Origin: Akkermansia muciniphila
Lineage (GTDB): Bacteria; Verrucomicrobiota; Verrucomicrobiia; Verrucomicrobiales; DEV007
Direction of reading: 5' to 3'
Length of the DNA stretch: 59,648 nucleotides
NCBI GenBank assembly: GCA_945883495.1
Contig: CAMCXS010000032.1
Location: 1 to 59,648, forward strand
Positions 1 to 59,648 of the stretch are shown in pieces. Positions within the stretch are counted from its first letter, which is position 1. Every line of letters starts with the position of its first letter. Made by a program: the position numbers and the translations under genes. The notes beneath the pieces were generated by a model, which was not told where the DNA came from, did no database searches, and saw only the letters and a list, made by a program, of their open reading frames with translations.

Positions 1-326
1 TTTGATTCCCTGCGATGCCGACGCATTCCACCACGAACGCCCCGATTTCCGCGTTTCGGCAAGAGCTGCGGGACGCAGAAGCGGAGCACCCTGTCGCTGC
101 GGGCAGTCTGCACAATATCAAGCTCCTCGTGGCGGTCGATGACTCGACGGGTCCGGCCGAGCAACCGAAGGCGAATCTGAGCGGAGACGTGAAGGCTGGT
201 AGCGATCTGGAATAACAGGTCAGGCGGTTCACGGAACGCTAGCGGACAGTCCCGATGGGCCTTGGGAAATGGAGGATGGGGAAAGCGCCGCCTTCCGTGC
301 AACCGATTGTCCCGCGACAGACTCAA
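1..326. other. Window-edge region downstream of metG; no gene assigned
   Basis: Two frames are open here and neither can be preferred. On the plus strand, positions 15-215 could encode 66 residues from an ATG with no visible ribosome binding site; its third codon positions are GC-rich, as in real genes here. On the minus strand a frame stays open from a possible TTG overlapping the metG stop (about 326) through the left edge, with a helical-looking stretch but no ATG or GTG in a good place. I recognise neither product. Sequence to the left of the window would decide. Confidence 0.3.
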
Positions 327-2395
327 TGCACCCGCTGCCCCGGCGCGGCTCCACTGTCCGGTGAAAGGACGAAGACGTCCTTACCCCCTGGACCGGCCGC
401 CACCACCATCCCTTCGCTCAGGCCGAATTTCATTTTGCGCGGCGCGAGGTTGGCGACGATGACGACGAGTTTGCCGACCAATGACTCCGGCGCATAGGCC
501 GCCTTGATCCCCGCGAAGATGTTCCGCGTCCCAGTCCCGCCGAGGCTCACGGTCAGCTGGAGCAACTTGTCCGCACCGGGCACCTCTTTGGCTTCGAGAA
601 CCCGGGCGACCCGCAGATCGACCTTACCGAATTCCTCAATTCCGATCTGCTCGGCCAAGGGCTCTTTCTCCAGCCACTCGCCACTATCTTGCGGGGCGGC
701 GGCGTTGGTGGACAGGTCTGGGGCGGATTCTTCGCGACTGGACTCAATCATGGCTTCAATACTGGCACGTTCGACTCGCTGCATCATGTGTTTGAATGGG
801 GCCACCGGCGTGCCAAGAAGATGCTTCTTGGCCTGCTTCCAATTGAGGATCGGATCGCCCAAGAGCTCTTCGCATTGGACCGCCAGCTTGGGAAGGACAG
901 GCGCCAGATAAATACAAAGCTGGCGAAACAGATTCAGCGCCACCGTGCAAACATCTTGTAACTGTTGCGCCTTGGCCGGATCTTTGCGCAACTCCCACGG
1001 AGCGGCTTGTTCTACATATGGATTGGCGCGATCCGCCAGTTCCATGATGCGCCGCATCGCCCGGCTGTAGTCGCCGTTGGCATAATCCTTGGCGATCTGG
1101 GTTCCGGCGCTGGCGAAATCCGCGAACAAACCTCCATCGTCAGGATACTTCTTCGAGAGTCCCGTGGCGGCGACGAACTTGGCGCTGCGCGACGCCAGGT
1201 TCACGACTTTACCCACAAGATCACCGTTCACTTTGGCGACGAACTCATCTAGGCTGAGGTCAAGATCCTCAACCTTGCTGGTCAATTTGCTGGCGTAGAA
1301 ATAGCGGAGATAAGCGGGATCTAGATGCTGCAAATAGGTCGAGGCCCGCACGAACGTTCCGCGGGACTTTGACATCTTTTCCCCATCCACCGTGAGGAAT
1401 CCGTGGATATGCACCTGGGTTGGCAATTGGAAGCCGCCCACCTTGAGCATCGCCGGCCAGAATAGGGTATGGAAATACTGGATATCCTTACCGATGAAGT
1501 GGTGGATCTCCGTCTTCTCGCTGCGCCACCAATCATCCACCCTCTCGCCATGCTTCTCGCACCAATCAGCGGTTGAACCGATATAACCGATCGGCGCATC
1601 GAACCAGACATACCAGTAGTTCCCCGGGCTGTCGGGAATCTCAAATCCAAAATAGGGCGCGGGGCGAGAGACGTCCCAATCTTGGAGCGGCTTGGGCCGG
1701 AGTTCGCCGTTCTCGTTCTTCTCGTTGAAGAAGTAGTTCTTCAGATAGTTCGCGCTTTCGGATGGCAGTGGGCCGGACTGGGTCCATTCCTCAAGGAAAG
1801 CACGCTCTTTGTCCAGGGTGACGAAGAGGTGAGTGGCGGTCCGCACTTCGGGCGTGGTGCCGGAAAGCACGCTCACGGGATCCGCCAAGTCCGCCGGGGA
1901 ATACGTCGCGCCGCAATGGCCACAGTTGTCACCCGGCTGATTCTTGCTCCCGCAGCGGGGACACGTGCCGCGCACCTGGCGGTCCGAGAGGAACATCCCC
2001 TTCGCGGTATCGAACAGTTGCTCCACCTCGTGTTCGGCGACGAGGCCGGCGGCCCGCAGCGATTTCCAAATCTCGTGGCAGTAGCGCCGGGTCGACTCAC
2101 TGTTCGTGCTGCCGTAGTGATCAAACGCGATGCCAAAGGCGGCGAAATCCCGCTGATGGGCATCGCTCATTTCCGCGATGACGGCTTCTTCGGACCGGCC
2201 CTCGGCTTGGGCGCGCAGACTGATGGCGGTGCCATGGGTGTCATCCGCGCAGATGTAGACGCAGTGATGCCCCATGAGCTTCTGGAAGCGAACCCAGATA
2301 TCGGTCTGCAAATACTCCACCAAGTGGCCGATGTGGATGTGGCCGTTGGCGTAAGGAAGGGCGGAAGTGACGAGGATGCGGCGCTTGGCGGCCAT
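323..2395 (-). CDS. metG: Methionyl-tRNA synthetase with C-terminal tRNA-binding domain
   Basis: Charges tRNA-Met with methionine in the cytoplasm. The 690-residue protein starts with a class I Rossmann fold carrying the HIGH motif (HIGHL, about residue 22). A zinc knuckle with four cysteines (CPRCG...CGHCG, about residues 145-162) follows in the connective region, and the KMSKS loop reads EKMSKSRG at about 337-341. An anticodon-binding helical domain follows. Residues from about 585 to the end form an EMAPII-like tRNA-binding domain that in this family dimerises the enzyme and binds the tRNA elbow. Length matches the long, E. coli-like form. It lies 88 nt downstream of a small TPR gene on the same strand and may be the last gene of that group. 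Confidence 0.97.
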
Positions 2396-2428
2396 TCGGA
2401 TCAGATCGGATGCGGGTGAAAAGGATTT

Positions 2429-2457
2429 AAGGGGGCGGGCGCTTGAAAACGCCCCTT
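2429..2457 (-). terminator. Possible weak hairpin between TPR gene and metG
   Basis: Inverted repeat AAGGGG(G)CG / CGCCCCTT with a 12-nt loop and a one-base bulge, followed on the minus strand only by AAATCCTTTT rather than a clean T-run. It could attenuate transcription between the TPR gene and metG, or be an mRNA processing hairpin. Confidence 0.3.
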
Positions 2458-2483
2458 ACCTTTCCACCATCAATCCTCAACTC

Positions 2484-2813
2484 TCAACCAATCTTGCCCC
2501 CTAGACCGAGGACGGCGGCGTTGCGCTTGGCTTCCTCCGCTTCGGCGATCTTGCCGTCCGCCACATACATTTGAGACAGCGCAGTCCAAACGAGTTGGTC
2601 GTTGGGATTGATCGTGGTGGCTTGGAGGGCGGCACCGATAGCCGGACGGATTTGGCCCGACTTGAGCAGCGCCATGCCCAGGGCATGCCAACCATCGAAA
2701 AAGTTCGGGTCGAGCTCGATGCAACGACGATACTTCTCAATGGCCTGTTCCAGATCGCCTACGGCCAAATCACCATTGGCGTCATCGAACAGGTCGTCCC
2801 GCTCAGCTTCCAT
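2484..2813 (-). CDS. Small tetratricopeptide repeat (TPR) protein
   Basis: A 109-residue cytosolic protein made almost entirely of TPR helices. The first repeat shows the typical spacing of AIEKYRRCIELDPNFFDGWH, and two more follow with the TPR pattern of Gly, Ala and Pro positions (ALGMALLKSGQ..., ATTINPNDQLVWTALSQMY). There is no signal peptide. The ATG lies 2 nt after the stop of the upstream folding-factor gene, so the two are almost certainly co-transcribed and probably translationally coupled. TPRs are protein-binding scaffolds; the partner cannot be read from sequence, but coupling to a PpiD/SurA-like gene suggests a role near protein secretion or quality control. Confidence 0.85.
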   Translation of the reverse strand: MEAERDDLFDDANGDLAVGDLEQAIEKYRRCIELDPNFFDGWHALGMALLKSGQIRPAIGAALQATTINPNDQLVWTALSQMYVADGKIAEAEEAKRNAAVLGLGGKIG

Positions 2814-2815
2814 CT

Positions 2816-4459
2816 TCAGCGGCGAGGCGCAAAGGCTTCGATGCTCAGTGGCACCGAGTTGCCGTCGCGATCCTTGACCATGGGGCGCTTAACTTCGGTG
2901 TCAGCCCGTCGCGCCGCGAACCAAGCCTCAAATCCGCGCGAGGCGGCGGCGGTAGCCAACTCGTCGGAAAGACGCTTGCGATCCTCAGGCTCGGAGTCCC
3001 GTTTGGGGACTTCGCGGGCGGAGAGATAAACGAGGAGCGCGCCGTCCGGTTGCATGCTGGGCTCGCTGAGTTGGCCAGGAACGAGCTCGAGGGCTTGGGT
3101 CTTGACCGTTCCCCCATTGTTGCTGCCTTCAGGACTAGCCCCGCGATCGAACGGCTTTAGGGCTTTTGCTTCCACGCCTGCGGATTTCGCGGCTTCGTCG
3201 ATCGGCTTTCCTTGGGCCAGCACATCGGCGATCTGCTTGCGGACCTTGGCGGCGGCCTCCGTCAGTTTGGCATCTTTTTCCTGAGCTTCCAGACGAGTGC
3301 GAACTTGCTCCTTGGCTTCTTCGAACGAGAGCTGCGCCGGGGCCACTGGGGCTTCCTTCAACCAATAGAGATAAATCGCCGTGTCCGTGGCCACGGTATC
3401 GAAGGCATTGGGATCCTTGTCGTCCAAATTGAAGATTCGATCGACGAACTGCGATCCGCCCTCCAAATCAGCAGGCGGTGCGGAGGAGGGAAACGCAGCG
3501 GTCTCGGAGGGCTTTAGCTCTTTGAAGCCCTCGGTCGATTGCAAAAGCGCGATGGCGTCCGCAAGTGATTTGCCGTTTTCCTCGATGGTTCCGCGGACGA
3601 TTTTGAAGGCCTGCTTGAATCGATTGGCCTCCACATTGCGGCGGGCTTGCCACTGATCGTCTGCCTCTTTCTCCCCTTTAGGAGGAATCGGGAACTTCAG
3701 GTAGCGGATGGAGCGGCGCGGCTCAGATTGGAAACTCGCCTTATTCTCTTCGTAGTAGGTCTTGATCTGCTCGTCCGTGACTTTGAGATCCTTGGCGAGG
3801 TCATCGGCTTTCAGGAAGATCTCATGGGCGGTAAAGCTCTCGTAGCGCTCCTCGTATTGACGGTTCACTTCCCAGGCAGTGACGCCCAAGCCGGCCCCGG
3901 TAAGCGTCTTGATCGTCTCGTAGTTGACGAAGTCCGCGATCAACTCCCGCAGATCGAATTCATAAAGAGCAAAGCGGCTCAGGCCGTTCCGCAGGTAGTT
4001 CCGGTAGCGCACAGGGTCATATTTTCCGGAGTCATCATGGAACAGCGAAATTCCCTCAATCGCTTTTTGGATCTGTTCTTCGGTGGCAGCGACCCCGAGA
4101 CGCTTGGCTGCGTTGCGGAACTCCAAGAGATTGATGACAAAGTCGGTGCGATCGAGGTTCGGGTTGAACATCGCCATCCCGCTTTGATCTCCGAGGATAT
4201 CAAGGGCGAAACGGCCGAGCGGCTGAATGCTGAACGGCGGCGAGATGCCCAAGTCCCGAAGAGCAACATGGAACAGATTGGCCATGCGATACGCCTCGGT
4301 TCCATGGTAGGCACGCCCTTCCATGGTGAAGGCCACACTCGACGGGCCTTGCTCCGCGCCGGTGTCGTAGCGGTTGTAAAGGTAAGCAAACGCGATGCAG
4401 ATGACCGCTGTAAGGACGATCAGGACCGATTTCTGAACTTTGCGAAGATGACCGAGCAT
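2816..4459 (-). CDS. Membrane-anchored PpiD/SurA-like periplasmic folding factor
   Basis: The 547-residue protein begins with a short basic segment and one membrane helix (SVLIVLTAVICIAFAYLYN, about residues 10-28), followed by a SurA/PpiD-type chaperone N-domain facing the periplasm. The centre, where PpiD has its parvulin domain, contains a weakly conserved stretch about residues 230-350, so isomerase activity is uncertain. The C-terminal half is rich in Lys, Glu and Ala helices. I chose the ATG at 4459 because it starts the basic-plus-membrane segment; the frame also allows a TTG at 4492, adding 11 unlikely residues. No strong ribosome binding site is seen. It is followed 2 nt later by a TPR gene. 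PpiD proteins act at the Sec translocon exit on outer-membrane proteins; that role is inferred. Confidence 0.8.
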   Translation of the reverse strand: MLGHLRKVQKSVLIVLTAVICIAFAYLYNRYDTGAEQGPSSVAFTMEGRAYHGTEAYRMANLFHVALRDLGISPPFSIQPLGRFALDILGDQSGMAMFNPNLDRTDFVINLLEFRNAAKRLGVAATEEQIQKAIEGISLFHDDSGKYDPVRYRNYLRNGLSRFALYEFDLRELIADFVNYETIKTLTGAGLGVTAWEVNRQYEERYESFTAHEIFLKADDLAKDLKVTDEQIKTYYEENKASFQSEPRRSIRYLKFPIPPKGEKEADDQWQARRNVEANRFKQAFKIVRGTIEENGKSLADAIALLQSTEGFKELKPSETAAFPSSAPPADLEGGSQFVDRIFNLDDKDPNAFDTVATDTAIYLYWLKEAPVAPAQLSFEEAKEQVRTRLEAQEKDAKLTEAAAKVRKQIADVLAQGKPIDEAAKSAGVEAKALKPFDRGASPEGSNNGGTVKTQALELVPGQLSEPSMQPDGALLVYLSAREVPKRDSEPEDRKRLSDELATAAASRGFEAWFAARRADTEVKRPMVKDRDGNSVPLSIEAFAPRR

Positions 4460-4573
4460 AAAGGGGGCGGCCCCAGGGCGGGCGAAGCCCAAAAAGCCGG
4501 GTCGTCACCGTAGAAGGAGGTGCCCCATTGAGCAACCAGAAACTGCGGGGTGGTTCATCGAATGCCTGGGCTC

Positions 4574-4602
4574 ATGGGGTGAACGGCTTTTCCGCTCCCC
4601 AT
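4574..4602. repeat. Hairpin-forming inverted repeat between two minus-strand genes
   Basis: ATGGGG / CCCCAT arms with an inner CGG / CCG pairing lie between the coiled-coil/TPR gene (ending 4634) and the PpiD-like gene (starting 4459). There is no T-run on either side, so a classical intrinsic terminator is not supported. It may be an RNA processing or Rho-related structure. Confidence 0.35.
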
Positions 4603-4633
4603 CGACCTCTATCCGAAGGCCCCAAGCCCTTCA

Positions 4634-7477
4634 CTACGAGTTGATGAATTGCTCGATCGCGGAATCGCGGTCCGCACCGTTCTTGCGAGCCCGTTGGTAG
4701 TATTCCCGGGCCTTGTCCTTCGAAGGCGGTTTGGCCGTGGAATAAAGCACCGCCAGGTTGAAACAAGCCTCGGAATGGTTGACGTCGATCCCCAGAGCCC
4801 GCTTGAACTCGGATTCAGCTCGGGTGGTCCAGCCCTTGCGGCTCGCGATCAGTCCCAGGTAGTTGTGGGCATCCGCATTCTTGGGGTCCAGTTGCACGGC
4901 TTGGCCGAAAGCCTCCAGAGCGCCGTCGTAATTTGCTTTGCGATACAGGACGACGCCCTGATGAAAATGCGCCGGCGCGTAGGCCGGATTCTTGGCCTTG
5001 GCGCGCTGTAGGTAGCCTTCTGCTTCGTCGAGATTTCCCAGACGGAGGGCGATCACCGCCAAATTGCATAGGGCATATTCGTTGGTCCGGTCCCAGCGCA
5101 GAACCTCCTCGTAGCCACGCGCCGCCGCGACGAAATCCCCCCGGCGGAACTTGCCGTTCGCATCGCTAGCCAATCCGGCCAAGTCGATCTCAGGACTCGC
5201 CAAAATCACCACGTCCGCATACGCTGCCAGGGAGGGCACATTCTTCATGAGGTCCTCAGACGCGGATGGCGCTGGCTTCGCGGACACTCCCGGGCTCGCG
5301 AAGACCTTGGGCTCCGATGGAGCCGGGGCGACTGGCAAGGTCGAGAACGGCACCTTGGGCTCGGTCTCGGCCATGGCAATCAGCTTGAGATCCTCGGGCT
5401 CCTTGAACATCGCCTTTTCATTCTCGGAAAGCTCGACCACGGGTTTGGACATTTCATCCAAGCTGGACAGCAACTGGCTGGAGTGGACATCCACGTTGCG
5501 CAATTCCGCTAAAACGAGGTCACGGGCTTCCAAAAGACGGGCTTGGCGAACCAACTGCTTGCGGATCAGGCTGCGGAGCAAATCGTTTTCCTCCTTGGAA
5601 CTCGCCAGGGCGGCGGCTTCGGCTTTGGATTCTTGAAGCTGCCCGCTGATGCGAGCCAACAGACCGTCTTTTTGGTCGAGTAACCCTTTCAACCCGTCCC
5701 TCTCCCGGGTCAGCGAGGCAACTTCCTCGTTGCGCTCATCGAGCTGGGTGAGCATTTCCTTGAGGCGGCCGTTGAGATCGTCCACCGTCTGCTGGTAACG
5801 CGCGTTGGCTTCTTGCAGCGATTGCCGCTCTTTCTGGATGGTTGTGAGTTGGCCTTTAAGAGACGCGATTTCGTTGAGATAACCTCCCTCCCTCTGAGTT
5901 AAATTTGCAATCTCGGAGCGTGCCTCGTCCAAAGCATGGCGCCACTTCTGATTCGCGGCGAGAATGTCCTTGATGTCGCCACTGACCCGGTCCGTGGCGT
6001 TGAGGAGGATGGCCATTTGGTCCAAATCCTTTTGCAGCTGATCCCGTTGAGCCACCAGGGAGTCCCGTTCCTTGCTCAAAAGCTGGTTGTCCCGCTCCAA
6101 ACGGGAGCGATCCATTTCAAGTTGTTCCACTTGCTGATTGAGCTGCTGGATGGAAGCCTGAGATTTTTCCAGCTCCGCGAGCAATTTTGCATTCTGGCCA
6201 GTGATCTCTCCGCTGCCGGCCAATTCCGCTTTGAGCGTTTTGATGAGGTCATCCCTCTGCTTCAACTCGGTCGCGTTGCGCTCCGCGTTTTGCTCCATTT
6301 GTGCCACTTTGGACTTCAACTCAGCCACCTCACCTTGCGCCATCTCCAGGGCCTTCTCAGCCTCAGGCGAACCAGCCGGCATTTGCTCCAACTTCGCCAA
6401 CTCCGCTTGCGCGGCCTCAAGCGCCTTGCGGGCCTCGTCCCGCTCCGCCTTGGCCTTATCCCGGTCTGTCCGGGCAACATCCCGGTCCGTGGCAGCTTGG
6501 TTGGCCTCCGCCATGACCTTGGCCACCTCTTCCATCGTGCCCTGACGATCCCGAAGCAGGTCATCCTTCTGGGCGGTCAACTCCGCGATCTGCTTGCGCG
6601 CCTCATCGAGCGCTTTGAGGATGCCCGCGCTGTCCGCATTGGCCTTTTTGAGTTCCTCCACCGCCACGGCGAGCTGCGATTCCAGTTTGGCCACCTCATC
6701 GCCGCCGGTGGCCTTGGCTTGCTTCAGCTCTTCCACGGTGCGAGCCAACTGGGCTTGCAATCGTTGTTCGGCATCGCGCGCTTGCGCCAACTGGGTTTGC
6801 AATCCGGTGGCTTGATCTTTGTGCTGACGCAACGTCTGCTCCAGCCGCTGATTCGCCCCAGTGAGCAAATCAATCCGGGCCTGCTGCTGCTGGAACTCAG
6901 TGGACAAGTCCTGGATGGCTCCAGCTTGCCCCGCACCCACTTGAGGCACCTGCAGAGGCGTCATGCTTTGAGGACTCGGGCCGGTTTGCACCGAGGCGCT
7001 CCCCGCCGTAGATGGCACTTCCAATGAGATGGCCTCGCGGGGCTGCATCGCGATTACCGGCGCGTGCGCGCCCGGGGGCGCGGCTTCGGGCTGGCCATTG
7101 CCCCGGTTCTGCTCCTGCCATGCTTTCATGCCCGCCGCATCGGTCGTCTGCAATCGTGTTTGCACTCCCTCAATGGCGTCGAGAATCGCCCGCCGACGGT
7201 GATTGACCATCTGGGGACGCCAAGCCGGGTGGGTCCGTGCGATGTAATCGAAGAGCCTCTGCGATTCGCGGTACTTACTCAGCGCCTGGAGGTCGGACTT
7301 CGCCTTTTCCGCGTCCTCGGCCTGTTGGTAGAGCATGAAGCCCCGTAGCCAGACATCGGAGGGATCCCCTTCAGCAGTTTGCGCCGGGGCGGATTGCCCG
7401 AAGGCAACGGGCGAGCCGCTCAGGGTCACGGCGATTGTGACGAAAAAGACGCAAAGGCTAAATTTCCAAAACTTCAT
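4634..7477 (-). CDS. Large exported coiled-coil protein with C-terminal TPRs
   Basis: About 947 residues. After a basic start comes a signal peptide (WKFSLCVFFVTIAVTLSG, then a cleavage-like SPVAFGQSAPA). Residues about 30-110 are a helical domain. From about 190 to 640 there is an almost unbroken coiled coil with heptad-rich segments of Glu, Lys, Gln, Ala and Leu, including an Ala/Arg/Asp-rich section near 325-375. Residues about 770-940 hold at least four TPR units (RTNEYALCNLAVIALRLGN, PAYAPAHFHQGVVLYRKAN, and others). I chose the ATG at 7477, preceded by AGAGA and opening the signal peptide; the frame extends upstream to 7543 without a convincing start. Such proteins occur widely in Verrucomicrobiota with no assigned function; a periplasmic scaffold role is inference. 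Confidence 0.85.
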   Translation of the reverse strand: MKFWKFSLCVFFVTIAVTLSGSPVAFGQSAPAQTAEGDPSDVWLRGFMLYQQAEDAEKAKSDLQALSKYRESQRLFDYIARTHPAWRPQMVNHRRRAILDAIEGVQTRLQTTDAAGMKAWQEQNRGNGQPEAAPPGAHAPVIAMQPREAISLEVPSTAGSASVQTGPSPQSMTPLQVPQVGAGQAGAIQDLSTEFQQQQARIDLLTGANQRLEQTLRQHKDQATGLQTQLAQARDAEQRLQAQLARTVEELKQAKATGGDEVAKLESQLAVAVEELKKANADSAGILKALDEARKQIAELTAQKDDLLRDRQGTMEEVAKVMAEANQAATDRDVARTDRDKAKAERDEARKALEAAQAELAKLEQMPAGSPEAEKALEMAQGEVAELKSKVAQMEQNAERNATELKQRDDLIKTLKAELAGSGEITGQNAKLLAELEKSQASIQQLNQQVEQLEMDRSRLERDNQLLSKERDSLVAQRDQLQKDLDQMAILLNATDRVSGDIKDILAANQKWRHALDEARSEIANLTQREGGYLNEIASLKGQLTTIQKERQSLQEANARYQQTVDDLNGRLKEMLTQLDERNEEVASLTRERDGLKGLLDQKDGLLARISGQLQESKAEAAALASSKEENDLLRSLIRKQLVRQARLLEARDLVLAELRNVDVHSSQLLSSLDEMSKPVVELSENEKAMFKEPEDLKLIAMAETEPKVPFSTLPVAPAPSEPKVFASPGVSAKPAPSASEDLMKNVPSLAAYADVVILASPEIDLAGLASDANGKFRRGDFVAAARGYEEVLRWDRTNEYALCNLAVIALRLGNLDEAEGYLQRAKAKNPAYAPAHFHQGVVLYRKANYDGALEAFGQAVQLDPKNADAHNYLGLIASRKGWTTRAESEFKRALGIDVNHSEACFNLAVLYSTAKPPSKDKAREYYQRARKNGADRDSAIEQFINS

Positions 7478-7706
7478 TCTCTGTGCGCGAGAGTTTTTTA
7501 GGATCGACCGGATCATTCTCCGGCAAACCCTAGGGTTATTCACGGGGTTTTCGCAGGGCGACGAAGATTTGTAACAGTTTTTTCACCGCTCGTCTGCTGC
7601 AAAATTTAGCATTCTTCTAGTATCCCCGCGCCAGGGCGGGCCCGAAAGACCTTGCCGGATCGCGGGATAAAAATAAAGTGAGCGAGCAAAGCAGCATCCC
7701 GTAGCC

Positions 7707-8327
7707 GTGATCTTGTCATTGAACAATCCTGTGCTCGTGCTGAACCGGCATTGGCAACCGATACACATCTGCACTGCCCGAAGGGCTTTCTCGCTCGTCT
7801 GCCTGGGACACGCCCAAGTGGTCCACGCCGACGATGAGGCCAACTTTTCCACCCACGACCTCGAGTCATGGATCACTTCGAGCCGCAACAACCCTGATTT
7901 AGAGCCTGTTCGGACGGTCAATGCGACATTTGGAGTGCCCCAGATCATCGTGCTTTCGCTCTTTGACCGATTGCCAAAAAAAGAAATCAAATTTACCCGC
8001 CAAAACGTCTTTGAGAGGGACAATCACACCTGCCAGTACTGTCAAAAGCGGTTTGACCCCCGGGAATTGAATCTCGATCACGTCATTCCCCGAGACAAAG
8101 GCGGGAAGAGTTCGTGGGAGAACATCGTCACCAGCTGCATCCGCTGCAACACCCGCAAGGCCAACAAGCTCCCGACCGAGGCCAACATGTTCCCCATGAA
8201 GGAACCCAAGGCGCCTGTTTGGCGCCCGTTCATGTGCCTGGCGGAACGCAGCTCCCGCCGCCGGGCCTATCCAAGTTGGCGTTTTTTCCTCGATCTCGAA
8301 CCTTCCATGGTCGAGATGAGCCGGTAG
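7707..8327 (+). CDS. HNH endonuclease family protein
   Basis: A 206-residue cytosolic protein starting at GTG. The N-terminal part (VLVLNRHWQPIHI..., ARRAF) is the conserved lead-in of a widespread small HNH family. The nuclease domain, about residues 100-155, shows a zinc-binding CQYC, then the catalytic core around LDHVIPRDKGG, then ENIVTSCIRCN, giving the second CxxC pair and the final Asn of the beta-beta-alpha-metal fold. Predicted to bind a divalent metal and cut DNA, but this solitary type has no established biological role; no restriction methylase or prophage genes lie nearby. It is divergent from the coiled-coil gene, with about 230 nt between them. Confidence 0.88.
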   Translation: MILSLNNPVLVLNRHWQPIHICTARRAFSLVCLGHAQVVHADDEANFSTHDLESWITSSRNNPDLEPVRTVNATFGVPQIIVLSLFDRLPKKEIKFTRQNVFERDNHTCQYCQKRFDPRELNLDHVIPRDKGGKSSWENIVTSCIRCNTRKANKLPTEANMFPMKEPKAPVWRPFMCLAERSSRRRAYPSWRFFLDLEPSMVEMSR

Positions 8328-8399
8328 GAAGCGTTCATTCAGCGCGACGTAAATTCGATTCCTGCGGAGAAGCAACCTGTAAAGGGAGCGGTCCGTATT

Positions 8400-11366
8400 G
8401 TGGACCGAACCAACGTGGACTATCAGACAGATTCCATGCCAGGCGGCCACCGCCGCAGCCCCATCATTCACCAGCAACTCGCCAGCTCTCCGGCTGGGCA
8501 AGTCACGGCTGCCCCATGTGTCATGCCTCCGGAGGCACCGCCGCGAGCTGGGGATGACTGGAAGCTTTCGCTCGTAGCCAAACACACCACCAATGCGGTC
8601 GTCATCGCGGATGCGCACTTCAACATTGCTTGGGTCAATCGCCCTTTCGAAATGCTGAGCGGATACTCGTTGGAGGATTGTCTTGGACGTCCGCCATGGG
8701 ATCTATTGTCCGGTCCGGAAACCGACGTCGCGACGGTTGCGCAGCTCCGGGAGAGCCTCTCTTCCGGGGCGGGCTTTAACGGCGAAATCCTCAACTATCG
8801 CCGCGATGGATCCGCCTTTTGGGTCCGGGCGGCCATCGACCCCGTGATGGATGCCGAAGGGCGCTTGGCGGGTTTCATCAGCGTTTCGACGGATATCTCC
8901 GAAAGCAAACGCATGGAGCAGGAACTCCGCGAGCGGGAGAAGGAGCTGGAACGGCTCATCCGGGAAAAGGAGTTATCGGCTGAATCCGCGATGCAGGAAG
9001 AAGCGAGGAGGTTTCAGAAGCTCTCGTCGCATCTCCCGGGAATGGTCTACCAATTCCTTCGTGCGGCCGACGGCGCCTTCTCGATGCCCTTTTGCAGCGA
9101 GAGTCTCGTCACCGTTCTTGGATTGGATCCCGATGCCGTCCGGTTCGACGTCACTCCCCTCTTCGACCGGATCGTCGCGGAAGACTTGCCCTTGGTGATG
9201 GACACAATTGAAGCGTCGGCACGCTCGATGGAACCGTGGGCCTGCCAGTTCAGAGGGCGCTCCGCGTCGGGCGAGGTCCGCTGGTTCTCGGGAAGATCGA
9301 TCCCGGAGCCCTGCTCAGACGGTTCGATTCTCTGGAACGGCCTGATCATGGACATCACCGAGCACAAACGGACCGTGGAAGAGTTGCTCCGGGAGACTCT
9401 GCACCATAAAATGCTCGTTGATACGGCCACCAGCTTCATCAATTTGCCCTTGGATGAAGCAGAGAGCGCCATCCAGAGGAGTCTGCGCGAACTTGGGGTC
9501 TTTGTTGAGGCGGATCGTTCCTACATTATCCGGTACGATTTTGAACGGGAGCTCAGCTCCAACACCCACGAATGGTGCGCGGACGGGATCATCCCATTCA
9601 TCAGCCACCTCCAAGATATCCCGATCGATTCCATTCCCGAGTGGACGGAAGCCCACATCTGCGGGGAGACGATCTTGATCAACGATGTGGATGCGCTCCC
9701 GGAAGGTTACCTGCGGGAACTGCTCCAGCTTCAGGGGATCAAGAGCCTCATCGCAATTCCGATGCTGCACGAACACGAGTGCCTCGGCTTCGTCGGATTC
9801 GATGCGGTGCGGCGCCACCACGAGTTCTCCGAAAAGGAGCGTCAACTCCTCACCATCTTCGCCCGGATGCTCGCCAGCGTGCACCTCCGCGAGGCGGCCG
9901 GTCTGGCCATTGCCCGCAGCGAGCGCCGATTCCAGGATATCACCGCTGCCGCGGGAGGATTTGTCTGGGAGGTAAATGCCGATCTCCGCTACACCTACCT
10001 GAGCGAACGCGCCGAGGAGATCATGGGACGTCCGGTGAAAGAAATCCTCGACAGCACGCCCTGCAGCTTTGTGCCCGAGTCAGACATTGAGGCGGTCAGC
10101 GGAACCATCCGGAAGGCAGCCGCCGAGCGTCGTCCTGTGTTCAATATGCGTCACCGCGTCCAGCTTCCGGGCGGGGAGATGGCATTCCACACGCTCAATG
10201 CGATTCCCACGTTTGATGACCACAAAGCCTTCAGCGGTTTTGTCGGAATGACCATGGACGTGACCAAGGAAACGCGGACGGGACTCGATCTTCAGGCCGC
10301 CCGGAGTGAAATTGAGGTATTCTTCGACGTATCTTTGAATCTGATGTGCGTTGCCGATACAGAGGGACGGATTGTCCGGATGAGCCGTGCCTGGCACGAC
10401 CTGCTCGGGATCAAGGGAACTGACCTGAAGGGACGCCCCTTCCGGGACTTCATTCACCCCGACGATGTTGAGCGGACCATGCAAGTCTACGCGGAGCTAT
10501 TGGCGGGCCAGAAGATCTCTGGGTTCGTCAACCGCTACCAAGCGGCCGATGGAAGTTGGCGGGAGATCGAGTGGCAGGCGCGGATGGTGAAGGGTTTTGT
10601 CTACAGCGCGGCGCGCGATGTCACCAACGACAAGGCTTCGGAGCGGGCATTGGCCAGTGCCCTCCAAGAAGAGCGGCGCACCGCGGAGATCCAGTCCCAG
10701 TTGGTGGCGGTGACCTCTCACGAATTCCGAACGCCGCTCGCCTCCGTGCGCCTTGCCGCGGAAAGCCTTGAGCGTCACTGGGCTCGAATGGATGAATCCA
10801 TGAGGAGTAGCCGGATCCGCACGATCATGGACACCACTGACTACCTCACCAGTCTGGTCAATGATGTCCTTGAACTCGGGGCCGCCACCGCCACGAATGA
10901 CCCGGAAGAAGCGATCCAAGTCGAAGTGTGTGGATTATTAAAAGACATCAGCCGATCACTCCTGGCGTCCCGCTCCGAAAGCCCCCATCGGGTCAAGTTG
11001 GAGTTACCCGGAAGTGCGATCCTGTGGAAGACCCGCGTCCGGCTGCTCAGGAGGGCCTATGCGAACCTACTCGAAAACGCTCTCAAATATTCCTCCAGCG
11101 AGTCCACGGTTCTGGTGCGTTTGGAAGCTCTTGATTCAGGGCTTGTCATCTCGGTGATCGATGCAGGGTGGGGCGTTCCAGAAGGCAGCGAAGAGTTCCT
11201 ATTCCGGTCCTTCTTCCGGGCGGCCAACGTGACTGGCACGCCGGGGACGGGACTCGGACTTGCGATTGTTGCCGAAGCCATGAAACATCTAGGCGGCCAA
11301 GTCGAGTATTGTCGCCGTGTCGAAGGAGGTAGCATCTTTTCCATCCAACTGAACCGTGAACTTTGA
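8400..11366 (+). CDS. Multi-PAS/GAF sensor histidine kinase
   Basis: A 988-residue soluble kinase with no membrane segment. Domains in order: PAS with PAC (about 55-175), a short coiled coil (175-205), a second PAS-like domain (about 205-325), GAF (about 335-495), two further PAS domains (about 505-630 and 640-755), dimerisation/phosphotransfer helix with His774 (SHEFRTPL), then the ATPase domain with N-box Asn889 (NLLENALKY) and G2-box GTGLGL at 949-954. Start is GTG at 8400 with AGGGA about 13 nt upstream. No receiver or DNA-binding domain is attached. The next gene, a receiver-kinase hybrid, overlaps its last 11 nt, so the two form a signalling pair sensing something internal such as redox state, light or a small ligand; no cofactor residues could be assigned. 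Confidence 0.93.
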   Translation: MDRTNVDYQTDSMPGGHRRSPIIHQQLASSPAGQVTAAPCVMPPEAPPRAGDDWKLSLVAKHTTNAVVIADAHFNIAWVNRPFEMLSGYSLEDCLGRPPWDLLSGPETDVATVAQLRESLSSGAGFNGEILNYRRDGSAFWVRAAIDPVMDAEGRLAGFISVSTDISESKRMEQELREREKELERLIREKELSAESAMQEEARRFQKLSSHLPGMVYQFLRAADGAFSMPFCSESLVTVLGLDPDAVRFDVTPLFDRIVAEDLPLVMDTIEASARSMEPWACQFRGRSASGEVRWFSGRSIPEPCSDGSILWNGLIMDITEHKRTVEELLRETLHHKMLVDTATSFINLPLDEAESAIQRSLRELGVFVEADRSYIIRYDFERELSSNTHEWCADGIIPFISHLQDIPIDSIPEWTEAHICGETILINDVDALPEGYLRELLQLQGIKSLIAIPMLHEHECLGFVGFDAVRRHHEFSEKERQLLTIFARMLASVHLREAAGLAIARSERRFQDITAAAGGFVWEVNADLRYTYLSERAEEIMGRPVKEILDSTPCSFVPESDIEAVSGTIRKAAAERRPVFNMRHRVQLPGGEMAFHTLNAIPTFDDHKAFSGFVGMTMDVTKETRTGLDLQAARSEIEVFFDVSLNLMCVADTEGRIVRMSRAWHDLLGIKGTDLKGRPFRDFIHPDDVERTMQVYAELLAGQKISGFVNRYQAADGSWREIEWQARMVKGFVYSAARDVTNDKASERALASALQEERRTAEIQSQLVAVTSHEFRTPLASVRLAAESLERHWARMDESMRSSRIRTIMDTTDYLTSLVNDVLELGAATATNDPEEAIQVEVCGLLKDISRSLLASRSESPHRVKLELPGSAILWKTRVRLLRRAYANLLENALKYSSSESTVLVRLEALDSGLVISVIDAGWGVPEGSEEFLFRSFFRAANVTGTPGTGLGLAIVAEAMKHLGGQVEYCRRVEGGSIFSIQLNREL

Positions 11367-12477
11367 AGGCCAGACTGCGGCGGCCACCGCCAAAGTCCTC
11401 CTTGTGGAGGATCAGGACGATCTGCGTGAGAACCTCGCTGAGTATCTCCGCCTGGAAGGCTATGACGTGGTCACCGCTGCCAACGGACGACTGGCATTTG
11501 ACCACGCCATTGCCTTTCTCCCTGAGGTCATTGTTTCAGACCTCGCCATGCCGGAAATGGATGGACGGCAACTTTTCCGCGCACTCCGTGAACATGTGTC
11601 TACGGCCGATATCCCCGTCATCTTTCTGAGCGCCTGGGCCGACCGCCAGAATGTGCGCGATGGCATGCAACTAGGTGCCTCGGACTACATCACGAAGCCA
11701 TTCCGGGTGGAGGAGGTGACGGCGGCGATTGAAACGCAAGTGAAAGCGGCCCGACGCCGACGAGAGGCTCTGGAGGCGAATCGCGATGACGTCGGCCTCA
11801 GGCTCGTGCGTCGGCTCCCGCACGAGTTGTTGACCCACTTGAATGGGATTCTCCAATCCTCGCAAAAGCTTGCCACCATCGACTCCGGCCTCCGCCAGGA
11901 AGATGCCGCAGAGCTCGGGCGTTCGATTTATGTGAACGCGCGACGCCTGCAGCGAGCCATGGAGAATCTTCTGATGCACATCAGTTTCCTTAGCCGGAAC
12001 GGCTCCTCGTGCACTCCAGTCTCACTTTGCGGAGCTTCACAGCTGCTACTGGCAGTCACGTCAGGGGTATTGGAGATTTGTTCGATGCTTGACATGCCCG
12101 CCGAACGAGTGCGCATTTCCGGTGAAGCCAAGGATGCGCCAATCCGGCCGGAAGACCTGCAGAAACTGGTGATGGAACTGGTGGAAAACGCTCTCAGGTT
12201 TTCTCCGCGTGAATCAATCGTGGATGTTCAACTGGGCGGCGCGGAGGAGGGCTTCGTCCTTTGCGTGACTGACCAGGGGTGCGGAATCCCGGCCTCCGAG
12301 ATTGCCGCCCTATCCTCTCTCCGCCGTTTTGAGCCGGAGCGGACGGATCAACACGGCTTGGGGCTCGGCTTGACCATCTGCCACTCGATCATGGAATCCT
12401 GCGGTGGTTCCCTTTTGATTGAAAGCCGGGAGGGCGGACCGACGTCCGTGACCTGCCGTTTCCCACGTGCTGAATAG
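11356..12477 (+). CDS. Response-regulator receiver fused to histidine kinase transmitter
   Basis: 373 residues starting at GTG inside the end of the upstream kinase gene (11-nt overlap). Residues 10-125 are a receiver with phospho-acceptor Asp62 (VSDLAMPEMDG) and conserved Lys114 (YITKPF). A phosphotransfer helix follows with His156 in PHELLTHLNGI, where the usual RTP is replaced by LTH, then an ATPase domain with ENALRFSP (N-box) and a GLGLGL G2-box near the end. It could receive phosphate from the upstream kinase at Asp62 and then use its own kinase module. No HPt protein and no output regulator are encoded nearby, so the downstream target must lie elsewhere. Confidence 0.92.
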   Translation: MNFEGQTAAATAKVLLVEDQDDLRENLAEYLRLEGYDVVTAANGRLAFDHAIAFLPEVIVSDLAMPEMDGRQLFRALREHVSTADIPVIFLSAWADRQNVRDGMQLGASDYITKPFRVEEVTAAIETQVKAARRRREALEANRDDVGLRLVRRLPHELLTHLNGILQSSQKLATIDSGLRQEDAAELGRSIYVNARRLQRAMENLLMHISFLSRNGSSCTPVSLCGASQLLLAVTSGVLEICSMLDMPAERVRISGEAKDAPIRPEDLQKLVMELVENALRFSPRESIVDVQLGGAEEGFVLCVTDQGCGIPASEIAALSSLRRFEPERTDQHGLGLGLTICHSIMESCGGSLLIESREGGPTSVTCRFPRAE

Positions 12478-12493
12478 GGACCCGCACTTCGGT

Positions 12494-13735
12494 TCATTTC
12501 CGCATCCCGACACCCGGAGACGGCTTCCGTTTGGATCCGGCCGCATCCTTGGTCTCGTGCTCTTTTCCGTGAAACAAGCCACGGATGCCGGTGCGGGACT
12601 TCTCTGGCGCAGGCACGGTAGCGGGAGTAGGTGCTGAGGGCGGTGGATTTTGCCCACGCGCTACGGCCACCGGATTCTCATCGCGCCGCACGAAACGCCG
12701 GAGCAGCCAATGCCGTTGCAGCGCCTCGGCGGCAATTTCGTATTCCCGGGCCGTCTCCTGAAGCGTGTCGGCCACCTCACCGTAACTCTGGATGGCATCG
12801 TCCGCCTGATCCACTGTGGCCGGTAGCGTGCCCGCCGCCTTCGTCAGCGCCAGTGCGGCTTCGTTGGCAGACTTCGAGGCGCGGGAGACATTGTCCAAGG
12901 TCTGCTTGATCTGCTGCTGCGCTTCCTGGTCGTTTAGCAGAATGCCGGCTGCGCCCTCCCCTTTCTCAATCTGCGTCATGATCGAAGCAAACGAGCTCGA
13001 TGCTTCATTGAACTTGGCCAATGCCTCGCGGACTTCCTTGCCCGTCTCCTCGTCCCGCAACAAAACGCCGGCCACGCTTTCTCCCTTCTTCACTTCATCC
13101 AGCAGTTCACGAATTCCAGCGATGGCGACTTGGAAATCTTTCTGCGGGTTGTTGAGAGTTTCCGCCAGAATTTCGATCTGCCGCGACGTCTTTTCGAGCT
13201 GCTTGATCGCCGGAACCATGGCGTCGTTCAGCTCGGAAACCATATCGGTCATCTCCTTCTGGCCACCACCGGATGCGTCGGCCAACGGCAAAACAGTCAG
13301 GTCCGGAGCCGGAGTGTCCCCCCGGCTTACTTCAATGTAAGTAGCCCCCAATCCCCCGAGCCCCGTCTTCAAAGACGCCTTCGATTCTTCGCCAACAAAC
13401 ACGGTGTAATCCCCGCGCAGCTCCAACACGGCCACGAGTTGCAATCGGGTCGGGTCCATGTCGCGCTTCACCGGAGGCTTCCCCGTGCGTTTGTCCCGCA
13501 GTTCCACGGAGCGCACCGATCCGGCCCGGGCGCCCAGGATGCGCACTTCAGCACCCGGTCGAATCCCGAACGTGCCGGTCTCTGGAAGCACGACATCATA
13601 GAGCCGCTTGCCCTCAAACCAGCCTTGCAGGTGACCACTCACAAAGATCAGGCCCGTTAGCAGGATGGCCACCGTCAACGCAAACGCCCCGGCGATCTCG
13701 TTGACGTGACGAAACTTGAACGGTTTGGCGGGCAT
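12494..13735 (-). CDS. mlaD: MlaD/MCE-domain substrate-binding protein
   Basis: A 413-residue inner-membrane-anchored periplasmic protein. One N-terminal membrane helix (about residues 12-33) is followed by a single MCE domain (about 38-135) with features such as YDVVLPETGTFGIRPGAEVR and GLGGLGATYIEV. Residues about 140-330 form a long helical coiled coil, and the tail (about 345-413) is Pro-, Lys- and Arg-rich. In Mla systems this subunit forms a hexameric ring that carries phospholipids between membranes. It is the third gene of the permease, ATPase-like and MCE set, 33 nt after the ATPase-like gene. It is convergent with the receiver-kinase hybrid, only 16 nt apart. Confidence 0.9.
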   Translation of the reverse strand: MPAKPFKFRHVNEIAGAFALTVAILLTGLIFVSGHLQGWFEGKRLYDVVLPETGTFGIRPGAEVRILGARAGSVRSVELRDKRTGKPPVKRDMDPTRLQLVAVLELRGDYTVFVGEESKASLKTGLGGLGATYIEVSRGDTPAPDLTVLPLADASGGGQKEMTDMVSELNDAMVPAIKQLEKTSRQIEILAETLNNPQKDFQVAIAGIRELLDEVKKGESVAGVLLRDEETGKEVREALAKFNEASSSFASIMTQIEKGEGAAGILLNDQEAQQQIKQTLDNVSRASKSANEAALALTKAAGTLPATVDQADDAIQSYGEVADTLQETAREYEIAAEALQRHWLLRRFVRRDENPVAVARGQNPPPSAPTPATVPAPEKSRTGIRGLFHGKEHETKDAAGSKRKPSPGVGMRK

Positions 13736-13768
13736 GGGATCTGGGCGGTTGGAATGCGTCTTCGGATC

Positions 13769-14452
13769 TTAGAGGCGGCGGCCCACCGCCTGTGGTACTC
13801 CATCATACCTCAAGGTTTCATCGAGGCCAGCGGCGGCACCAAGATCAATCCAAATCACCGCCGCTCCCGCCCCCCGCGCCCGGCGCACTTGCTCGCGCAA
13901 CCGGCCGGACGATTCCGCCTTCGCGCCCCAGTCGGGAGCCTCCAAGACCAGCAAACGCAGCGGTTCCGGCAAAAAGGCGCGGACCCACTGCGCCCGCATC
14001 AGGATGTCAGAGGAGGTCGCCGCCGGACGCGTGGTGGGCAAGGCGTCCAAGCCGAAGAGATGACAATAGTTTTGCGCACGCTGCCGCAACGCCGCATGAC
14101 TCACTCCCGCCTCGAATTGGCGAGCCAAATAAACGTTCTCCTCGACGTCCAGGTTTTGCAGCCAAGCCGCCCGGCCTGGTGCCGCCACTACTCGCCCGAT
14201 CTGGCGGCGGCAATGCTCAGCCTCCCGAGGGTCCATGGTTTGCCAATCCCCTCCGCCAAACGCCACTCGCCCCCGAGCCGGTGTGTGCAATCCGAGGAAC
14301 AAATCGCCCAAGTGATGCACACTGTCCGCCTCCACGCCCGCAAAGACAATGCACTCTCCCGGCCGCACCTTCAGGTCAAAAGACCCGGCACCGGGATCCA
14401 AACTCGTGGAAAGTCCCTCGCAGGTTAAGACCGTGGCCGTTGCCGCCTTCAT
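13769..14452 (-). CDS. MlaF-position ABC ATPase-like protein lacking catalytic motifs
   Basis: A 227-residue protein between an MlaE permease and an MlaD protein, where MlaF normally sits. The overall ABC layout is recognisable: a beta-rich start, PGECIVF, a P-loop position, a Q-loop position followed by LDVEENVYLARQ, a signature position and a Walker B strand. Every catalytic element has changed. The P-loop position reads GVEADSVH (39-46) with no GKS/T; the Q-loop Gln is absent (VVAAPG, 88-93); the signature LSGG is replaced by TSSD (146-149); Walker B ends LVLEAP rather than LxxDEP (168-173); and the switch His is missing (WIDLG, 201-205). The frame is intact and overlaps mlaE by 4 nt (ATGA), so it looks like a maintained gene, not debris. 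ATP hydrolysis is very unlikely. Confidence 0.82.
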   Translation of the reverse strand: MKAATATVLTCEGLSTSLDPGAGSFDLKVRPGECIVFAGVEADSVHHLGDLFLGLHTPARGRVAFGGGDWQTMDPREAEHCRRQIGRVVAAPGRAAWLQNLDVEENVYLARQFEAGVSHAALRQRAQNYCHLFGLDALPTTRPAATSSDILMRAQWVRAFLPEPLRLLVLEAPDWGAKAESSGRLREQVRRARGAGAAVIWIDLGAAAGLDETLRYDGVPQAVGRRL

Positions 14453-15297
14453 CGAATATAAGTGATCGCCATCACCAACGCCGTGATTCCTACCGCCACG
14501 CTGATGGATCGCAAAATGGCCCGGCTCACCGCCTGGGGCACCTCGGTGGAAGCGCCCCGCACCCGCAGTCCTTCATAACAGCAAATCGCGCCCATCACCA
14601 ATCCGGGCAAAATCGTCTGCACGGAAATTGAGAGCAAATCGACTCCCGTCAGCGAGCCCAAGAGCGACCGGAAAAACGGGCCCGCATCCACCGTGCTGCC
14701 ACTCACCAGAATAAAGCCCATCGCCGCCGCCAGCATCGCCACCACCACGCAGATGAGGCTCAATCCAAAGACGCAGACCGCCAAGCCGATCATCCGGGGG
14801 ACGACCATGTAGTGAAAAATATCGATCCCCTGCGATTCCAGGAGCGCCACCTCTCCAGTCGTCTTCATGGTCGCCATCTCGGTGGTAATCGCCGACGCAC
14901 TGGCTCCAATCACAATAAACGTGGAGAGAGACGGCGCCGCGAGCTGCACCAGCAAGGTCGCCACCATCTTCCCCGAGAGATCCACCTGCCCCGTGTATTC
15001 CAACCAGAGCAGACACTGCAGATAGACCGTCGTCCCCATCAATGCCGCCACCACCGTCGTGAACGGGATCGCTTCCACACCAGCAAAGAGGATTTGCTTG
15101 GCCAGCCGGTCCCGCACCGGAAACACCCAAGTCCCCGGGCGCACCGCCATCGACAACGCCACGCAAAGCATCGTCGAGAGATAGATCACCGCCCGGAAGA
15201 AATCTAAAATCCTCCCGCCAAAACGGTGTAACCAAGTGAGCAGCGGCATCGAATCCCGAAACCGTTCGCTCCAGAGACGGCGTTTTTCAACCGTCAA
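14449..15297 (-). CDS. mlaE: MlaE-family ABC permease
   Basis: About 282 residues with five to six membrane helices typical of the MlaE/DUF140 family: an interfacial N-terminal helix (FGGRILDFFRAVIYLSTMLC), then motifs such as FTTVVAALMGTTVYLQCLLW and the conserved GASASAITTEMATMKTTGEV near the middle, which forms the lipid-binding cavity region. In Mla systems two copies form the membrane channel for phospholipids. The frame opens with TTG at 15297 behind an AGAGG-like site; an ATG at 15249 is an alternative. It begins 15 nt after the nuoN stop, so it may be read through from the complex I operon, and it overlaps the ATPase-like gene by 4 nt. Confidence 0.92.
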   Translation of the reverse strand: MTVEKRRLWSERFRDSMPLLTWLHRFGGRILDFFRAVIYLSTMLCVALSMAVRPGTWVFPVRDRLAKQILFAGVEAIPFTTVVAALMGTTVYLQCLLWLEYTGQVDLSGKMVATLLVQLAAPSLSTFIVIGASASAITTEMATMKTTGEVALLESQGIDIFHYMVVPRMIGLAVCVFGLSLICVVVAMLAAAMGFILVSGSTVDAGPFFRSLLGSLTGVDLLSISVQTILPGLVMGAICCYEGLRVRGASTEVPQAVSRAILRSISVAVGITALVMAITYIR

Positions 15298-15312
15298 CCC
15301 TAGTCCTCTGAA

Positions 15313-16818
15313 TCAACGACTCTCTACGGCGGCCACTTTGGCCTTGGGGGCCAGATTGAAGAGCGGCTGCGGGGCGACGCCGAAGTAGAAGACTGCGATC
15401 ACCAATCCAGTCAGGACCACCCGCATCACGGGGCTGACCTCGATCTTGCTGGCACTCGCCTCCACCGGAGCCTGCATGTAGGCAGAGCGGAGCACTTTAA
15501 AGTAATAGTAAAAGCCGGCAGCCCCAGAAATGACCGCCACTCCGAGAAGGAACCAAGCGTGCGCCTTCACCGCAAACCAGAACACGAAAGCCTTGGAAAT
15601 AAACCCGGCGGTCAACGGCACCCCGGCCAAACTGGCCATCGATACCAACACCACAAAAGCGAGGAATGGAGAACGCTGATGCAACCCCTGGAACGAGGCC
15701 AACTCCTCGCCACCAGTCTGCACCCGCACCAAAGTCACCGCCGCAAAACTGAGGGTGGCCATGAGCAAGTAGCTACCCAAACCAAAAGCGACGACGTGAG
15801 CCGCGCCAACCGAGCCCGCCGCCATCGGCATCAATGGGGCACAAGCAATAGCTAAGAGCAGGAACCCCGCCTGGGACACTCCGGAGTAGGCCAAGAGCCG
15901 CTTGAAATTCGTTTGCGAAATCGCCGCCAAACTGCCGAACAGGACGGTCGCCCCGGCGAGAATCATGACAATCTGAGTCACCTGCCGGCTCAGGTCCGCC
16001 ATCTGCTCCCCAGGTTGCAGGAACGGAGCCAACACGCGGAGAAGAACAATGAAGCCAGCCGCCTTCGAACCAGTCGCCAGATAGGCTGTCACCGGAGTGG
16101 GCGCCCCTTGATAGACATCCGGAATCCAGACGCTGAACGGGAAGGCTCCGACTTTAAAGCCAATCGCCACCAAGAGCAGAACCAAGCCGAACAACGCGGC
16201 AGTCCCGTTCACTTCGCCGGAGGCCAAGCGTTGAGTGATCACTTCGAGGCTCGTAGATCCCGTGGCTCCGAAAATCCAGGTGATCCCATACACCATGAAG
16301 CCAGTGGAAAGCGCCCCGAGGACCAAATACTTCACGCCGGCTTCCAAGGAGCCTACGTTGCGGCGCAGAAACGCCACCATCACATAGAGGGAAATCGTCA
16401 CCAACTCGATCGAAACGAAAATCGTGGTCAGATCAATCGCCGAAGCCGCCCACATCACCCCGGCGCAAGTAAACAGCGGAAGCACGAAAAACTCACCGGC
16501 ACCATACTTCGGCGCCGTGTAACTCTTCACCACGCCTACGTATTCCAGGCCCAACAGCATGAAGAACATTGTGCCCAGCAATGCAAGCCCCTTGTAAAAC
16601 CCGGCGAAACTTCCGGGAGCATAGGTATAAAACTCCCAAAATTGCCCCTCTCCACCTTTGGCGGAAAAATTCAGGACGAAAACGCCCAACAGGCCGATGA
16701 GAGCGATCCAGCCAATCCAACGCTTGTCAGGCCCTGGACGGAACGCATCCGCGAGCAGAAGCGCCAACCCGAGGACAACCAGGGAGATTTCCAAATAGTA
16801 GGCGGGAACGAGCGGCAT
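15313..16818 (-). CDS. nuoN: NADH-quinone oxidoreductase subunit N
   Basis: A 501-residue polytopic membrane protein of the Mrp antiporter-like family, the proton-pumping subunit nearest the quinone side. About 14 helices are visible. Conserved elements include the lysine-bearing helix around FKVGAFPFSVWIPDVYQGAP and the central KRLLAYSGVSQAGF segment, which carry residues of the hydrophilic proton path. Length is near that of the E. coli protein. It is last in the nuo series, 17 nt after nuoM. Confidence 0.97.
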   Translation of the reverse strand: MPLVPAYYLEISLVVLGLALLLADAFRPGPDKRWIGWIALIGLLGVFVLNFSAKGGEGQFWEFYTYAPGSFAGFYKGLALLGTMFFMLLGLEYVGVVKSYTAPKYGAGEFFVLPLFTCAGVMWAASAIDLTTIFVSIELVTISLYVMVAFLRRNVGSLEAGVKYLVLGALSTGFMVYGITWIFGATGSTSLEVITQRLASGEVNGTAALFGLVLLLVAIGFKVGAFPFSVWIPDVYQGAPTPVTAYLATGSKAAGFIVLLRVLAPFLQPGEQMADLSRQVTQIVMILAGATVLFGSLAAISQTNFKRLLAYSGVSQAGFLLLAIACAPLMPMAAGSVGAAHVVAFGLGSYLLMATLSFAAVTLVRVQTGGEELASFQGLHQRSPFLAFVVLVSMASLAGVPLTAGFISKAFVFWFAVKAHAWFLLGVAVISGAAGFYYYFKVLRSAYMQAPVEASASKIEVSPVMRVVLTGLVIAVFYFGVAPQPLFNLAPKAKVAAVESR

Positions 16819-16835
16819 TGAGGGGTAAGCAGAAG

Positions 16836-18335
16836 TTATCGTTGGCCCAGAATGACCTGCACCGAGCCTGGCAAAACATCGAGAAGCAGCGACGGATAAA
16901 TACCGGCCACCAAGAGAACCAAGACGAGCATTCCCGCAGCCAAACGGCCGGTCACACCCACATCAGAGACTTTGCGATTGGACACCGCTTCTCCCTGGAA
17001 AATATGGCGGAAGGCACGCAGCATATACACCGCCGAGATCACCACGCCCCAGAGCGCAAGCACCGTCGTAATCTGGAGAGCACCCAGCGGGCCCCCGTGA
17101 TAGTCTTTGAAGCCCCCGAAGAAAACCATCACCTCAGACGCGAAATTGGCGAAGCCCGGAAGGCCGATCGAGGCAAAAGAGGCAAACGCGAACAGAAAGC
17201 AGAGCACCGGCGCACTCTTTCCAAGTCCGCCCATCGTGGTCATATCCAACGTCGGAACATCTTTGCGAAGTTCTCCCGCCAGTGCAAAAAGCAGCGCGAT
17301 CGAGACGCCGTGGGCGAACATCAGCAGCACCGCCCCATTCAAACCGATCGGGTTGGCCGCGGCAATCCCCAGGAAAACATACCCCATGTGCATGACGCTG
17401 GAGAAACCCAACATCTTATCCAGCCGGTCCTGGACGATTGTGATCAAGCCGACGTAAAGAATGTTCCCCAAGAGCAAAACCAAAATCCAGTTCGCCCAGG
17501 CTTGGTGCCCCAAAGGCAGCAGAGGCATCGCGACCCGCAACAAACCGTAGAGACCGAACTTCTTGAGCACCCCGGCATGCATCATCGCCACGGGCGTGGG
17601 CGCCGCCGCGTAGGCCGGAGCGGCCCAGGAATGAAATGGGAAGAGCGCGATGAGCACCCCGAAACCAATCAGCAAGGTGAGGTAGATCCACTTCTGCGTC
17701 TCCGCGCCAAAGACGCCCTTTGCCGCCGCCGCCTCCAAATCCGCCATGCCGAAGCTGTTTACCCCGGAGGCTTCCACCAGCGCGAGGAGGCCAGCCAAAA
17801 GCACCAAGCTCCCCAAGCTCAGGTAAATCGTAATCTTCCAGGCGGCCCCGATCCGGTCCTCACCATGCCCCATCATTCCAATCATCAAGAACGTCGGGAT
17901 CAACGCCAACTCGTGGAACGCGAAGAAGAAAAAGAGATCCGTGGAGAGAAACGCCCCCAAGGCACCCGCACCGATCAGCAACGGGCTCGCATAGTAAAGT
18001 CTCGCCTGCGCTCCCGTCAGAGAACGCCCCGGGGTCATCCAAACCGCCGCCAACGTCACAATCACGGTGAGCAAGGCCAACACCAAACTCATCCCGTCCA
18101 GCCCAAGCGAAAGCGCGATCTTCGGGTCCGCGAAGATGATCCGCTCCGGATTCGGCATTTGCGGCGCCAAGCCCTTCGGCTGGGTGGCGTCAAAATTCAT
18201 CCAGACGAACACGCCCCAAAGGAGATTCGCCAGAGCCGCCACGATCGCCACCGGACGCGCTTGGAGCCCAAGGAGAATCCCCACTGCGGCCAGCAGCGGA
18301 ATCAAGATCAAAATTTCAAGGTAACCTAGCACCAT
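16836..18335 (-). CDS. nuoM: NADH-quinone oxidoreductase subunit M
   Basis: A 499-residue membrane subunit of complex I and the second antiporter-like proton pump. It shows the family hallmarks FFAFHELALIPTFLMIG (with the conserved Glu), GFGVLIALFPFHSWAAPAYA (with Phe, His and Trp near the broken helix) and FSSVMHMGYVFLG. It has about 14 transmembrane helices and normal length. It lies between nuoL and nuoN with gaps of 25 and 17 nt. Confidence 0.97.
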   Translation of the reverse strand: MVLGYLEILILIPLLAAVGILLGLQARPVAIVAALANLLWGVFVWMNFDATQPKGLAPQMPNPERIIFADPKIALSLGLDGMSLVLALLTVIVTLAAVWMTPGRSLTGAQARLYYASPLLIGAGALGAFLSTDLFFFFAFHELALIPTFLMIGMMGHGEDRIGAAWKITIYLSLGSLVLLAGLLALVEASGVNSFGMADLEAAAAKGVFGAETQKWIYLTLLIGFGVLIALFPFHSWAAPAYAAAPTPVAMMHAGVLKKFGLYGLLRVAMPLLPLGHQAWANWILVLLLGNILYVGLITIVQDRLDKMLGFSSVMHMGYVFLGIAAANPIGLNGAVLLMFAHGVSIALLFALAGELRKDVPTLDMTTMGGLGKSAPVLCFLFAFASFASIGLPGFANFASEVMVFFGGFKDYHGGPLGALQITTVLALWGVVISAVYMLRAFRHIFQGEAVSNRKVSDVGVTGRLAAGMLVLVLLVAGIYPSLLLDVLPGSVQVILGQR

Positions 18336-18360
18336 GGTCGCAATAATTCGTCAGGCTCGC

Positions 18361-20184
18361 TCAATTTCCCATCAGGATCATCGCGACGAGCACCAACACT
18401 CCCGCGCCCATCACGAAGCCGTAGGTTTGCAGACTCCCCGACTGCACCCGGCGGAAGAGGTTGCCGATTCCCTCCACGAACTTCGCTCCTCCCGTGACCA
18501 GGGCGCCGCCCAAGATCAACTGATCGATCGCATAGAGCACGTGCCCGGTGAGATCCTGCCCCCCCTTGACGATCACGGTGTAGATTTCATCGATCCAGAA
18601 CTTGTGCTTCAGCACGGGAATCTTCAGCGGATCACGCTCCTTGTTCCAGTAAAGAGCCGCTCCCGCCAAGACTCCACCGGCCAAGGCCAGCAAGGAAATC
18701 ATCCCCACGGGCGACGCGTGCCCGTCCTCACCATGTCCATGCCCCTCTCCGTGATGCGGGACTTGCGCCATCAGCGCTTGCGAGACGAACGGAAGGTGCG
18801 AAACCCACGCAAAACCGGCCAACACCAGAAGCGGAAGGAGCATCCCGATCCCCACCTCATGAGCATGGCCCGCGTCTTCGGACCTATTTTTCCCGAGGAA
18901 GGCCACGACCACCAAACGGGTCATGTAAAACGGAGTCAGAAACGCCACCGCCGCCGCGATCCAGAACAGCGTCTGGTTGTGCTGATACGCAGCCTCCAAA
19001 ATCGCCTCTTTACTCGCAAATCCACTCGTGCCCGGCACCGCGATCAAAGCCGCCGTCCCCGCCAAAACAAAGGTCGCGAAAGTAACCGTCATGCGCCGCG
19101 CCAGACCACCCATCCGCCAGATATCCTGCTCGTGGTGGCAAGCATGGATCACGGCCCCAGCCCCGAGGAAGAGCAGCGCCTTGAAGAACGCGTGGGTGTA
19201 TAGGTGGAACATCGCCTCATCGAAGGCGTGCAGCCCCACCGCCATCACCATGTAACCCAATTGCGAGAGCGTCGAATACGCTAGGATCCGCTTGATATCG
19301 TCCTGCTGCACCGCCACCAACGCCGCAAACGCTGCGGTGATCCCGCCGATCCAGGCAATCACCTGTCCGGCATCCGAAAGCGCAATCAGCACCTCGCTGC
19401 GCACCAGCATGTAAACCCCAGCCGCCACCATCGTCGCCGCATGGATCAACGCAGATACCGGCGTCGGACCTTCCATGGCGTCCGGCAACCAGACGTGCAG
19501 CGGCACTTGAGCGGATTTGCCCACCGCTCCGCAGAAAACTAGCAAGGCTGCCACGGTCAGAAACCCGCGCGCGCCCGGGTCGAGCCCCTTCACCGCTTCC
19601 TCAAGCGGACCGAAAGCGATCGTCCCGGTCAATCCCCACACCATGAGGATGCCAATCATGAAACCAAAGTCCCCAATCCGGTTCGTGAGAAATGCCTTCT
19701 TCGATGCCTCCGCGGCGCTGTCCTTAAAGAAGTAATGCCCGATGAGAATGTAGGAGCTGACGCCCACCAACTCCCAGAAGATGAACATCATCGCGAAATT
19801 GTCCGCCAACACGATCCCCGTCATCGAGAACATGAAGAGCGACAGCCCCGCAAAATAGCGGCCCTTGGCATCGTCGCCGACCATGTAGCCCAAAGAGAAA
19901 AAATGCACCAACGATCCAACGAGCGTCACCACGAACATCATCCCGACGCTTAGTTGATCGAGGACCAATCCAAATTGCAGCTTCAACCCCGGCACGTCGA
20001 TCCAGGTCACCGGAGCGGGCGCCGCCGGGATGCCGCGAAGCATCTGCACCGAGATCCCGAGTGTCGCGAAAACGGAGGCCACCGAGATGAGCCCCACCAA
20101 ACTGCCCCAACGACGCAAAAACACGCCGCCCAGGATGGCGGAAGCCAGAGGAAGCAAAAGAAGGAACCAAGCCAGATCGATCAT
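18361..20184 (-). CDS. nuoL: NADH-quinone oxidoreductase subunit L
   Basis: A 607-residue subunit, the most distal antiporter-like proton pump of complex I, with the long lateral amphipathic helix expected at the C-terminal end. Recognised by MMFIFWELVGVSSYILIGHY, GAVGKSAQVPLHVWLPDAM and KRILAYSTLSQLGYMVMA. A His-rich loop (HHGEGHGHGEDGH, about residues 470-482) is inserted in a region of low conservation; it could bind metal but similar loops are common and untested. The gene sits between nuoK and nuoM. Confidence 0.97.
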   Translation of the reverse strand: MIDLAWFLLLLPLASAILGGVFLRRWGSLVGLISVASVFATLGISVQMLRGIPAAPAPVTWIDVPGLKLQFGLVLDQLSVGMMFVVTLVGSLVHFFSLGYMVGDDAKGRYFAGLSLFMFSMTGIVLADNFAMMFIFWELVGVSSYILIGHYFFKDSAAEASKKAFLTNRIGDFGFMIGILMVWGLTGTIAFGPLEEAVKGLDPGARGFLTVAALLVFCGAVGKSAQVPLHVWLPDAMEGPTPVSALIHAATMVAAGVYMLVRSEVLIALSDAGQVIAWIGGITAAFAALVAVQQDDIKRILAYSTLSQLGYMVMAVGLHAFDEAMFHLYTHAFFKALLFLGAGAVIHACHHEQDIWRMGGLARRMTVTFATFVLAGTAALIAVPGTSGFASKEAILEAAYQHNQTLFWIAAAVAFLTPFYMTRLVVVAFLGKNRSEDAGHAHEVGIGMLLPLLVLAGFAWVSHLPFVSQALMAQVPHHGEGHGHGEDGHASPVGMISLLALAGGVLAGAALYWNKERDPLKIPVLKHKFWIDEIYTVIVKGGQDLTGHVLYAIDQLILGGALVTGGAKFVEGIGNLFRRVQSGSLQTYGFVMGAGVLVLVAMILMGN

Positions 20185-20212
20185 GTGCGCGCGCGTTCTT
20201 CCTCGTTCTCGT

Positions 20213-20530
20213 TCAGTTCTTCATGGTGACCATGTCGCCCACATCCGTGGTGCGACGCGCCCGATACATCGCGACGATGATCGCAAGCCCCACCGCCACC
20301 TCGGCGGCCGCCACAGTGATAATAAAGAAGACCAGGACTTGGGCGGAATAGATAGGCACGCCATCGATCGCGCCGAAACGGGAGAACGCGACCAGCGAAA
20401 TGTTCGCCGCGCTCAACATCAGCTCCAGGCACATGAAGATCACAATCACGTTGCTGCGCACCATGACTCCGGTGAGTCCGATGGCGAAGAGCAATGCGCT
20501 CAGGAAAAGATATTCGTTCAGCGTAACCAT
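20213..20530 (-). CDS. nuoK: NADH-quinone oxidoreductase subunit K
   Basis: A 105-residue protein with three membrane helices. The conserved glutamates of the proton path are present: one in [14 protein letters not shown] (helix 2) and one in [14 protein letters not shown] (helix 3). Length matches the family (about 100). It starts 12 nt after nuoJ, with AGGA just upstream of the ATG. Confidence 0.96.
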
Positions 20531-20542
20531 GGCCGTCCTGAA

Positions 20543-21046
20543 TCAGTGCAGTTCCTTTTTGCAAAGCACCACCACTCCGACCGTGGCGGACACCAAAAGC
20601 ACCGCGATGATCTGCAGCGGAAAATTGAAGTCGGTGAAGATAACGCGGCCCAACTCATGCACGTCGCTCCCCGCAATCGGCGCTAGGTCCGGCATCTCGC
20701 GCTTGCCCTCGGGGAACCTGGCAATTACCCCGCCAGCCATCGCCAAGAAGGTCAAGCCCGCAATTACCCCGGCCACCGCCGCCCCCGCGTTCACCGGACG
20801 CCGTTGCTCTGCCCGCAGGTCGAGCAGCATGATGATGAAGAGGAACAACACCATGATCGCCCCTGTGTAGACCAGCACCTGGATCGTCCCGATGAAATAG
20901 GCGTTCATCCCGACGAAGAGCGCCGCGATGGAAATGAAACAGGCGATCAACGAGAACGCGCTGGAGACCGGGTTCCGGTTGATAATCACCCCGAGCGCCC
21001 CAAGGACGGCAAACGTGGCAAAAAGATAAAAGAGCAGCGCGGGCAT
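20543..21046 (-). CDS. nuoJ: NADH-quinone oxidoreductase subunit J
   Basis: A 167-residue membrane subunit with five helices. The third helix carries the family signature around FIGTIQVLVYTGAIMVLFLF, which contains the region of the conserved pi-bulge that rotates during catalysis. Start at ATG 21046 is supported by AAGGAAA about 8 nt upstream. Lies 27 nt after nuoI and 12 nt before nuoK. Confidence 0.95.
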   Translation of the reverse strand: MPALLFYLFATFAVLGALGVIINRNPVSSAFSLIACFISIAALFVGMNAYFIGTIQVLVYTGAIMVLFLFIIMLLDLRAEQRRPVNAGAAVAGVIAGLTFLAMAGGVIARFPEGKREMPDLAPIAGSDVHELGRVIFTDFNFPLQIIAVLLVSATVGVVVLCKKELH

Positions 21047-21073
21047 CGACCGATTTCCTTACCTCAAATCACT

Positions 21074-21607
21074 TCACTTTAGTTCATTCCACTTGTTCAC
21101 CAGGCCGGTGCGCACGCCGCCAATCTCGTAGAGCTTGCGCTTGTCATGCACCATCTCGGCCCGGCTCTCGCCAGTAATCGCGTAATCCTTGCGGAGGAAG
21201 ATCGCCTGTTCCGGACAAACCTCCTCGCACATGCCACAATAGATGCAGCGAATCATGTCGATCTCAAATGCCTTGGGCCGTTTCTCCACCTTGGCCCAAG
21301 GATCATTGTTCGGAATCTCCTCCGGGGTGATCGTGATCGCGCGGGGCGGGCAGATGAATTCGCACAGCTGGCAAGCGACACAACGCTCACGCCCATGCTC
21401 ATCTGTAACCAGCGCCGGGGCGCCGCGGTAATATTCCGGCAGATTGCTATCCCACTTCTCTTCCGGATACTGCATCACCACCTTGGTCTTGCCGCGGAAC
21501 AAGCGGACAATGTGCCCGAAGGTCAGCGCCAATCCATGGAGGATCGATGAGAGATAGATCTTCTCGAAAAAGTTTAGCTTGGGACGCTCGACGAGTTTGG
21601 TGGCCAT
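21074..21607 (-). CDS. nuoI: NADH-quinone oxidoreductase subunit I (two 4Fe-4S clusters)
   Basis: A 177-residue peripheral-arm subunit carrying clusters N6a and N6b, which pass electrons to the terminal cluster in NuoB. Two cysteine motifs are clear: CVACQLCEFICPP and CIYCGMCEEVCPE. An amphipathic N-terminal helix attaches it to the membrane arm. It lies between nuoH and nuoJ, as in most nuo clusters. Confidence 0.97.
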   Translation of the reverse strand: MATKLVERPKLNFFEKIYLSSILHGLALTFGHIVRLFRGKTKVVMQYPEEKWDSNLPEYYRGAPALVTDEHGRERCVACQLCEFICPPRAITITPEEIPNNDPWAKVEKRPKAFEIDMIRCIYCGMCEEVCPEQAIFLRKDYAITGESRAEMVHDKRKLYEIGGVRTGLVNKWNELK

Positions 21608-21620
21608 ATTTCCAATTACG

Positions 21621-22745
21621 TTAGCGGAACGCGATCAGCAGCCCGGCGGTAAGAATAATGTTCACCAAGGCGATCTCAAAAAGCCAGACCCAGCCCAACC
21701 TCATCAATTGGTCGTAGCGGAAACGGGGCAGCGTCCAGCGCACCCAGATGAAGAAAAGGACGAAGAGGAAAACCTTGATGAACAGCGTAAGAAACTGAAA
21801 CAGCGCGATCCCGGGCCCGACCGCTCCAAGCTGCTGCGCTGAAAGCCCAAACGGCAGCGTCCAACCGCCGAAAAACAACGTCACCGCGAAGCACGAGCCC
21901 ACAATCATGGCCGCATACTCTCCGAGGAAGAAGAGAGCGAACTTCATCGACGAATACTCGGTGTGATACCCGCCCACCAGCTCCGTTTCACACTCCGCAA
22001 GGTCGAACGGCACGCGGTTCGTTTCCGCGAAGATCGCGGTCATGAAGACGATGAAGGAAATACCCACCGGCACCGCCAAGGCGATCTTCTTGAGATCAAA
22101 AGCGAACGCATGTCCCTCCGTCCAGAACGGCAGCAACGACCAGCCCTCCTTGGCCTGAGCCGCCACGATCTTACCAAGGTGCAGATCCCCGTAGATCATG
22201 AGCAGCGGGACAATCGATAACCCAAGGGCAATTTCGTAGGAAATCATCTGGCTGCTCGAGCGCACGCCGCCGAGGAACGGATACTTCGAGTTCGAAGCCC
22301 ATCCCGCGAGGACGATCCCGTAAACGCCCAACGATGAAATGGCGAAAATGAAGAGCGGGCCGGTATCGAGGTCCGCAATCACCATCGGTATGTTGGCCTT
22401 GGTCCCAATCAGGTCCTGCAGCCACAGAGGCAACTGCATTTCCGACCCAAACGGCAACACCGCGCACGTCACCAACGCCGGTACCAGCACCAAGGCGGGC
22501 GCCAGCCAGAAGTAAAACTTGTTCACGTGACCGGGCGTGACGTCCTCCTTCAAAAGGAACTTCAATCCGTCCGCGATTGGTTGAAGCAATCCCAGAGGCC
22601 CCACTCGGTTGGGCCCAAGCCGGTCCTGAATCCAGGCACTCACCCGGCGCTCGAAATAGACCGAGTAGGCCACGGAAGGCAAGATCGCCAGAAAAACGAC
22701 AACGACGATCTTAATCAGGGTAGTGATGATCAAAAACCAGTCCAT
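21621..22745 (-). CDS. nuoH: NADH-quinone oxidoreductase subunit H
   Basis: A 374-residue membrane subunit that forms the quinone access chamber next to NuoB and NuoD. Recognised by ERRVSAWIQDRLGPNRVGP, GWASNSKYPFLGGVRSSSQM and the Glu/Asp-rich third loop FAETNRVPFDLAECETELV. It has eight or more helices. Translation is probably coupled to nuoG: the nuoG stop is part of TAAGGAG, which is also the ribosome binding site for the ATG at 22745. Confidence 0.97.
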   Translation of the reverse strand: MDWFLIITTLIKIVVVVFLAILPSVAYSVYFERRVSAWIQDRLGPNRVGPLGLLQPIADGLKFLLKEDVTPGHVNKFYFWLAPALVLVPALVTCAVLPFGSEMQLPLWLQDLIGTKANIPMVIADLDTGPLFIFAISSLGVYGIVLAGWASNSKYPFLGGVRSSSQMISYEIALGLSIVPLLMIYGDLHLGKIVAAQAKEGWSLLPFWTEGHAFAFDLKKIALAVPVGISFIVFMTAIFAETNRVPFDLAECETELVGGYHTEYSSMKFALFFLGEYAAMIVGSCFAVTLFFGGWTLPFGLSAQQLGAVGPGIALFQFLTLFIKVFLFVLFFIWVRWTLPRFRYDQLMRLGWVWLFEIALVNIILTAGLLIAFR

Positions 22746-22752
22746 GATCTCC

Positions 22753-24477
22753 TTACCCGTTAATCATCCCCTTGGCGCGGCGCTCGCGCTCCCGTTCCAG
22801 CAATGGAATCCTCACGCCGGTTTCCAGCAACGCGATCCCTTGATTGCCAATCTTCTGCAAACTCAAGCCATTGAACGCTGGGATTGCAGCGGCCATGAGG
22901 CGGAAAACATCATCGACGCCATGCACGCCATTCGAACCTGTCAACCCGAGCGTCAAATCCCGCAAAATCTCCCAATCGTCCCGCGCTTGGCCAGGAACCG
23001 GAATCGCGGCGCTGAGCCGTTGCAGACGTCCCGTGACATTGATCATGCTGCCTCGCTTTTCCGCCCAAGCGGCCGAAGGCAGAACGACATCGGCGGCGGC
23101 CGCCGTCGGGTTCGCATGCGTGTGCACGGCGAGGAGGAACTTCAGCTTCTTCAAGCTCTCTTCGGGCCAACCGGCGGCTTCCGTGAGATCTTCCCCGAAG
23201 ACCAGCAACGCCTTGATCGATCCCGCTTCCACGCCCGCCCGAATACTGGCCAGCTGCGAGCCGGGCTGCTGCACGCCCAAAACCAACTGAGCACCGGTAG
23301 TATTTGGGTTGCGATCCGCGGCAATCAGGTAGCCATCGCTCTCGCCCATCCGTGGCACCACGTCCAACGCAGCCACCTTGAGCAACCCGGCAAGCCGCTT
23401 CACAGAAAACAATTCCTCGTTCGTCATCCGCGCCGAGGCCACGATCGCGATTTGCGAAGCGTCCAGCTTGCTCAGGGCCTCCGGAATCTGCGCGTAAGCG
23501 TCTTTCCAGCGGGCCTGCCGATGCGTCGCCCCCACTCGGACCATCGGATCCGTCAAGCGATCTGGGCTTTCGATACTGTGGAACGAGAGGCGGTGCGAAT
23601 CCGGCATCCAGCAGGAGTTCACCTCGTTGTTCTCCCGCGGCGTCACCCGGTACACTTTGCCTTCGCGGCTGTGGATCGTGACGTTGATCCCCGTGCCGCA
23701 ATCGACGTTGATCGATTCCGTTTCCTTGAGGAACCACACCCGCATTTGGAAGCGGAAATCGTTCGAGGTCAGAGCGCCGACCGGACAGATGTCGGCCGTG
23801 TTGAGAGAGTAGTTGTTCTCTAGCCGCTTGCCTGGATGAACGGCCAGGGTCGTGTGGCTGCCGCGTTCCGTGAAACCGAGGACCTTGTCATCGACGATCT
23901 CCTCGCAAAAGCGAATGCACCGGCTGCACATGATGCAGCGCTCGTCGTCGAGGCGGATGCGTGGGCCGATATCGACGTTCTTCGGCTTTTTGACCTTCTC
24001 TTCCCGGAAGCGGGACATCCCGGAGCCGTGCTCCACGCTGAATTCCTGGAGACGGCACTCGCCCGCTTGGTCGCAAATCGGACAATCCAAGGGGTGATTG
24101 ATGAGGAGAAATTCCATGACCCCTTCCCGGCAAAGGCGGGTCAGGTTGCTGTCCGTGCGGATCCCCATGTTGTCCGCGACCGTGTTGGCGCAGGCGATCA
24201 CCGGCCGGGGCATCCATTGGATCACGGGTTTGCCCTCGGCATCCAGCGGAGCCTCTTCCCCCGGTTTCGGACGAGGGGGCATCCCCATCTCCACCAGGCA
24301 CATGCGGCAGTTTCCAGGGGAGGTCAGTTTGGGGTGATAACAATAATGAGGAACCTCGCGGCCCACCTGCTTGCAGGCCTCGATCATCCTCGTTCCCTTG
24401 GGGAACTGGTACCACTCCCCGTCAATCTGGACGTTGAGCAGGGGAACTGCCGGTTTGTTTGGATCCGTATCCGCCAT
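22753..24477 (-). CDS. nuoG: NADH-quinone oxidoreductase subunit G (short form)
   Basis: 574 residues. The N-terminal third carries the full iron-sulfur set: a [2Fe-2S] ferredoxin-like domain (HYCYHP..., NCRMC), the His-Cys cluster motif (HPLDCPICDQAGECRLQ) and the 4Fe-4S pair (CIMCSRCIRFC plus a later CPVGAL). The rest is a molybdopterin-oxidoreductase-like fold that binds no cofactor in complex I. It is shorter than E. coli NuoG (about 900) and lacks much of the C-terminal part, as in many bacteria. It is the first nuo gene here; nuoA-F are absent from the window. A CRP-like palindrome lies about 58 nt upstream of the ATG. Confidence 0.95.
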   Translation of the reverse strand: MADTDPNKPAVPLLNVQIDGEWYQFPKGTRMIEACKQVGREVPHYCYHPKLTSPGNCRMCLVEMGMPPRPKPGEEAPLDAEGKPVIQWMPRPVIACANTVADNMGIRTDSNLTRLCREGVMEFLLINHPLDCPICDQAGECRLQEFSVEHGSGMSRFREEKVKKPKNVDIGPRIRLDDERCIMCSRCIRFCEEIVDDKVLGFTERGSHTTLAVHPGKRLENNYSLNTADICPVGALTSNDFRFQMRVWFLKETESINVDCGTGINVTIHSREGKVYRVTPRENNEVNSCWMPDSHRLSFHSIESPDRLTDPMVRVGATHRQARWKDAYAQIPEALSKLDASQIAIVASARMTNEELFSVKRLAGLLKVAALDVVPRMGESDGYLIAADRNPNTTGAQLVLGVQQPGSQLASIRAGVEAGSIKALLVFGEDLTEAAGWPEESLKKLKFLLAVHTHANPTAAAADVVLPSAAWAEKRGSMINVTGRLQRLSAAIPVPGQARDDWEILRDLTLGLTGSNGVHGVDDVFRLMAAAIPAFNGLSLQKIGNQGIALLETGVRIPLLERERERRAKGMING

Positions 24478-24534
24478 GTGTGCTGCCCGGGGCGCAAGAA
24501 CAGTGTGACAAGCGAATCGCTGGGCAAGGTGAAT

Positions 24535-24552
24535 TTGTGAAATTTTTCACAA
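24535..24552. promoter_or_regulatory. CRP/FNR-family-like operator upstream of nuoG
   Basis: TTGTGAAA-TT-TTTCACAA is a perfect 8-2-8 inverted repeat. Its core TGTGA-N6-TCACA matches the textbook CRP half-sites exactly. The centre lies about 66 nt upstream of the nuoG ATG. A CRP/FNR-type regulator could control complex I here. No regulator gene is in the window and I could not place a convincing promoter beside it. Confidence 0.5.
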
Positions 24553-24624
24553 GCGGGGTTTGGGCCTGGGCGCTCGCTCGCCGTTGGGAGTTGAGGAGTG
24601 ACGGGCGGAAGGCGTTCGCGGAAC

Positions 24625-24960
24625 TCACGCCAGCACCAGCTTGGCCATTCCCGCCAGCGACGAGGGCACTTTGATCCGCTTGCCTTCCACCCTGAAGCGC
24701 ACCAACTCCTGCAACCAGGCCCGGGACACGGTCACCCCAGTAAGCCGAACGTAGAGGTTCTCCCCTTCCATCTCCGGCTCGAAATGGTCGATCCCGATGT
24801 CGATCGAGGACGTCTCACCATGAAGCATCAGCTGCATCCGCAAGGAACGCTGCTTCCCATCGAATTCCAAAGCCGTCACCTCACCGTAACCGCTTTTCAA
24901 ATACATGTTCAACCCCTGCCGGATCGCCGTCGATTTCATGTTGTCCCACATGAGGCGCAT
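24625..24960 (-). CDS. Small hypothetical protein
   Basis: I do not recognise this protein. From the ATG at 24960 it would have 111 residues; ATGs at 24951 and 24939 are alternatives, and the frame continues upstream into clearly non-native low-complexity Arg/Gly sequence, which I exclude. The retained part mixes beta strands and helices (GEVTALEFDGKQRSLRMQLM, TSSIDIGIDHFEPEM, RAWLQELVRFRVEGKRIKVP), has no signal peptide or membrane helix, and ends Ala-Lys-Leu-Val-Leu-Ala. It follows the thioesterase gene on the same strand and precedes nuoG. Confidence 0.6.
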   Translation of the reverse strand: MRLMWDNMKSTAIRQGLNMYLKSGYGEVTALEFDGKQRSLRMQLMLHGETSSIDIGIDHFEPEMEGENLYVRLTGVTVSRAWLQELVRFRVEGKRIKVPSSLAGMAKLVLA

Positions 24961-25043
24961 GATCGGCCACCGCGTCGCAAGGAGCAAGACCTGCCCTGCC
25001 CTAGCCCAGCGTCGGATGATTGGTGTAGCCCGCCCCCCATTTT

Positions 25044-25487
25044 TCAGGCGAACGCCACGAAGTCCCCCGCGAACTCGACGCAAACCACGCTGTCTTCGAT
25101 GATCGACACCTGGAGCGACAGCGCGGCCTTGCCCGTCCTGGCGAACTGCGCGGAAAACGCGGCCCAGTCCGCCTGATCCGGCCGGCGGCAAATCGCATGC
25201 AACTCCCCGCGGACCGGGCGCCGGTAGCGCATCGAGCTCCCCCGGATCACGATGTGCGCATCCCTATGCCCCAGGAGCAACCAAACCAGGCTGTAACCGG
25301 CCAGGGTCGCCAAGGCGCTCAGACTGCCTCCGAACGCCGTCCCCAAGTGGTTGTGGTTCGGCTCAAGCGGCGCCGTCAAATGGAGCTCATCGCCATCCCA
25401 ACTCGCCACCCGGACAGCCATCGCCCGGGTCAAGGGAATTTGCTCGTGGAGGAAGGCTTCGGTTTCCCGGAGAAAGGCTTGATTCAT
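25044..25487 (-). CDS. YiiD-type hot-dog thioesterase domain protein
   Basis: A 147-residue cytosolic protein with the hot-dog thioesterase layout: a substrate-pocket segment NHNHLGTAFGGSLSALATLAGY, where the small residues and the long helix match the acyl-CoA binding helix, then strands ending in the C-terminal FAGDFVAFA. It resembles the stand-alone version of the C-terminal domain of E. coli YiiD. Substrate unknown; hydrolysis of an acyl-CoA or acyl-ACP is inferred. The ATG at 25487, 5 nt after the stop of the propeller gene, is preferred over the longer frame from 25583, which overlaps that gene. Confidence 0.82.
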   Translation of the reverse strand: MNQAFLRETEAFLHEQIPLTRAMAVRVASWDGDELHLTAPLEPNHNHLGTAFGGSLSALATLAGYSLVWLLLGHRDAHIVIRGSSMRYRRPVRGELHAICRRPDQADWAAFSAQFARTGKAALSLQVSIIEDSVVCVEFAGDFVAFA

Positions 25488-25492
25488 CGGTT

Positions 25493-27610
25493 TCAGGGAT
25501 GTTGCCGCCACTTCCAAAGCCCGTAGCACCCGCCCGCCGCCCACAATTCCCGCGTCTTGGGGTGTACCCGGAGGGCGAAACATTCGCGAGCGCCGTCTTT
25601 ACCCGGGTTTGCGGATCCCGTCCGGAGATTGCGAGTGAGGATTTCCCAAGTCTGCCCTCCATCCGCGGAGCGCACCACGGAGGCGTCCGTGGCATACAAA
25701 TCCCGGGGACCACCCACGTAGACAATCCGAGGATCCACCGGATCCACGGCCACCGTCTGCACGCTCACTTGGCCGTACTGATCGGCGGGAAGCCGTCGCG
25801 TGATCTCTTCCAGCTTCCCGCTGGCAAAGACAAAGAGCCTCCGCTCCTCCACCGCGATGTAGAAGATCTGCCGCTGGGGATCCACCGCTACATCCACCAC
25901 CTCTGCCGGCAGGGAGACGATCTTGGTCCAAGTCAGCCCCAAGTCGGCTGATTCCACCACGTCGCGTCCGTTTCCTCCGTAGACGTTCCGGACGCCTTCC
26001 AGGGCGGCGCTGAAGACGCCTTGGCAGCCTTCCATGGCCTTCCACGTTTTCCCCAGGTCCGGGCTACGCCAGTTGCTGAAGTAAATCACCTTCGGGTCCT
26101 TGGGATCCCCAGAGGCCACCTCGTGTCCGGTGCAGGTCAGCCGGGTCCGGCGAAAGCTTTTCCCGCCATCCCGGCTCACGGTGAGGATGCCTGGGCCGTG
26201 CCACTCTTCCGCCACTTGCGTCACCAGGATCTCCCGACTGGCGGCATACGCGCCGTAAGTGAAGCCCCCCCAACCGCGGCCGCTGGCGTTGCAGTAATTC
26301 CAAGTCTTACCCCCATCCGACGTCACTGCGCCATTGTAATCCTGGGACGCCACGTAGAGCAGATCTGGATCCTGCAAATTGAAGATGAACAACCCGCCCA
26401 CCAGGACCCCGTTGAACCCGTTCGCGTCCCAATGAAACACCGCGCCGCCGTCCCGGCTGCTGGAGATCCAGTCTCCGCCCAATCCCCAAACCCGCTCCGG
26501 ATCCACCGGGTGCCAGGCGAATTTCTGTGGACGCCCGTTGAACGGCATGAACGCGTGCTGGTTTTCCCAGTGCCCCTTCTTCCAGTTCGCCCCACCATCC
26601 CGGGAACGATGGATTGTGAAGTCGTAAGGCCCGTTCTGCTGACAGGCCACGAGGTGTTGGTCATTGGCCGGACTGACTGCCAGTGCCGTGACGTTGCCGG
26701 GATACCAATTTGCTTTCGTCTCCGTGAACGTCGCCCCCTCGTCCAGGGAAACCAGCAGGTTCCCCGGGGTGGCCAGCCAAATCTTGCCCGGACGGCCCGC
26801 TCCCACGGCGAGGCTGCTCACCTTCCCCGTCCACGTCTGTTCCACAGTCTCGCCTCCGTCCCGGCTCCGGAAAAAGCCCCGGTCCGTCCCCAAGTAGACC
26901 ACCCCGTGCTCCGGACTGACCTGAACGGTGCTCCCTCCAAAGTCCTCGCGGATCCGTTTCCAGCTGGTGCCGCCGTCACCGGAGCGATACAGACCTCCCC
27001 CGGGATCCGGATGGGACCAGTAGGCGATCCGTGAAGCCTTCCGCTCCGGATCGTAACTGCCGCGGTCAAACGCGACTTTGTCCAGATACGACCGGTAGCC
27101 ACTGTAATCGGCGGCCGGTAACACGTGCGTCCAGGTCGAGCCGCGGTCCGTGGTGAGATAAAGACCATGGCTCTGGTGGTTCGTGCTGTTCGCGCCCACC
27201 GCCAAGGCCCGGCTGCTGTTGTTTGGATCGATCGCGAACCCGCAATTCCCCCGCGGATGATACCCCACGTTGCACGGCTCCCAGAGTTTGCCGCCGTCCA
27301 GGCTGCGGTAAATTCCGCCCACATCCGTTCCCATGAGAAGAAACATGCCGTCCTTGGCATCGATGGAAATCGCCTGGACGAACTGACACCCCTCGCCGCC
27401 AGAATGCCCCGCTTCCTGGATCGCGCGGGAGACCAACGGAACAGGCTCCCATTCTCCCGCGTAGCCAGAGATCGCTAAGGACCATAGATGCCAGCTCACC
27501 AACCGCGCCCGCGTCATGGCATTTTCCATAGCCGCCATCCCCCGCGGAGCCAAGCGAGAAACTCCCGTAGCTCCCTCCACCAGAAATCCGGAAAGAGAAT
27601 CATCTCTCAT
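25493..27610 (-). CDS. BNR/Asp-box beta-propeller protein (sialidase- or sortilin-like fold)
   Basis: 705 residues containing about twelve Asp-box turns of the SxDxGxTW type (YRSLDGGKLW, YRSGDGGTSW, FRSRDGGETV, HRSRDGGANW, TSDGGKTWNY, VSRDGGKSF, VRSADGGQTW and others), which fold into one or two beta-propellers. The family is used for glycan binding or hydrolysis, for example in sialidases and xyloglucanases, but I cannot identify the catalytic Asp and Arg set, so activity is unknown. No signal peptide is apparent: the first 60 residues look poorly conserved and the true start may lie further in, or an export signal may be lost. A GGAAGG precedes the ATG at 27610. Confidence 0.8.
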   Translation of the reverse strand: MRDDSLSGFLVEGATGVSRLAPRGMAAMENAMTRARLVSWHLWSLAISGYAGEWEPVPLVSRAIQEAGHSGGEGCQFVQAISIDAKDGMFLLMGTDVGGIYRSLDGGKLWEPCNVGYHPRGNCGFAIDPNNSSRALAVGANSTNHQSHGLYLTTDRGSTWTHVLPAADYSGYRSYLDKVAFDRGSYDPERKASRIAYWSHPDPGGGLYRSGDGGTSWKRIREDFGGSTVQVSPEHGVVYLGTDRGFFRSRDGGETVEQTWTGKVSSLAVGAGRPGKIWLATPGNLLVSLDEGATFTETKANWYPGNVTALAVSPANDQHLVACQQNGPYDFTIHRSRDGGANWKKGHWENQHAFMPFNGRPQKFAWHPVDPERVWGLGGDWISSSRDGGAVFHWDANGFNGVLVGGLFIFNLQDPDLLYVASQDYNGAVTSDGGKTWNYCNASGRGWGGFTYGAYAASREILVTQVAEEWHGPGILTVSRDGGKSFRRTRLTCTGHEVASGDPKDPKVIYFSNWRSPDLGKTWKAMEGCQGVFSAALEGVRNVYGGNGRDVVESADLGLTWTKIVSLPAEVVDVAVDPQRQIFYIAVEERRLFVFASGKLEEITRRLPADQYGQVSVQTVAVDPVDPRIVYVGGPRDLYATDASVVRSADGGQTWEILTRNLRTGSANPGKDGARECFALRVHPKTRELWAAGGCYGLWKWRQHP

Positions 27611-27698
27611 CCTTCCGACTAACTCGATCCAGTTTACTGGGCGGGAGCGAGGGGACCGAGCTTGGTGGAGTGGGAGTTTTGATGAACCGATTCAAACT

Positions 27699-27827
27699 CG
27701 ATTACGAGCACGAGCACGAGCACGAGCACCGCTTCGCTGAGCACGAGGGAAGATACGAAGGGCCGATGGAAGGAGACGAAGTTCGTTTTCAATCTTGTGC
27801 TCGTGCTCGTGCTCGTGCTCGTAATCG
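27699..27827. repeat. Perfect 31-bp inverted repeat built of GAGCAC units
   Basis: The left arm (27699-27729) begins CGATTAC and continues as four GAGCAC hexamers. The right arm (27797-27827) is its exact reverse complement. The 67-nt loop contains a further GAGCACGAGG. In RNA this would make a very stable 31-bp stem. The flanking bases outside the arms are also partly complementary (GAACCGATTCAAACT on the left against AAACACCGTTGAAC on the right). Confidence 0.9.
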
Positions 27828-27874
27828 AAACACCGTTGAACCTCCAGGCTAACTTGCGGGCCCGGGAGCCGAAA

Positions 27875-28033
27875 CCCGGCGGAACATCGCCGTCCCAGTC
27901 AAAACCAAGGGTGATTCCCGGCGGGACAACGCCGTCCCAGTCAAAACCAAGGGTGATTCCCGGCGGGACGGCGTCGTTCCAGTCAAAATCGAGGGTGATT
28001 CTCCCTGGGACGGCGTCGTCCCGGGACGCGACG
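27875..28033. repeat. Tandem 42-bp direct repeats with internal dyad
   Basis: Units start at 27875, 27917 and 27959, with a degenerate partial unit from about 28001. Each opens CCCGGCGGGACAACGCCGTC or a variant, then continues with CCAGTCAAAACCAAGGGTG and ATT. The first half has dyad symmetry (GGGAC...GTCCC), so every copy can form a hairpin. Units 1 and 2 are nearly identical; units 3 and 4 diverge. Confidence 0.85.
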
Positions 28034-28107
28034 TTTCATCCTGAAAAGGGGGAATGGTTTGGCCTCGCGACTCTGCGCGAGATGATTCCATTTCCGTTTC
28101 AAGGCTC

Positions 28108-28152
28108 ATGGGTCCCATGAGTCTCATAGGCCCCATTGGTCTCAAGAGCCTC
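28108..28152. repeat. Five degenerate 9-bp tandem units
   Basis: ATGGGTCCC, ATGAGTCTC, ATAGGCCCC, ATTGGTCTC and AAGAGCCTC follow one another without gaps. They share the pattern A-T-x-G/A-G-x-C-y-C. This is a low-complexity repeat of unknown role. Confidence 0.7.
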
Positions 28153-28165
28153 CCGCCCGCAAACG

Positions 28166-28198
28166 AAAAACCCCCGCGGCCCAGAAGGACCACGGGGG
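28166..28198 (-). terminator. Rho-independent terminator for the gene beginning at 31110
   Basis: On the minus strand a GC-rich stem (CCCCCGTGG paired with CCGCGGGGG, one mismatch, about 10-nt loop) is followed at once by TTTTT. It lies about 87 nt after the stop of the large exported protein gene. Confidence 0.85.
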
Positions 28199-28284
28199 CT
28201 GTTGAATTCAAAGGGTTCTCCTCAGCTCGATCCCTCCCAGCCGGAGCCGGGAGGGAGAGAGAGAAGTTCCAGCCGAGCGGACGA

Positions 28285-31110
28285 TCAGTTCGTGCTCAGC
28301 GTCACCGGGATGGTTTGGAAGTCTTGGTTCAAACCGGCAGCGACCGGGATACGAACCTGACCACGTCCATTGACGGTGCCGAAGCTGTCGTCCTGAAGGA
28401 AGACACCTTCCACGGTGCCCTTCAGGCCGGCGTTGTTGAGCAACACGCTGGCGGAGAAGGTTCCGGACAGTCCCATGACCGTGCCGGAGACGCGCGTGGC
28501 GACTGCACCACCCTTGGCCAGCTCACTGACGGTGACGCCAGCGGTCGTGGTCATCATGGCGAGCTGATCGGACTTGCCGAGCGCACCTTGGAGGGTGACG
28601 TTGAACAACTGCGTGGTGCCGTCAAGGCCCGCGGAAGTCACGGCCACGTTTGAAGCCAGTCCAATACTGGTGAGCGCCTGGAGGGCGTTCTGGATATTGG
28701 TGACCGTCGTCGCCTGCGTCTCGCTACGGGTGATAGCAGCCGTCGTGAACCCCTTGAAGGATAGAGCGAAGGTGCTGACCGTAGAAGCCACTGCTACACG
28801 TTGCACTTCGTCCACCGTGATGGACGTCAGCGCATTGCCCGTTCCCTTGACCAGCTCGGAAACCCCGAACGTTGGCAGTCCGGTGCCGCCTCCAGCTTTG
28901 GCGAACATAAGCGGAGCGATGTCTTGGTAACCCCTGGCCCCGATGAACGTGATCCGGAAGATGTTGGCGGTGTCAGCCGTGACGGTGACGTTGCCAACTC
29001 CGACCGCTCCAATATTTTCCAGAGCCGTTTGAATCCGGCCAGCGAGCGTAGACGCACTCGGGCTGTATGAGAACGAAGCCGACGTCGTGGCACCGAACTT
29101 GACGGTCATGTCGTAGCCAGTTCCAACGGAACCCGTGATGGTGACAACCTGGACCTCGTTCTGGAACCGGCCAGTGATGGACGGGTCGTTGAACGTGATC
29201 GGAGACACTCCCATGAGGTAGGTGTCGGGCAGAGCCTCGTTCTCGTTGTCGAGAAGCGCGTCCGGATTCGCGGCGGAGGAGTCCGCCGGAGTCGTTCCCG
29301 CGTTCGCGTAGGTCGCCACAAACGTGTTGCCCTTCGCGCCGAGTTGAGCCGCCAGCCTGTCGCCAGGGGCCTTGATACCGGCCGGAACGGGAGTGAAGCT
29401 GCTAACCGCACCCGCCACATCGAGAGGTCCGAAACCAGCATCGTAGGAGGAACCCGCGATGGCGGTCTTGCGCCACTTGAGCCCAGCCGCCGGACGGTTG
29501 GTTTGCGACAAGCCGAAGGAAGCCGCGCCAGTGCTGGTGCGTTGACCCAAGTTCGGGAGGTTGATGATCCCGCCGAAGAAGGAGTTCACCACATCGCTGC
29601 TGTAGGGCTGAACGTAAACGACCGCTTGGTCCGTGAGGGACGCGTTGAACGAGGTCGTGAACTTCTGACCGTCACCCAAGGTGCCGGCGAAGGTCGCTGA
29701 ACCCGTCATTCCCAAGCTGCCAGTAGCGTAACCGAAACCAGCCGGAACGCTGGTGCGGTCGCCGCCCGTGGTCGCAAGCGACGCGGTAAGGGCACGCGAG
29801 GCAGCCGGGCCGGAAGCGGCGCGGAAACCTGAGAGCGTGTCGACGTTGGTCTGGCCTGCTTCGGTCAGAGTCCCGGTCACCACGTTGGACGTGGAGCTCA
29901 GGTTGACGACGGCGGAAATGCCGTTGGAGAACGCCAAGGTCAACTGCACGGTCGTGGAGGTGGCCGTCGGGGTGAAGGTCCCCGTAAGCGCCACCGCGGT
30001 GGTGCTGCCCTTCTTCACGGCGGAAGCCGAGAACGTGCCTGGCTTCGTGATGGTGAAGCGAATCCGCCCTTCTGGAAGACCAGCAGGCGTGCTGTCACCA
30101 TCCTGAACCAGGACGTCATAGCTGCCCAGGAACGGATACTGAGCCACGTTCAAGCGGAAGTTCTCCAGGGTGGCCAACGTGGTGGTGCCGGACTTCACCG
30201 TCACCAATCCCGTGGTAGCCGGGAGACCGGTGATGGTTCCACTGACGAGACCAGTCGTCGCGTTGTAGGTAACCCCCAACGGAAGACCGCCAGCGATGGT
30301 CAAACCAGCACCGACGTTCACGTTCACGCTGTCTCCGACGTAGTATTGGGTCGCCAGAAGGTCCGCAATCGCCTTGGCGGCGGTGAAGACGCTGGGGGTG
30401 TTGGACACGATCACGTCTCCACTGCGGGTGATCCCGACAGTGGCTTCACGAGTCACGCCGGAAGCAGTCAAGCGCTGGATATCAACCAACGGCGTGGCGT
30501 TGCTGGCCTTGCCGAAGTTGTTCTGGATCCCACCGGTGAAGATGGCGAAGGCGGCACCCGGTGTCGGGTTCCACTTCGACCAGCTGTTAAACCACGGGGT
30601 CGGGTTGGCGGTCTGGGTCATGGTGATCACGCCCTTGCCACGAGTGACGAGCGTCGCCGCTGCGCCCACGAGGGACTGGATGTTGTTTCCGGAGCTTCCC
30701 AATGCGTTGGAGGTATATCCGGAGAACAGGATGGAGGCGCCAGGAGAACCGGCGGCACGGGAGACGTAAACCACCCGGTTGGCATCGCCATTCACCTCGG
30801 AAGGTGTGGACAATGCGCTCCGGTTACCGGCCACGCCGAACCAAAGATCCGTACGGGAGAACCAGTTCGCCCCGAAGGCCGCGCTGAGTTCCGCCGCGAT
30901 GTTGACGACCGAACCTTGCTCCGCGTTTTCGCGGATCTGGAAGGCGGGTCCCAAATTGACGAACACGTTTGAGGTGCTCCCGGTGCCAGCGGTGGCCTGG
31001 ACCCCAAGGACCAGGTCTCCGTTGACGGGCGGCCATGCCGCAGCCTCCACCGAACCGGCCAGGGCAAGGCCCAGGGCGGCGGGATAGAGGGACTTCATTA
31101 GAGATTTCAT
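28285..31110 (-). CDS. Large exported beta-rich protein with Ig-like and tandem repeats
   Basis: 941 residues with a signal peptide (SLYPAALGLALAGSVEAAA). Around residues 255-300 is a putative-Ig-like segment (GLPLGVTYNATTGLVSGTIT), common in extracellular proteins. Residues about 655-745 and 760-870 are two copies of an approximately 90-residue unit (a beta-strand run, then IQTALENIGAVGVGNVTV or IQNALQALTSIGLASNVAV, then FRITFIGARGYQD or FNVTLQGALGKSD), a repeat found in large surface proteins of the PVC group. There is no clear C-terminal sorting tag. An ATG at 31098 is an alternative start. With the adjacent binding-protein-like gene it probably contributes to the cell surface or periplasm; function unknown. 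Confidence 0.85.
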   Translation of the reverse strand: MKSLMKSLYPAALGLALAGSVEAAAWPPVNGDLVLGVQATAGTGSTSNVFVNLGPAFQIRENAEQGSVVNIAAELSAAFGANWFSRTDLWFGVAGNRSALSTPSEVNGDANRVVYVSRAAGSPGASILFSGYTSNALGSSGNNIQSLVGAAATLVTRGKGVITMTQTANPTPWFNSWSKWNPTPGAAFAIFTGGIQNNFGKASNATPLVDIQRLTASGVTREATVGITRSGDVIVSNTPSVFTAAKAIADLLATQYYVGDSVNVNVGAGLTIAGGLPLGVTYNATTGLVSGTITGLPATTGLVTVKSGTTTLATLENFRLNVAQYPFLGSYDVLVQDGDSTPAGLPEGRIRFTITKPGTFSASAVKKGSTTAVALTGTFTPTATSTTVQLTLAFSNGISAVVNLSSTSNVVTGTLTEAGQTNVDTLSGFRAASGPAASRALTASLATTGGDRTSVPAGFGYATGSLGMTGSATFAGTLGDGQKFTTSFNASLTDQAVVYVQPYSSDVVNSFFGGIINLPNLGQRTSTGAASFGLSQTNRPAAGLKWRKTAIAGSSYDAGFGPLDVAGAVSSFTPVPAGIKAPGDRLAAQLGAKGNTFVATYANAGTTPADSSAANPDALLDNENEALPDTYLMGVSPITFNDPSITGRFQNEVQVVTITGSVGTGYDMTVKFGATTSASFSYSPSASTLAGRIQTALENIGAVGVGNVTVTADTANIFRITFIGARGYQDIAPLMFAKAGGGTGLPTFGVSELVKGTGNALTSITVDEVQRVAVASTVSTFALSFKGFTTAAITRSETQATTVTNIQNALQALTSIGLASNVAVTSAGLDGTTQLFNVTLQGALGKSDQLAMMTTTAGVTVSELAKGGAVATRVSGTVMGLSGTFSASVLLNNAGLKGTVEGVFLQDDSFGTVNGRGQVRIPVAAGLNQDFQTIPVTLSTN

Positions 31111-31235
31111 GTGATCTGAATTGCTATCGATAAACTCTTTCTTTCAGTTTTCACCCCAGAACCAGCCACGAAAGCCGGAACCAGGGCCCACTCCTGCTGG
31201 CTTGCGATCCCCTGAACCGGTGACCGCCCGCCGCG

Positions 31236-31259
31236 CTGGGAGCGAGTTTGCGTTCCCAG
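31236..31259. repeat. Short hairpin immediately after a stop codon
   Basis: CTGGGA / TCCCAG arms with a 12-nt loop start 2 nt beyond the stop codon of the binding-protein-like gene (31261-31263). No T-run follows. It may protect the mRNA end or reduce read-through into the next gene. Confidence 0.35.
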
Positions 31260-31260
31260 A

Positions 31261-32463
31261 TTAGGGAAGAACGATCCCGCCGTCACCACCGAAACGGGTG
31301 ACATTCATTTCCGAGATCTTGATCCCGGTGGAGAGGGGGTTCAGCTGGTCCGGGATTTCCGTGGTGAAGGCGTTAAAGAACGTTTGCTCACCACCGGTGA
31401 TGTCCGCGGAGCCGTAGAACTGCTGGTAGCCCCAAAGGGTGTAAGCACCGTTCTTGACGTTGTTTTCGGTGTAAGGAACGCCGTTGTAGGTGAGGTCGAT
31501 CGCGTAGGCGGAGGGTCCGCCGGCGGCCACCGAGGCGGCAGTCGGAGTCCCAACCACGTCCGAGATCGCTGCTGCGTCAGAGAGCGTAAGGTAGCTGATG
31601 ATGGTGATCGGAGCAGCAGCGGCGCTGCTGACGGAAACATTGGCGCTGCTGCGGGCCAACACGGCGCGAACGCCGGAGTTGGAGCTATATCCGCCGTTGT
31701 TGGGAGCGCCGATCGCGGTCACGGTGCCCGTTCCCTCACTACCGCCAGAGGTGGCAGTGGTCCACTGGACGACGTTGGTGAAGGTGCCGTAGCGGGTTTC
31801 CGAAAGGATCGTGGCCCGGGTGCCCGAACCGTTGTTCCGGCCGGTGTTGTAAACGATGCTGGTGTCAGCGGCGTTCCCCGTGTACATGGACTTCGGAAGT
31901 TCACCAAGGCTCCACTGCGCGTTGTGCAGTTGGTCGGTGATGTTGGTGATCCCGGTGGTGCCAACGTTCGCCAAGAAGACGAAGGGCACGACGCCAACCG
32001 GAGCGCCCGGAAGGGCGGGAGATGGCGTTTCCGACTGGGACTGGTCCACGTCCGAGAACGAGAACCGAGCGATGGCGGAAGCCGTTTTGCCGGTGGCGCT
32101 GATGTTCGCGCCGCCCACCGCGCGGTCAGTGGCGGTTGCAGTCACGTCGAGATAGTTGGTCAACGTGTTTTGTTGCACCACGTCCTTGACCCCTTGAGTC
32201 GAACCAGACTGGCTGGTGCGGATGATGTAGGGCTGGCCGCTGATGGTGCCTTCGAAGATGGCGACGTTGGCTCCGCTGAGTCCCTGGGTGCCAGTGAAGG
32301 CATACTTACAGGTGCCGGAACCACCGAGGATCTCGATGATGGAGTCGTTCATCGCGGCACGGAACGCGGTGGCGCCCGTGATGTTGATGACGGTGGGGGA
32401 TTGCGCGGACGCCGAGGCGCCGAGGCCCAGAAGAGCCGCAAGCATTACACTTTTCAGTTTCAT
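31261..32463 (-). CDS. Exported protein with distant similarity to phosphate-binding (PstS-like) proteins
   Basis: 400 residues with a clean signal peptide (MLAALLGLGASASAQ, cleavage after ASAQ). The mature start VINITGATAFRAAMNDSIIE resembles the GSTA...P-type anion loop and first helix of PstS-like binding proteins, and later segments (SAYAIDLTYNGVPYTENNVK, AYTLWGYQQFY) fit the second lobe. The similarity is weak, so ligand binding is inference. No permease or ATPase genes are adjacent. The gene lies 150 nt upstream of another large exported protein on the same strand. Confidence 0.7.
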   Translation of the reverse strand: MKLKSVMLAALLGLGASASAQSPTVINITGATAFRAAMNDSIIEILGGSGTCKYAFTGTQGLSGANVAIFEGTISGQPYIIRTSQSGSTQGVKDVVQQNTLTNYLDVTATATDRAVGGANISATGKTASAIARFSFSDVDQSQSETPSPALPGAPVGVVPFVFLANVGTTGITNITDQLHNAQWSLGELPKSMYTGNAADTSIVYNTGRNNGSGTRATILSETRYGTFTNVVQWTTATSGGSEGTGTVTAIGAPNNGGYSSNSGVRAVLARSSANVSVSSAAAAPITIISYLTLSDAAAISDVVGTPTAASVAAGGPSAYAIDLTYNGVPYTENNVKNGAYTLWGYQQFYGSADITGGEQTFFNAFTTEIPDQLNPLSTGIKISEMNVTRFGGDGGIVLP

Positions 32464-32632
32464 TGCAGTTGGTTACCGTTCAGGTAGTTTTAGTTTGTCA
32501 GTTCAGTTTGGTTGTCTGGGCCTCGGCCGTCTCCGGAGAGAACTGGAAATCTCCTTTTCTCTCTGGAAGCACACCCGATTCCTTGCCCGCCGGATGCTAG
32601 CGATGTGCCCAGCCCTCGGCAAAAGATTGCGA

Positions 32633-32648
32633 GTGACAAACTTGTCAC
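32633..32648. promoter_or_regulatory. Perfect palindrome upstream of the binding-protein-like gene
   Basis: GTGACAA-AC-TTGTCAC is an exact 7-2-7 inverted repeat about 170 nt upstream of the ATG at 32463 and 28 nt after the stop of the Sel1 gene. It could be an operator for a dimeric repressor. The half-site spacing differs from the CRP-like site at 24535, so a different protein would bind. Confidence 0.35.
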
Positions 32649-32675
32649 ATGGAGGCGTTTGCGGGCATCCATCAC

Positions 32676-33608
32676 TCATTTCACGGGCTGCGGCGCCTCC
32701 TCTTCAGGGGGCAGAATCGGCCTTGGAATGTGAATCGGCATCACCCGCTTGTCACGGAGCCTCTTGTGGACCCGGTCCATTTGCTCGTCCGTCAAGCCTT
32801 GGGCGAACCCCGGAAGGAAGTTCCGGGCGGTGACCTCGCCCTTGAAGGCACTCCACTGCAGCCAAAAATAGGCTTCCTCCGGATCCCGTGAAATGCCGAT
32901 CCCGCCCGCGTAGAGGCGGCCCAGCGCACTCATCGCCTTGGCATTCCCCTGCTCCGCCGCCAGCCGGTACCAGTGCTGCGCCGCCTTGCGGTCCAATGCC
33001 ACGCCCTGGCCGTGTTCCCACATGGTCCCAAAGACATTCTGCGCCCAGGCATCCCCCGACTCCGCCGCCGGTTGGACCCAGGTCAACGCCTTCGCATAAT
33101 CCCGCGTCACGCCATCGCCTCCGAAGTAGTAGAGATCCACGAGACGCTTCAAGGCCTCCAGGTTCCGTTGCTCCGCCGCCTTTCCCAGCCAATCGCCCCC
33201 TTTCACCGGGTCCTTGTCCACCCCATGGGTTCCCTTCAGGTGGAGGATCCCCAAATTTAACTGAGCGGAGGCTTCTCCGGCTTCCGCCGCCAGCCGCGTC
33301 CACCGTACGCCGTCTCCTTCATCTTTCAGAGGCCCCTTGCTATTGATGAGGAGATAACCCAGCAAGGATTGCGCCCGGGGGAAGCCCCCCTCCGCTACGG
33401 GCTTGAGCAACTCCATCGCCTTGGCCTCGTCCCTCGCCACCCCTTGGCCAGCAATATGCAAGCGCGCTAACCCGCAGATGGCGTCCCGGTCTCCTGCTGC
33501 GGCCTTGGATTCCAGCGCCGCCACATCGGGAACCGCTTCCGCCGCCGTTCCCGCCGCCCCGCAAAGCAGGAGCAGCCCACAACTCAGAAGGTGTCTCAAG
33601 GATTTCAT
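32676..33608 (-). CDS. Exported Sel1-repeat protein
   Basis: About 310 residues: signal peptide (SLRHLLSCGLLLLCGAAGTA) then roughly seven Sel1-type TPR-like repeats of about 36 residues, each with the A-x-x-x-L-G-x-L-Y-x-x-G pattern (AICGLARLHIAGQGVARD, AQLNLGILHLKGTHGVDKD, AQNVFGTMWEHGQGVALD, AMSALGRLYAGGIGISRD). Sel1 proteins are periplasmic or secreted adaptor scaffolds. I chose the ATG at 33608 that opens the signal peptide; the frame extends upstream to 33809 over the end of the TMTC-like gene and that extension is not coding. Confidence 0.87.
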   Translation of the reverse strand: MKSLRHLLSCGLLLLCGAAGTAAEAVPDVAALESKAAAGDRDAICGLARLHIAGQGVARDEAKAMELLKPVAEGGFPRAQSLLGYLLINSKGPLKDEGDGVRWTRLAAEAGEASAQLNLGILHLKGTHGVDKDPVKGGDWLGKAAEQRNLEALKRLVDLYYFGGDGVTRDYAKALTWVQPAAESGDAWAQNVFGTMWEHGQGVALDRKAAQHWYRLAAEQGNAKAMSALGRLYAGGIGISRDPEEAYFWLQWSAFKGEVTARNFLPGFAQGLTDEQMDRVHKRLRDKRVMPIHIPRPILPPEEEAPQPVK

Positions 33609-33657
33609 GGGGCCCATGTTGCGCCAAAAATTTCGGGTTGCTTGTGAAAATTTCGCC

Positions 33658-35490
33658 TCACATCGCGGGCATCCGCGCCCCGCGCAGCGTGGGATCCAAC
33701 CGCTCCGCTTCCTCCTGCTTCCCGGCGGCTTCAGCCCCACGCCCCAGCGCTCCCAGAGCCTGGGCAAGATAAAATTTCGTAGACGCTCCTCTGGGGTCCA
33801 GCCGTTCACTCCGTTCCAAAAACGCCAGGGCTTCCGCCGGTTTCCCCGCGAGCAACAGGCTGGCGCCTGCCGCCGAATTCAAAAGCAGGTTCTCAGGAAA
33901 TCGCTCCGCCGCGCTCCCAAGCACCCGCAAGCCTGCCTCGCTCTGGCCAAGCTGCAGATGCGTGCGGGCCAGGTTCACGAAAGCTGGCGGGTGACTCCCA
34001 TCGGCAGCGGCATCGGCGGCTTTCTGAAACCAAGGCAAGGCCTCCGGCAAGCGGCCGCGATCCGCAAAGGTCAGTCCCAGATTCGTCAAGGCATGGGCGT
34101 CCCCGGGCTGCAAGCGGACGGCCTCGCGGAAATGCCCTTCGGCGGCCGGGAAATCCCCCTTGGCGGCGGCAATACTGCCGAGGATATTATGCGGCTGAGC
34201 GATCGACCGGTTCTTGGCCAAGGCGTCCTTCCAGAGTGCTTCGTGGGAGGCATGGAGCGCGGCCCGCTGCCAGGTCAATCCGCAAAACAGCACCCCGAAA
34301 CCAATCACAAGCGTCTGGGACAGGCGCTTCCAGACCAGAGATCGCCCCGGAAGCAGAGCAGCTCCGCCGCAAACCAGCGTGGCCCCAACCGCCGGGAGAG
34401 CCAGGTGTTGAAAGTGATCCGCCACCAATCCGTAGCGCATGAAGCTCATCTTGATCAATCCGAGCGCAGGAGCGAGCAGCAGGGAAAACACCGTCAACCC
34501 AAAGGCAACGCTCCGGAACACGCGCGAAGGCCCTCTCCAAAGAACTCCCAGCCCAACGGCGATGACCAGGGCCGCAAACAAGTGGAGGGCTTGGGGCGGA
34601 TCAATGCTCCAGCGCGGGTAGAGAGTCGCCAGGGGCATGGGCCAGAGGATCTTGCCGAGATAAAACCACCAGGCGGACGAGGCACCGCCGATCCGGGCAA
34701 GCAGCCCCGGCATTTCAATACTCCAAGCCCCCATCGCCCGGTGGTGCTGGAAATGGATGACCAGCAGACCGAACAGGAGCGAGGCCAGAAGAAAGGGTGC
34801 CAAGCCCAGCAGCTCCCGCCTGCCAGACTTCGCGCCGCGCCAGAAGAGAAAGGCCGCGAAGGCCAGCGGCAGACCCACCACACTCGCCTTGGCCGCCAAT
34901 GCCGCCACGTGACAGCCCAAGGAGATCCGGTAATCCCGAGCCCCACCATCCCGGTGCCAGCGCACAAAATACTGAAACGCCGGGAGCGCGAAGATCAGGC
35001 AGAGGAGGTTCTTCTGTTCCGCGATCCAGGCCACGGATTCCACGTTCACGGGATGCACCGCGACCAAGGCCGCCGCCAGCCAAGCGCCCGGAAGCCTCAG
35101 CTCCCGCAGCAGCCGGAACAACAGCACGGCACAACCGGCATGAAGCAGGACGCTGACCAAGCGGTAGCCCACCGGATTCAATCCCCAGAGCCGCCACTGA
35201 AGCCAAAACGCCGTCGTGGTCAGCGGAAAGTAATCCGGATGAGACCGCGGAGGAGCCACCCAAGCCTTCCACCAGCCACCCGGGTCATGAACGATCTCAC
35301 TCTCCGTGACGCTGGAGTTATCATCCCAAAGGAATTCTCCGCCCAGGGACGGCAGGTAAACCGCGATGGCCAGCAGAGCCAGCGCGATCCAGGACCTGTC
35401 TGACCTGTCTGACCTGTCTGACCTGTCTGACCTGTCTGACCTGTCAGCCCCGACTGACCTGTCTGACCTCTTCTGTTTGCGGCGGCTCAT
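33658..35490 (-). CDS. TMTC-like GT-C membrane protein with C-terminal TPRs
   Basis: About 610 residues. A short cytosolic tail made of Arg-Ser-Asp repeats precedes the first membrane helix. The first external loop carries the acidic GT-C signature (GGEFLWDDNSSV) used for catalysis in dolichol- or polyprenol-phosphate-sugar-dependent glycosyltransferases. Ten or so helices follow, with a TMTC-like AWIAEQKNLL motif. From about residue 430 onward are four or more TPRs (AHALTNLGLTFADRGRLPEA and others). The start at 35490 is fixed by a 4-nt ATGA overlap with the GT9 gene. A likely role is transfer of a lipid-linked sugar to a protein in the periplasm; the sugar is unknown. Confidence 0.82.
   Translation of the reverse strand: MSRRKQKRSDRSVGADRSDRSDRSDRSDRSDRSWIALALLAIAVYLPSLGGEFLWDDNSSVTESEIVHDPGGWWKAWVAPPRSHPDYFPLTTTAFWLQWRLWGLNPVGYRLVSVLLHAGCAVLLFRLLRELRLPGAWLAAALVAVHPVNVESVAWIAEQKNLLCLIFALPAFQYFVRWHRDGGARDYRISLGCHVAALAAKASVVGLPLAFAAFLFWRGAKSGRRELLGLAPFLLASLLFGLLVIHFQHHRAMGAWSIEMPGLLARIGGASSAWWFYLGKILWPMPLATLYPRWSIDPPQALHLFAALVIAVGLGVLWRGPSRVFRSVAFGLTVFSLLLAPALGLIKMSFMRYGLVADHFQHLALPAVGATLVCGGAALLPGRSLVWKRLSQTLVIGFGVLFCGLTWQRAALHASHEALWKDALAKNRSIAQPHNILGSIAAAKGDFPAAEGHFREAVRLQPGDAHALTNLGLTFADRGRLPEALPWFQKAADAAADGSHPPAFVNLARTHLQLGQSEAGLRVLGSAAERFPENLLLNSAAGASLLLAGKPAEALAFLERSERLDPRGASTKFYLAQALGALGRGAEAAGKQEEAERLDPTLRGARMPAM
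35393..35464. repeat. In-frame 9-bp tandem repeat inside the TMTC-like gene
   Basis: Six uninterrupted copies of GACCTGTCT/A (35393-35446) and, after one divergent 9-mer, a seventh (35456-35464). On the coding strand it encodes repeating Arg-Ser-Asp immediately before the first transmembrane helix. Gain or loss of a unit changes the tail by three residues without a frameshift. Confidence 0.92.
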
Positions 35491-36812
35491 GAGCGGGACG
35501 GAGCTGCCTCCGGAACCGGCAGCCTGGCCGCGACGGCGGCGTAGACGCTTTGCACGGAGATGGCGCTCATGCAACGATTCTCCCGGCACTTGCTCTGGCG
35601 GCTGTTCTGGGCGCTGACGCACGGACTGCAAGCCAGGGATGCGGTGAGGGCGACCGCACCGTCCCCGATCGGCCCAAAAAGCGCGGGAGTTTCTGGCCCA
35701 AAGAGCGCCACCGTCTTGATGTGCGTCAGCGAGGCGAAATGCACCGGCCCGCTATCGTTCGTCACCAGGACCGCCGCCAGGTCATAGACGGCGAGCAATT
35801 CCGTCAAGGTGGTCCGTCCCGCGATGGAAGCACACCGAGGGGACGGAATCCGCGCCGCCAGTGCATTCGTCTCCTCCGCTTCGGAGGGCCCGCCGGTGAA
35901 AAGAATGTAGAGTTCCGGGTGGCGCTCCAGCAGCAGGTGAGCCAGCTCCACGTAACGCTCTGGCACCCACTTGCGCAGCGGCATCAGATCGCTGCAATTC
36001 GCGTTCAGCAGGACCACCACCGGAATCGCGGAAAGTCCAAAGCGGCTCAAAATCAATTCTTCCGCGGAACGCCGCGCCGCTTCGGGCAATCGCGGTCTCG
36101 GCGGACGCAGCGCGCCCTCGTCGTCCCCGACCACCGGCCAGGTGGGAAAGTCCTCCGGAGCTTGGTCGAGCGCCCGGACCAGGGCCAGAAAGAACTTGGC
36201 GGTGTGCCAATGCGGATTGTAGCGGCACCGGTGCGTCAGGAGATCCCCGCGGTAAGGGCCTTCGCCAAAATAGGCATGCAAGCCGACTCTCCGGGGCGCG
36301 CCGGTCGCCCAAGTGAGCAGAGCGGAAGCTCGGGTAAAAAAATCTAAATCGATGGCGGCCTGTGGACGAAGCCGTCGGAAGTGAAGGATGAGCTGAAGGA
36401 CTCCGCGGAGGAAGGCAAGAACGGAGCCACTCGCCAACTCGATGACATTTTCCCGAGGAATGACGTCCATCAGATCCAGAATCTCGCGATTCCCCGTGAA
36501 GGTCACGAAGTAGACCTGCTCGCGCCCCGCCCGGCGCACCGCTTCCCGTAAAGCGGCCCCCGCCAGCACCGTGGCCCCTTGCTCGCTGAGCTTGATGAAG
36601 ACGATCGAGCGCGGCGGTCCCTGGGGAGAACGCTCCGGCGCGAGATACCGCAAGCACGTCGCCAAAAAACAGAGAATGGGCCCGAGCAGACCGTCCACCC
36701 GTTGCATTTGGGTGACCACGGAGGCCTTCAAACCGGCCGACGCGGAAGGCTCCAAAGCACGCTGGACCGCGCGATTGGACTCCGAGGCGGTGGGCTCCGA
36801 GGGTGCTTGCAT
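35487..36812 (-). CDS. Glycosyltransferase family 9 (heptosyltransferase-like)
   Basis: 441 residues of GT-B fold. The N-terminal Rossmann half (SIVFIKLSEQGATVLAGAAL) and the C-terminal nucleotide-sugar half with the family signature VTNDSGPVHFASL are both present, followed by the Cys pattern CSPC...CRENRCM seen in many GT9 proteins. A roughly 50-residue N-terminal extension is unusual. GT9 members move ADP-heptose or related sugars onto lipopolysaccharide core; the acceptor here is unknown. The ATG at 36812 is preceded by a strong GGGGAGGGGG site. The stop overlaps the start of the TMTC-like gene (ATGA), linking the two glycosyltransferases. Confidence 0.9.
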   Translation of the reverse strand: MQAPSEPTASESNRAVQRALEPSASAGLKASVVTQMQRVDGLLGPILCFLATCLRYLAPERSPQGPPRSIVFIKLSEQGATVLAGAALREAVRRAGREQVYFVTFTGNREILDLMDVIPRENVIELASGSVLAFLRGVLQLILHFRRLRPQAAIDLDFFTRASALLTWATGAPRRVGLHAYFGEGPYRGDLLTHRCRYNPHWHTAKFFLALVRALDQAPEDFPTWPVVGDDEGALRPPRPRLPEAARRSAEELILSRFGLSAIPVVVLLNANCSDLMPLRKWVPERYVELAHLLLERHPELYILFTGGPSEAEETNALAARIPSPRCASIAGRTTLTELLAVYDLAAVLVTNDSGPVHFASLTHIKTVALFGPETPALFGPIGDGAVALTASLACSPCVSAQNSRQSKCRENRCMSAISVQSVYAAVAARLPVPEAAPSRS

Positions 36813-36880
36813 GCCCCCTCCCCTTCAGGGAAGAGGCCGCCTTCGTCAAGGAAGCGGAAACCGAAAAACCGGCACTCGCC

Positions 36881-36915
36881 AAAAAACGCCCCCGGGAGAG
36901 TCGCTCCCCGGGGGC
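36881..36915 (-). terminator. Rho-independent terminator after the hsp20 pair
   Basis: On the minus strand a long GC stem (GCCCCCGGGGAG paired with CTCCCGGGGGC, one unpaired base) is followed by TTTTTT. It lies about 45 nt after the stop of the second hsp20 gene and separates it from the GT9 gene. Confidence 0.88.
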
Positions 36916-36961
36916 TCCGTCATTTCAACAAATCAACGCAATGGCTGATTTCGGCCCAACT

Positions 36962-37339
36962 TCACGCCACCTCAATCCGGCGTGGCTTGGCCTCGTCCGC
37001 TTTGGGCAGGGTGAGGCGCAGCACGCCATCGGTGACTTGGGCCGAGATGGCCGAGTCGTTGACCCGGACATTCAGCTCAAGCCGGAGCCGGTAGTCATCC
37101 CAGTTCAGCTCCGTGAGCACGGGGCGCCAGGATTCCTGAGGCCGATCGCGGCGGGTGCCTTCGATCTCAAGATTACGGCCATGCAGGGCGATCTGGACAC
37201 CGTCTTTGGCCACGCCGGGCATGAAGACGCTGATTTGGTATCCATCCGCGTTGGCGTCCACTTCGTACACGGGACGGCGGAAGCGGCGTTGTTCACCGCC
37301 ATTGGCGACTTTCGAGGGTAGATCTGCTGTCGTTGTCAT
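36962..37339 (-). CDS. Small heat shock protein (Hsp20 family), copy 2
   Basis: 125 residues with a central alpha-crystallin domain: strand-rich PVYEVDANADGYQISVFMPG, then the conserved VLRLTLPK near the C-terminus, where the usual GVLxLxLPK is intact. The terminal tail has Arg-Arg-Ile-Glu-Val, a variant of the I-x-I/V oligomerisation motif. Acts as an ATP-independent holdase for unfolding cytosolic proteins. It follows the first hsp20 by 45 nt and ends at a strong terminator, so the two probably share one transcript. Confidence 0.93.
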   Translation of the reverse strand: MTTTADLPSKVANGGEQRRFRRPVYEVDANADGYQISVFMPGVAKDGVQIALHGRNLEIEGTRRDRPQESWRPVLTELNWDDYRLRLELNVRVNDSAISAQVTDGVLRLTLPKADEAKPRRIEVA

Positions 37340-37384
37340 AGAATGAATGTTCTTTGGATTCTGTTTTTGAGCGAAGTATTGTGT

Positions 37385-37804
37385 TTAGCCGATCTGAATA
37401 CTACGCGGTTTGCGTTCTTCATGCTTGGGTAAGCGCAAGTGCAGGATGCCATCACGCAACTCCGCGCTCACACCGGCTCCATCGACGCCATCTGGCAACG
37501 CCAGGGAACGGCTGAATTCAACAACGCGGTTCGCTTCATCCCCGGGACGTGGATTGTATTTTCCGCTGACCCGGAGAACGGAGTTTTCCAGGGTGACGTC
37601 CAGGTTCTCCTTGGCAACGCCGGGAAGCTCCAAGAGAGCATGGAACGCATCCCCGTCCTCGTAGAAGTCCGCGGGCAACGCGGGAAGACGTCCCGCCAAG
37701 CCGCCACGGGGAGGGAAGAAGGGGTCATCGAAGGAGAAGTATTCCCGGAGCCAATCTTCCAGGTTTCCACTCCGTGACATATCGGGACGTAGCAAGCTAA
37801 TCAT
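37385..37804 (-). CDS. Small heat shock protein (Hsp20 family), copy 1
   Basis: 139 residues with an aromatic N-terminal arm (LREYFSFDDPFFPPRGG) that in sHSPs binds clients, an alpha-crystallin domain starting near DFYEDGDAFHALLELPGV, the signature GILHLRLPK, and a C-terminal Ser-Ile-Gln-Ile tail matching the I-x-I assembly motif. The two copies are divergent paralogues and may co-assemble. Upstream of the start is a two-tier inverted repeat that may act as a thermosensor or operator. Confidence 0.95.
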   Translation of the reverse strand: MISLLRPDMSRSGNLEDWLREYFSFDDPFFPPRGGLAGRLPALPADFYEDGDAFHALLELPGVAKENLDVTLENSVLRVSGKYNPRPGDEANRVVEFSRSLALPDGVDGAGVSAELRDGILHLRLPKHEERKPRSIQIG

Positions 37805-37820
37805 AATCAGTAGTTTGTTT

Positions 37821-37860
37821 AAGGTTTTCAGGTGAGCGGATCATCCGCTGATGAAACCTT
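37821..37860 (-). promoter_or_regulatory. Two-tier inverted repeat in the leader of the hsp20 pair
   Basis: Outer arms AAGGTTT(T)CA / TGAAACCTT (one bulged base) enclose inner arms AGCGGAT / ATCCGCT separated by a single base. The whole dyad lies 17-56 nt upstream of the hsp20 ATG at 37804. It does not match the CIRCE consensus, and no Shine-Dalgarno sequence is visible in the stem. Either an RNA structure or a repressor site is possible. Confidence 0.5.
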
Positions 37861-37972
37861 AAATAGCATTAGCCATGCCGTTTTCTTTTTCGGGAAAAAC
37901 GGGACAATCATCGCCATTCCGGGCCACTTTGGCTCGAACGTTGTGACAGTTCGGCGCAACCGCTCCAAAACG

Positions 37973-38878
37973 TCACACATGGGAACCGGCATTCACCACC
38001 GGCGTGACCTCGGATTCCCCGCAGAGCACGACAAGAAGATTGCTCACCAAGGTGGCTTTACGGGCGGCATCCAGCTCCACGATCTGGCGTTCCCGTAAGC
38101 CTTCGATCGCCATATCCACGATATCCACGGCGCCTTTCACGATGGTGCGGCGTGCGCTGATCACGGCTTCGGCCTGCTGGCGGCGGAGCATCGCTTGGGC
38201 GATTTCCGGTGCATACGCCAAGTGCGTGAACCGGGCTTCCTCCACGAAGATCCCAGCCGGGGCGAGACGGGCTTGAAGTTCCTTCTGCAGCGCCTCGGCC
38301 ACCTCGTCGCCACCATCGCGCAGGGTGATTTCTTCGTGGTCGTCGGCCGCGTGGTCGTAAGAATAGCTGGTGGCGACGCGACGCACGGCGGATTCGCTTT
38401 GAATGTTGACGTAGTACTCGTAGTTCTCGACGGCGTATCGGGCCTTGGCGGTATCTTCAATGCGCCAGACAATGGCGGCGGCGATCTCAACGGGATTCCC
38501 CCGTTTATCATTCACCTTGAGCGTCGGGGTGTTGAAGTTCCGCGAACGGAGCGACAGGGTGTGCCGACCGAAAAACGGGATCGTCCAGCACAGACCTTGG
38601 CCCCGGACGGAGCCGGCGTAAGCCCCAAAGAAGGAAGTGATCACGGCCTGATTCGGCTGCAAGGTGAAGAGCCCGCTCATGCAAAGCAATCCGAGGATGG
38701 CGCCCAAAACTCCAGGGCCCGGGATGCTGCTTTCCCCCCGGACAGCCATGAAGATTTGTGAGCCGGCAAAGCCCAGAAGGGCGATAACGATGATGAGAAA
38801 GGCCCAGCCGCTGCAAGCGAAACCAGAACGCTCCTCAATGCTTCGAGAATGACCTGAAGGATCAACGGGTTTTGTCAT
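37973..38878 (-). CDS. SPFH/Band 7 domain membrane protein
   Basis: 301 residues. Two N-terminal membrane helices (about 26-50 and 57-75) are followed by an SPFH domain that begins at LQPNQAVITSFFGAYAGSV and includes SLRSRNFNTPTLKVNDKRG and the helix-rich part with Gln-Ala-Glu-Ala segments. SPFH proteins form membrane-associated oligomers in stomatin- or flotillin-like microdomains and often partner with proteases; no NfeD partner is adjacent here. Divergent from miaA with about 165 nt between. Confidence 0.92.
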   Translation of the reverse strand: MTKPVDPSGHSRSIEERSGFACSGWAFLIIVIALLGFAGSQIFMAVRGESSIPGPGVLGAILGLLCMSGLFTLQPNQAVITSFFGAYAGSVRGQGLCWTIPFFGRHTLSLRSRNFNTPTLKVNDKRGNPVEIAAAIVWRIEDTAKARYAVENYEYYVNIQSESAVRRVATSYSYDHAADDHEEITLRDGGDEVAEALQKELQARLAPAGIFVEEARFTHLAYAPEIAQAMLRRQQAEAVISARRTIVKGAVDIVDMAIEGLRERQIVELDAARKATLVSNLLVVLCGESEVTPVVNAGSHV

Positions 38879-39043
38879 GGGCCATTGATCGCACGTATGG
38901 GCTTTGCGGTGCTCTACAATCCGGCTGTCCGTTTACAACGCTCGAACTTCCCTCCCGGAGCCGGCCAGAGGGTCCAACTGTCAAGCAGGTTGACTGTCTG
39001 CTGTTTCATTCTCGCCGTTCTGCACTAGGTTGGGGACCAGCGC

Positions 39044-39928
39044 GTGTCCGGTATTCTTCCATTCTACGTCGTGGGCCCCACTGGCAGTGGAAAGAGCGAC
39101 TTCGCGGAAGCTCTGGCCCGAGTGACTGAGGGCGAGATCGTCAACGCGGATGCGTATCAAATTTACCGGGGCTTGCCGATCCTCACGGCTTGTCCTTCCC
39201 TTCCGGCCCGGGAGGAAATCCCGCATCATCTCTACGAAGTCCTGCCTCCGGACCAGCCGTGCGACGCCGGGCGCTATCTGGATCTTGCCTTGCCGATCCT
39301 TTCTGGAATCGCGGCCCGGGGGAAGCTCCCGATTGTTACCGGAGGAAGCGGATTGTACATCAAGGCGCTGACGCACGGCTTGAACGAGGCGCCCGCTTCC
39401 GATCCAGCCTTGCGCCGACAGCTCGATCAACTCAGCCGGGGAGAACTGGCCCAACTGCTGGGGCGATTTGATCCAGCTTCCGCCGCGTCCATCGAGCCGA
39501 GAAATCGCCGTTACATTCAGCGCGCGGTCGAAATTTCTTTGCTCGTCGGCAAGCCAGCCTCGTCCTTGCGTCAGGCCTGGACCGCCGATCCCCCGGAGCT
39601 GCGTGGCGTCTGCTTGGTGCGCCCGCGGGAGGAACTGCACGAGCGGATCCGCCGGCGAACCTTAGCGATGCTGCGGCTCGGGGCCATTGATGAAGTGCGA
39701 TCCGTGACCTCGTGGTCGGCCACGAGTGCCAAGGCGATCGGCGTCGCGGAGATCCAACGACTTCTGGCCGACGAGATTAGCGAGTCGGAATGCGTCGAGG
39801 CGATGGCCATGGCGACCCGGCGCTACGCCAAACGGCAAATGACTTGGTTCCGCCGGGAAAAGTGGCTCACGCCGGTCACCGGCGAAACCAGCGCAATCGA
39901 GATTGCGACCGCCGCCAATCTCTTGTAA
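39044..39928 (+). CDS. miaA: tRNA dimethylallyltransferase
   Basis: 294 residues. Transfers a dimethylallyl group to A37 of tRNAs reading codons that start with U. Seen: P-loop GPTGSGKS near the N-terminus, the DSxQ-like NADAYQIYRG (Ser replaced by Ala in this variant position), the DVD-type region, GGSGLYIKAL, and the C-terminal RRYAKRQMTWFRRE signature. Start is GTG at 39044, with a TAGGTT box 12 nt upstream that could be a -10 element giving a very short leader. Slightly shorter than the E. coli enzyme (316). Confidence 0.93.
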   Translation: MSGILPFYVVGPTGSGKSDFAEALARVTEGEIVNADAYQIYRGLPILTACPSLPAREEIPHHLYEVLPPDQPCDAGRYLDLALPILSGIAARGKLPIVTGGSGLYIKALTHGLNEAPASDPALRRQLDQLSRGELAQLLGRFDPASAASIEPRNRRYIQRAVEISLLVGKPASSLRQAWTADPPELRGVCLVRPREELHERIRRRTLAMLRLGAIDEVRSVTSWSATSAKAIGVAEIQRLLADEISESECVEAMAMATRRYAKRQMTWFRREKWLTPVTGETSAIEIATAANLL

Positions 39929-39945
39929 GCAGGGTCGAGACCCTG

Positions 39946-40926
39946 ATGAAAACCACTCCCCTCCGGCTCGCTACGGGCCTTGCGCTCGTTGCCCTTTCGT
40001 TCTCTCTTTCACGCGTTCCAGAAGCCCAAGCGGTGGATCCCGCCAAGACTAAGATCGTCTTCATCGCCGGCAAGCCGAGCCATCCCTCGGGACAGCATGA
40101 ATTCAACGCCGGAGCGATTCTCCTGGCCCGCGCCCTGAATGACCAGAGTGGCTTGCCTCTGCAGGTCGATGTCCACCATAACGGCTGGCCGGCGGACGAA
40201 AAAGCGTTTGAAGGTGCCAAGGCCGTGGTGATCTACTCAGATGGCAATGCAAGTCATCCGGTGAACGGTCACGAGGAATTCATGGACCAGCTCGTTGCCA
40301 AGGGCGTTGGCCTGATGTGCATGCATTACGGGGTCGAAGTTCCCCCGGGACCGCTCGGCGAGTATTTCAAAAAGTGGATCGGCGGCCATTACGAAGGCGG
40401 CTTCTCCTGCAATCCCCATTGGACCGCGCCGCTCGAAGCCAAGTCCGGCCACCCAATCGCCAACGGCGTGCCCGCCTTTTCCGCCAACGACGAGTGGTAC
40501 TATAACATGCGGTTCGCGGATCCGAAGACCGCCCAGGACATCCTCACGGCCACCCCGACCCGAGAGCGAATCAATCGCTACGTCCATTGGACTCCGGATG
40601 GCGAGCGCAATCTCGGCAGCAAGCAAACCCTGATGTGGGCGGTCGAACGGTCCGACGGCGGACGTGGCATCGGCTTCACCGGCGGTCACTGGCATCGCAA
40701 TTGGGCGATCGACGATTTCCGCCGTGCCGTGCTCAACGCGATCGTCTGGGTAGCCGGGATGGAAGTGCCGGCCGGCGGTGTGGCTTCAGAGCCGATCACG
40801 GAAGCGCAACTCAACGAGAACCTTGATCCGAAAAAGGAGATGCTCCACGTGCCGCTCCCCGCCCCTACCGACCTCACGCAACCAGCGGCCGAAGCGGTCG
40901 AGTTCCGGTGGCCGAGCAAGAAGTAA
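39946..40926 (+). CDS. Exported ThuA-domain protein (copy 1)
   Basis: 326 residues with a signal peptide (LRLATGLALVALSFSLSRVPEAQA). The mature part is a ThuA domain (class I glutamine-amidotransferase-like fold): KIVFIAGKPSHPSGQHEF, KAVVIYSDGN, GVGLMCMHYGVEVPPG, then RGIGFTGGHWHRNWAIDD. ThuA proteins in the PVC group are linked to sugar and oligosaccharide metabolism and are usually exported; the reaction is not known. The ATG at 39946 lies 17 nt after the miaA stop. It is convergent with the phosphoesterase gene, with only 3 nt between stops. Confidence 0.88.
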   Translation: MKTTPLRLATGLALVALSFSLSRVPEAQAVDPAKTKIVFIAGKPSHPSGQHEFNAGAILLARALNDQSGLPLQVDVHHNGWPADEKAFEGAKAVVIYSDGNASHPVNGHEEFMDQLVAKGVGLMCMHYGVEVPPGPLGEYFKKWIGGHYEGGFSCNPHWTAPLEAKSGHPIANGVPAFSANDEWYYNMRFADPKTAQDILTATPTRERINRYVHWTPDGERNLGSKQTLMWAVERSDGGRGIGFTGGHWHRNWAIDDFRRAVLNAIVWVAGMEVPAGGVASEPITEAQLNENLDPKKEMLHVPLPAPTDLTQPAAEAVEFRWPSKK

Positions 40927-40929
40927 GGA

Positions 40930-41925
40930 CTACTCAAGCAGCCGGATCGCGCCTGCGGGGCTCTTCTCAAACGCGTGGAGGAGCTTTCGATTCACATCGT
41001 AGTGCCGGACAATGAACCGCCCGGGCTCAATCCGCCATTCCGAGAACCCGTGAATCTCGCCTCGGCTGAAGGGGCCTCGCTCGCTTTGCTTCAGTTCCCG
41101 AGCCTTGGCGCCACCGGCGCCGGAAATCACGAAGCTGGTGGGATGGCCCTTGAATTCGAGATGCTGCAAATCGTGGTCGTGCCCGCAAAAGTAGAAATGC
41201 ACGCCATGCTGCCGCAACAGCGGTTCCCAGTTTTTCACGAGTCCCCGGGTGTCGCCATGAGAACCGTTAGAATAGACCGGGTGATGGGCCACGACGGCAA
41301 GAAACGGAGCGATCCGTGGCTTGGCTAATTCCGCCTGAAACCAAGCCATCTGCGCAGCTTCTTCCGCCTGCGTTAGCGACGCTTGGAAGCGCCCACTTCG
41401 CAGGTCCGGATATCCGGAGACGGAGCGCAGGTTGCTATCGAGACACAGGAAGGTCACCAGCGGAGCTTCCGGAGCCGGATAATCGACCCGATACCACTTG
41501 GCCGGCAAGGTCCAGCGCGTGCCGGGATGCGCTGCGGCGTATGCAAGCTGGACGGTCTCCCCGTTGGGGCTGTCGTGATAATCGTGATTTCCCAAAACGG
41601 CCCGGCACGGCCCCGGGAAATGGCTGGCCGGATACATCTCCTCGAACCCGGATTGCCAACGTTTGGAGCTCAGCCCGCCCTCCATTTTGGAGTAAAAGTT
41701 GTCTCCGAGGAGCCACAAGCCGTCTGGCGGCGAACCGGCGTCCTCCACGAATCGTTTCATGGCCGACGCCACGGCTTCTTGGTTTTCGTCGCCGAAGCCG
41801 AAATCGCCAATGGCCAGAAAGTAACGGCCAGCCGTCTCCTCAGCCGACGCCAAGCTCCCAGAACCACCTCCCAGTGCGGCGGCGCTGAAGCAAAAGGTCT
41901 CTTGGAGAAAACGGCGACGATTCAT
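40930..41925 (-). CDS. Tat-exported metallophosphoesterase
   Basis: 331 residues starting NRRRFLQ, a twin-arginine signal, followed by a calcineurin-like phosphoesterase domain: GDFGFGD (metal site), GDNFYSK, AVLGNHDYH (the GNHD motif), VVAHHPVYSNG, and FCGHDHDLQHLE (the GHxH motif). It resembles type 5 purple acid phosphatases such as plant and animal TRAP, which bind two metals and hydrolyse phosphomonoesters. Cofactor loading in the cytoplasm would explain Tat export. It follows a ThuA gene by 8 nt and is its probable operon partner. Confidence 0.9.
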   Translation of the reverse strand: MNRRRFLQETFCFSAAALGGGSGSLASAEETAGRYFLAIGDFGFGDENQEAVASAMKRFVEDAGSPPDGLWLLGDNFYSKMEGGLSSKRWQSGFEEMYPASHFPGPCRAVLGNHDYHDSPNGETVQLAYAAAHPGTRWTLPAKWYRVDYPAPEAPLVTFLCLDSNLRSVSGYPDLRSGRFQASLTQAEEAAQMAWFQAELAKPRIAPFLAVVAHHPVYSNGSHGDTRGLVKNWEPLLRQHGVHFYFCGHDHDLQHLEFKGHPTSFVISGAGGAKARELKQSERGPFSRGEIHGFSEWRIEPGRFIVRHYDVNRKLLHAFEKSPAGAIRLLE

Positions 41926-41933
41926 GGAGACGG

Positions 41934-42902
41934 CTAGAACGCTGCGGGAGCGGGAAAATTCACCGCACCGGTGGCGGCCCATTCAGTTCCGCGCTTCAGC
42001 GTTTCCTGAAATCCGGTGCTGCCCATGGATACGGCGCTGTGGCCGAGCGCGGTATGAAAAACGCGTCCTTTGCCGTAAGGAATCGCCATGAGCAACGGTT
42101 CCCATTCCCCAGAACCACCGGTCTCCGTGCTGGAGAGCGCGGCGCCGAGTACGGTCACGCCTTTGGCCGGTCCGCGGAGGCGATCGTAGAGCTCGTCCTG
42201 AGCGTGGGTCCACTGCGCCGGAAGCCCTTTCATGATCGGATGCTCAGGGGCCTGAGTTTCCACGACAAACTCGTGCTGCTTGCCATGAGAACCGCCGCGG
42301 CCCGGCGTGGGATCAAGGGTCCACTGACCATCGCGCTTGCGGAGGTAGGGCCCGGAAAGCTCGCTCCGGCCTCCCCAACCGCCCACGCCGATCATCTCGT
42401 TGTAAGCGGGCCACTCTGGGAAGGAATTGTTCGCCGCATGGACGGAGACAAACCCGCCCCCGTTCTGGACAAACGCCTCAAACGCGGAGCGCACCGCTTC
42501 GGGCCAGAGCTCCCCGTTGTAATTGGAGACGACCACGTCATGAGCGGCAAAGTCCGGTTTCCAGGCGTCCCAGGCAGCGGCGCTCTGCTGCTTGTGAGCG
42601 GCCACCATGGCTTCCCAATCCTTCAGTTCGGCCGCAAACTTCGCTTGAGCCGCTTCGTCACTCTTGTTTTGCGGGGCACGCGGAGCTTTTGGCGCCGATC
42701 CCGGAGCCGTGGACACGGTCACCTCAAAACGCCCGGAATCCTTGAGAATCGCGACCAGCAAGGGCGTGGTCTCCTGCCAAGCGTGGTTGTTCTGTCCATC
42801 AATGAGGAGGACTTTTACCTTCTCCTCCGCCCAACCGGGAGCGAGCGCGGAGAGCAAAAAGCAGAAGATCGAGGCGAGTTGCCGGCGAGCGAACAGGGTC
42901 AT
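41934..42902 (-). CDS. Exported ThuA-domain protein (copy 2)
   Basis: 322 residues with a signal peptide (LASIFCFLLSALAPGWAEE) and a ThuA domain: KVLLIDGQNNHAWQETTP, DVVVSNYNGE, GGGFVSVHAANNSFPEW, then the late segment GRVFHTALGHSAVSM. Residues about 65-100 form a Lys/Ala/Gln-rich helical insertion. It is only distantly like the ThuA at 39946. The start has a textbook TTGCAA-17-TAGGCT promoter ending 6 nt before the ATG. It probably heads a two-gene operon with the phosphoesterase. Confidence 0.9.
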   Translation of the reverse strand: MTLFARRQLASIFCFLLSALAPGWAEEKVKVLLIDGQNNHAWQETTPLLVAILKDSGRFEVTVSTAPGSAPKAPRAPQNKSDEAAQAKFAAELKDWEAMVAAHKQQSAAAWDAWKPDFAAHDVVVSNYNGELWPEAVRSAFEAFVQNGGGFVSVHAANNSFPEWPAYNEMIGVGGWGGRSELSGPYLRKRDGQWTLDPTPGRGGSHGKQHEFVVETQAPEHPIMKGLPAQWTHAQDELYDRLRGPAKGVTVLGAALSSTETGGSGEWEPLLMAIPYGKGRVFHTALGHSAVSMGSTGFQETLKRGTEWAATGAVNFPAPAAF

Positions 42903-42908
42903 AGAGTA

Positions 42909-42937
42909 AGCCTAGGAGAACCCGGGCTTTTTTGCAA
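42909..42937 (-). promoter_or_regulatory. Promoter of the ThuA (copy 2) operon, leaderless layout
   Basis: On the minus strand TTGCAA (42937-42932), a 17-nt spacer, then TAGGCT (42914-42909). Only six bases separate this -10 box from the ATG at 42902, so the transcript should start at or beside the start codon. Confidence 0.6.
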
Positions 42938-42966
42938 AAGCGCAATTTGCACGAAGAAGAGGCGGG

Positions 42967-42995
42967 TTGATCCCCGGCGTTCCTCTTGCTAGCCT
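42967..42995 (+). promoter_or_regulatory. Promoter of the nuclease-rhodanese operon, leaderless layout
   Basis: TTGATC (42967-42972), 17-nt spacer, TAGCCT (42990-42995); six bases then the ATG at 43002. It is divergent from the ThuA promoter at 42909-42937. Confidence 0.55.
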
Positions 42996-43001
42996 CTCCG
43001 C

Positions 43002-43448
43002 ATGAAATCCCTGCTCGCCGCCCTTTTGCTGCTCACCGCCATTTCCGTCCAGGCCGCCGATGCGGATCCGATGGCGTTCCCTGGGGACGAAGCGCTTTAT
43101 TTCTATCGCGCGGAGTTGGTCCGTGTCGTCGATGGGCAAAACGTGATGCTCGATGTCGATCTCGGATTTTTCACCTGGCACCGCAAAACCACGGTGCGCT
43201 TGGCGGGCATTGACGCTCCGGAAATCAACACGCCGGAAGGCAAGGCGGCGTTCGATTGGCTGAAGTCTCGATTGGAAGAAGCTTCGGAAGCGGGCGATCT
43301 TCGCATTCGCACCGTCAAAGGCGACGATACCCGGGACCTGAATGGCACCTGGGGCCGGTGGTTCGGCGTCCTTTTCGCCGATGGCGTGTGCGTGAACCAG
43401 GAAATGATCGAGAAAGGACTGGCCAAAGCACAGGCGAAGAAGGAATGA
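43002..43448 (+). CDS. Exported staphylococcal-nuclease-like protein with altered metal site
   Basis: 148 residues with a signal peptide (LLAALLLLTAISVQA). The SNase fold is clear: VVDGQNVMLDVDLGF, TVRLAGIDAPEINTPEG, GTWGRWFGVLF. By alignment to the staphylococcal enzyme the Arg35, Asp40, Glu43 and Arg87 equivalents are kept, but the DGDT loop is DGQN, so the calcium ligand Asp21 is replaced by Gln. Two nearby acids (LDVDLG) might compensate. Activity is therefore uncertain. The stop overlaps the start of the next gene by 4 nt. Confidence 0.85.
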   Translation: MKSLLAALLLLTAISVQAADADPMAFPGDEALYFYRAELVRVVDGQNVMLDVDLGFFTWHRKTTVRLAGIDAPEINTPEGKAAFDWLKSRLEEASEAGDLRIRTVKGDDTRDLNGTWGRWFGVLFADGVCVNQEMIEKGLAKAQAKKE

Positions 43449-43930
43449 ATGGTGTCCGCCGCCTCAGATGGGTCATCGTCTTCATGGGCCTCGGCGCGGC
43501 GTTGGCCCTAGGCACGGAAGCGATCTGGGATCGGAGCCTTTTTGCTCGGCGGCCGGATCGGGCTTGCGCGAACTTGAATGCCACGGCTGCCCGGGCGTGG
43601 TTGCGGTATCATCCAGAAACCCAGGTGCTCGACGTCCGCTCCGCACGGGAAGTCGCGGGCGGAACGTTGCCGGGCGCGGTGAACATTTCCATCGGCGATG
43701 CCGAGTTCCAAACCAAAGTGGCCAGGCTCGACCGGAATAAGCCAGTGCTGGTCTACTGCGAAGGAGGGTTCCGCAGCCGCAAAGCAGTAGGGCGGCTCAA
43801 ATCGCTGGGCTTTACGAACATCCAGCACCTCCATCGCGGTTACCTTTCGTGGAGGTTCACTCAAGCCCCGGCGCCCGAAGCTCCCGCAAAACCCGGCCGC
43901 TCAGGGGAAGCTTCGGGTGCAGGCCCATGA
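43445..43930 (+). CDS. Membrane-anchored rhodanese-like protein
   Basis: 161 residues. The start is fixed by a 4-nt ATGA overlap with the nuclease gene. A basic start and one membrane helix (RWVIVFMGLGAALALGTEAI) are followed by a rhodanese domain with active-site Cys in VLVYCEGGFRSR and the CH2-like GYLSWR near the end. Probably a periplasmic sulfur carrier or phosphatase-like rhodanese. The Pro/Ala-rich tail overlaps the end of the convergent DUF4838 gene by 74 nt, and could be dispensable. Confidence 0.87.
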   Translation: MNGVRRLRWVIVFMGLGAALALGTEAIWDRSLFARRPDRACANLNATAARAWLRYHPETQVLDVRSAREVAGGTLPGAVNISIGDAEFQTKVARLDRNKPVLVYCEGGFRSRKAVGRLKSLGFTNIQHLHRGYLSWRFTQAPAPEAPAKPGRSGEASGAGP

Positions 43931-45842
43931 CACGATCGCTTTCCGGACCGGCGCCGGGCTCGCGGAAGACGGCTTGCCAGTTGATGGCGAACTCGGGGAA
44001 ATCCTTCTTCATCCGCGCGGCGATTTCCCAGTTTGCCAAGACCTTGGCCTTGGCCTCGGTATCTTGGTTCTTGCTGGCTTCGAAGCGTTGCATCCAGGTT
44101 CGGGTATCGACCACCAGCGTGGTGTAGTCGAGGCCGCATTGGATGAACTGGAGACGGCGGCGGTATCTTTCATCCGCGCCGGCCAGGCGTTGCTCGGCGG
44201 CGTCGAGGTGGGCGTGAGCTTTGCTGAGGAGTTCTGGAGTGTATTTTTTCGGCAGGTCAAAGGCGCGGTGGCGGCTCGGTTCCTCGGCCACGAATTCCAT
44301 GCGGGTGCGCTCCAAAAGTTGCCAATACGCCTTCACCTCGGCGGCGGCGGGCCCGAAGCCACGCAGATAGTAATCGTCCATCAAGGCGGCGATGTCCGTT
44401 CCTGGATTCCAAGCAAGGTGCGCGAGGGCATAGTAGTGCGGCCCCTGGGTAGCCCAATGCAGCCAGAAGAGGTCGAAGTGGAGCCCCAAACAGTGATGCT
44501 TCGCGGCAAACTGAAAATCATCTCCCGCTTGCGTCATCGCCACGTCCGGCATGCCCCAGGACAAACCGGCGGGGCTCCCAAGATTGGGTCGCCACATGAG
44601 ATGCTTCGACTTCGCTCCCCACCCGGTGTGCTGCTGCATCGCCAGCGTCCGGTCCGCCGGAGAACGGAGGTGAAAATTGGCCACGCTGGAGATGATCACA
44701 TTGTCGTCCGGCGCGATCCCGAGGGGCGGATTGCGGGCCAAGCCATAGGCGTTGAGCTGGACGTAAAGCTCGCGTTCTGGAAATTCTTGTTTGAGGAGGC
44801 GCGCCAAGGTGTTCGCGAAGCGCACATCGCGGTCGGATTGGGAAACGCCTTGGAATTTCACCTTTCCGAAGCCCCACTCCACCGGCGCGCCATCGGGATG
44901 ATCCCAAGCGAGGCATTTCGCGCAGGTGCAATGGCCGGAGGTGAAGCCGTCGTTCGGAGAGACGTTGATGACACGCAACAGTGGATCCGCCCGCACCCGG
45001 TCCGCCGTGTCCGCGATCCATTGCCTCCAGACGTCTGGATTGGAGGCACAGAGCTTGGTGTTGTGGGGGTTCCCCGCGATCGCTTGGCGCCTGCCATCGG
45101 GCGCTGCGGCGAAGTATTCCGGGTGAGCCTGGCCGTATGTCTCCCACCAATCTCCAAACCCATGCCCGCCGCTGATGTCCATGGAATCGAGCTGCACCCG
45201 TTGCCAGCGCGCCCAGAGTTCATCGGCCCCCTCTTTGTTGTCCCCGAGGGAGAGCTTGACGAACAACCCGGACCGGGCACGGATCGTCGGGTGATAACGG
45301 ATTTCGCAAGGCGCGATGACGAGGGAGTCGCGCCGCTCCCACTCCTCTTCCCCGGGCCAAAGCCAGCGGATGCCGAGCTGATCTTGCAGGAACGAGTAAA
45401 CGGCGTTCGCGGTGCCATATTCCTGTTGAAGGCCGGTCTTCGTCGCCAGCCGCCCCTTGGCCTCCATGTGCGCCGGGTCCCAACGGTCCCGCCCCGCCAG
45501 CACGAGATGGCCGTCCTTGGCGAGAATGAGCGTCTCCTCGGGATGCGCAAACTCGAAGTCCGTCCCAGGGAAGAGTTGTTTCACGGCGGGTTGCACACCT
45601 ACCCAAATGGCCCGGTCCGGCAACGAAGCCGGAGGGCCGTCGAGAACCTCTGGCGGGGCACCGCAGAGCTTGCCAAGGTACTCCGCCAAGGTCGCCGCCG
45701 CTTCCCGCGTCCGCAGCGGTGCTCCCGGCGCGACGATCACTGGAGCCGGGGCAACACCGGCCGATGGGTCCGCCAAAACGATGCCGGCGGCCTCGAGATC
45801 GCAGGCGAGTAGGAGAAGAGCAAAGAGGGCGCGCAAGCTCAT
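43857..45842 (-). CDS. Exported DUF4838 domain protein
   Basis: About 661 residues with a signal peptide (SLRALFALLLLACDLEAAG). An N-terminal domain (about 20-140) resembles the GH20/GH67-type companion domain and is followed by a TIM-barrel-like DUF4838 region containing HGFGDWWETYGQAHPEYFA, INVSPNDGFTSGHCTCAKC and LYVQLNAYGLARNPPLG. DUF4838 proteins are probable glycoside hydrolases acting on polysaccharides, not characterised in detail. An upstream ATG at 45881 would add 13 residues before the signal peptide. The 3' end overlaps the convergent rhodanese gene by 74 nt. Confidence 0.85.
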   Translation of the reverse strand: MSLRALFALLLLACDLEAAGIVLADPSAGVAPAPVIVAPGAPLRTREAAATLAEYLGKLCGAPPEVLDGPPASLPDRAIWVGVQPAVKQLFPGTDFEFAHPEETLILAKDGHLVLAGRDRWDPAHMEAKGRLATKTGLQQEYGTANAVYSFLQDQLGIRWLWPGEEEWERRDSLVIAPCEIRYHPTIRARSGLFVKLSLGDNKEGADELWARWQRVQLDSMDISGGHGFGDWWETYGQAHPEYFAAAPDGRRQAIAGNPHNTKLCASNPDVWRQWIADTADRVRADPLLRVINVSPNDGFTSGHCTCAKCLAWDHPDGAPVEWGFGKVKFQGVSQSDRDVRFANTLARLLKQEFPERELYVQLNAYGLARNPPLGIAPDDNVIISSVANFHLRSPADRTLAMQQHTGWGAKSKHLMWRPNLGSPAGLSWGMPDVAMTQAGDDFQFAAKHHCLGLHFDLFWLHWATQGPHYYALAHLAWNPGTDIAALMDDYYLRGFGPAAAEVKAYWQLLERTRMEFVAEEPSRHRAFDLPKKYTPELLSKAHAHLDAAEQRLAGADERYRRRLQFIQCGLDYTTLVVDTRTWMQRFEASKNQDTEAKAKVLANWEIAARMKKDFPEFAINWQAVFREPGAGPESDRVMGLHPKLPLSGRVLRELRAPGLE

Positions 45843-45940
45843 GGGAAGCCAGTTCAGCAGAAGAAAGCCCTGGAAGTCCATCCCTGCTTTTCTGCTTTCC
45901 GAGTTCCGCCCGGTTCAGTGTCGCCACGTCCAAGGAAAGC

Positions 45941-45974
45941 AAAGTTTGACAAAGTTTGGCAGATTCCGTAGCGT
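45941..45974 (+). promoter_or_regulatory. parDE promoter with direct repeat and leaderless start
   Basis: TTGACA (45946-45951), 17-nt spacer and TAGCGT (45969-45974); the ParD ATG begins at 45982, seven bases later. The direct repeat AAAGTTTG at 45941-45948 and 45952-45959, 11 bp apart, overlaps the -35 box and is a plausible ParD operator, consistent with the autorepression usual in this family. Confidence 0.6.
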
Positions 45975-45981
45975 CTAATTC

Positions 45982-46221
45982 ATGAACGTTTCGCTCACGC
46001 CGGAACTGGAACGAGCCGTGAAAGCCAAGGTTGACTCTGGTCTCTACAACAATGCCAGTGAGGTCATCCGTGAGGCCCTGCGGTTGACGCTCCGGATGGA
46101 AGCCGAGAACGAGTGGCTCAAGCGGGAAGCCGCGATTGGCTACGCTCAGCTTGAAGCCGGGGAGACGGTCCGGGTAGACTCCAAGGAGGAATTTTTCAGG
46201 CTGGCTCGTCAGAAAGGATGA
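45982..46221 (+). CDS. parD: ParD-type antitoxin (ribbon-helix-helix)
   Basis: 79 residues. The N-terminal ribbon-helix-helix DNA-binding part reads NVSLTPELERAVKAKVDSG, then NNASEVIREALRLTLR, a classic ParD pattern. The C-terminal 40 residues form the helix that wraps and neutralises the toxin. Antitoxin and operon repressor. The last 4 nt overlap the toxin start (ATGA). Confidence 0.95.
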   Translation: MNVSLTPELERAVKAKVDSGLYNNASEVIREALRLTLRMEAENEWLKREAAIGYAQLEAGETVRVDSKEEFFRLARQKG

Positions 46222-46520
46222 CCCTGGAGTTCACCCAAGCAGCCCTCAGCGACCTTCGAGCGATCCGCGATTACACCTTGGCCCGCTGGGGCGAAGATCA
46301 AGAGCAGGCCTATCTTGGGGAGCTTTGGACCAAGTTCGAACAGATTCTCTCCGATCCTGGGCGCTGGCGATTCCGGCCCGACCTGTTTCCCGAATGCCAA
46401 ATTGCCGCCCACAAAAAGCACGTGGTTCTGTTTCGGATTCGAGGGACTACGTTGCAAGTGGTGCGCATTCTTCATGGAGCAATGGATCTGCCCCGGCATG
46501 TTCCTGATGATCTGGACTGA
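46218..46520 (+). CDS. parE: ParE-type toxin (RelE/ParE superfamily)
   Basis: 100 residues of the ParE fold: a helical hairpin (LSDLRAIRDYTLARWGEDQEQAYLGE) then a four-stranded sheet ending KKHVVLFRIRGTTLQVVRIL. ParE toxins poison DNA gyrase and trigger the SOS response; this member's target is inferred from family. It ends 70 nt before a methyltransferase gene on the same strand. The pair is intact, so it may stabilise this locus. Confidence 0.94.
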   Translation: MTLEFTQAALSDLRAIRDYTLARWGEDQEQAYLGELWTKFEQILSDPGRWRFRPDLFPECQIAAHKKHVVLFRIRGTTLQVVRILHGAMDLPRHVPDDLD

Positions 46521-46590
46521 TCGGCAGCGCCTCTTCTCCAGTCGAGGAGGAGGGTTGACAGGTCCGCCGGATCGGAGTGAGGATCGCTGG

Positions 46591-47277
46591 ATGAGATTGG
46601 CCGCCCTTTGCTTCCCCGCTTTGCTCCTCTTCAGTGCGTCGCTTCCCGCCCAGGAGGCCAGCGTGAAGCCCGGGATCAACGAGAAGTTCCTCGATCCGGC
46701 CCTCAAGGTGGAGGAATGGACCGAGCGTTTCGAGACCGAGAGCCGGGAAATCTTCCATCAGCGGCAGGAGATCGTCGCCGCGGTGGGGCTCAAACCGGGC
46801 ATGGCGGTGGCGGATGTCGGAGCGGGCACGGGGCTCTTCACCTTGCCGTTTGCCGAGGCGGTGGGAACGGAAGGGAAGGTCTATGCCGTGGAGATCGCCA
46901 AAACCTTTCTGCTCCATATCTCGACTCGCGCCGCGGCGGCCAAGTTGACCAACGTCCATCCGGTGCATGCGACGGAACGAAGCGTGGAACTCCCCGAAGC
47001 AAGCATCGACGCCGCGTTCATCTGCGATGTGTATCACCACTTTGAATACCCGCAATCCAGTCTCGCGAGCCTGCACAAGGCGCTCAAACCGGGAGGTGAG
47101 TTGATCTTGATCGACTTCAAACGGATTCCCGGCGTGACGAGCGACTTCATCATGGGCCACGTCAGAGCCGGTCAAGAGGTGTTCGAAGCGGAAGTCACCG
47201 CCGCCGGGTTCGAAAAGACGGGTGAAGTGCCGGACCTTTTGAAGGAGAACTATTTCGTAAAATTTCGAAAGCCCTGA
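46591..47277 (+). CDS. Exported class I SAM-dependent methyltransferase
   Basis: 228 residues with a signal peptide (RLAALCFPALLLFSASLPAQE), unusual for a methyltransferase. The AdoMet-binding Rossmann motif I is VADVGAGTGLFTLP, motif II is VYAVEIA, and post-motif segments (AFICDVYHHFEYPQ, LKPGGELILIDF) are conserved. Export raises the question of how AdoMet would be supplied in the periplasm; a lost catalytic role is possible. A TTGACA at 46555-46560 and a weak TGAGGA 17 nt later end 7 nt before the ATG. The stop shares a base with the next gene's ATG. Confidence 0.82.
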   Translation: MRLAALCFPALLLFSASLPAQEASVKPGINEKFLDPALKVEEWTERFETESREIFHQRQEIVAAVGLKPGMAVADVGAGTGLFTLPFAEAVGTEGKVYAVEIAKTFLLHISTRAAAAKLTNVHPVHATERSVELPEASIDAAFICDVYHHFEYPQSSLASLHKALKPGGELILIDFKRIPGVTSDFIMGHVRAGQEVFEAEVTAAGFEKTGEVPDLLKENYFVKFRKP

Positions 47278-47771
47278 TGCGGATGAAACCTGCCCTGATT
47301 GTCATCGCCCTTGTCACCCTCCCCTGGAGCCATTCCAGCGCCGAACCGGAGGTCATCCCGATTCAGGTCCGGGAGAATCTGCGGATCGTGTATCAGGTCA
47401 CGGAAGACAGTCTCCACGAAGGGGTCAACAAGGGGCTCTTTTACGCCCGGAAACTGATCAACACCTACCAGCAGCAAGGCATCTCCGCGGAGCAAATTCA
47501 CCTCCATCTGGTCTACCACGGCACGGGGATCGCCGCCGTCGTCAACGACGAAGCCCGGAGCCGCCTGGGCGCCTCCGAAAGCAACCCGAACGGGGAGATC
47601 CTCGCCGAACTGATTGAGCGCGGCGTTCACATCGAACTTTGCGAAAACACGATGCAGCAAAAGGGCGTCAAGCCGGCCGAACTCCTGCCCGGCGTCAAGC
47701 TGGTCGTGGGCGCCTTCCCGAGGCTGATTGATCTCCAGTTGCAGGGCTACGCCTACATCAAGTTCGAGTGA
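47277..47771 (+). CDS. Exported DsrE-like protein
   Basis: 164 residues with a signal peptide (PALIVIALVTLPWSHSSAEP) and a DsrE/F-like fold (KLINTYQQQGISAEQIHLHLVYHG..., ELIERGVHIELCENTM). One conserved Cys (HIELCENTM) aligns with the sulfur-carrying Cys of the family. Translation starts at the ATG that shares one base with the methyltransferase stop (TGATG), so it is coupled. A periplasmic sulfur-related or redox role is plausible but unproven. Confidence 0.82.
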   Translation: MRMKPALIVIALVTLPWSHSSAEPEVIPIQVRENLRIVYQVTEDSLHEGVNKGLFYARKLINTYQQQGISAEQIHLHLVYHGTGIAAVVNDEARSRLGASESNPNGEILAELIERGVHIELCENTMQQKGVKPAELLPGVKLVVGAFPRLIDLQLQGYAYIKFE

Positions 47772-47917
47772 GGCTCGCGTTTGCGACCAAATCAGCCACG
47801 CCCGAACCCGCGAGGGCGGACCGGAAAAACGAACCGATCGCCATTTGCTCGCGATTCGCCAGTTCCCCGACATCGATCTGTTTGCGCCTGCTCCGTAAGG
47901 TCGGGGGAGCCCAAGGC

Positions 47918-48976
47918 TCAGCCAAATTCGGAAATTGGGATCTCCCAAGGTGGCGTGCCTTCTCTCGCCGATTGCGCCAATGCTTGGGCCTCCTCCAGCA
48001 ACTGCGTCAACAGCAACTGCACATCTTGGCAGCGCATCAGCGCCAGGCGCTCCCGGACGTGACCGTAGATTCGTTCCAAAGGTCTCAGGTAAGGAGGAGG
48101 CGAAAGCAAGTGCATCAGCGCGGTATGCGTCCTCAGATGCCCGATGACGCGTTGTGCGTGACCCGGGATCGTGGACTGAATCGCATTTCCATGGCCGCCC
48201 TGGTTCTTGCGGAAGACGACCATCAGATTTCCGCCGTCGCCTGACGTAAACACGTCCACCGCCCGCAATCCCGCTTTTTGCCCAGCCAAGGCAAGCGTGC
48301 TGCTGCTGAAGTGATGCAAGTGGCCGATGTGATGGCGACTGTGCGGCCACTGGCAACGAGACATCACGTGCGGCACTTCGATGAGCAGCAGCCCGTCGGG
48401 CTTCATCCAGCGTGCCATGGCAGTCAGGGCATCCACCGGGTGCGGCAGGTGCTCCAATACATGGAAGCAGGTGACCATGTCACAGCTTTCCAACTCTACC
48501 TGGGCTTCCTGATAGGTGGTTACCTGAACTGGAAGCCCGAGCACATCCCTCGCCACCTCGCCGTAGCCGATGTTGGGTTCAATCCCTTGAACCTCAAACC
48601 CAAGACCGCGCAGCATGAAGAGCAGTTCCCCGCCCCCCGCGCCGAGATCCATGACTGCCCCGCCTTGGTGCAATAAAGGGATCAAGTAGGTAAGGCGGTC
48701 GAGGGCAACTCGCCCGGCACGGTACACGTGCTTCAGTTTCGGCTGAAGGGTTTGCTTGTAAGACTTGCGATACTCATCGCGGTAGAATTGATCGATATCT
48801 TCGTCCGAGGGACGCGGATTCACCGAGACCAATCCGCAAGCGTGACAAACGACCGTTTGGAGCGGATTGCCCAAACGATCCCGGTCAGCAACAATCACAA
48901 AGAGTGAGTGACCACAAAGTTCACACGGAGAAAAATTCGAGCGTTCGGAGCGACGCAGGGCAGCAAAAGCAGGCAC
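47918..48976 (-). CDS. Cytosolic SAM-dependent methyltransferase with zinc-ribbon N-terminus
   Basis: 352 residues, GTG start at 48976. The N-terminal region has two CxxC pairs (CELCG..., CHACGLVSVNPRP), likely one zinc site. The AdoMet domain has AVMDLGAGGGELLFML, VQGIEPN and VTCFHVLEHLPHPVDAL, matching class I (Methyltransf_23) enzymes often found in glycan biosynthesis clusters. The C-terminal 90 residues are helical and less conserved. Convergent with the DsrE-like gene, 146 nt apart. Confidence 0.88.
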   Translation of the reverse strand: MPAFAALRRSERSNFSPCELCGHSLFVIVADRDRLGNPLQTVVCHACGLVSVNPRPSDEDIDQFYRDEYRKSYKQTLQPKLKHVYRAGRVALDRLTYLIPLLHQGGAVMDLGAGGGELLFMLRGLGFEVQGIEPNIGYGEVARDVLGLPVQVTTYQEAQVELESCDMVTCFHVLEHLPHPVDALTAMARWMKPDGLLLIEVPHVMSRCQWPHSRHHIGHLHHFSSSTLALAGQKAGLRAVDVFTSGDGGNLMVVFRKNQGGHGNAIQSTIPGHAQRVIGHLRTHTALMHLLSPPPYLRPLERIYGHVRERLALMRCQDVQLLLTQLLEEAQALAQSAREGTPPWEIPISEFG

Positions 48977-49056
48977 AACAGGATGATTGATGGAATATTG
49001 AAAGACTCATAACAATGACTCCGCCCAGAGGCGGCTCTACCTACAAAGGCAGTCCT

Positions 49057-49563
49057 TCAACACCGCATCACCCGGCCAGACGGAGGAGCAGCTAGGCGCC
49101 GCCCTTGCCGAATCGACTCAAATTTTCCACTCCTGGAAAGCCTGGGACACTGATACTTCACCTGGTGGCCGGAGAAGACGGTCGCCGGAGCCGGTGTCTC
49201 AATCGTGCGACCTTCACCGCGCAGCCCTTCATCGACCGAATAAAATCTGAACTCGTGATCTTGCTCCGGGCTGGTCGAAGCCCCCCCCAAGACCAGCAAG
49301 GTTTGGAGTAGAATGCCATGGGGCATCTGGCACTCTGCTTCATTCTCATGAGTGAAGCGAATGACGACCTCTCCATTCGCTTCCCCCGCCACGGCAATCT
49401 CATGGACAGGATCCAACTCAGCCAGCAGGGTAATCACAGAGGGAATGGATCCTTCCACAGAAAACTGCCAAGCGCCCAGGCACAAGAGACTCAACCAAGG
49501 GCAATGCCGACGAAGCCACCGCAACACGGGGAATCGGCCTGCGGATGAGGAGCGGTTCGTCAC
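49057..49563 (-). CDS. Small exported protein of unknown function
   Basis: 168 residues with a GTG start, an Arg-rich opening and a signal peptide (CPWLSLLCLGAWQFSVEGS). The mature part is predicted mostly beta (ELDPVHEIAVAGEANGEVVI, RFTHENEAECQMP). Two mature cysteines lie within C-x(n)-C positions that might pair. I do not recognise a family. It precedes recJ in the downstream direction with 62 nt between stops and starts and may not be co-transcribed. Confidence 0.6.
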   Translation of the reverse strand: MTNRSSSAGRFPVLRWLRRHCPWLSLLCLGAWQFSVEGSIPSVITLLAELDPVHEIAVAGEANGEVVIRFTHENEAECQMPHGILLQTLLVLGGASTSPEQDHEFRFYSVDEGLRGEGRTIETPAPATVFSGHQVKYQCPRLSRSGKFESIRQGRRLAAPPSGRVMRC

Positions 49564-49625
49564 AACTGGCTGCTACACAACGCAAACCTGATGTTGGATT
49601 CAAGAAATTTCTTTCACCCTTTGAT

Positions 49626-51320
49626 TCAACCCCGCGAGGTCCGCAGCGCCTCCAGCATCACCGAAACGCTCGATCGCCCTTTGTAGACATTGCGGCTGAT
49701 CCGGTAGGCGATGTCCCAGGGGCCCGGGGGAAGGTCGAGGTGGGCGGCGTTGAACCACATGACGTCGATCCGGGCGCCGTTCTGCTGCAACGTCAGTTTG
49801 AGGTGCTTCTCTTTGAGCACCCGGGGCTCTTCCGCCAGCCGCACCGCCCGGCTCATGAACAGTGGAGCCGGGTTGCCCATGCCCATGGGATGGACCAGCT
49901 CATAGCTGTCCAGAAGATTGAGATTGATCTCATCCAGCGTGGCCACCAGGTCGATATCGAGACGCGGCGTGAAGAGCTCGGGCGGCGTGTTCGCGTCGAG
50001 GTAAGCTGCGAACCGCTCCCGGAAGGCATCGAGGTTTTCGCGTCGCAAAGTCAATCCGGCCGCCATGTCGTGCCCGCCGCCAGCTTCCAACAAATCTCGG
50101 CAGGCGTTGAGTGCTTGGACCAAGGACACGCCGGGGATGCTGCGCCCGCTGCCTTTGCCCATCCCTGCTTCATCGAAGGCAATCACGAAACTGGGCCGGT
50201 GAAATTCTCGAACGACCCGGGAGGCCACGATCCCGACCACGCCGGCGTGCCAATCCTCGCTCCCGAGAACGATCCCTTTGCCCAAATTCCCATCGAGCCG
50301 ATGAAGCATTTCGACAGCCTCGTCACGGATGCGTTGTTCGAGATTTTGGCGGCTGCGATTTTGGGAATCCAGATCCTCGGCGAGGCGGCGGGCTTTGGAG
50401 GCGTCCGTGCTCATGAGGAGATCGAGCGAAACTTGAGCGGTATCGAGCCGGCCAGCGGCGTTGAGGCGGGGCCCCAGTTTGAATCCGATGTCATACGCTT
50501 CCGGAGTGGCGTTGACGCCTGCGACTTCCTTCAGGGCGGACACGCCGGCATGCCGGCTTTGGGCCAGCTGTTGCAAGCCTTTGCGCACCAAAATGCGGTT
50601 CTCGTCCACGAGCGGCACCAGGTCCGCCACCGTTCCCATGGCGACGACATCGAGCCATTCCTTCAAGTCGAGCCGGTCGGTGCGTCGGCGCTTGAGCAAG
50701 GCGTGCCCGAGTTTGAAAATCAGTCCGGCGGTACAGAAGTAGTGGTAATCATCGCCCAGCTTGGGATTGACCACGGCCACGGCGGGCGGCAGCTGGCCGG
50801 TGTTGCTCTCGTGGTGATCGATGATGACGACGTCGATCCCCCGTTGCTTCAGCATTTCCACTTGGGAAATCGAGGAGGTTCCGCAGTCGACCGCGATGAT
50901 CAGCGACGGCGTATACTCGGACAAACAACGCTCCAATCCGTGATCGTTGAGCCCGTAGCCATCGTCCATGCGGTGCGGGAGGAAGGGCTGGGCATCGAGC
51001 CCGTAAGCCCGTAGGAAAGCGTGCAACAAGGTGAGCGAGGTCACCCCATCCACGTCGTAATCCCCATAGAGCACCACCGCTTCGTTGCGATCGACGGCCT
51101 GCAATATGCGCTCCACGGCCGCTTCCATGTTGGGGAGCAGGAAGGGATCGCTCAGGTCTTGAAGGCGGGGATGGAGGAAACGCGCGATCTCCTCGGACTC
51201 TGCAAAGCCCCGGTGCACCAGCAGTTCCGCGACGAGCGGCCGGATTCCAAATTCTTGGGCAATGGCCCCCACTTTGCGGGCACAGGGTTTTTCCCGGACA
51301 ATCCAGTTCGCTTCCAACAT
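49626..51320 (-). CDS. recJ: Single-stranded-DNA-specific exonuclease RecJ
   Basis: 564 residues (ATG at 51320; a GTG at 51350 would add 10). RecJ degrades single-stranded DNA 5' to 3' in recombinational repair, mismatch repair and end resection. Seen: phosphoesterase motifs LYGDYDVDGVTS, AVDCGTSS, VVIIDHHESNT (the DHH motif that binds manganese), the DHHA1 region with GGGHDMAAGLT, and an OB-fold C-terminal domain. Length matches the family. Confidence 0.96.
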   Translation of the reverse strand: MLEANWIVREKPCARKVGAIAQEFGIRPLVAELLVHRGFAESEEIARFLHPRLQDLSDPFLLPNMEAAVERILQAVDRNEAVVLYGDYDVDGVTSLTLLHAFLRAYGLDAQPFLPHRMDDGYGLNDHGLERCLSEYTPSLIIAVDCGTSSISQVEMLKQRGIDVVIIDHHESNTGQLPPAVAVVNPKLGDDYHYFCTAGLIFKLGHALLKRRRTDRLDLKEWLDVVAMGTVADLVPLVDENRILVRKGLQQLAQSRHAGVSALKEVAGVNATPEAYDIGFKLGPRLNAAGRLDTAQVSLDLLMSTDASKARRLAEDLDSQNRSRQNLEQRIRDEAVEMLHRLDGNLGKGIVLGSEDWHAGVVGIVASRVVREFHRPSFVIAFDEAGMGKGSGRSIPGVSLVQALNACRDLLEAGGGHDMAAGLTLRRENLDAFRERFAAYLDANTPPELFTPRLDIDLVATLDEINLNLLDSYELVHPMGMGNPAPLFMSRAVRLAEEPRVLKEKHLKLTLQQNGARIDVMWFNAAHLDLPPGPWDIAYRISRNVYKGRSSVSVMLEALRTSRG

Positions 51321-51412
51321 AGGCGGTTTGATGAGACGCGACCCTAGCACGCGTCCCTTCGATTGGAATCGCAGTTTTCAATTCGCGCCCAATCGTGCCA
51401 GAATCTCCCGTC

Positions 51413-51775
51413 ATGACCTCGCCGCTCCGCATGCCCCTCATCGCCCTTTTGATCGCCACGGGCCTGTTCAACGCCGTCGCCCAACAAACCCGGCCCGCTT
51501 TGCATGAGCAGGTGGCGTCGGAATACGCGGACGCCGAAGCGCGGCTACAAACGGCGGAAGCACGCCTCATGGCGTCGCTGGACGACGCGCAAAAAGCGGA
51601 GTTCGCCGCCGCGCAACAGAAGTGGGTGACTTACCGGGACGCCGCCGTGGCCTTGGCGCTGGCGGTGCTCAAGCCGAAGCCGGAGCAAGCCGAATACTTC
51701 CGGTTCCTGGAACTCAACAAACTGACCCGCGACCGGATCAGCAGCTTGGAACGGCTCTCCGCCGCCACGAAGTGA
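51413..51775 (+). CDS. Exported LprI-like (DUF1311) protein
   Basis: About 120 residues (ATG at 51413; a GTG at 51395 is an alternative). A signal peptide (LRMPLIALLIATGLFNAVA) precedes a helical hairpin of the LprI/DUF1311 type, with the diagnostic KAEFAAAQQKWVTYRDAAVA pattern. Family members inhibit lysozyme or act in the envelope, but this one lacks the usual Cys residues. Convergent with the metallopeptidase gene, 14 nt apart. Confidence 0.78.
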   Translation: MTSPLRMPLIALLIATGLFNAVAQQTRPALHEQVASEYADAEARLQTAEARLMASLDDAQKAEFAAAQQKWVTYRDAAVALALAVLKPKPEQAEYFRFLELNKLTRDRISSLERLSAATK

Positions 51776-51789
51776 GCCAGGAAGCCGAC

Positions 51790-52467
51790 TTATCGGCGCT
51801 TCCAGAACACGAGATGCGACGCCAGGAAGTGAAACGTCTTGAGGAAGCCGCTGACCTTGTCCAGCTCGGCGGCCCGGAGCATCTGCTCCAGTTGAGATAA
51901 CTCCGGACCCGCGGGAAGAACGCGGAATCTGCGGATCAAATCAAGGACGCGCGCAGTGGCGTTGTGCTCCACCGGCAGCGTCATCAGACTGTTCGCGCGG
52001 ATGAACATCCAACAGGACCCGAGCATGAAGAGCCCCAATTGCCGGGCCACAAGAACGGGCAGCACGGCGACCAGAAACGAGCCGAAGCTCCCGTAATACG
52101 CCAAGCGAATCACCGTCTGCCGCCAGGGAAGCGGATGGTAGGCGACGGCCTCCTGAAGGGCGTGGCCGACCTCGTGCGCGGCGATGCCAACGGCCGCCAG
52201 GTTCGCACCATAATAGTTCTGGGGCGCCAAGCGCAGAATCTTGGCGCCAGTCACATAATGATCCGTCACCAAGTGGCGGCTTTCGATCACCTTGACGTCG
52301 TTGCAGTCCGCTAGCCGGAGCAAGAGGCGCGCGAATTCCGCCCCGGTCAGCCCTTGGGAGAAGGGAATTTTGCGCAAGGCCACATCCCGCCGGATCCGAA
52401 TCTGGCGCAGCACTTCCCCGATGATCACCGAGACGATGATCAGCAGCATGCCAACTTTCAGGAGCAT
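51790..52467 (-). CDS. Membrane zinc metallopeptidase (YugP-like)
   Basis: 225 residues with an N-terminal membrane helix (VGMLLIIVSVIIGEVL) and a later transmembrane region (about 120-150). The zinc-binding HExxH motif reads AAHEVGHALQ at about residue 96, preceded by the LTGAEFARLLL segment of the YugP-like (M48-like) neutral metallopeptidase family. Probable role in membrane protein quality control, by analogy. The ATG at 52467 opens the membrane helix; the upstream frame extension is not supported. Confidence 0.9.
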   Translation of the reverse strand: MLLKVGMLLIIVSVIIGEVLRQIRIRRDVALRKIPFSQGLTGAEFARLLLRLADCNDVKVIESRHLVTDHYVTGAKILRLAPQNYYGANLAAVGIAAHEVGHALQEAVAYHPLPWRQTVIRLAYYGSFGSFLVAVLPVLVARQLGLFMLGSCWMFIRANSLMTLPVEHNATARVLDLIRRFRVLPAGPELSQLEQMLRAAELDKVSGFLKTFHFLASHLVFWKRR

Positions 52468-52508
52468 CGCGCCACGATGCACGCCTTCTGGCCTCGTGTC
52501 ATTCTTGA

Positions 52509-52538
52509 TTGAGCCGCTCCTGGCAATCTGTCTATGCT
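52509..52538 (+). promoter_or_regulatory. Promoter of the Tat TIM-barrel gene, leaderless layout
   Basis: TTGAGC (52509-52514), 18-nt spacer, TATGCT (52533-52538), six bases, then the ATG at 52545. Same geometry as at 42909 and 42967. Confidence 0.5.
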
Positions 52539-52544
52539 CCCGGC

Positions 52545-53444
52545 ATGAACCCCAACCGCCGCCGTTTTCTGCAATCCGCCGCGCCACTTCTGCTCTCCGG
52601 ACCGCTTGTCGCGGCGGAACCGTCCGTTCCGGGCCTCCAGGGGCACATCTACCGCACCTTGAAAATCGGCATGGTCAAGGAGGGCGCCACCCTCGCGGAC
52701 AAGTTCCGGATCGCCAAAGAAGCTGGCTTTCAGGGAATCGAGCTCAATCCGCCCGGCCTCGACATCGAGGAAACCCTCGCCGCCATCAAGGCAACGGGCT
52801 TGCCGGTCGATGGCACCGTCTGCAACTCGCACTGGAAAATCCGCCACACCAGCCCCGATCCGGCGGTCCGGGCTCAGGCGCTCGAAGATCTCAAGGGTGC
52901 ACTGCGCGAGACCAAAGCCATCGGCGGACACACCGTCCTCCTGGTCGTGGGGCACGGTGACGACGGTCCGGAAGAGGAAATTTGGCCGCGGTCCGTGGCG
53001 AACATCGCCCAAGCCGTCCCTCTCGCGGCGGAACTCGGCGTCGCCATCGCCATCGAAAACGTCTGGAACCACTTCCTCTACAACCACAACGCCGGTCCGG
53101 ACCAAAACGCGGAGAAGTTCGTCCGTTACGTGGATGAGTTTCAATCCCCCTGGGTCGGGATGCAATTCGACATCGGCAACCACTGGAAATTCGGTCAACC
53201 GGGAGCCTGGATCCGCGCCCTGGGGAAACGGATCATCAAGCTCGACATCAAAGGCTTCTCGCGCGCGGCGGACAAGTTCACGCCCATCGGAGAGGCACCG
53301 GATGATCTTCCATGGGAGGACGTGCGGGCCGCTCTCCAGGAGATCAACTACCACGGTTGGTGCGCCGCTGAAGTCAGCGGCGGCAACCTAGGCGAGCTCA
53401 AGAAAGTGGCGGATGGAATCAACCGGGTCCTGGGGCTGATGTAA
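52545..53444 (+). CDS. Tat-exported sugar phosphate isomerase/epimerase-like TIM barrel
   Basis: 299 residues beginning NPNRRRFLQS, a twin-arginine signal, followed by an AP-endonuclease-2/xylose-isomerase-like TIM barrel: KIGMVKEGATLADKFRIAKE, GIELNPPGLD, LLVVGHGDDG, AIAIENVWNHFL, GMQFDIGNHW, IKLDIKGF and GWCAAEVSGG. Metal-binding acids (Glu in IENVW, Asp in FDIGNHW, Glu in AEVSGG) are in place. PVC bacteria carry many such exported isomerases linked to sugar degradation. Substrate unknown. Confidence 0.9.
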   Translation: MNPNRRRFLQSAAPLLLSGPLVAAEPSVPGLQGHIYRTLKIGMVKEGATLADKFRIAKEAGFQGIELNPPGLDIEETLAAIKATGLPVDGTVCNSHWKIRHTSPDPAVRAQALEDLKGALRETKAIGGHTVLLVVGHGDDGPEEEIWPRSVANIAQAVPLAAELGVAIAIENVWNHFLYNHNAGPDQNAEKFVRYVDEFQSPWVGMQFDIGNHWKFGQPGAWIRALGKRIIKLDIKGFSRAADKFTPIGEAPDDLPWEDVRAALQEINYHGWCAAEVSGGNLGELKKVADGINRVLGLM

Positions 53445-53457
53445 CCGCCCCGCCGGT

Positions 53458-56400
53458 TTAGGGCCGGACCATGAGGAGCTCCTCCAAACGCCGGTCCGTG
53501 GTCACGCCCACCAGGATGTGACCATTCGTGCCTACCACCTGTCCCTGGCCACGAGCTCCAATGCCGGTGCGCTCGGTGGCGGGGCGGAGGGTGATCGCGC
53601 GGATCACGTCTTGCGGCGTGCGCTCGCTGCTGTAGACATCCCCCTTACGGAGCCGCAGGGACGGCAAGCGACGGAAGCGATTGTCGTTGGCATTACCGTC
53701 CGAAGTGCGACCGGCCCAAAGCACCTGGTTGCTGGTAGAGGGAACGCCTCTCAGGCTGCCGACGATCGCGTAATAGCCATTCACCGGGTTCACGTCCACG
53801 GATTGGATGGAGGCAACCTTGGCCGTGCTGAGGCCAACTCCGGGCGCCACATCATCCGTGCGCAGCAAGGACAGGAAGGTATTGTTCTCTTGCAGCAGCA
53901 GCAACGCGGTATTGTTGAGCCGGGTCACGCCGGTGCCACCGAGGACGACGTGAAAAATGGCTTGGTTGGTGCCCACTGGCCAAACCCGGATGATCCGCGT
54001 CACCGTAAAGCCATCCTTGGCCACTCCTTTCTGCAGCACCAGCTTGTTCCCATCCGCGGAAAAAATCCCTTCATTGGTCGTCTTGGCCAATCCGGTTAAC
54101 GTCGCACGGAAAAAGGCCCGGTTGTTCAACTCACCGACGGCTGGGAAACTCGCAAAGTCCACCGAGGAAGAGGAAAGCCCCCAGGCGTCATCCCCTTGCA
54201 AGGCGGAGAGCCCTTTCGTGTTGCCAGCCGCGTCGGTGAAGAACACAGCCTGCTTGGCCGCGCCGCCACCAGCGGGCAACATCGCCGCAGTGAACTGAAT
54301 CGAGCCACCACGGGCCGCCGACGCCACCCCGCCGAATTGGCCAAACTTGTCACCGCTGGCGCCTCCGAAGGCATCCCCGCCTTCTCGCACCACCGAGAAG
54401 AGAGTGCCATCACCACCAAGCGGCAGAATTCCGCTATCCGTCGTCGCGGTGACCGCCGGACTTCCCGAACCGGTCCGCAAGCGATGGGAAACCGTGATCA
54501 GATCGGAATCCATGCTCTGCAAAACCTCAACGAAGGAATTCGCTTCCGCTCCGCCCAGCTCCGTGATCCCCCGGCCCGTCCGGCGCAGGAGGCGCAGAAA
54601 GAAGCCATCGTCCCGCAACAGGACGCGGTTATTGGCGGACGTGATTCCCGTTCCGGTCACCAGCCCTTGGAAAATCCCCCCCTGAACACTTTGGTGCACG
54701 ATCGGTTCTGACACCGCTGAAACCCGGCTCCCAACTGGCAATCCATCCCCAAAGCCAGAAAGATCGTCGCCAAGCTGCACGAGCAACTCAGAAGCCCCCG
54801 TCGCTCCCAGAGTGGAGAACATGGCAGCGCCCCGTTTGTTGGAGGCCCCAGCTCCAGTCAACGAATGCGCATGCAGGATGACCGACTCGGAGTCACTGGC
54901 CGCGGTGGCCGTGGTTCGGGAGTAAGAGATGTCGTTGGCTCCAGGAGCCGACAGGCCGCTCTTCGCAAACGACGGATAAAACGGCCAGGCGCCGGTGAAG
55001 ACATAGGCGGCCCCAGAGTCTTGGAGGTCGCTCGCGGGAGTTGGGTTGCCATTGATTCCCGTCGTTGCCTTGTCCTCCAACGGAGCCCCGGCGATCACCG
55101 AATCTCCAGAGGCGGCGACCGCGGCACCAAACTGCGGAGTCACGCTGGAGACCACCACCGGGGTGAGCGCGGCATCCGTCCCCCAGGTCGAACCGGGACG
55201 AGTGAAGACATACACCACTCCTTGCTGTCCGGCTTCCAAGGGGGCGCCCACCGCAACCGTAAGCCCAGAAATGGCTACGGATTGCCCAAAGCGTGCGTCC
55301 GGCTGCGGCGTGGGTGCTTTCAAAAAGCCGTCTTGCACCCACTTCGATCCTTTACGAGCAAACACATACGCGGCGCCGGATAGATTCTCCACCCCATCCT
55401 GGAAAGGAGCCCCCGCCACCACCAAGTCACCCGAAATCGATACCGCGACACCAAGCTCATCGTCCTGGGCACTGTTGTCCGCCTTGAGGAATGCTTCCTT
55501 AATCCAAGTCGTGCCCTCACGCCGAAACACATAGGCTGCGCCAGCACCAGCCGCCGAATTGTCGTCCTCGCCAGTGTCCACCAGATTGGAATCGCTCGAT
55601 TCCCCGGGCGCACCAATCACGGCGCGGTCTCCCGAGACCGACACCGAGGCTCCAAACCTGTCGCTCGCTTGCGCATTGCTCGCTTTCAGGTAAGCCTGCT
55701 GGATCCAAACTTTCCCGGACCGGATAAACACGTAGGCCGCACCGGCATCTGAAGCAGAGTTGTCTCCAATTCCGCCGTTCGCGTTGCTCGCCTCGCCTAC
55801 GGCCCCCACGAGAATTGTGTTCCCCGAAATTGACACAGAGCATCCGAATTGGTCACTAGCGTCAGCATTGGCGGCCTTGAGCATCGCTTTTTGCGACCAA
55901 ATCCATCCCGTCCGTTCGAACACATAGACCGCTCCCGATCCGCCCTGTTGCGGGGCACCGATCACTACCGTGTTTCCTGAAGCCGCCACGGCCGAGCCGA
56001 AGAGATCCCCGGCAACGGTGTTGGCTCCCTTCAGGTAGGCCTGTTGGGTCCAGAGTTTTCCGGTGCGCGCAAAGACATAGGCGGCGCCCGAGTCTGCCAA
56101 CGCGTCCGCAGCGCCATCTTCCTTCGGCGCTCCGACCACAGCCACATTGCCCTGAATCGCCACCGCTCGGCCAAACTCGTCCTGCGCCCCCGTGTTGGAA
56201 GCCTTCAGGTAAGCCTGCTGCGCGATCGGATCGATCGTGATCGGATACTTCGCGTTCCGCTCGTCGATCTCCACCGCAAATCCCTCCCCACTGGAGACAA
56301 ATCGAGACGCCAAGACGGTTCCGGCCGCATCCCACGCCTTCAAACCTGAGTAAGTGACCCGAGCCACTCCGGTCTTGTCGGTAAACTGAACGTCGCCACC

Positions 56401-56904
56401 AGAAATCACCGGCACCAAACTGCCCCGGACGCCCAGTTCCAAACGGAGCGACGCCGCCCCATCCGCTCCTGATGGACGGGACTGCAAGGTCCACCCTTGC
56501 TCCAGCCCGCGCCCGTCGTTCACGAACCACTCTTCGAGCGCGTCGCCTCTTTGATAAGACAGCCTTCCGGCATCGGCACGGCCCCGCACCGCCTTCACCC
56601 CAGACTCAGAACCTGAAAACCCAAACCGACGCAACTCCAGCCCCCACTGCCAATCCCCTTCTCTCGGAGTGGCCACAAATCCACGTTCGTCAAAGCTCGC
56701 ATCCCAACGCTGCGAAAGGCTCCGCGCAGTGTGCTCCCCGGATTCCAGGGGGACAAAATCGTGCTGTGCCGCGACATAAGCCTCACGGAGGGTGGGCCAT
56801 CCAGCGACGGAGGAAGTGGATTCCGGCGCGGCCAGACAGCTTGCGGCGGCGAACAGCCACAACGGCGCGAACGGGGTGAAGAGGGGGGGCGCGACAAGTT
56901 TCAT
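53458..56904 (-). CDS. Large exported FG-GAP beta-propeller protein
   Basis: About 1148 residues with a signal peptide (LFTPFAPLWLFAAASCLAAPE). After an N-terminal domain (about 25-240) come seven FG-GAP repeats of the FGxxVAxxG...VVGAP type (EFGRAVAIQGNVAVVGAP, LFGSAVAASGNTVVIGAP, QFGCSVSISGNTILVGAV, RFGASVSVSGDRAVIGAP, ELGVAVSISGDLVVAGAP, RFGQSVAISGLTVAVGAP, QFGAAVAASGDSVIAGAP), an integrin-alpha-like propeller. The 400 residues beyond form a second beta-rich region with repeated VLLRDDGFFLRLLR-like and SFVEVLQSMDSD segments. Probable surface adhesin or binding protein; no ligand site assigned. Confidence 0.88.
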   Translation of the reverse strand: MKLVAPPLFTPFAPLWLFAAASCLAAPESTSSVAGWPTLREAYVAAQHDFVPLESGEHTARSLSQRWDASFDERGFVATPREGDWQWGLELRRFGFSGSESGVKAVRGRADAGRLSYQRGDALEEWFVNDGRGLEQGWTLQSRPSGADGAASLRLELGVRGSLVPVISGGDVQFTDKTGVARVTYSGLKAWDAAGTVLASRFVSSGEGFAVEIDERNAKYPITIDPIAQQAYLKASNTGAQDEFGRAVAIQGNVAVVGAPKEDGAADALADSGAAYVFARTGKLWTQQAYLKGANTVAGDLFGSAVAASGNTVVIGAPQQGGSGAVYVFERTGWIWSQKAMLKAANADASDQFGCSVSISGNTILVGAVGEASNANGGIGDNSASDAGAAYVFIRSGKVWIQQAYLKASNAQASDRFGASVSVSGDRAVIGAPGESSDSNLVDTGEDDNSAAGAGAAYVFRREGTTWIKEAFLKADNSAQDDELGVAVSISGDLVVAGAPFQDGVENLSGAAYVFARKGSKWVQDGFLKAPTPQPDARFGQSVAISGLTVAVGAPLEAGQQGVVYVFTRPGSTWGTDAALTPVVVSSVTPQFGAAVAASGDSVIAGAPLEDKATTGINGNPTPASDLQDSGAAYVFTGAWPFYPSFAKSGLSAPGANDISYSRTTATAASDSESVILHAHSLTGAGASNKRGAAMFSTLGATGASELLVQLGDDLSGFGDGLPVGSRVSAVSEPIVHQSVQGGIFQGLVTGTGITSANNRVLLRDDGFFLRLLRRTGRGITELGGAEANSFVEVLQSMDSDLITVSHRLRTGSGSPAVTATTDSGILPLGGDGTLFSVVREGGDAFGGASGDKFGQFGGVASAARGGSIQFTAAMLPAGGGAAKQAVFFTDAAGNTKGLSALQGDDAWGLSSSSVDFASFPAVGELNNRAFFRATLTGLAKTTNEGIFSADGNKLVLQKGVAKDGFTVTRIIRVWPVGTNQAIFHVVLGGTGVTRLNNTALLLLQENNTFLSLLRTDDVAPGVGLSTAKVASIQSVDVNPVNGYYAIVGSLRGVPSTSNQVLWAGRTSDGNANDNRFRRLPSLRLRKGDVYSSERTPQDVIRAITLRPATERTGIGARGQGQVVGTNGHILVGVTTDRRLEELLMVRP

Positions 56905-57079
56905 CGGGTTCAGATGATCCATTCAACCGACTGTGTGCGGCCAAGTCAAGGATTACGGAGAAGTGTGAACGATTCTGATCCGTGCTAGAACGGATTTCTT
57001 GGGATTCCGCCTCCATTGCTTTTCCTTCGAGCGCCCAAACTCCGCTCTCGACGCCTTCGATCACGTCGTTGTATGCCAA

Positions 57080-57085
57080 TAGGTT
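57080..57085 (+). promoter_or_regulatory. Possible -10 element of the PmoA gene
   Basis: TAGGTT lies six bases before the ATG at 57092, the same spacing as the other leaderless promoters, but the -35 region (TCGATC at 17 nt) is weak, so this is listed as likely rather than shown. Confidence 0.35.
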
Positions 57086-57091
57086 GGTCCC

Positions 57092-58033
57092 ATGAACCGC
57101 TACGATCTCTGCGCCCTTTTCCTTCTTCTCCTCTCGCCAGCGGCCCGAAGCTCTGAGGTCCGGGTAGCTCCGGACGGCGATGCCCTGCATCTCACCATCG
57201 GCGGCCAAGCGATTTGTGATTACCAAATGGCACCCGGGGATGTCCCTGAAGGGTTGTCCACAGCGTTTCGTCACGGCGCCCATCTGCATCCCATCTTCAC
57301 CCCTAGTGGCCGGATGGTAACAGGCAATCATCCGCCAGATCATCCTTGGCAACGCGGCGTCTGGCTGGCGTGGACTAAAACCGCGTTCGGGGAGGCGCAT
57401 CCCGATTTCTGGAACCAGGGCAAAGGAGAGACGATCACGGCGGAAGTGCGCTTCGATTCCCTCGTGAAAACCTGGAACGGCCCAACCGGTGGCTTCGTCA
57501 GCAAACACCGGTTCCTCTCTGGAAATCACGACGTACTTGCCGAAACCTGGGAAGTGACGGTCGCGCAACGCGAACTCGCCGGCCGCCTCGTCAATCTCAT
57601 CGATCTCACCAGCACCCAAACCTGCGCCGGCCCGAAACCGCTCAAACTGCCAAAGTATCACTACGGCGGCCTCGGCGTCCGGGGCAACCGGGCTTGGGAC
57701 CCGGTCGAGGAGGTCACGATGCTCACCAGCGAGGGCTTGGACCGGGCCAAGGGCGATGCCACCAAGGCCAAGTGGGTAGCGATGAGCGGTTTGGTCGATG
57801 GCGCGCCGGCCGGAATCGCCGTGTTGATTCATCCGGAAAACTTCCGTTTCCCCCAACCGCTCCGTCTCAACCCCAAGAATCCGCAATTCTGCGTGGCCCC
57901 GTCCCAAGATGGCGATTGGAGCATTGAACCGGGGCAACCGTACGTTTCCCGTTACCGGCTGCTAGCCTTCGATGGGGAGCTGGACCCGAAGTGGCTGGCG
58001 GCGGCTTGGTCAGATTATGCCGCACGGCCCTGA
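57092..58033 (+). CDS. Exported PmoA-family (DUF6807) protein
   Basis: 313 residues with a signal peptide (DLCALFLLLLSPAARSSE) and a DUF6807 domain: GHPPD-like NHPPDHPWQRGVWLAWTKT, LAETWEVTV and PKYHYGGLGVRG. PmoA domain proteins are frequent in PVC genomes near sugar-related genes and are thought to act on carbohydrate substrates in the periplasm, but no reaction is proven. Convergent with the SUMF1-like gene, 14 nt apart. Confidence 0.88.
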   Translation: MNRYDLCALFLLLLSPAARSSEVRVAPDGDALHLTIGGQAICDYQMAPGDVPEGLSTAFRHGAHLHPIFTPSGRMVTGNHPPDHPWQRGVWLAWTKTAFGEAHPDFWNQGKGETITAEVRFDSLVKTWNGPTGGFVSKHRFLSGNHDVLAETWEVTVAQRELAGRLVNLIDLTSTQTCAGPKPLKLPKYHYGGLGVRGNRAWDPVEEVTMLTSEGLDRAKGDATKAKWVAMSGLVDGAPAGIAVLIHPENFRFPQPLRLNPKNPQFCVAPSQDGDWSIEPGQPYVSRYRLLAFDGELDPKWLAAAWSDYAARP

Positions 58034-58047
58034 GACGCTGCCGCCTT

Positions 58048-59253
58048 TCAACCAGCGTCACCACTGTCCAAAACGACCCGGAAGCCGTGCCGGTCGACCC
58101 GGACCGTACGCCCGCTGTAGCCACGGCGCGAGGACCGGAACCCGTCTTCCAGCCGGTCGCTATATCCACCGCCACGCAGCACGCGCCAGACACGCGATGC
58201 ATCGCTCCAATCTTCGCACCACTCCCAGGCGTTTCCGGCCAGATCGAACAATCCCAAGCTGTTGGCGGGGAAACTCCCGGCAGGGGACGTCCCCTCATAA
58301 GAATCATTCACCCGCCCGTTAAACACTCCGGCTGACGGTGGAAACTCCATGCCCCAGGGATATCCAGGCAGTTTCGTATCCTTCTCGCGGGGCGACAGCG
58401 ATGCATCCTCGTCTTTTCCAATCCCGACGGCACAGCTCCACTCGTGATCCGTGGGCAACCGGTAGACGTCCTTCATCCCGATCTTGCCATTCTCCCGCTC
58501 CCTCGGCGTCAACCAGGCACAAAAGGCGGTGGCATCCTCCCAACTCACCATCACCGCCGGGTGATCCGGCCCCTGCGCAAACCCCGGCTTCGGCCATTCC
58601 CTCTTCGAGTCGTTGACGAACGCTTCGTAATCCCGCACCCGGGTCTCCCACACGCAAAACCGGATCTTCTTCCCCGCGCTCGGCCCGCCCACAATCTCCA
58701 CGGGGACAAACTTCATGCCCAAGCTGTTCTCAAACGGCTTGCCTGAGGCGGCCGCGTGACCGGCGAGTTTCTTGTAGATCCCGGAAGCGATGTATTCCTT
58801 GACCGCCAGCGCCTCTTCCAGCTTTCCCGCTTGGGTCAGCTCGTTTTGCAAGGAGACCAATGCCATCCCAAATTGCTGCACGATGGGATTTCCTGACTTT
58901 TCCCGTTCCACCACGAGCCGCGCCAACTGATCACGATAGGTTTTCCGGAAAGTCGCCACCACCGGAGACACGTCCTCGTCCGTCTCGGGCAAAGCGATTT
59001 TGTCGGTGACCCGCTGGATTTCCTTTTTCAGAGCCAAAGCGTCCTCCAGGCGCCCAGCCTTAGACGCTTCCTGCATCGCCCGATCCAACGCCCCGGCGTA
59101 TTTGCCCTCCAGCTCCGAGACGGCGGAGGCATGCTTGGCGACAACGCTCAACTCCCAGGCGGAGCGATACTGAGCTTCGATCTCCTCCAGTCCGGCCCCC
59201 GCACCGGCCAGACACAGCAGCAGACTAAGGAACGCGGCAGCGAGCGATTTCAT
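58048..59253 (-). CDS. Exported SUMF1/FGE-domain protein (no catalytic Cys pair)
   Basis: 401 residues: signal peptide (LAAAFLSLLLCLAGAGAG), a helical N-terminal part (25-160), then a SUMF1 domain from about residue 170 (NSLGMKFVPVEI, VMVSWEDATAFCAWLT, YRLPTDHEWSCA, GLFDLAGNAWEWCEDW, LRGGGY, RHGFRVV). The region matching the active-site Cys pair of formylglycine-generating enzyme reads GYSDRLEDGFRSSRRGY with no Cys, so it is unlikely to make formylglycine. Such domains are also used as binding modules. The start has a TTGCCA-17-TAGGCT promoter ending 8 nt upstream. Confidence 0.9.
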   Translation of the reverse strand: MKSLAAAFLSLLLCLAGAGAGLEEIEAQYRSAWELSVVAKHASAVSELEGKYAGALDRAMQEASKAGRLEDALALKKEIQRVTDKIALPETDEDVSPVVATFRKTYRDQLARLVVEREKSGNPIVQQFGMALVSLQNELTQAGKLEEALAVKEYIASGIYKKLAGHAAASGKPFENSLGMKFVPVEIVGGPSAGKKIRFCVWETRVRDYEAFVNDSKREWPKPGFAQGPDHPAVMVSWEDATAFCAWLTPRERENGKIGMKDVYRLPTDHEWSCAVGIGKDEDASLSPREKDTKLPGYPWGMEFPPSAGVFNGRVNDSYEGTSPAGSFPANSLGLFDLAGNAWEWCEDWSDASRVWRVLRGGGYSDRLEDGFRSSRRGYSGRTVRVDRHGFRVVLDSGDAG

Positions 59254-59261
59254 GGCCCAGG

Positions 59262-59290
59262 AGCCTAGCGAGCAGGTGCAAGCTTGGCAA
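59262..59290 (-). promoter_or_regulatory. Promoter of the SUMF1-like gene, near-leaderless layout
   Basis: On the minus strand TTGCCA (59290-59285), 17-nt spacer, TAGGCT (59267-59262), eight bases, then the ATG at 59253. Confidence 0.55.
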
Positions 59291-59339
59291 GGGCGGAAGC
59301 TGGGGCGAAAACTGCGCAATCCGGCAAGTGACGTGTCCC

Positions 59340-59648
59340 TTACGGCTTCCTCCACAAGTAGACAATCACATCCGCCACATCCCGCGGAGCCAAGACGGTT
59401 TCCAAGCCCTCCGGCATGAGAGATTTTCCGGAAGCAGTTTGCGAGGCGATGTCGCTCCGCAACACCGGGAGATCGGCGCCGCCGGGGAGACGGAGGACAA
59501 CGTTGTTCGCCGTTTCCGCCGCCAGGATACCTTGGAGTTCCGCGCCGGTTTTCAGCTTCACCGTCCAGGTTTTGAAGCGCTCTTCCACGGCGGCGTTGGG
59601 ATCGAGAATGGCGGTGAGGAGCCAGTCGACCGGTTTATCCGCCACCAT
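59340..59648 (-). CDS. C-terminal part of a putative heme-binding domain protein (truncated by window)
   Basis: The last 102 codons of a gene that continues beyond the right edge; the Met at the edge is probably internal. The segment GAELQGILAAETANNVVLR, then DIASQTASGKSLMPEGLETVL, then VIVYLWRKP matches the end of the PVC-specific putative heme-binding domain (TIGR02603 type), where a CxxCH heme site usually precedes it outside the window. These proteins are exported c-type cytochrome-like dehydrogenase partners. The heme motif itself is not visible here. Confidence 0.75.
   Translation of the reverse strand: MVADKPVDWLLTAILDPNAAVEERFKTWTVKLKTGAELQGILAAETANNVVLRLPGGADLPVLRSDIASQTASGKSLMPEGLETVLAPRDVADVIVYLWRKP

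Follow-up and report, generated by a model that had tools for sequence, protein, structure and literature searches.

The window, a stretch of 59,648 nt from a genome deposited as Akkermansia muciniphila, carries on its minus strand a compact three-gene cassette that encodes an MlaE-family permease (MlaE2), an ABC-type subunit that we call pseudo-MlaF (pNBD), and an MCE protein (MlaD2). Coordinates are collected in Table 1. A preliminary description of this DNA had placed an intact frame, overlapping mlaE by 4 nt, between an intact MlaE permease and an MlaD protein, and this arrangement stood. Both flanking proteins scored above the Pfam cut-offs of their families (131.2 bits vs. a cut-off of 22.5 for MlaE2 and PF02405; 30.6 bits vs. 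25.1 for MlaD2 and PF02470). The pNBD frame, flanked by mlaE2 and mlaD2, is open from an ATG start, and that start shares the tetranucleotide ATGA with the TGA stop of mlaE2, an overlap that likely couples the translation of the two genes. Approximately 190 residues of MlaD2 beyond the MCE domain were modeled as helix with low confidence (pLDDT 46.8), and the full MlaD2 model was too poor for use.

Table 1. Features of the MlaE–MCE cassette in the window
Feature	Position	Strand	Basis
Pseudo-MlaF (pNBD), predicted ABC NBD fold, nucleotide motifs all gone, 227 aa	13769..14452	-	ORF, alignments, predicted fold
mlaE2, 282-aa permease of the MlaE family, degenerate-NBD lineage, listed with a TTG start	14449..15297	-	PF02405, E = 5.3e-38
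mlaD2, 413-aa MCE protein with a single MCE domain and an extended C-terminal region that is probably helical	12494..13735	-	PF02470, E = 4.2e-7
ATGA, mlaE2 TGA stop and pNBD ATG start, 4-nt overlap	14449..14452	-	Sequence
Walker A position of pNBD, GVEADSVHH, residues 39-47	14312..14338	-	Alignment
WLQNLDVEEN of pNBD, residues 97-106, its best conserved part, holds Trp97	14135..14164	-	Alignment
QWVRA of pNBD, residues 155-159, holds Arg158	13976..13990	-	Alignment
Coupling-helix segment of mlaE2, ~residues 140-158	14824..14880	-	Alignment and contacts given in the accessible part of PMC7784689
nuoN-like gene (named by eye), ends ~15 nt before mlaE2	15313..16818	-	Context only

A nuoN-like gene lies ~15–25 nt ahead of the cassette on the same strand in all three members of the genus (15297–15313 in the window, and L124 and L125), so that the cassette is probably co-transcribed with complex I genes in this genus. 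The linkage was absent from seven other loci of the family, namely those with the upstream side listed. A conserved wider neighborhood was ruled out: The family loci differ in their upstream genes, the downstream sides having been seen only in passing.

As a single sequence, pNBD matched the Pfam ABC_tran family with E = 0.012 and 16.6 bits, which is under the 25-bit gathering cut-off. A profile built from 11 pNBD orthologues matched ABC NBDs in the PDB (best E = 1.3e-11), and the AlphaFold model of pNBD (pLDDT 86.7, pTM 0.87) has the two-subdomain fold of an ABC NBD. The matches that Foldseek listed for this model were ABC NBDs, and VIA gave Z up to 23.2. Compared with MlaF, the model gave a Z of 21.3 (rmsd 3.3, 215 aligned residues) for 6xgz_A and a Z of 20.6 for 6xbd_I. 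Membership of pNBD in the ABC family, weak by the single sequence, is firm by the profile and the predicted fold, and the non-ABC structure that the preliminary description had named as a refutation did not appear. LolD, MacB, and others scored equal to or slightly above MlaF, and the fold alone thus does not identify pNBD as an MlaF. Its place does agree with the way MlaF is recognized by synteny, as an ABC-fold gene between mlaE and mlaD.

Five losses had been read from the sequence at the outset (Walker A, the Q-loop Gln, LSGG, the catalytic Glu, and the switch His), and by alignment all are real. The Walker A position has diverged (Table 1), the Q-loop Gln position is Ala90, the LSGG position reads TSSD, and the H-loop position reads WIDLG, with no His. 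Walker B has become LVLEAP, with Glu171 in place of its Asp and Ala172 in place of the catalytic Glu. None of the nucleotide features of an ABC ATPase is present. By this motif comparison, pNBD would lack the residues for MlaF-type ATP hydrolysis and is almost surely dead as an ATPase; the best reading is that canonical ATP binding and hydrolysis have both been lost. In Escherichia coli, the Walker A and B mutants K47A and E170Q of MlaF are reported, in the accessible part of the source, to give no complementation (PMC7367683), which argues that motif-less NBDs could not drive an Mla-like cycle. The window genome also carries an ordinary mlaE–mlaF–mlaD operon with all ATPase motifs, located on another contig (L183; contig C15 of G000, ~28–30 kb).

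The cassette was found in 11 of the 74 genomes of the window's family, patchily distributed over four genera. Walker A, the Q-loop Gln, LSGG, and the H-loop His are missing from all 11 family pNBDs, which excludes chance or a slip in a single genome. Remnants of Walker B survive in two of them, as the Asp in G057 (L072) and as a Glu at the catalytic column in G009 (L069). The pNBD gene is under purifying selection. Over three pairs within the genus, dN/dS was 0.17–0.19 for pNBD, 0.06–0.09 for MlaE2, and 0.09–0.11 for MlaD2, and six pairs outside the class gave 0.14–0.33 for pNBD. The preliminary description had proposed looking among orthologues for a shared motif loss and a low dN/dS, both of which we observed, and had held that orthologues with intact motifs would speak against it; no mlaE-x-mlaD orthologue of the lineage that we read has the full motif set. 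A pseudogene or an assembly artifact was ruled out by the open frames in separate genomes, the dN/dS values, and the conservation beyond the class. We also noted a locus in G058 (L075, 5082–5797) in which mlaE2 is broken into two frames, with no NBD or mlaD match adjoining. This locus is a relic of the cassette, and taken together with the patchy presence, it indicates that the cassette is dispensable.

We assembled a class-wide set of MlaE loci from a search of 384 genomes with MlaE2 (E ≤ 1e-30; 66 genomes had a match, and every listed place was read), from searches of the family, and from hand-picked canonical copies. The canonical loci of the family are a partial sample, consisting of the best 30 of the family matches and further picked ones. 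Loci were grouped by their MlaE, according to whether it has Gly at the site that contacts the NBD through the coupling helix, and then by the Walker A of the neighboring NBD. The MlaE rows were made unique on their last 100 residues, leaving 120 (50 without Gly and 70 with it). Three MlaE pieces of <200 aa were left out, namely the two halves of the broken G058 gene and a contig-edge gene from G017; the NBD of G017 was retained in the family NBD alignment.

All six NBD features were present in 46 of the 47 loci that had an MlaE without Gly and an NBD in view, the remaining NBD (L059) being cut by a contig end. We refer to those with Walker A and SGG as canonical; the term is circular with respect to the motifs, and 46 of 47 is therefore the fair figure. 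Three loci on the canonical side had no NBD in view (L057, L064, and L091). Two of these, L057 (G070) and L064 (G044), encode an MlaE of the canonical type, and no linked NBD was found within their 3.6 kb; their MlaF may be elsewhere in the genome.

The MlaE with Gly are accompanied by NBDs in graded states of loss. In type i (46 NBDs in the class set), Walker A is present in 46 by definition and the Walker B Asp in 46; the Q-loop Gln remains in three, SGG in none, the catalytic Glu in three (Asn in 33), and the H-loop His in one. Type i NBDs may still bind ATP. Type ii is the window's kind, with 16 NBDs in the class set: Walker A is absent by definition, the Q-loop Gln is present in one, SGG in none, the Walker B Asp in four, the catalytic Glu in two, and the H-loop His in none. 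Type iii comprises seven loci in which an MlaD match follows 59–75 nt after mlaE, with no NBD between. One further locus of the degenerate lineage (L179) has an NBD one gene away that is type i by eye, and it was left unclassed in these counts.

Two type iii loci (L116 and L118) have small lipoproteins, barrel-like outer-membrane proteins, and an AI-2E-type permease in their vicinity (all named by eye), possibly an envelope-stress cluster. At several type i and type ii loci (L120, L121, L122, L239, and L112), mlaD is followed by a gene whose product resembles a lipoprotein and in some cases a TPR protein (by eye); this product could be an outer-membrane partner.

A profile of the type i NBDs matched canonical MlaF at 5e-59, and the two are firmly related. 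The family pNBD profile was nearest to pNBDs from outside the class (3e-53), followed by type i (8e-20), canonical MlaF (1e-17), and ten other ABC proteins (1.5e-16). As the last three are nearly equal, the case that pNBD descends from MlaF is carried mainly by synteny and by the type i NBDs.

We then searched 387 genomes of the phylum with a profile of the degenerate-lineage MlaE. This recovered 49 places at ≥200 bits, of which 48 are outside the window's class, in 18 families; the window scored 170 bits and the remainder ≤155. An NBD was in view at 46 of the 49 places. Forty-five of these NBDs lack Walker A GK[ST] and SGG (type ii, outside the class), and the sole type i among them, from G079, is inside the class and repeats a locus of the class set. 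SGG was found in none of the 46, and single residues survive here and there: a Glu in the catalytic column in four, the Walker B Asp in three, the Gln in one, and TH at the H-loop in one. At the three places with no NBD in view, G704 reaches a contig end, and G515 and G525 have no adjacent NBD. In the latter two (L234 and L233, respectively), mlaE2 is solitary, with neither NBD nor MlaD adjoining. As a control, 20 lower-scoring MlaE of the same search, taken from the top of the lower-scoring matches, had intact NBDs in all 20 cases.

In a tree of the 120 MlaE rows, computed with the coupling column removed, a single branch separates the 50 canonical from the 70 degenerate rows (SH-aLRT 97). 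A second tree of 88 rows gave the same split with a support of 100/98 (22 vs. 66 rows), placed types ii and iii in a main clade (100/99), and held type iii together as one clade (100/99). This tree took 22 of the 46 canonical, 16 of the 46 type i, all 16 type ii, and the seven type iii rows of the class set, along with half of the rows from outside the class, drawn at random; the program warned of a bootstrap that was still unsettled and of long branches in four rows. Of the 16 type ii rows of the class set, four fell outside the main clade, two inside type i, one beside type i, and one basally. The simplest history consistent with these trees and motif counts would start with hydrolysis being lost a single time, after which Walker A disappeared (more than once) and finally the gene. 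Hydrolysis would have gone first, in the ancestor of the lineage; Walker A would have followed, on the branch leading to types ii and iii and again within type i; and last, the NBD gene itself would have been dropped in type iii. Repeated loss within the lineage is possible. A recent loss in a single operon was ruled out by the motif readings of the family and class and by the MlaE trees. The motif loss noted at the start in one operon is thus real, but it is no isolated event: An old MlaE lineage, with graded stages both inside and outside the class, carries it.

Five contacts of the E. coli MlaE coupling helix with MlaF are given in the accessible part of the structural report by Chi et al. 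2020 (E127–R52, Q128–L96, S131–R157, M135–Y108, and R142–E112; PMC7784689). We mapped the contact sites by sequence alignment, which has small gaps in the region after the Q-loop. The 58 type ii NBDs of the joint alignment comprise the 11 of the family, two of the other six of the class, and 45 from outside the class. Gly148 of MlaE2 (14854–14856; numbering counted from the alignment) aligns with E. coli MlaE Glu127. On the NBD side, the site of MlaF R52 is basic (Arg or Lys) in 46 of 46 canonical NBDs, one of 46 type i, and one of 58 type ii; it is Asp in 39 of the 45 type ii NBDs from outside the class and Asp50 in the window's pNBD. Judged by alignment, the MlaE Glu127/MlaF Arg52 contact is lost on both sides in this lineage. 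Other sites were exchanged or kept. At the E112 site, 38 of 46 canonical NBDs have Glu and all 46 type i NBDs have Tyr. Leu occupies the L96 site in each of the 46 canonical NBDs, and Trp does so in 51 of 58 type ii (Trp97 in the window's pNBD). The R157 site is Arg in all 150 aligned NBDs (Arg158 in the window's pNBD).

Conservation across 56 pNBDs, expressed as the mean frequency of the commonest residue, follows the same lines: It reaches 0.84 in NLDVEE and 0.78 in WVRAFL and falls to 0.28 in the former Walker A stretch, vs. 0.455 overall. The residues strongly conserved outside the old motifs are W70, W97, N100, D102, R142, R158, and W201. With the contact residues kept or changed and the Walker A stretch eroded, the docking residues appear to have been retained or remodeled, and the nucleotide site not. 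We had also considered Gly at the coupling site as an exact marker of the lineage. This held in the class set, in which the same site was used for the grouping, and was weakened by the phylum set, where Arg, Gln, or His occupies the site in 11 rows out of 50, two of these 50 being duplicates of other rows; in the canonical rows it is Gln or Arg in eight of 50.

We compared the cassette with known systems. Like E. coli MlaFEDB, it combines in a single gene set an MlaE permease (PF02405), an MCE protein (PF02470), and a subunit of ABC fold; it differs in that its NBD has no nucleotide motifs, its MlaD is long, and none of its three genes is MlaB-like. In the long-MlaD MlaEFD "transenvelope bridge" of Veillonella and most diderms, described as the common form in diderms, the three-gene mlaE–mlaF–mlaD core and the long MlaD are the same as here. 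The accessible part of that work also mentions MlaDE clusters and PVC-group MlaD without a C-terminal barrel; it treats MlaF as an ATPase, speaks of an "uncertainty of MlaF annotations," and describes no motif loss (PMC10665443). True Mla systems have been delimited, in the portion of the source at hand, by an MlaD without a long helical C terminus and by the presence of MlaC and MlaA in the genome (PMC7790496). By contrast, MlaD2 is long, and the window genome (96% complete) had no match to PF05494 or PF04333, the families of MlaC and MlaA, so that "Mla" applies here only loosely. The Mla-type label first given to the operon is right in that this is an MlaE–MCE system, but it is distinct from the Mla pathway of E. 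coli.

Heterodimeric ABC exporters with one degenerate site keep one working site. Their degenerate NBDs, like pNBD, have lost the catalytic Glu and other motifs, as far as the accessible part of the source describes them (PMC7756269). The cassette differs in that the co-encoded pNBD lacks the motifs of both sites, and its dimer would have no working site. To our knowledge, no dead NBD is encoded beside YrbE in mycobacterial Mce1 or Mce4. These systems resemble ours in having MlaE-like permeases (YrbE) that share one ATPase, MceG, rather than having one each, and they differ in that the motifs of MceG are intact and MceG is required, according to the part of the source available (PMC9947336). 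Pqi is described, in the accessible part of another source, as an MCE system without a known ATPase, and PqiABC/LetAB thus shares with the cassette an MCE conduit without its own ATPase; PqiA has a distinct fold whose sole relative is that of LetA, whereas here an ABC-type permease and a dead NBD have been kept (PMC10897342). Among the matches listed in a search of open-access titles and the starts of abstracts, we found no description of an MlaE system with a dead conserved NBD or of a graded series. Lacking both the nucleotide features of an ABC ATPase and the marks of a true Mla system, the cassette was filed as a new variant of MlaE–MCE systems. The preliminary description had anticipated such a variant in a motif-less ATPase of a conserved operon, an idea that the shared loss and the ABC NBD fold support.

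We favor the reading, with a probability of roughly 0.6, that pNBD would be a structural or gating subunit and that the MlaE2–MlaD2 conduit would not be driven by an ATPase of its own. In molecular terms, pNBD, a former MlaF-type NBD, would play a non-catalytic part, docked on the cytoplasmic coupling helix of its own MlaE2 dimer, and MlaE2, pNBD, and the long MlaD2 would together form a lipid conduit anchored in the inner membrane. By binding MlaE2, pNBD would hold or gate it, and lipid would move down its gradient through the channel of MlaE2 and MlaD2 or be driven by an outer-membrane factor or a proton gradient. That this MlaE–MCE lineage moves lipids between membranes is presumed from the families to which its proteins belong. 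The motif losses suggest ATP-independent transport by the degenerate-lineage systems. Passive flow of lipid through MlaE2 and MlaD2 is a tentative proposal, to which we would give somewhat less than even odds. The broader picture is of an old, separate Verrucomicrobiota MlaE–MCE lineage that works without ATP, its ABC-type permease serving as a lipid conduit, either passive or powered in some other way, and its pseudo-ATPase acting as a structural lid that many members have kept and others have dropped; the chances of this picture may fall only a little short of even.

Every site in an NBD dimer combines the Walker motifs of one subunit with the LSGG of its partner, and a mixed MlaF:pNBD dimer would therefore hold no complete site. 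With a pNBD dimer having no site either, this points to pNBD as a structural or gating subunit. It also weighs against the idea that MlaE2 is energized by MlaF from the cell's canonical system, whether as a swapped-in homodimer or paired with pNBD. We consider such borrowing unlikely, even though several observations speak for it. At least two MlaE (Pfam MlaE) were present in 54 of the 56 degenerate-lineage genomes, where a minority of the second copies were read and these had an intact MlaF; a second MlaE match was found in 47 of the 49 phylum-set genomes, and eight of the 20 control MlaE, with their intact NBDs, sit in genomes that also hold a degenerate-lineage MlaE. The MlaE2 of type iii has no NBD gene of its own adjoining, and Mce1 and Mce4 appear to share MceG, as stated in the available part of the source (PMC9947336). 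Borrowing would nevertheless have to work with the MlaE Glu127/MlaF Arg52 contact gone on both sides and with pNBD encoded in a 4-nt overlap on its own mlaE2. It would also have to accommodate G515: Of the two genomes with one MlaE each, G139 is 75% complete, and G515, with 100% completeness, has as its only MlaE one of the degenerate lineage, with no adjacent NBD or MlaD, an argument from one genome. The preliminary description had offered a borrowed ATPase, transport without ATP, or a subunit turned structural; the evidence leans toward the last two over the first.

We think it improbable that pNBD is instead a regulatory subunit that responds to some other ligand or to a protein by opening or closing the MlaE2 conduit. 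Such a role would fit the few residues that are strongly conserved beyond the old motifs, as well as a type i Walker A that could bind ATP as a signal, but type iii loci have no such subunit adjoining. That the operon is a broken paralogue in the course of being lost, as its patchy presence (11 of 74) and the G058 relic might hint, is hardly credible given frames that are open in the cassettes read (G058 aside), dN/dS well below one, the same loss outside the class, and residues that are invariant or nearly so across 56 proteins.

ABC transporters are defined by their ATPase. The lineage described here retains the permease and appears to retain NBD residues for docking, but the NBD that it encodes would have no working site, and living relatives still show intermediate stages. 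This makes it a natural experiment on the roles of an NBD besides hydrolysis. It bears on whether MlaE–MCE conduits can pass lipid without ATP and on how phospholipids move across the periplasm. For surveys that find MlaF by synteny, it means that an MlaE with an adjacent ABC gene does not imply ATP-driven transport. If our reading is true, an ABC transporter lineage would here have shed its engine stepwise, and it would be a candidate ATP-free route for bulk phospholipid to or from the outer membrane.
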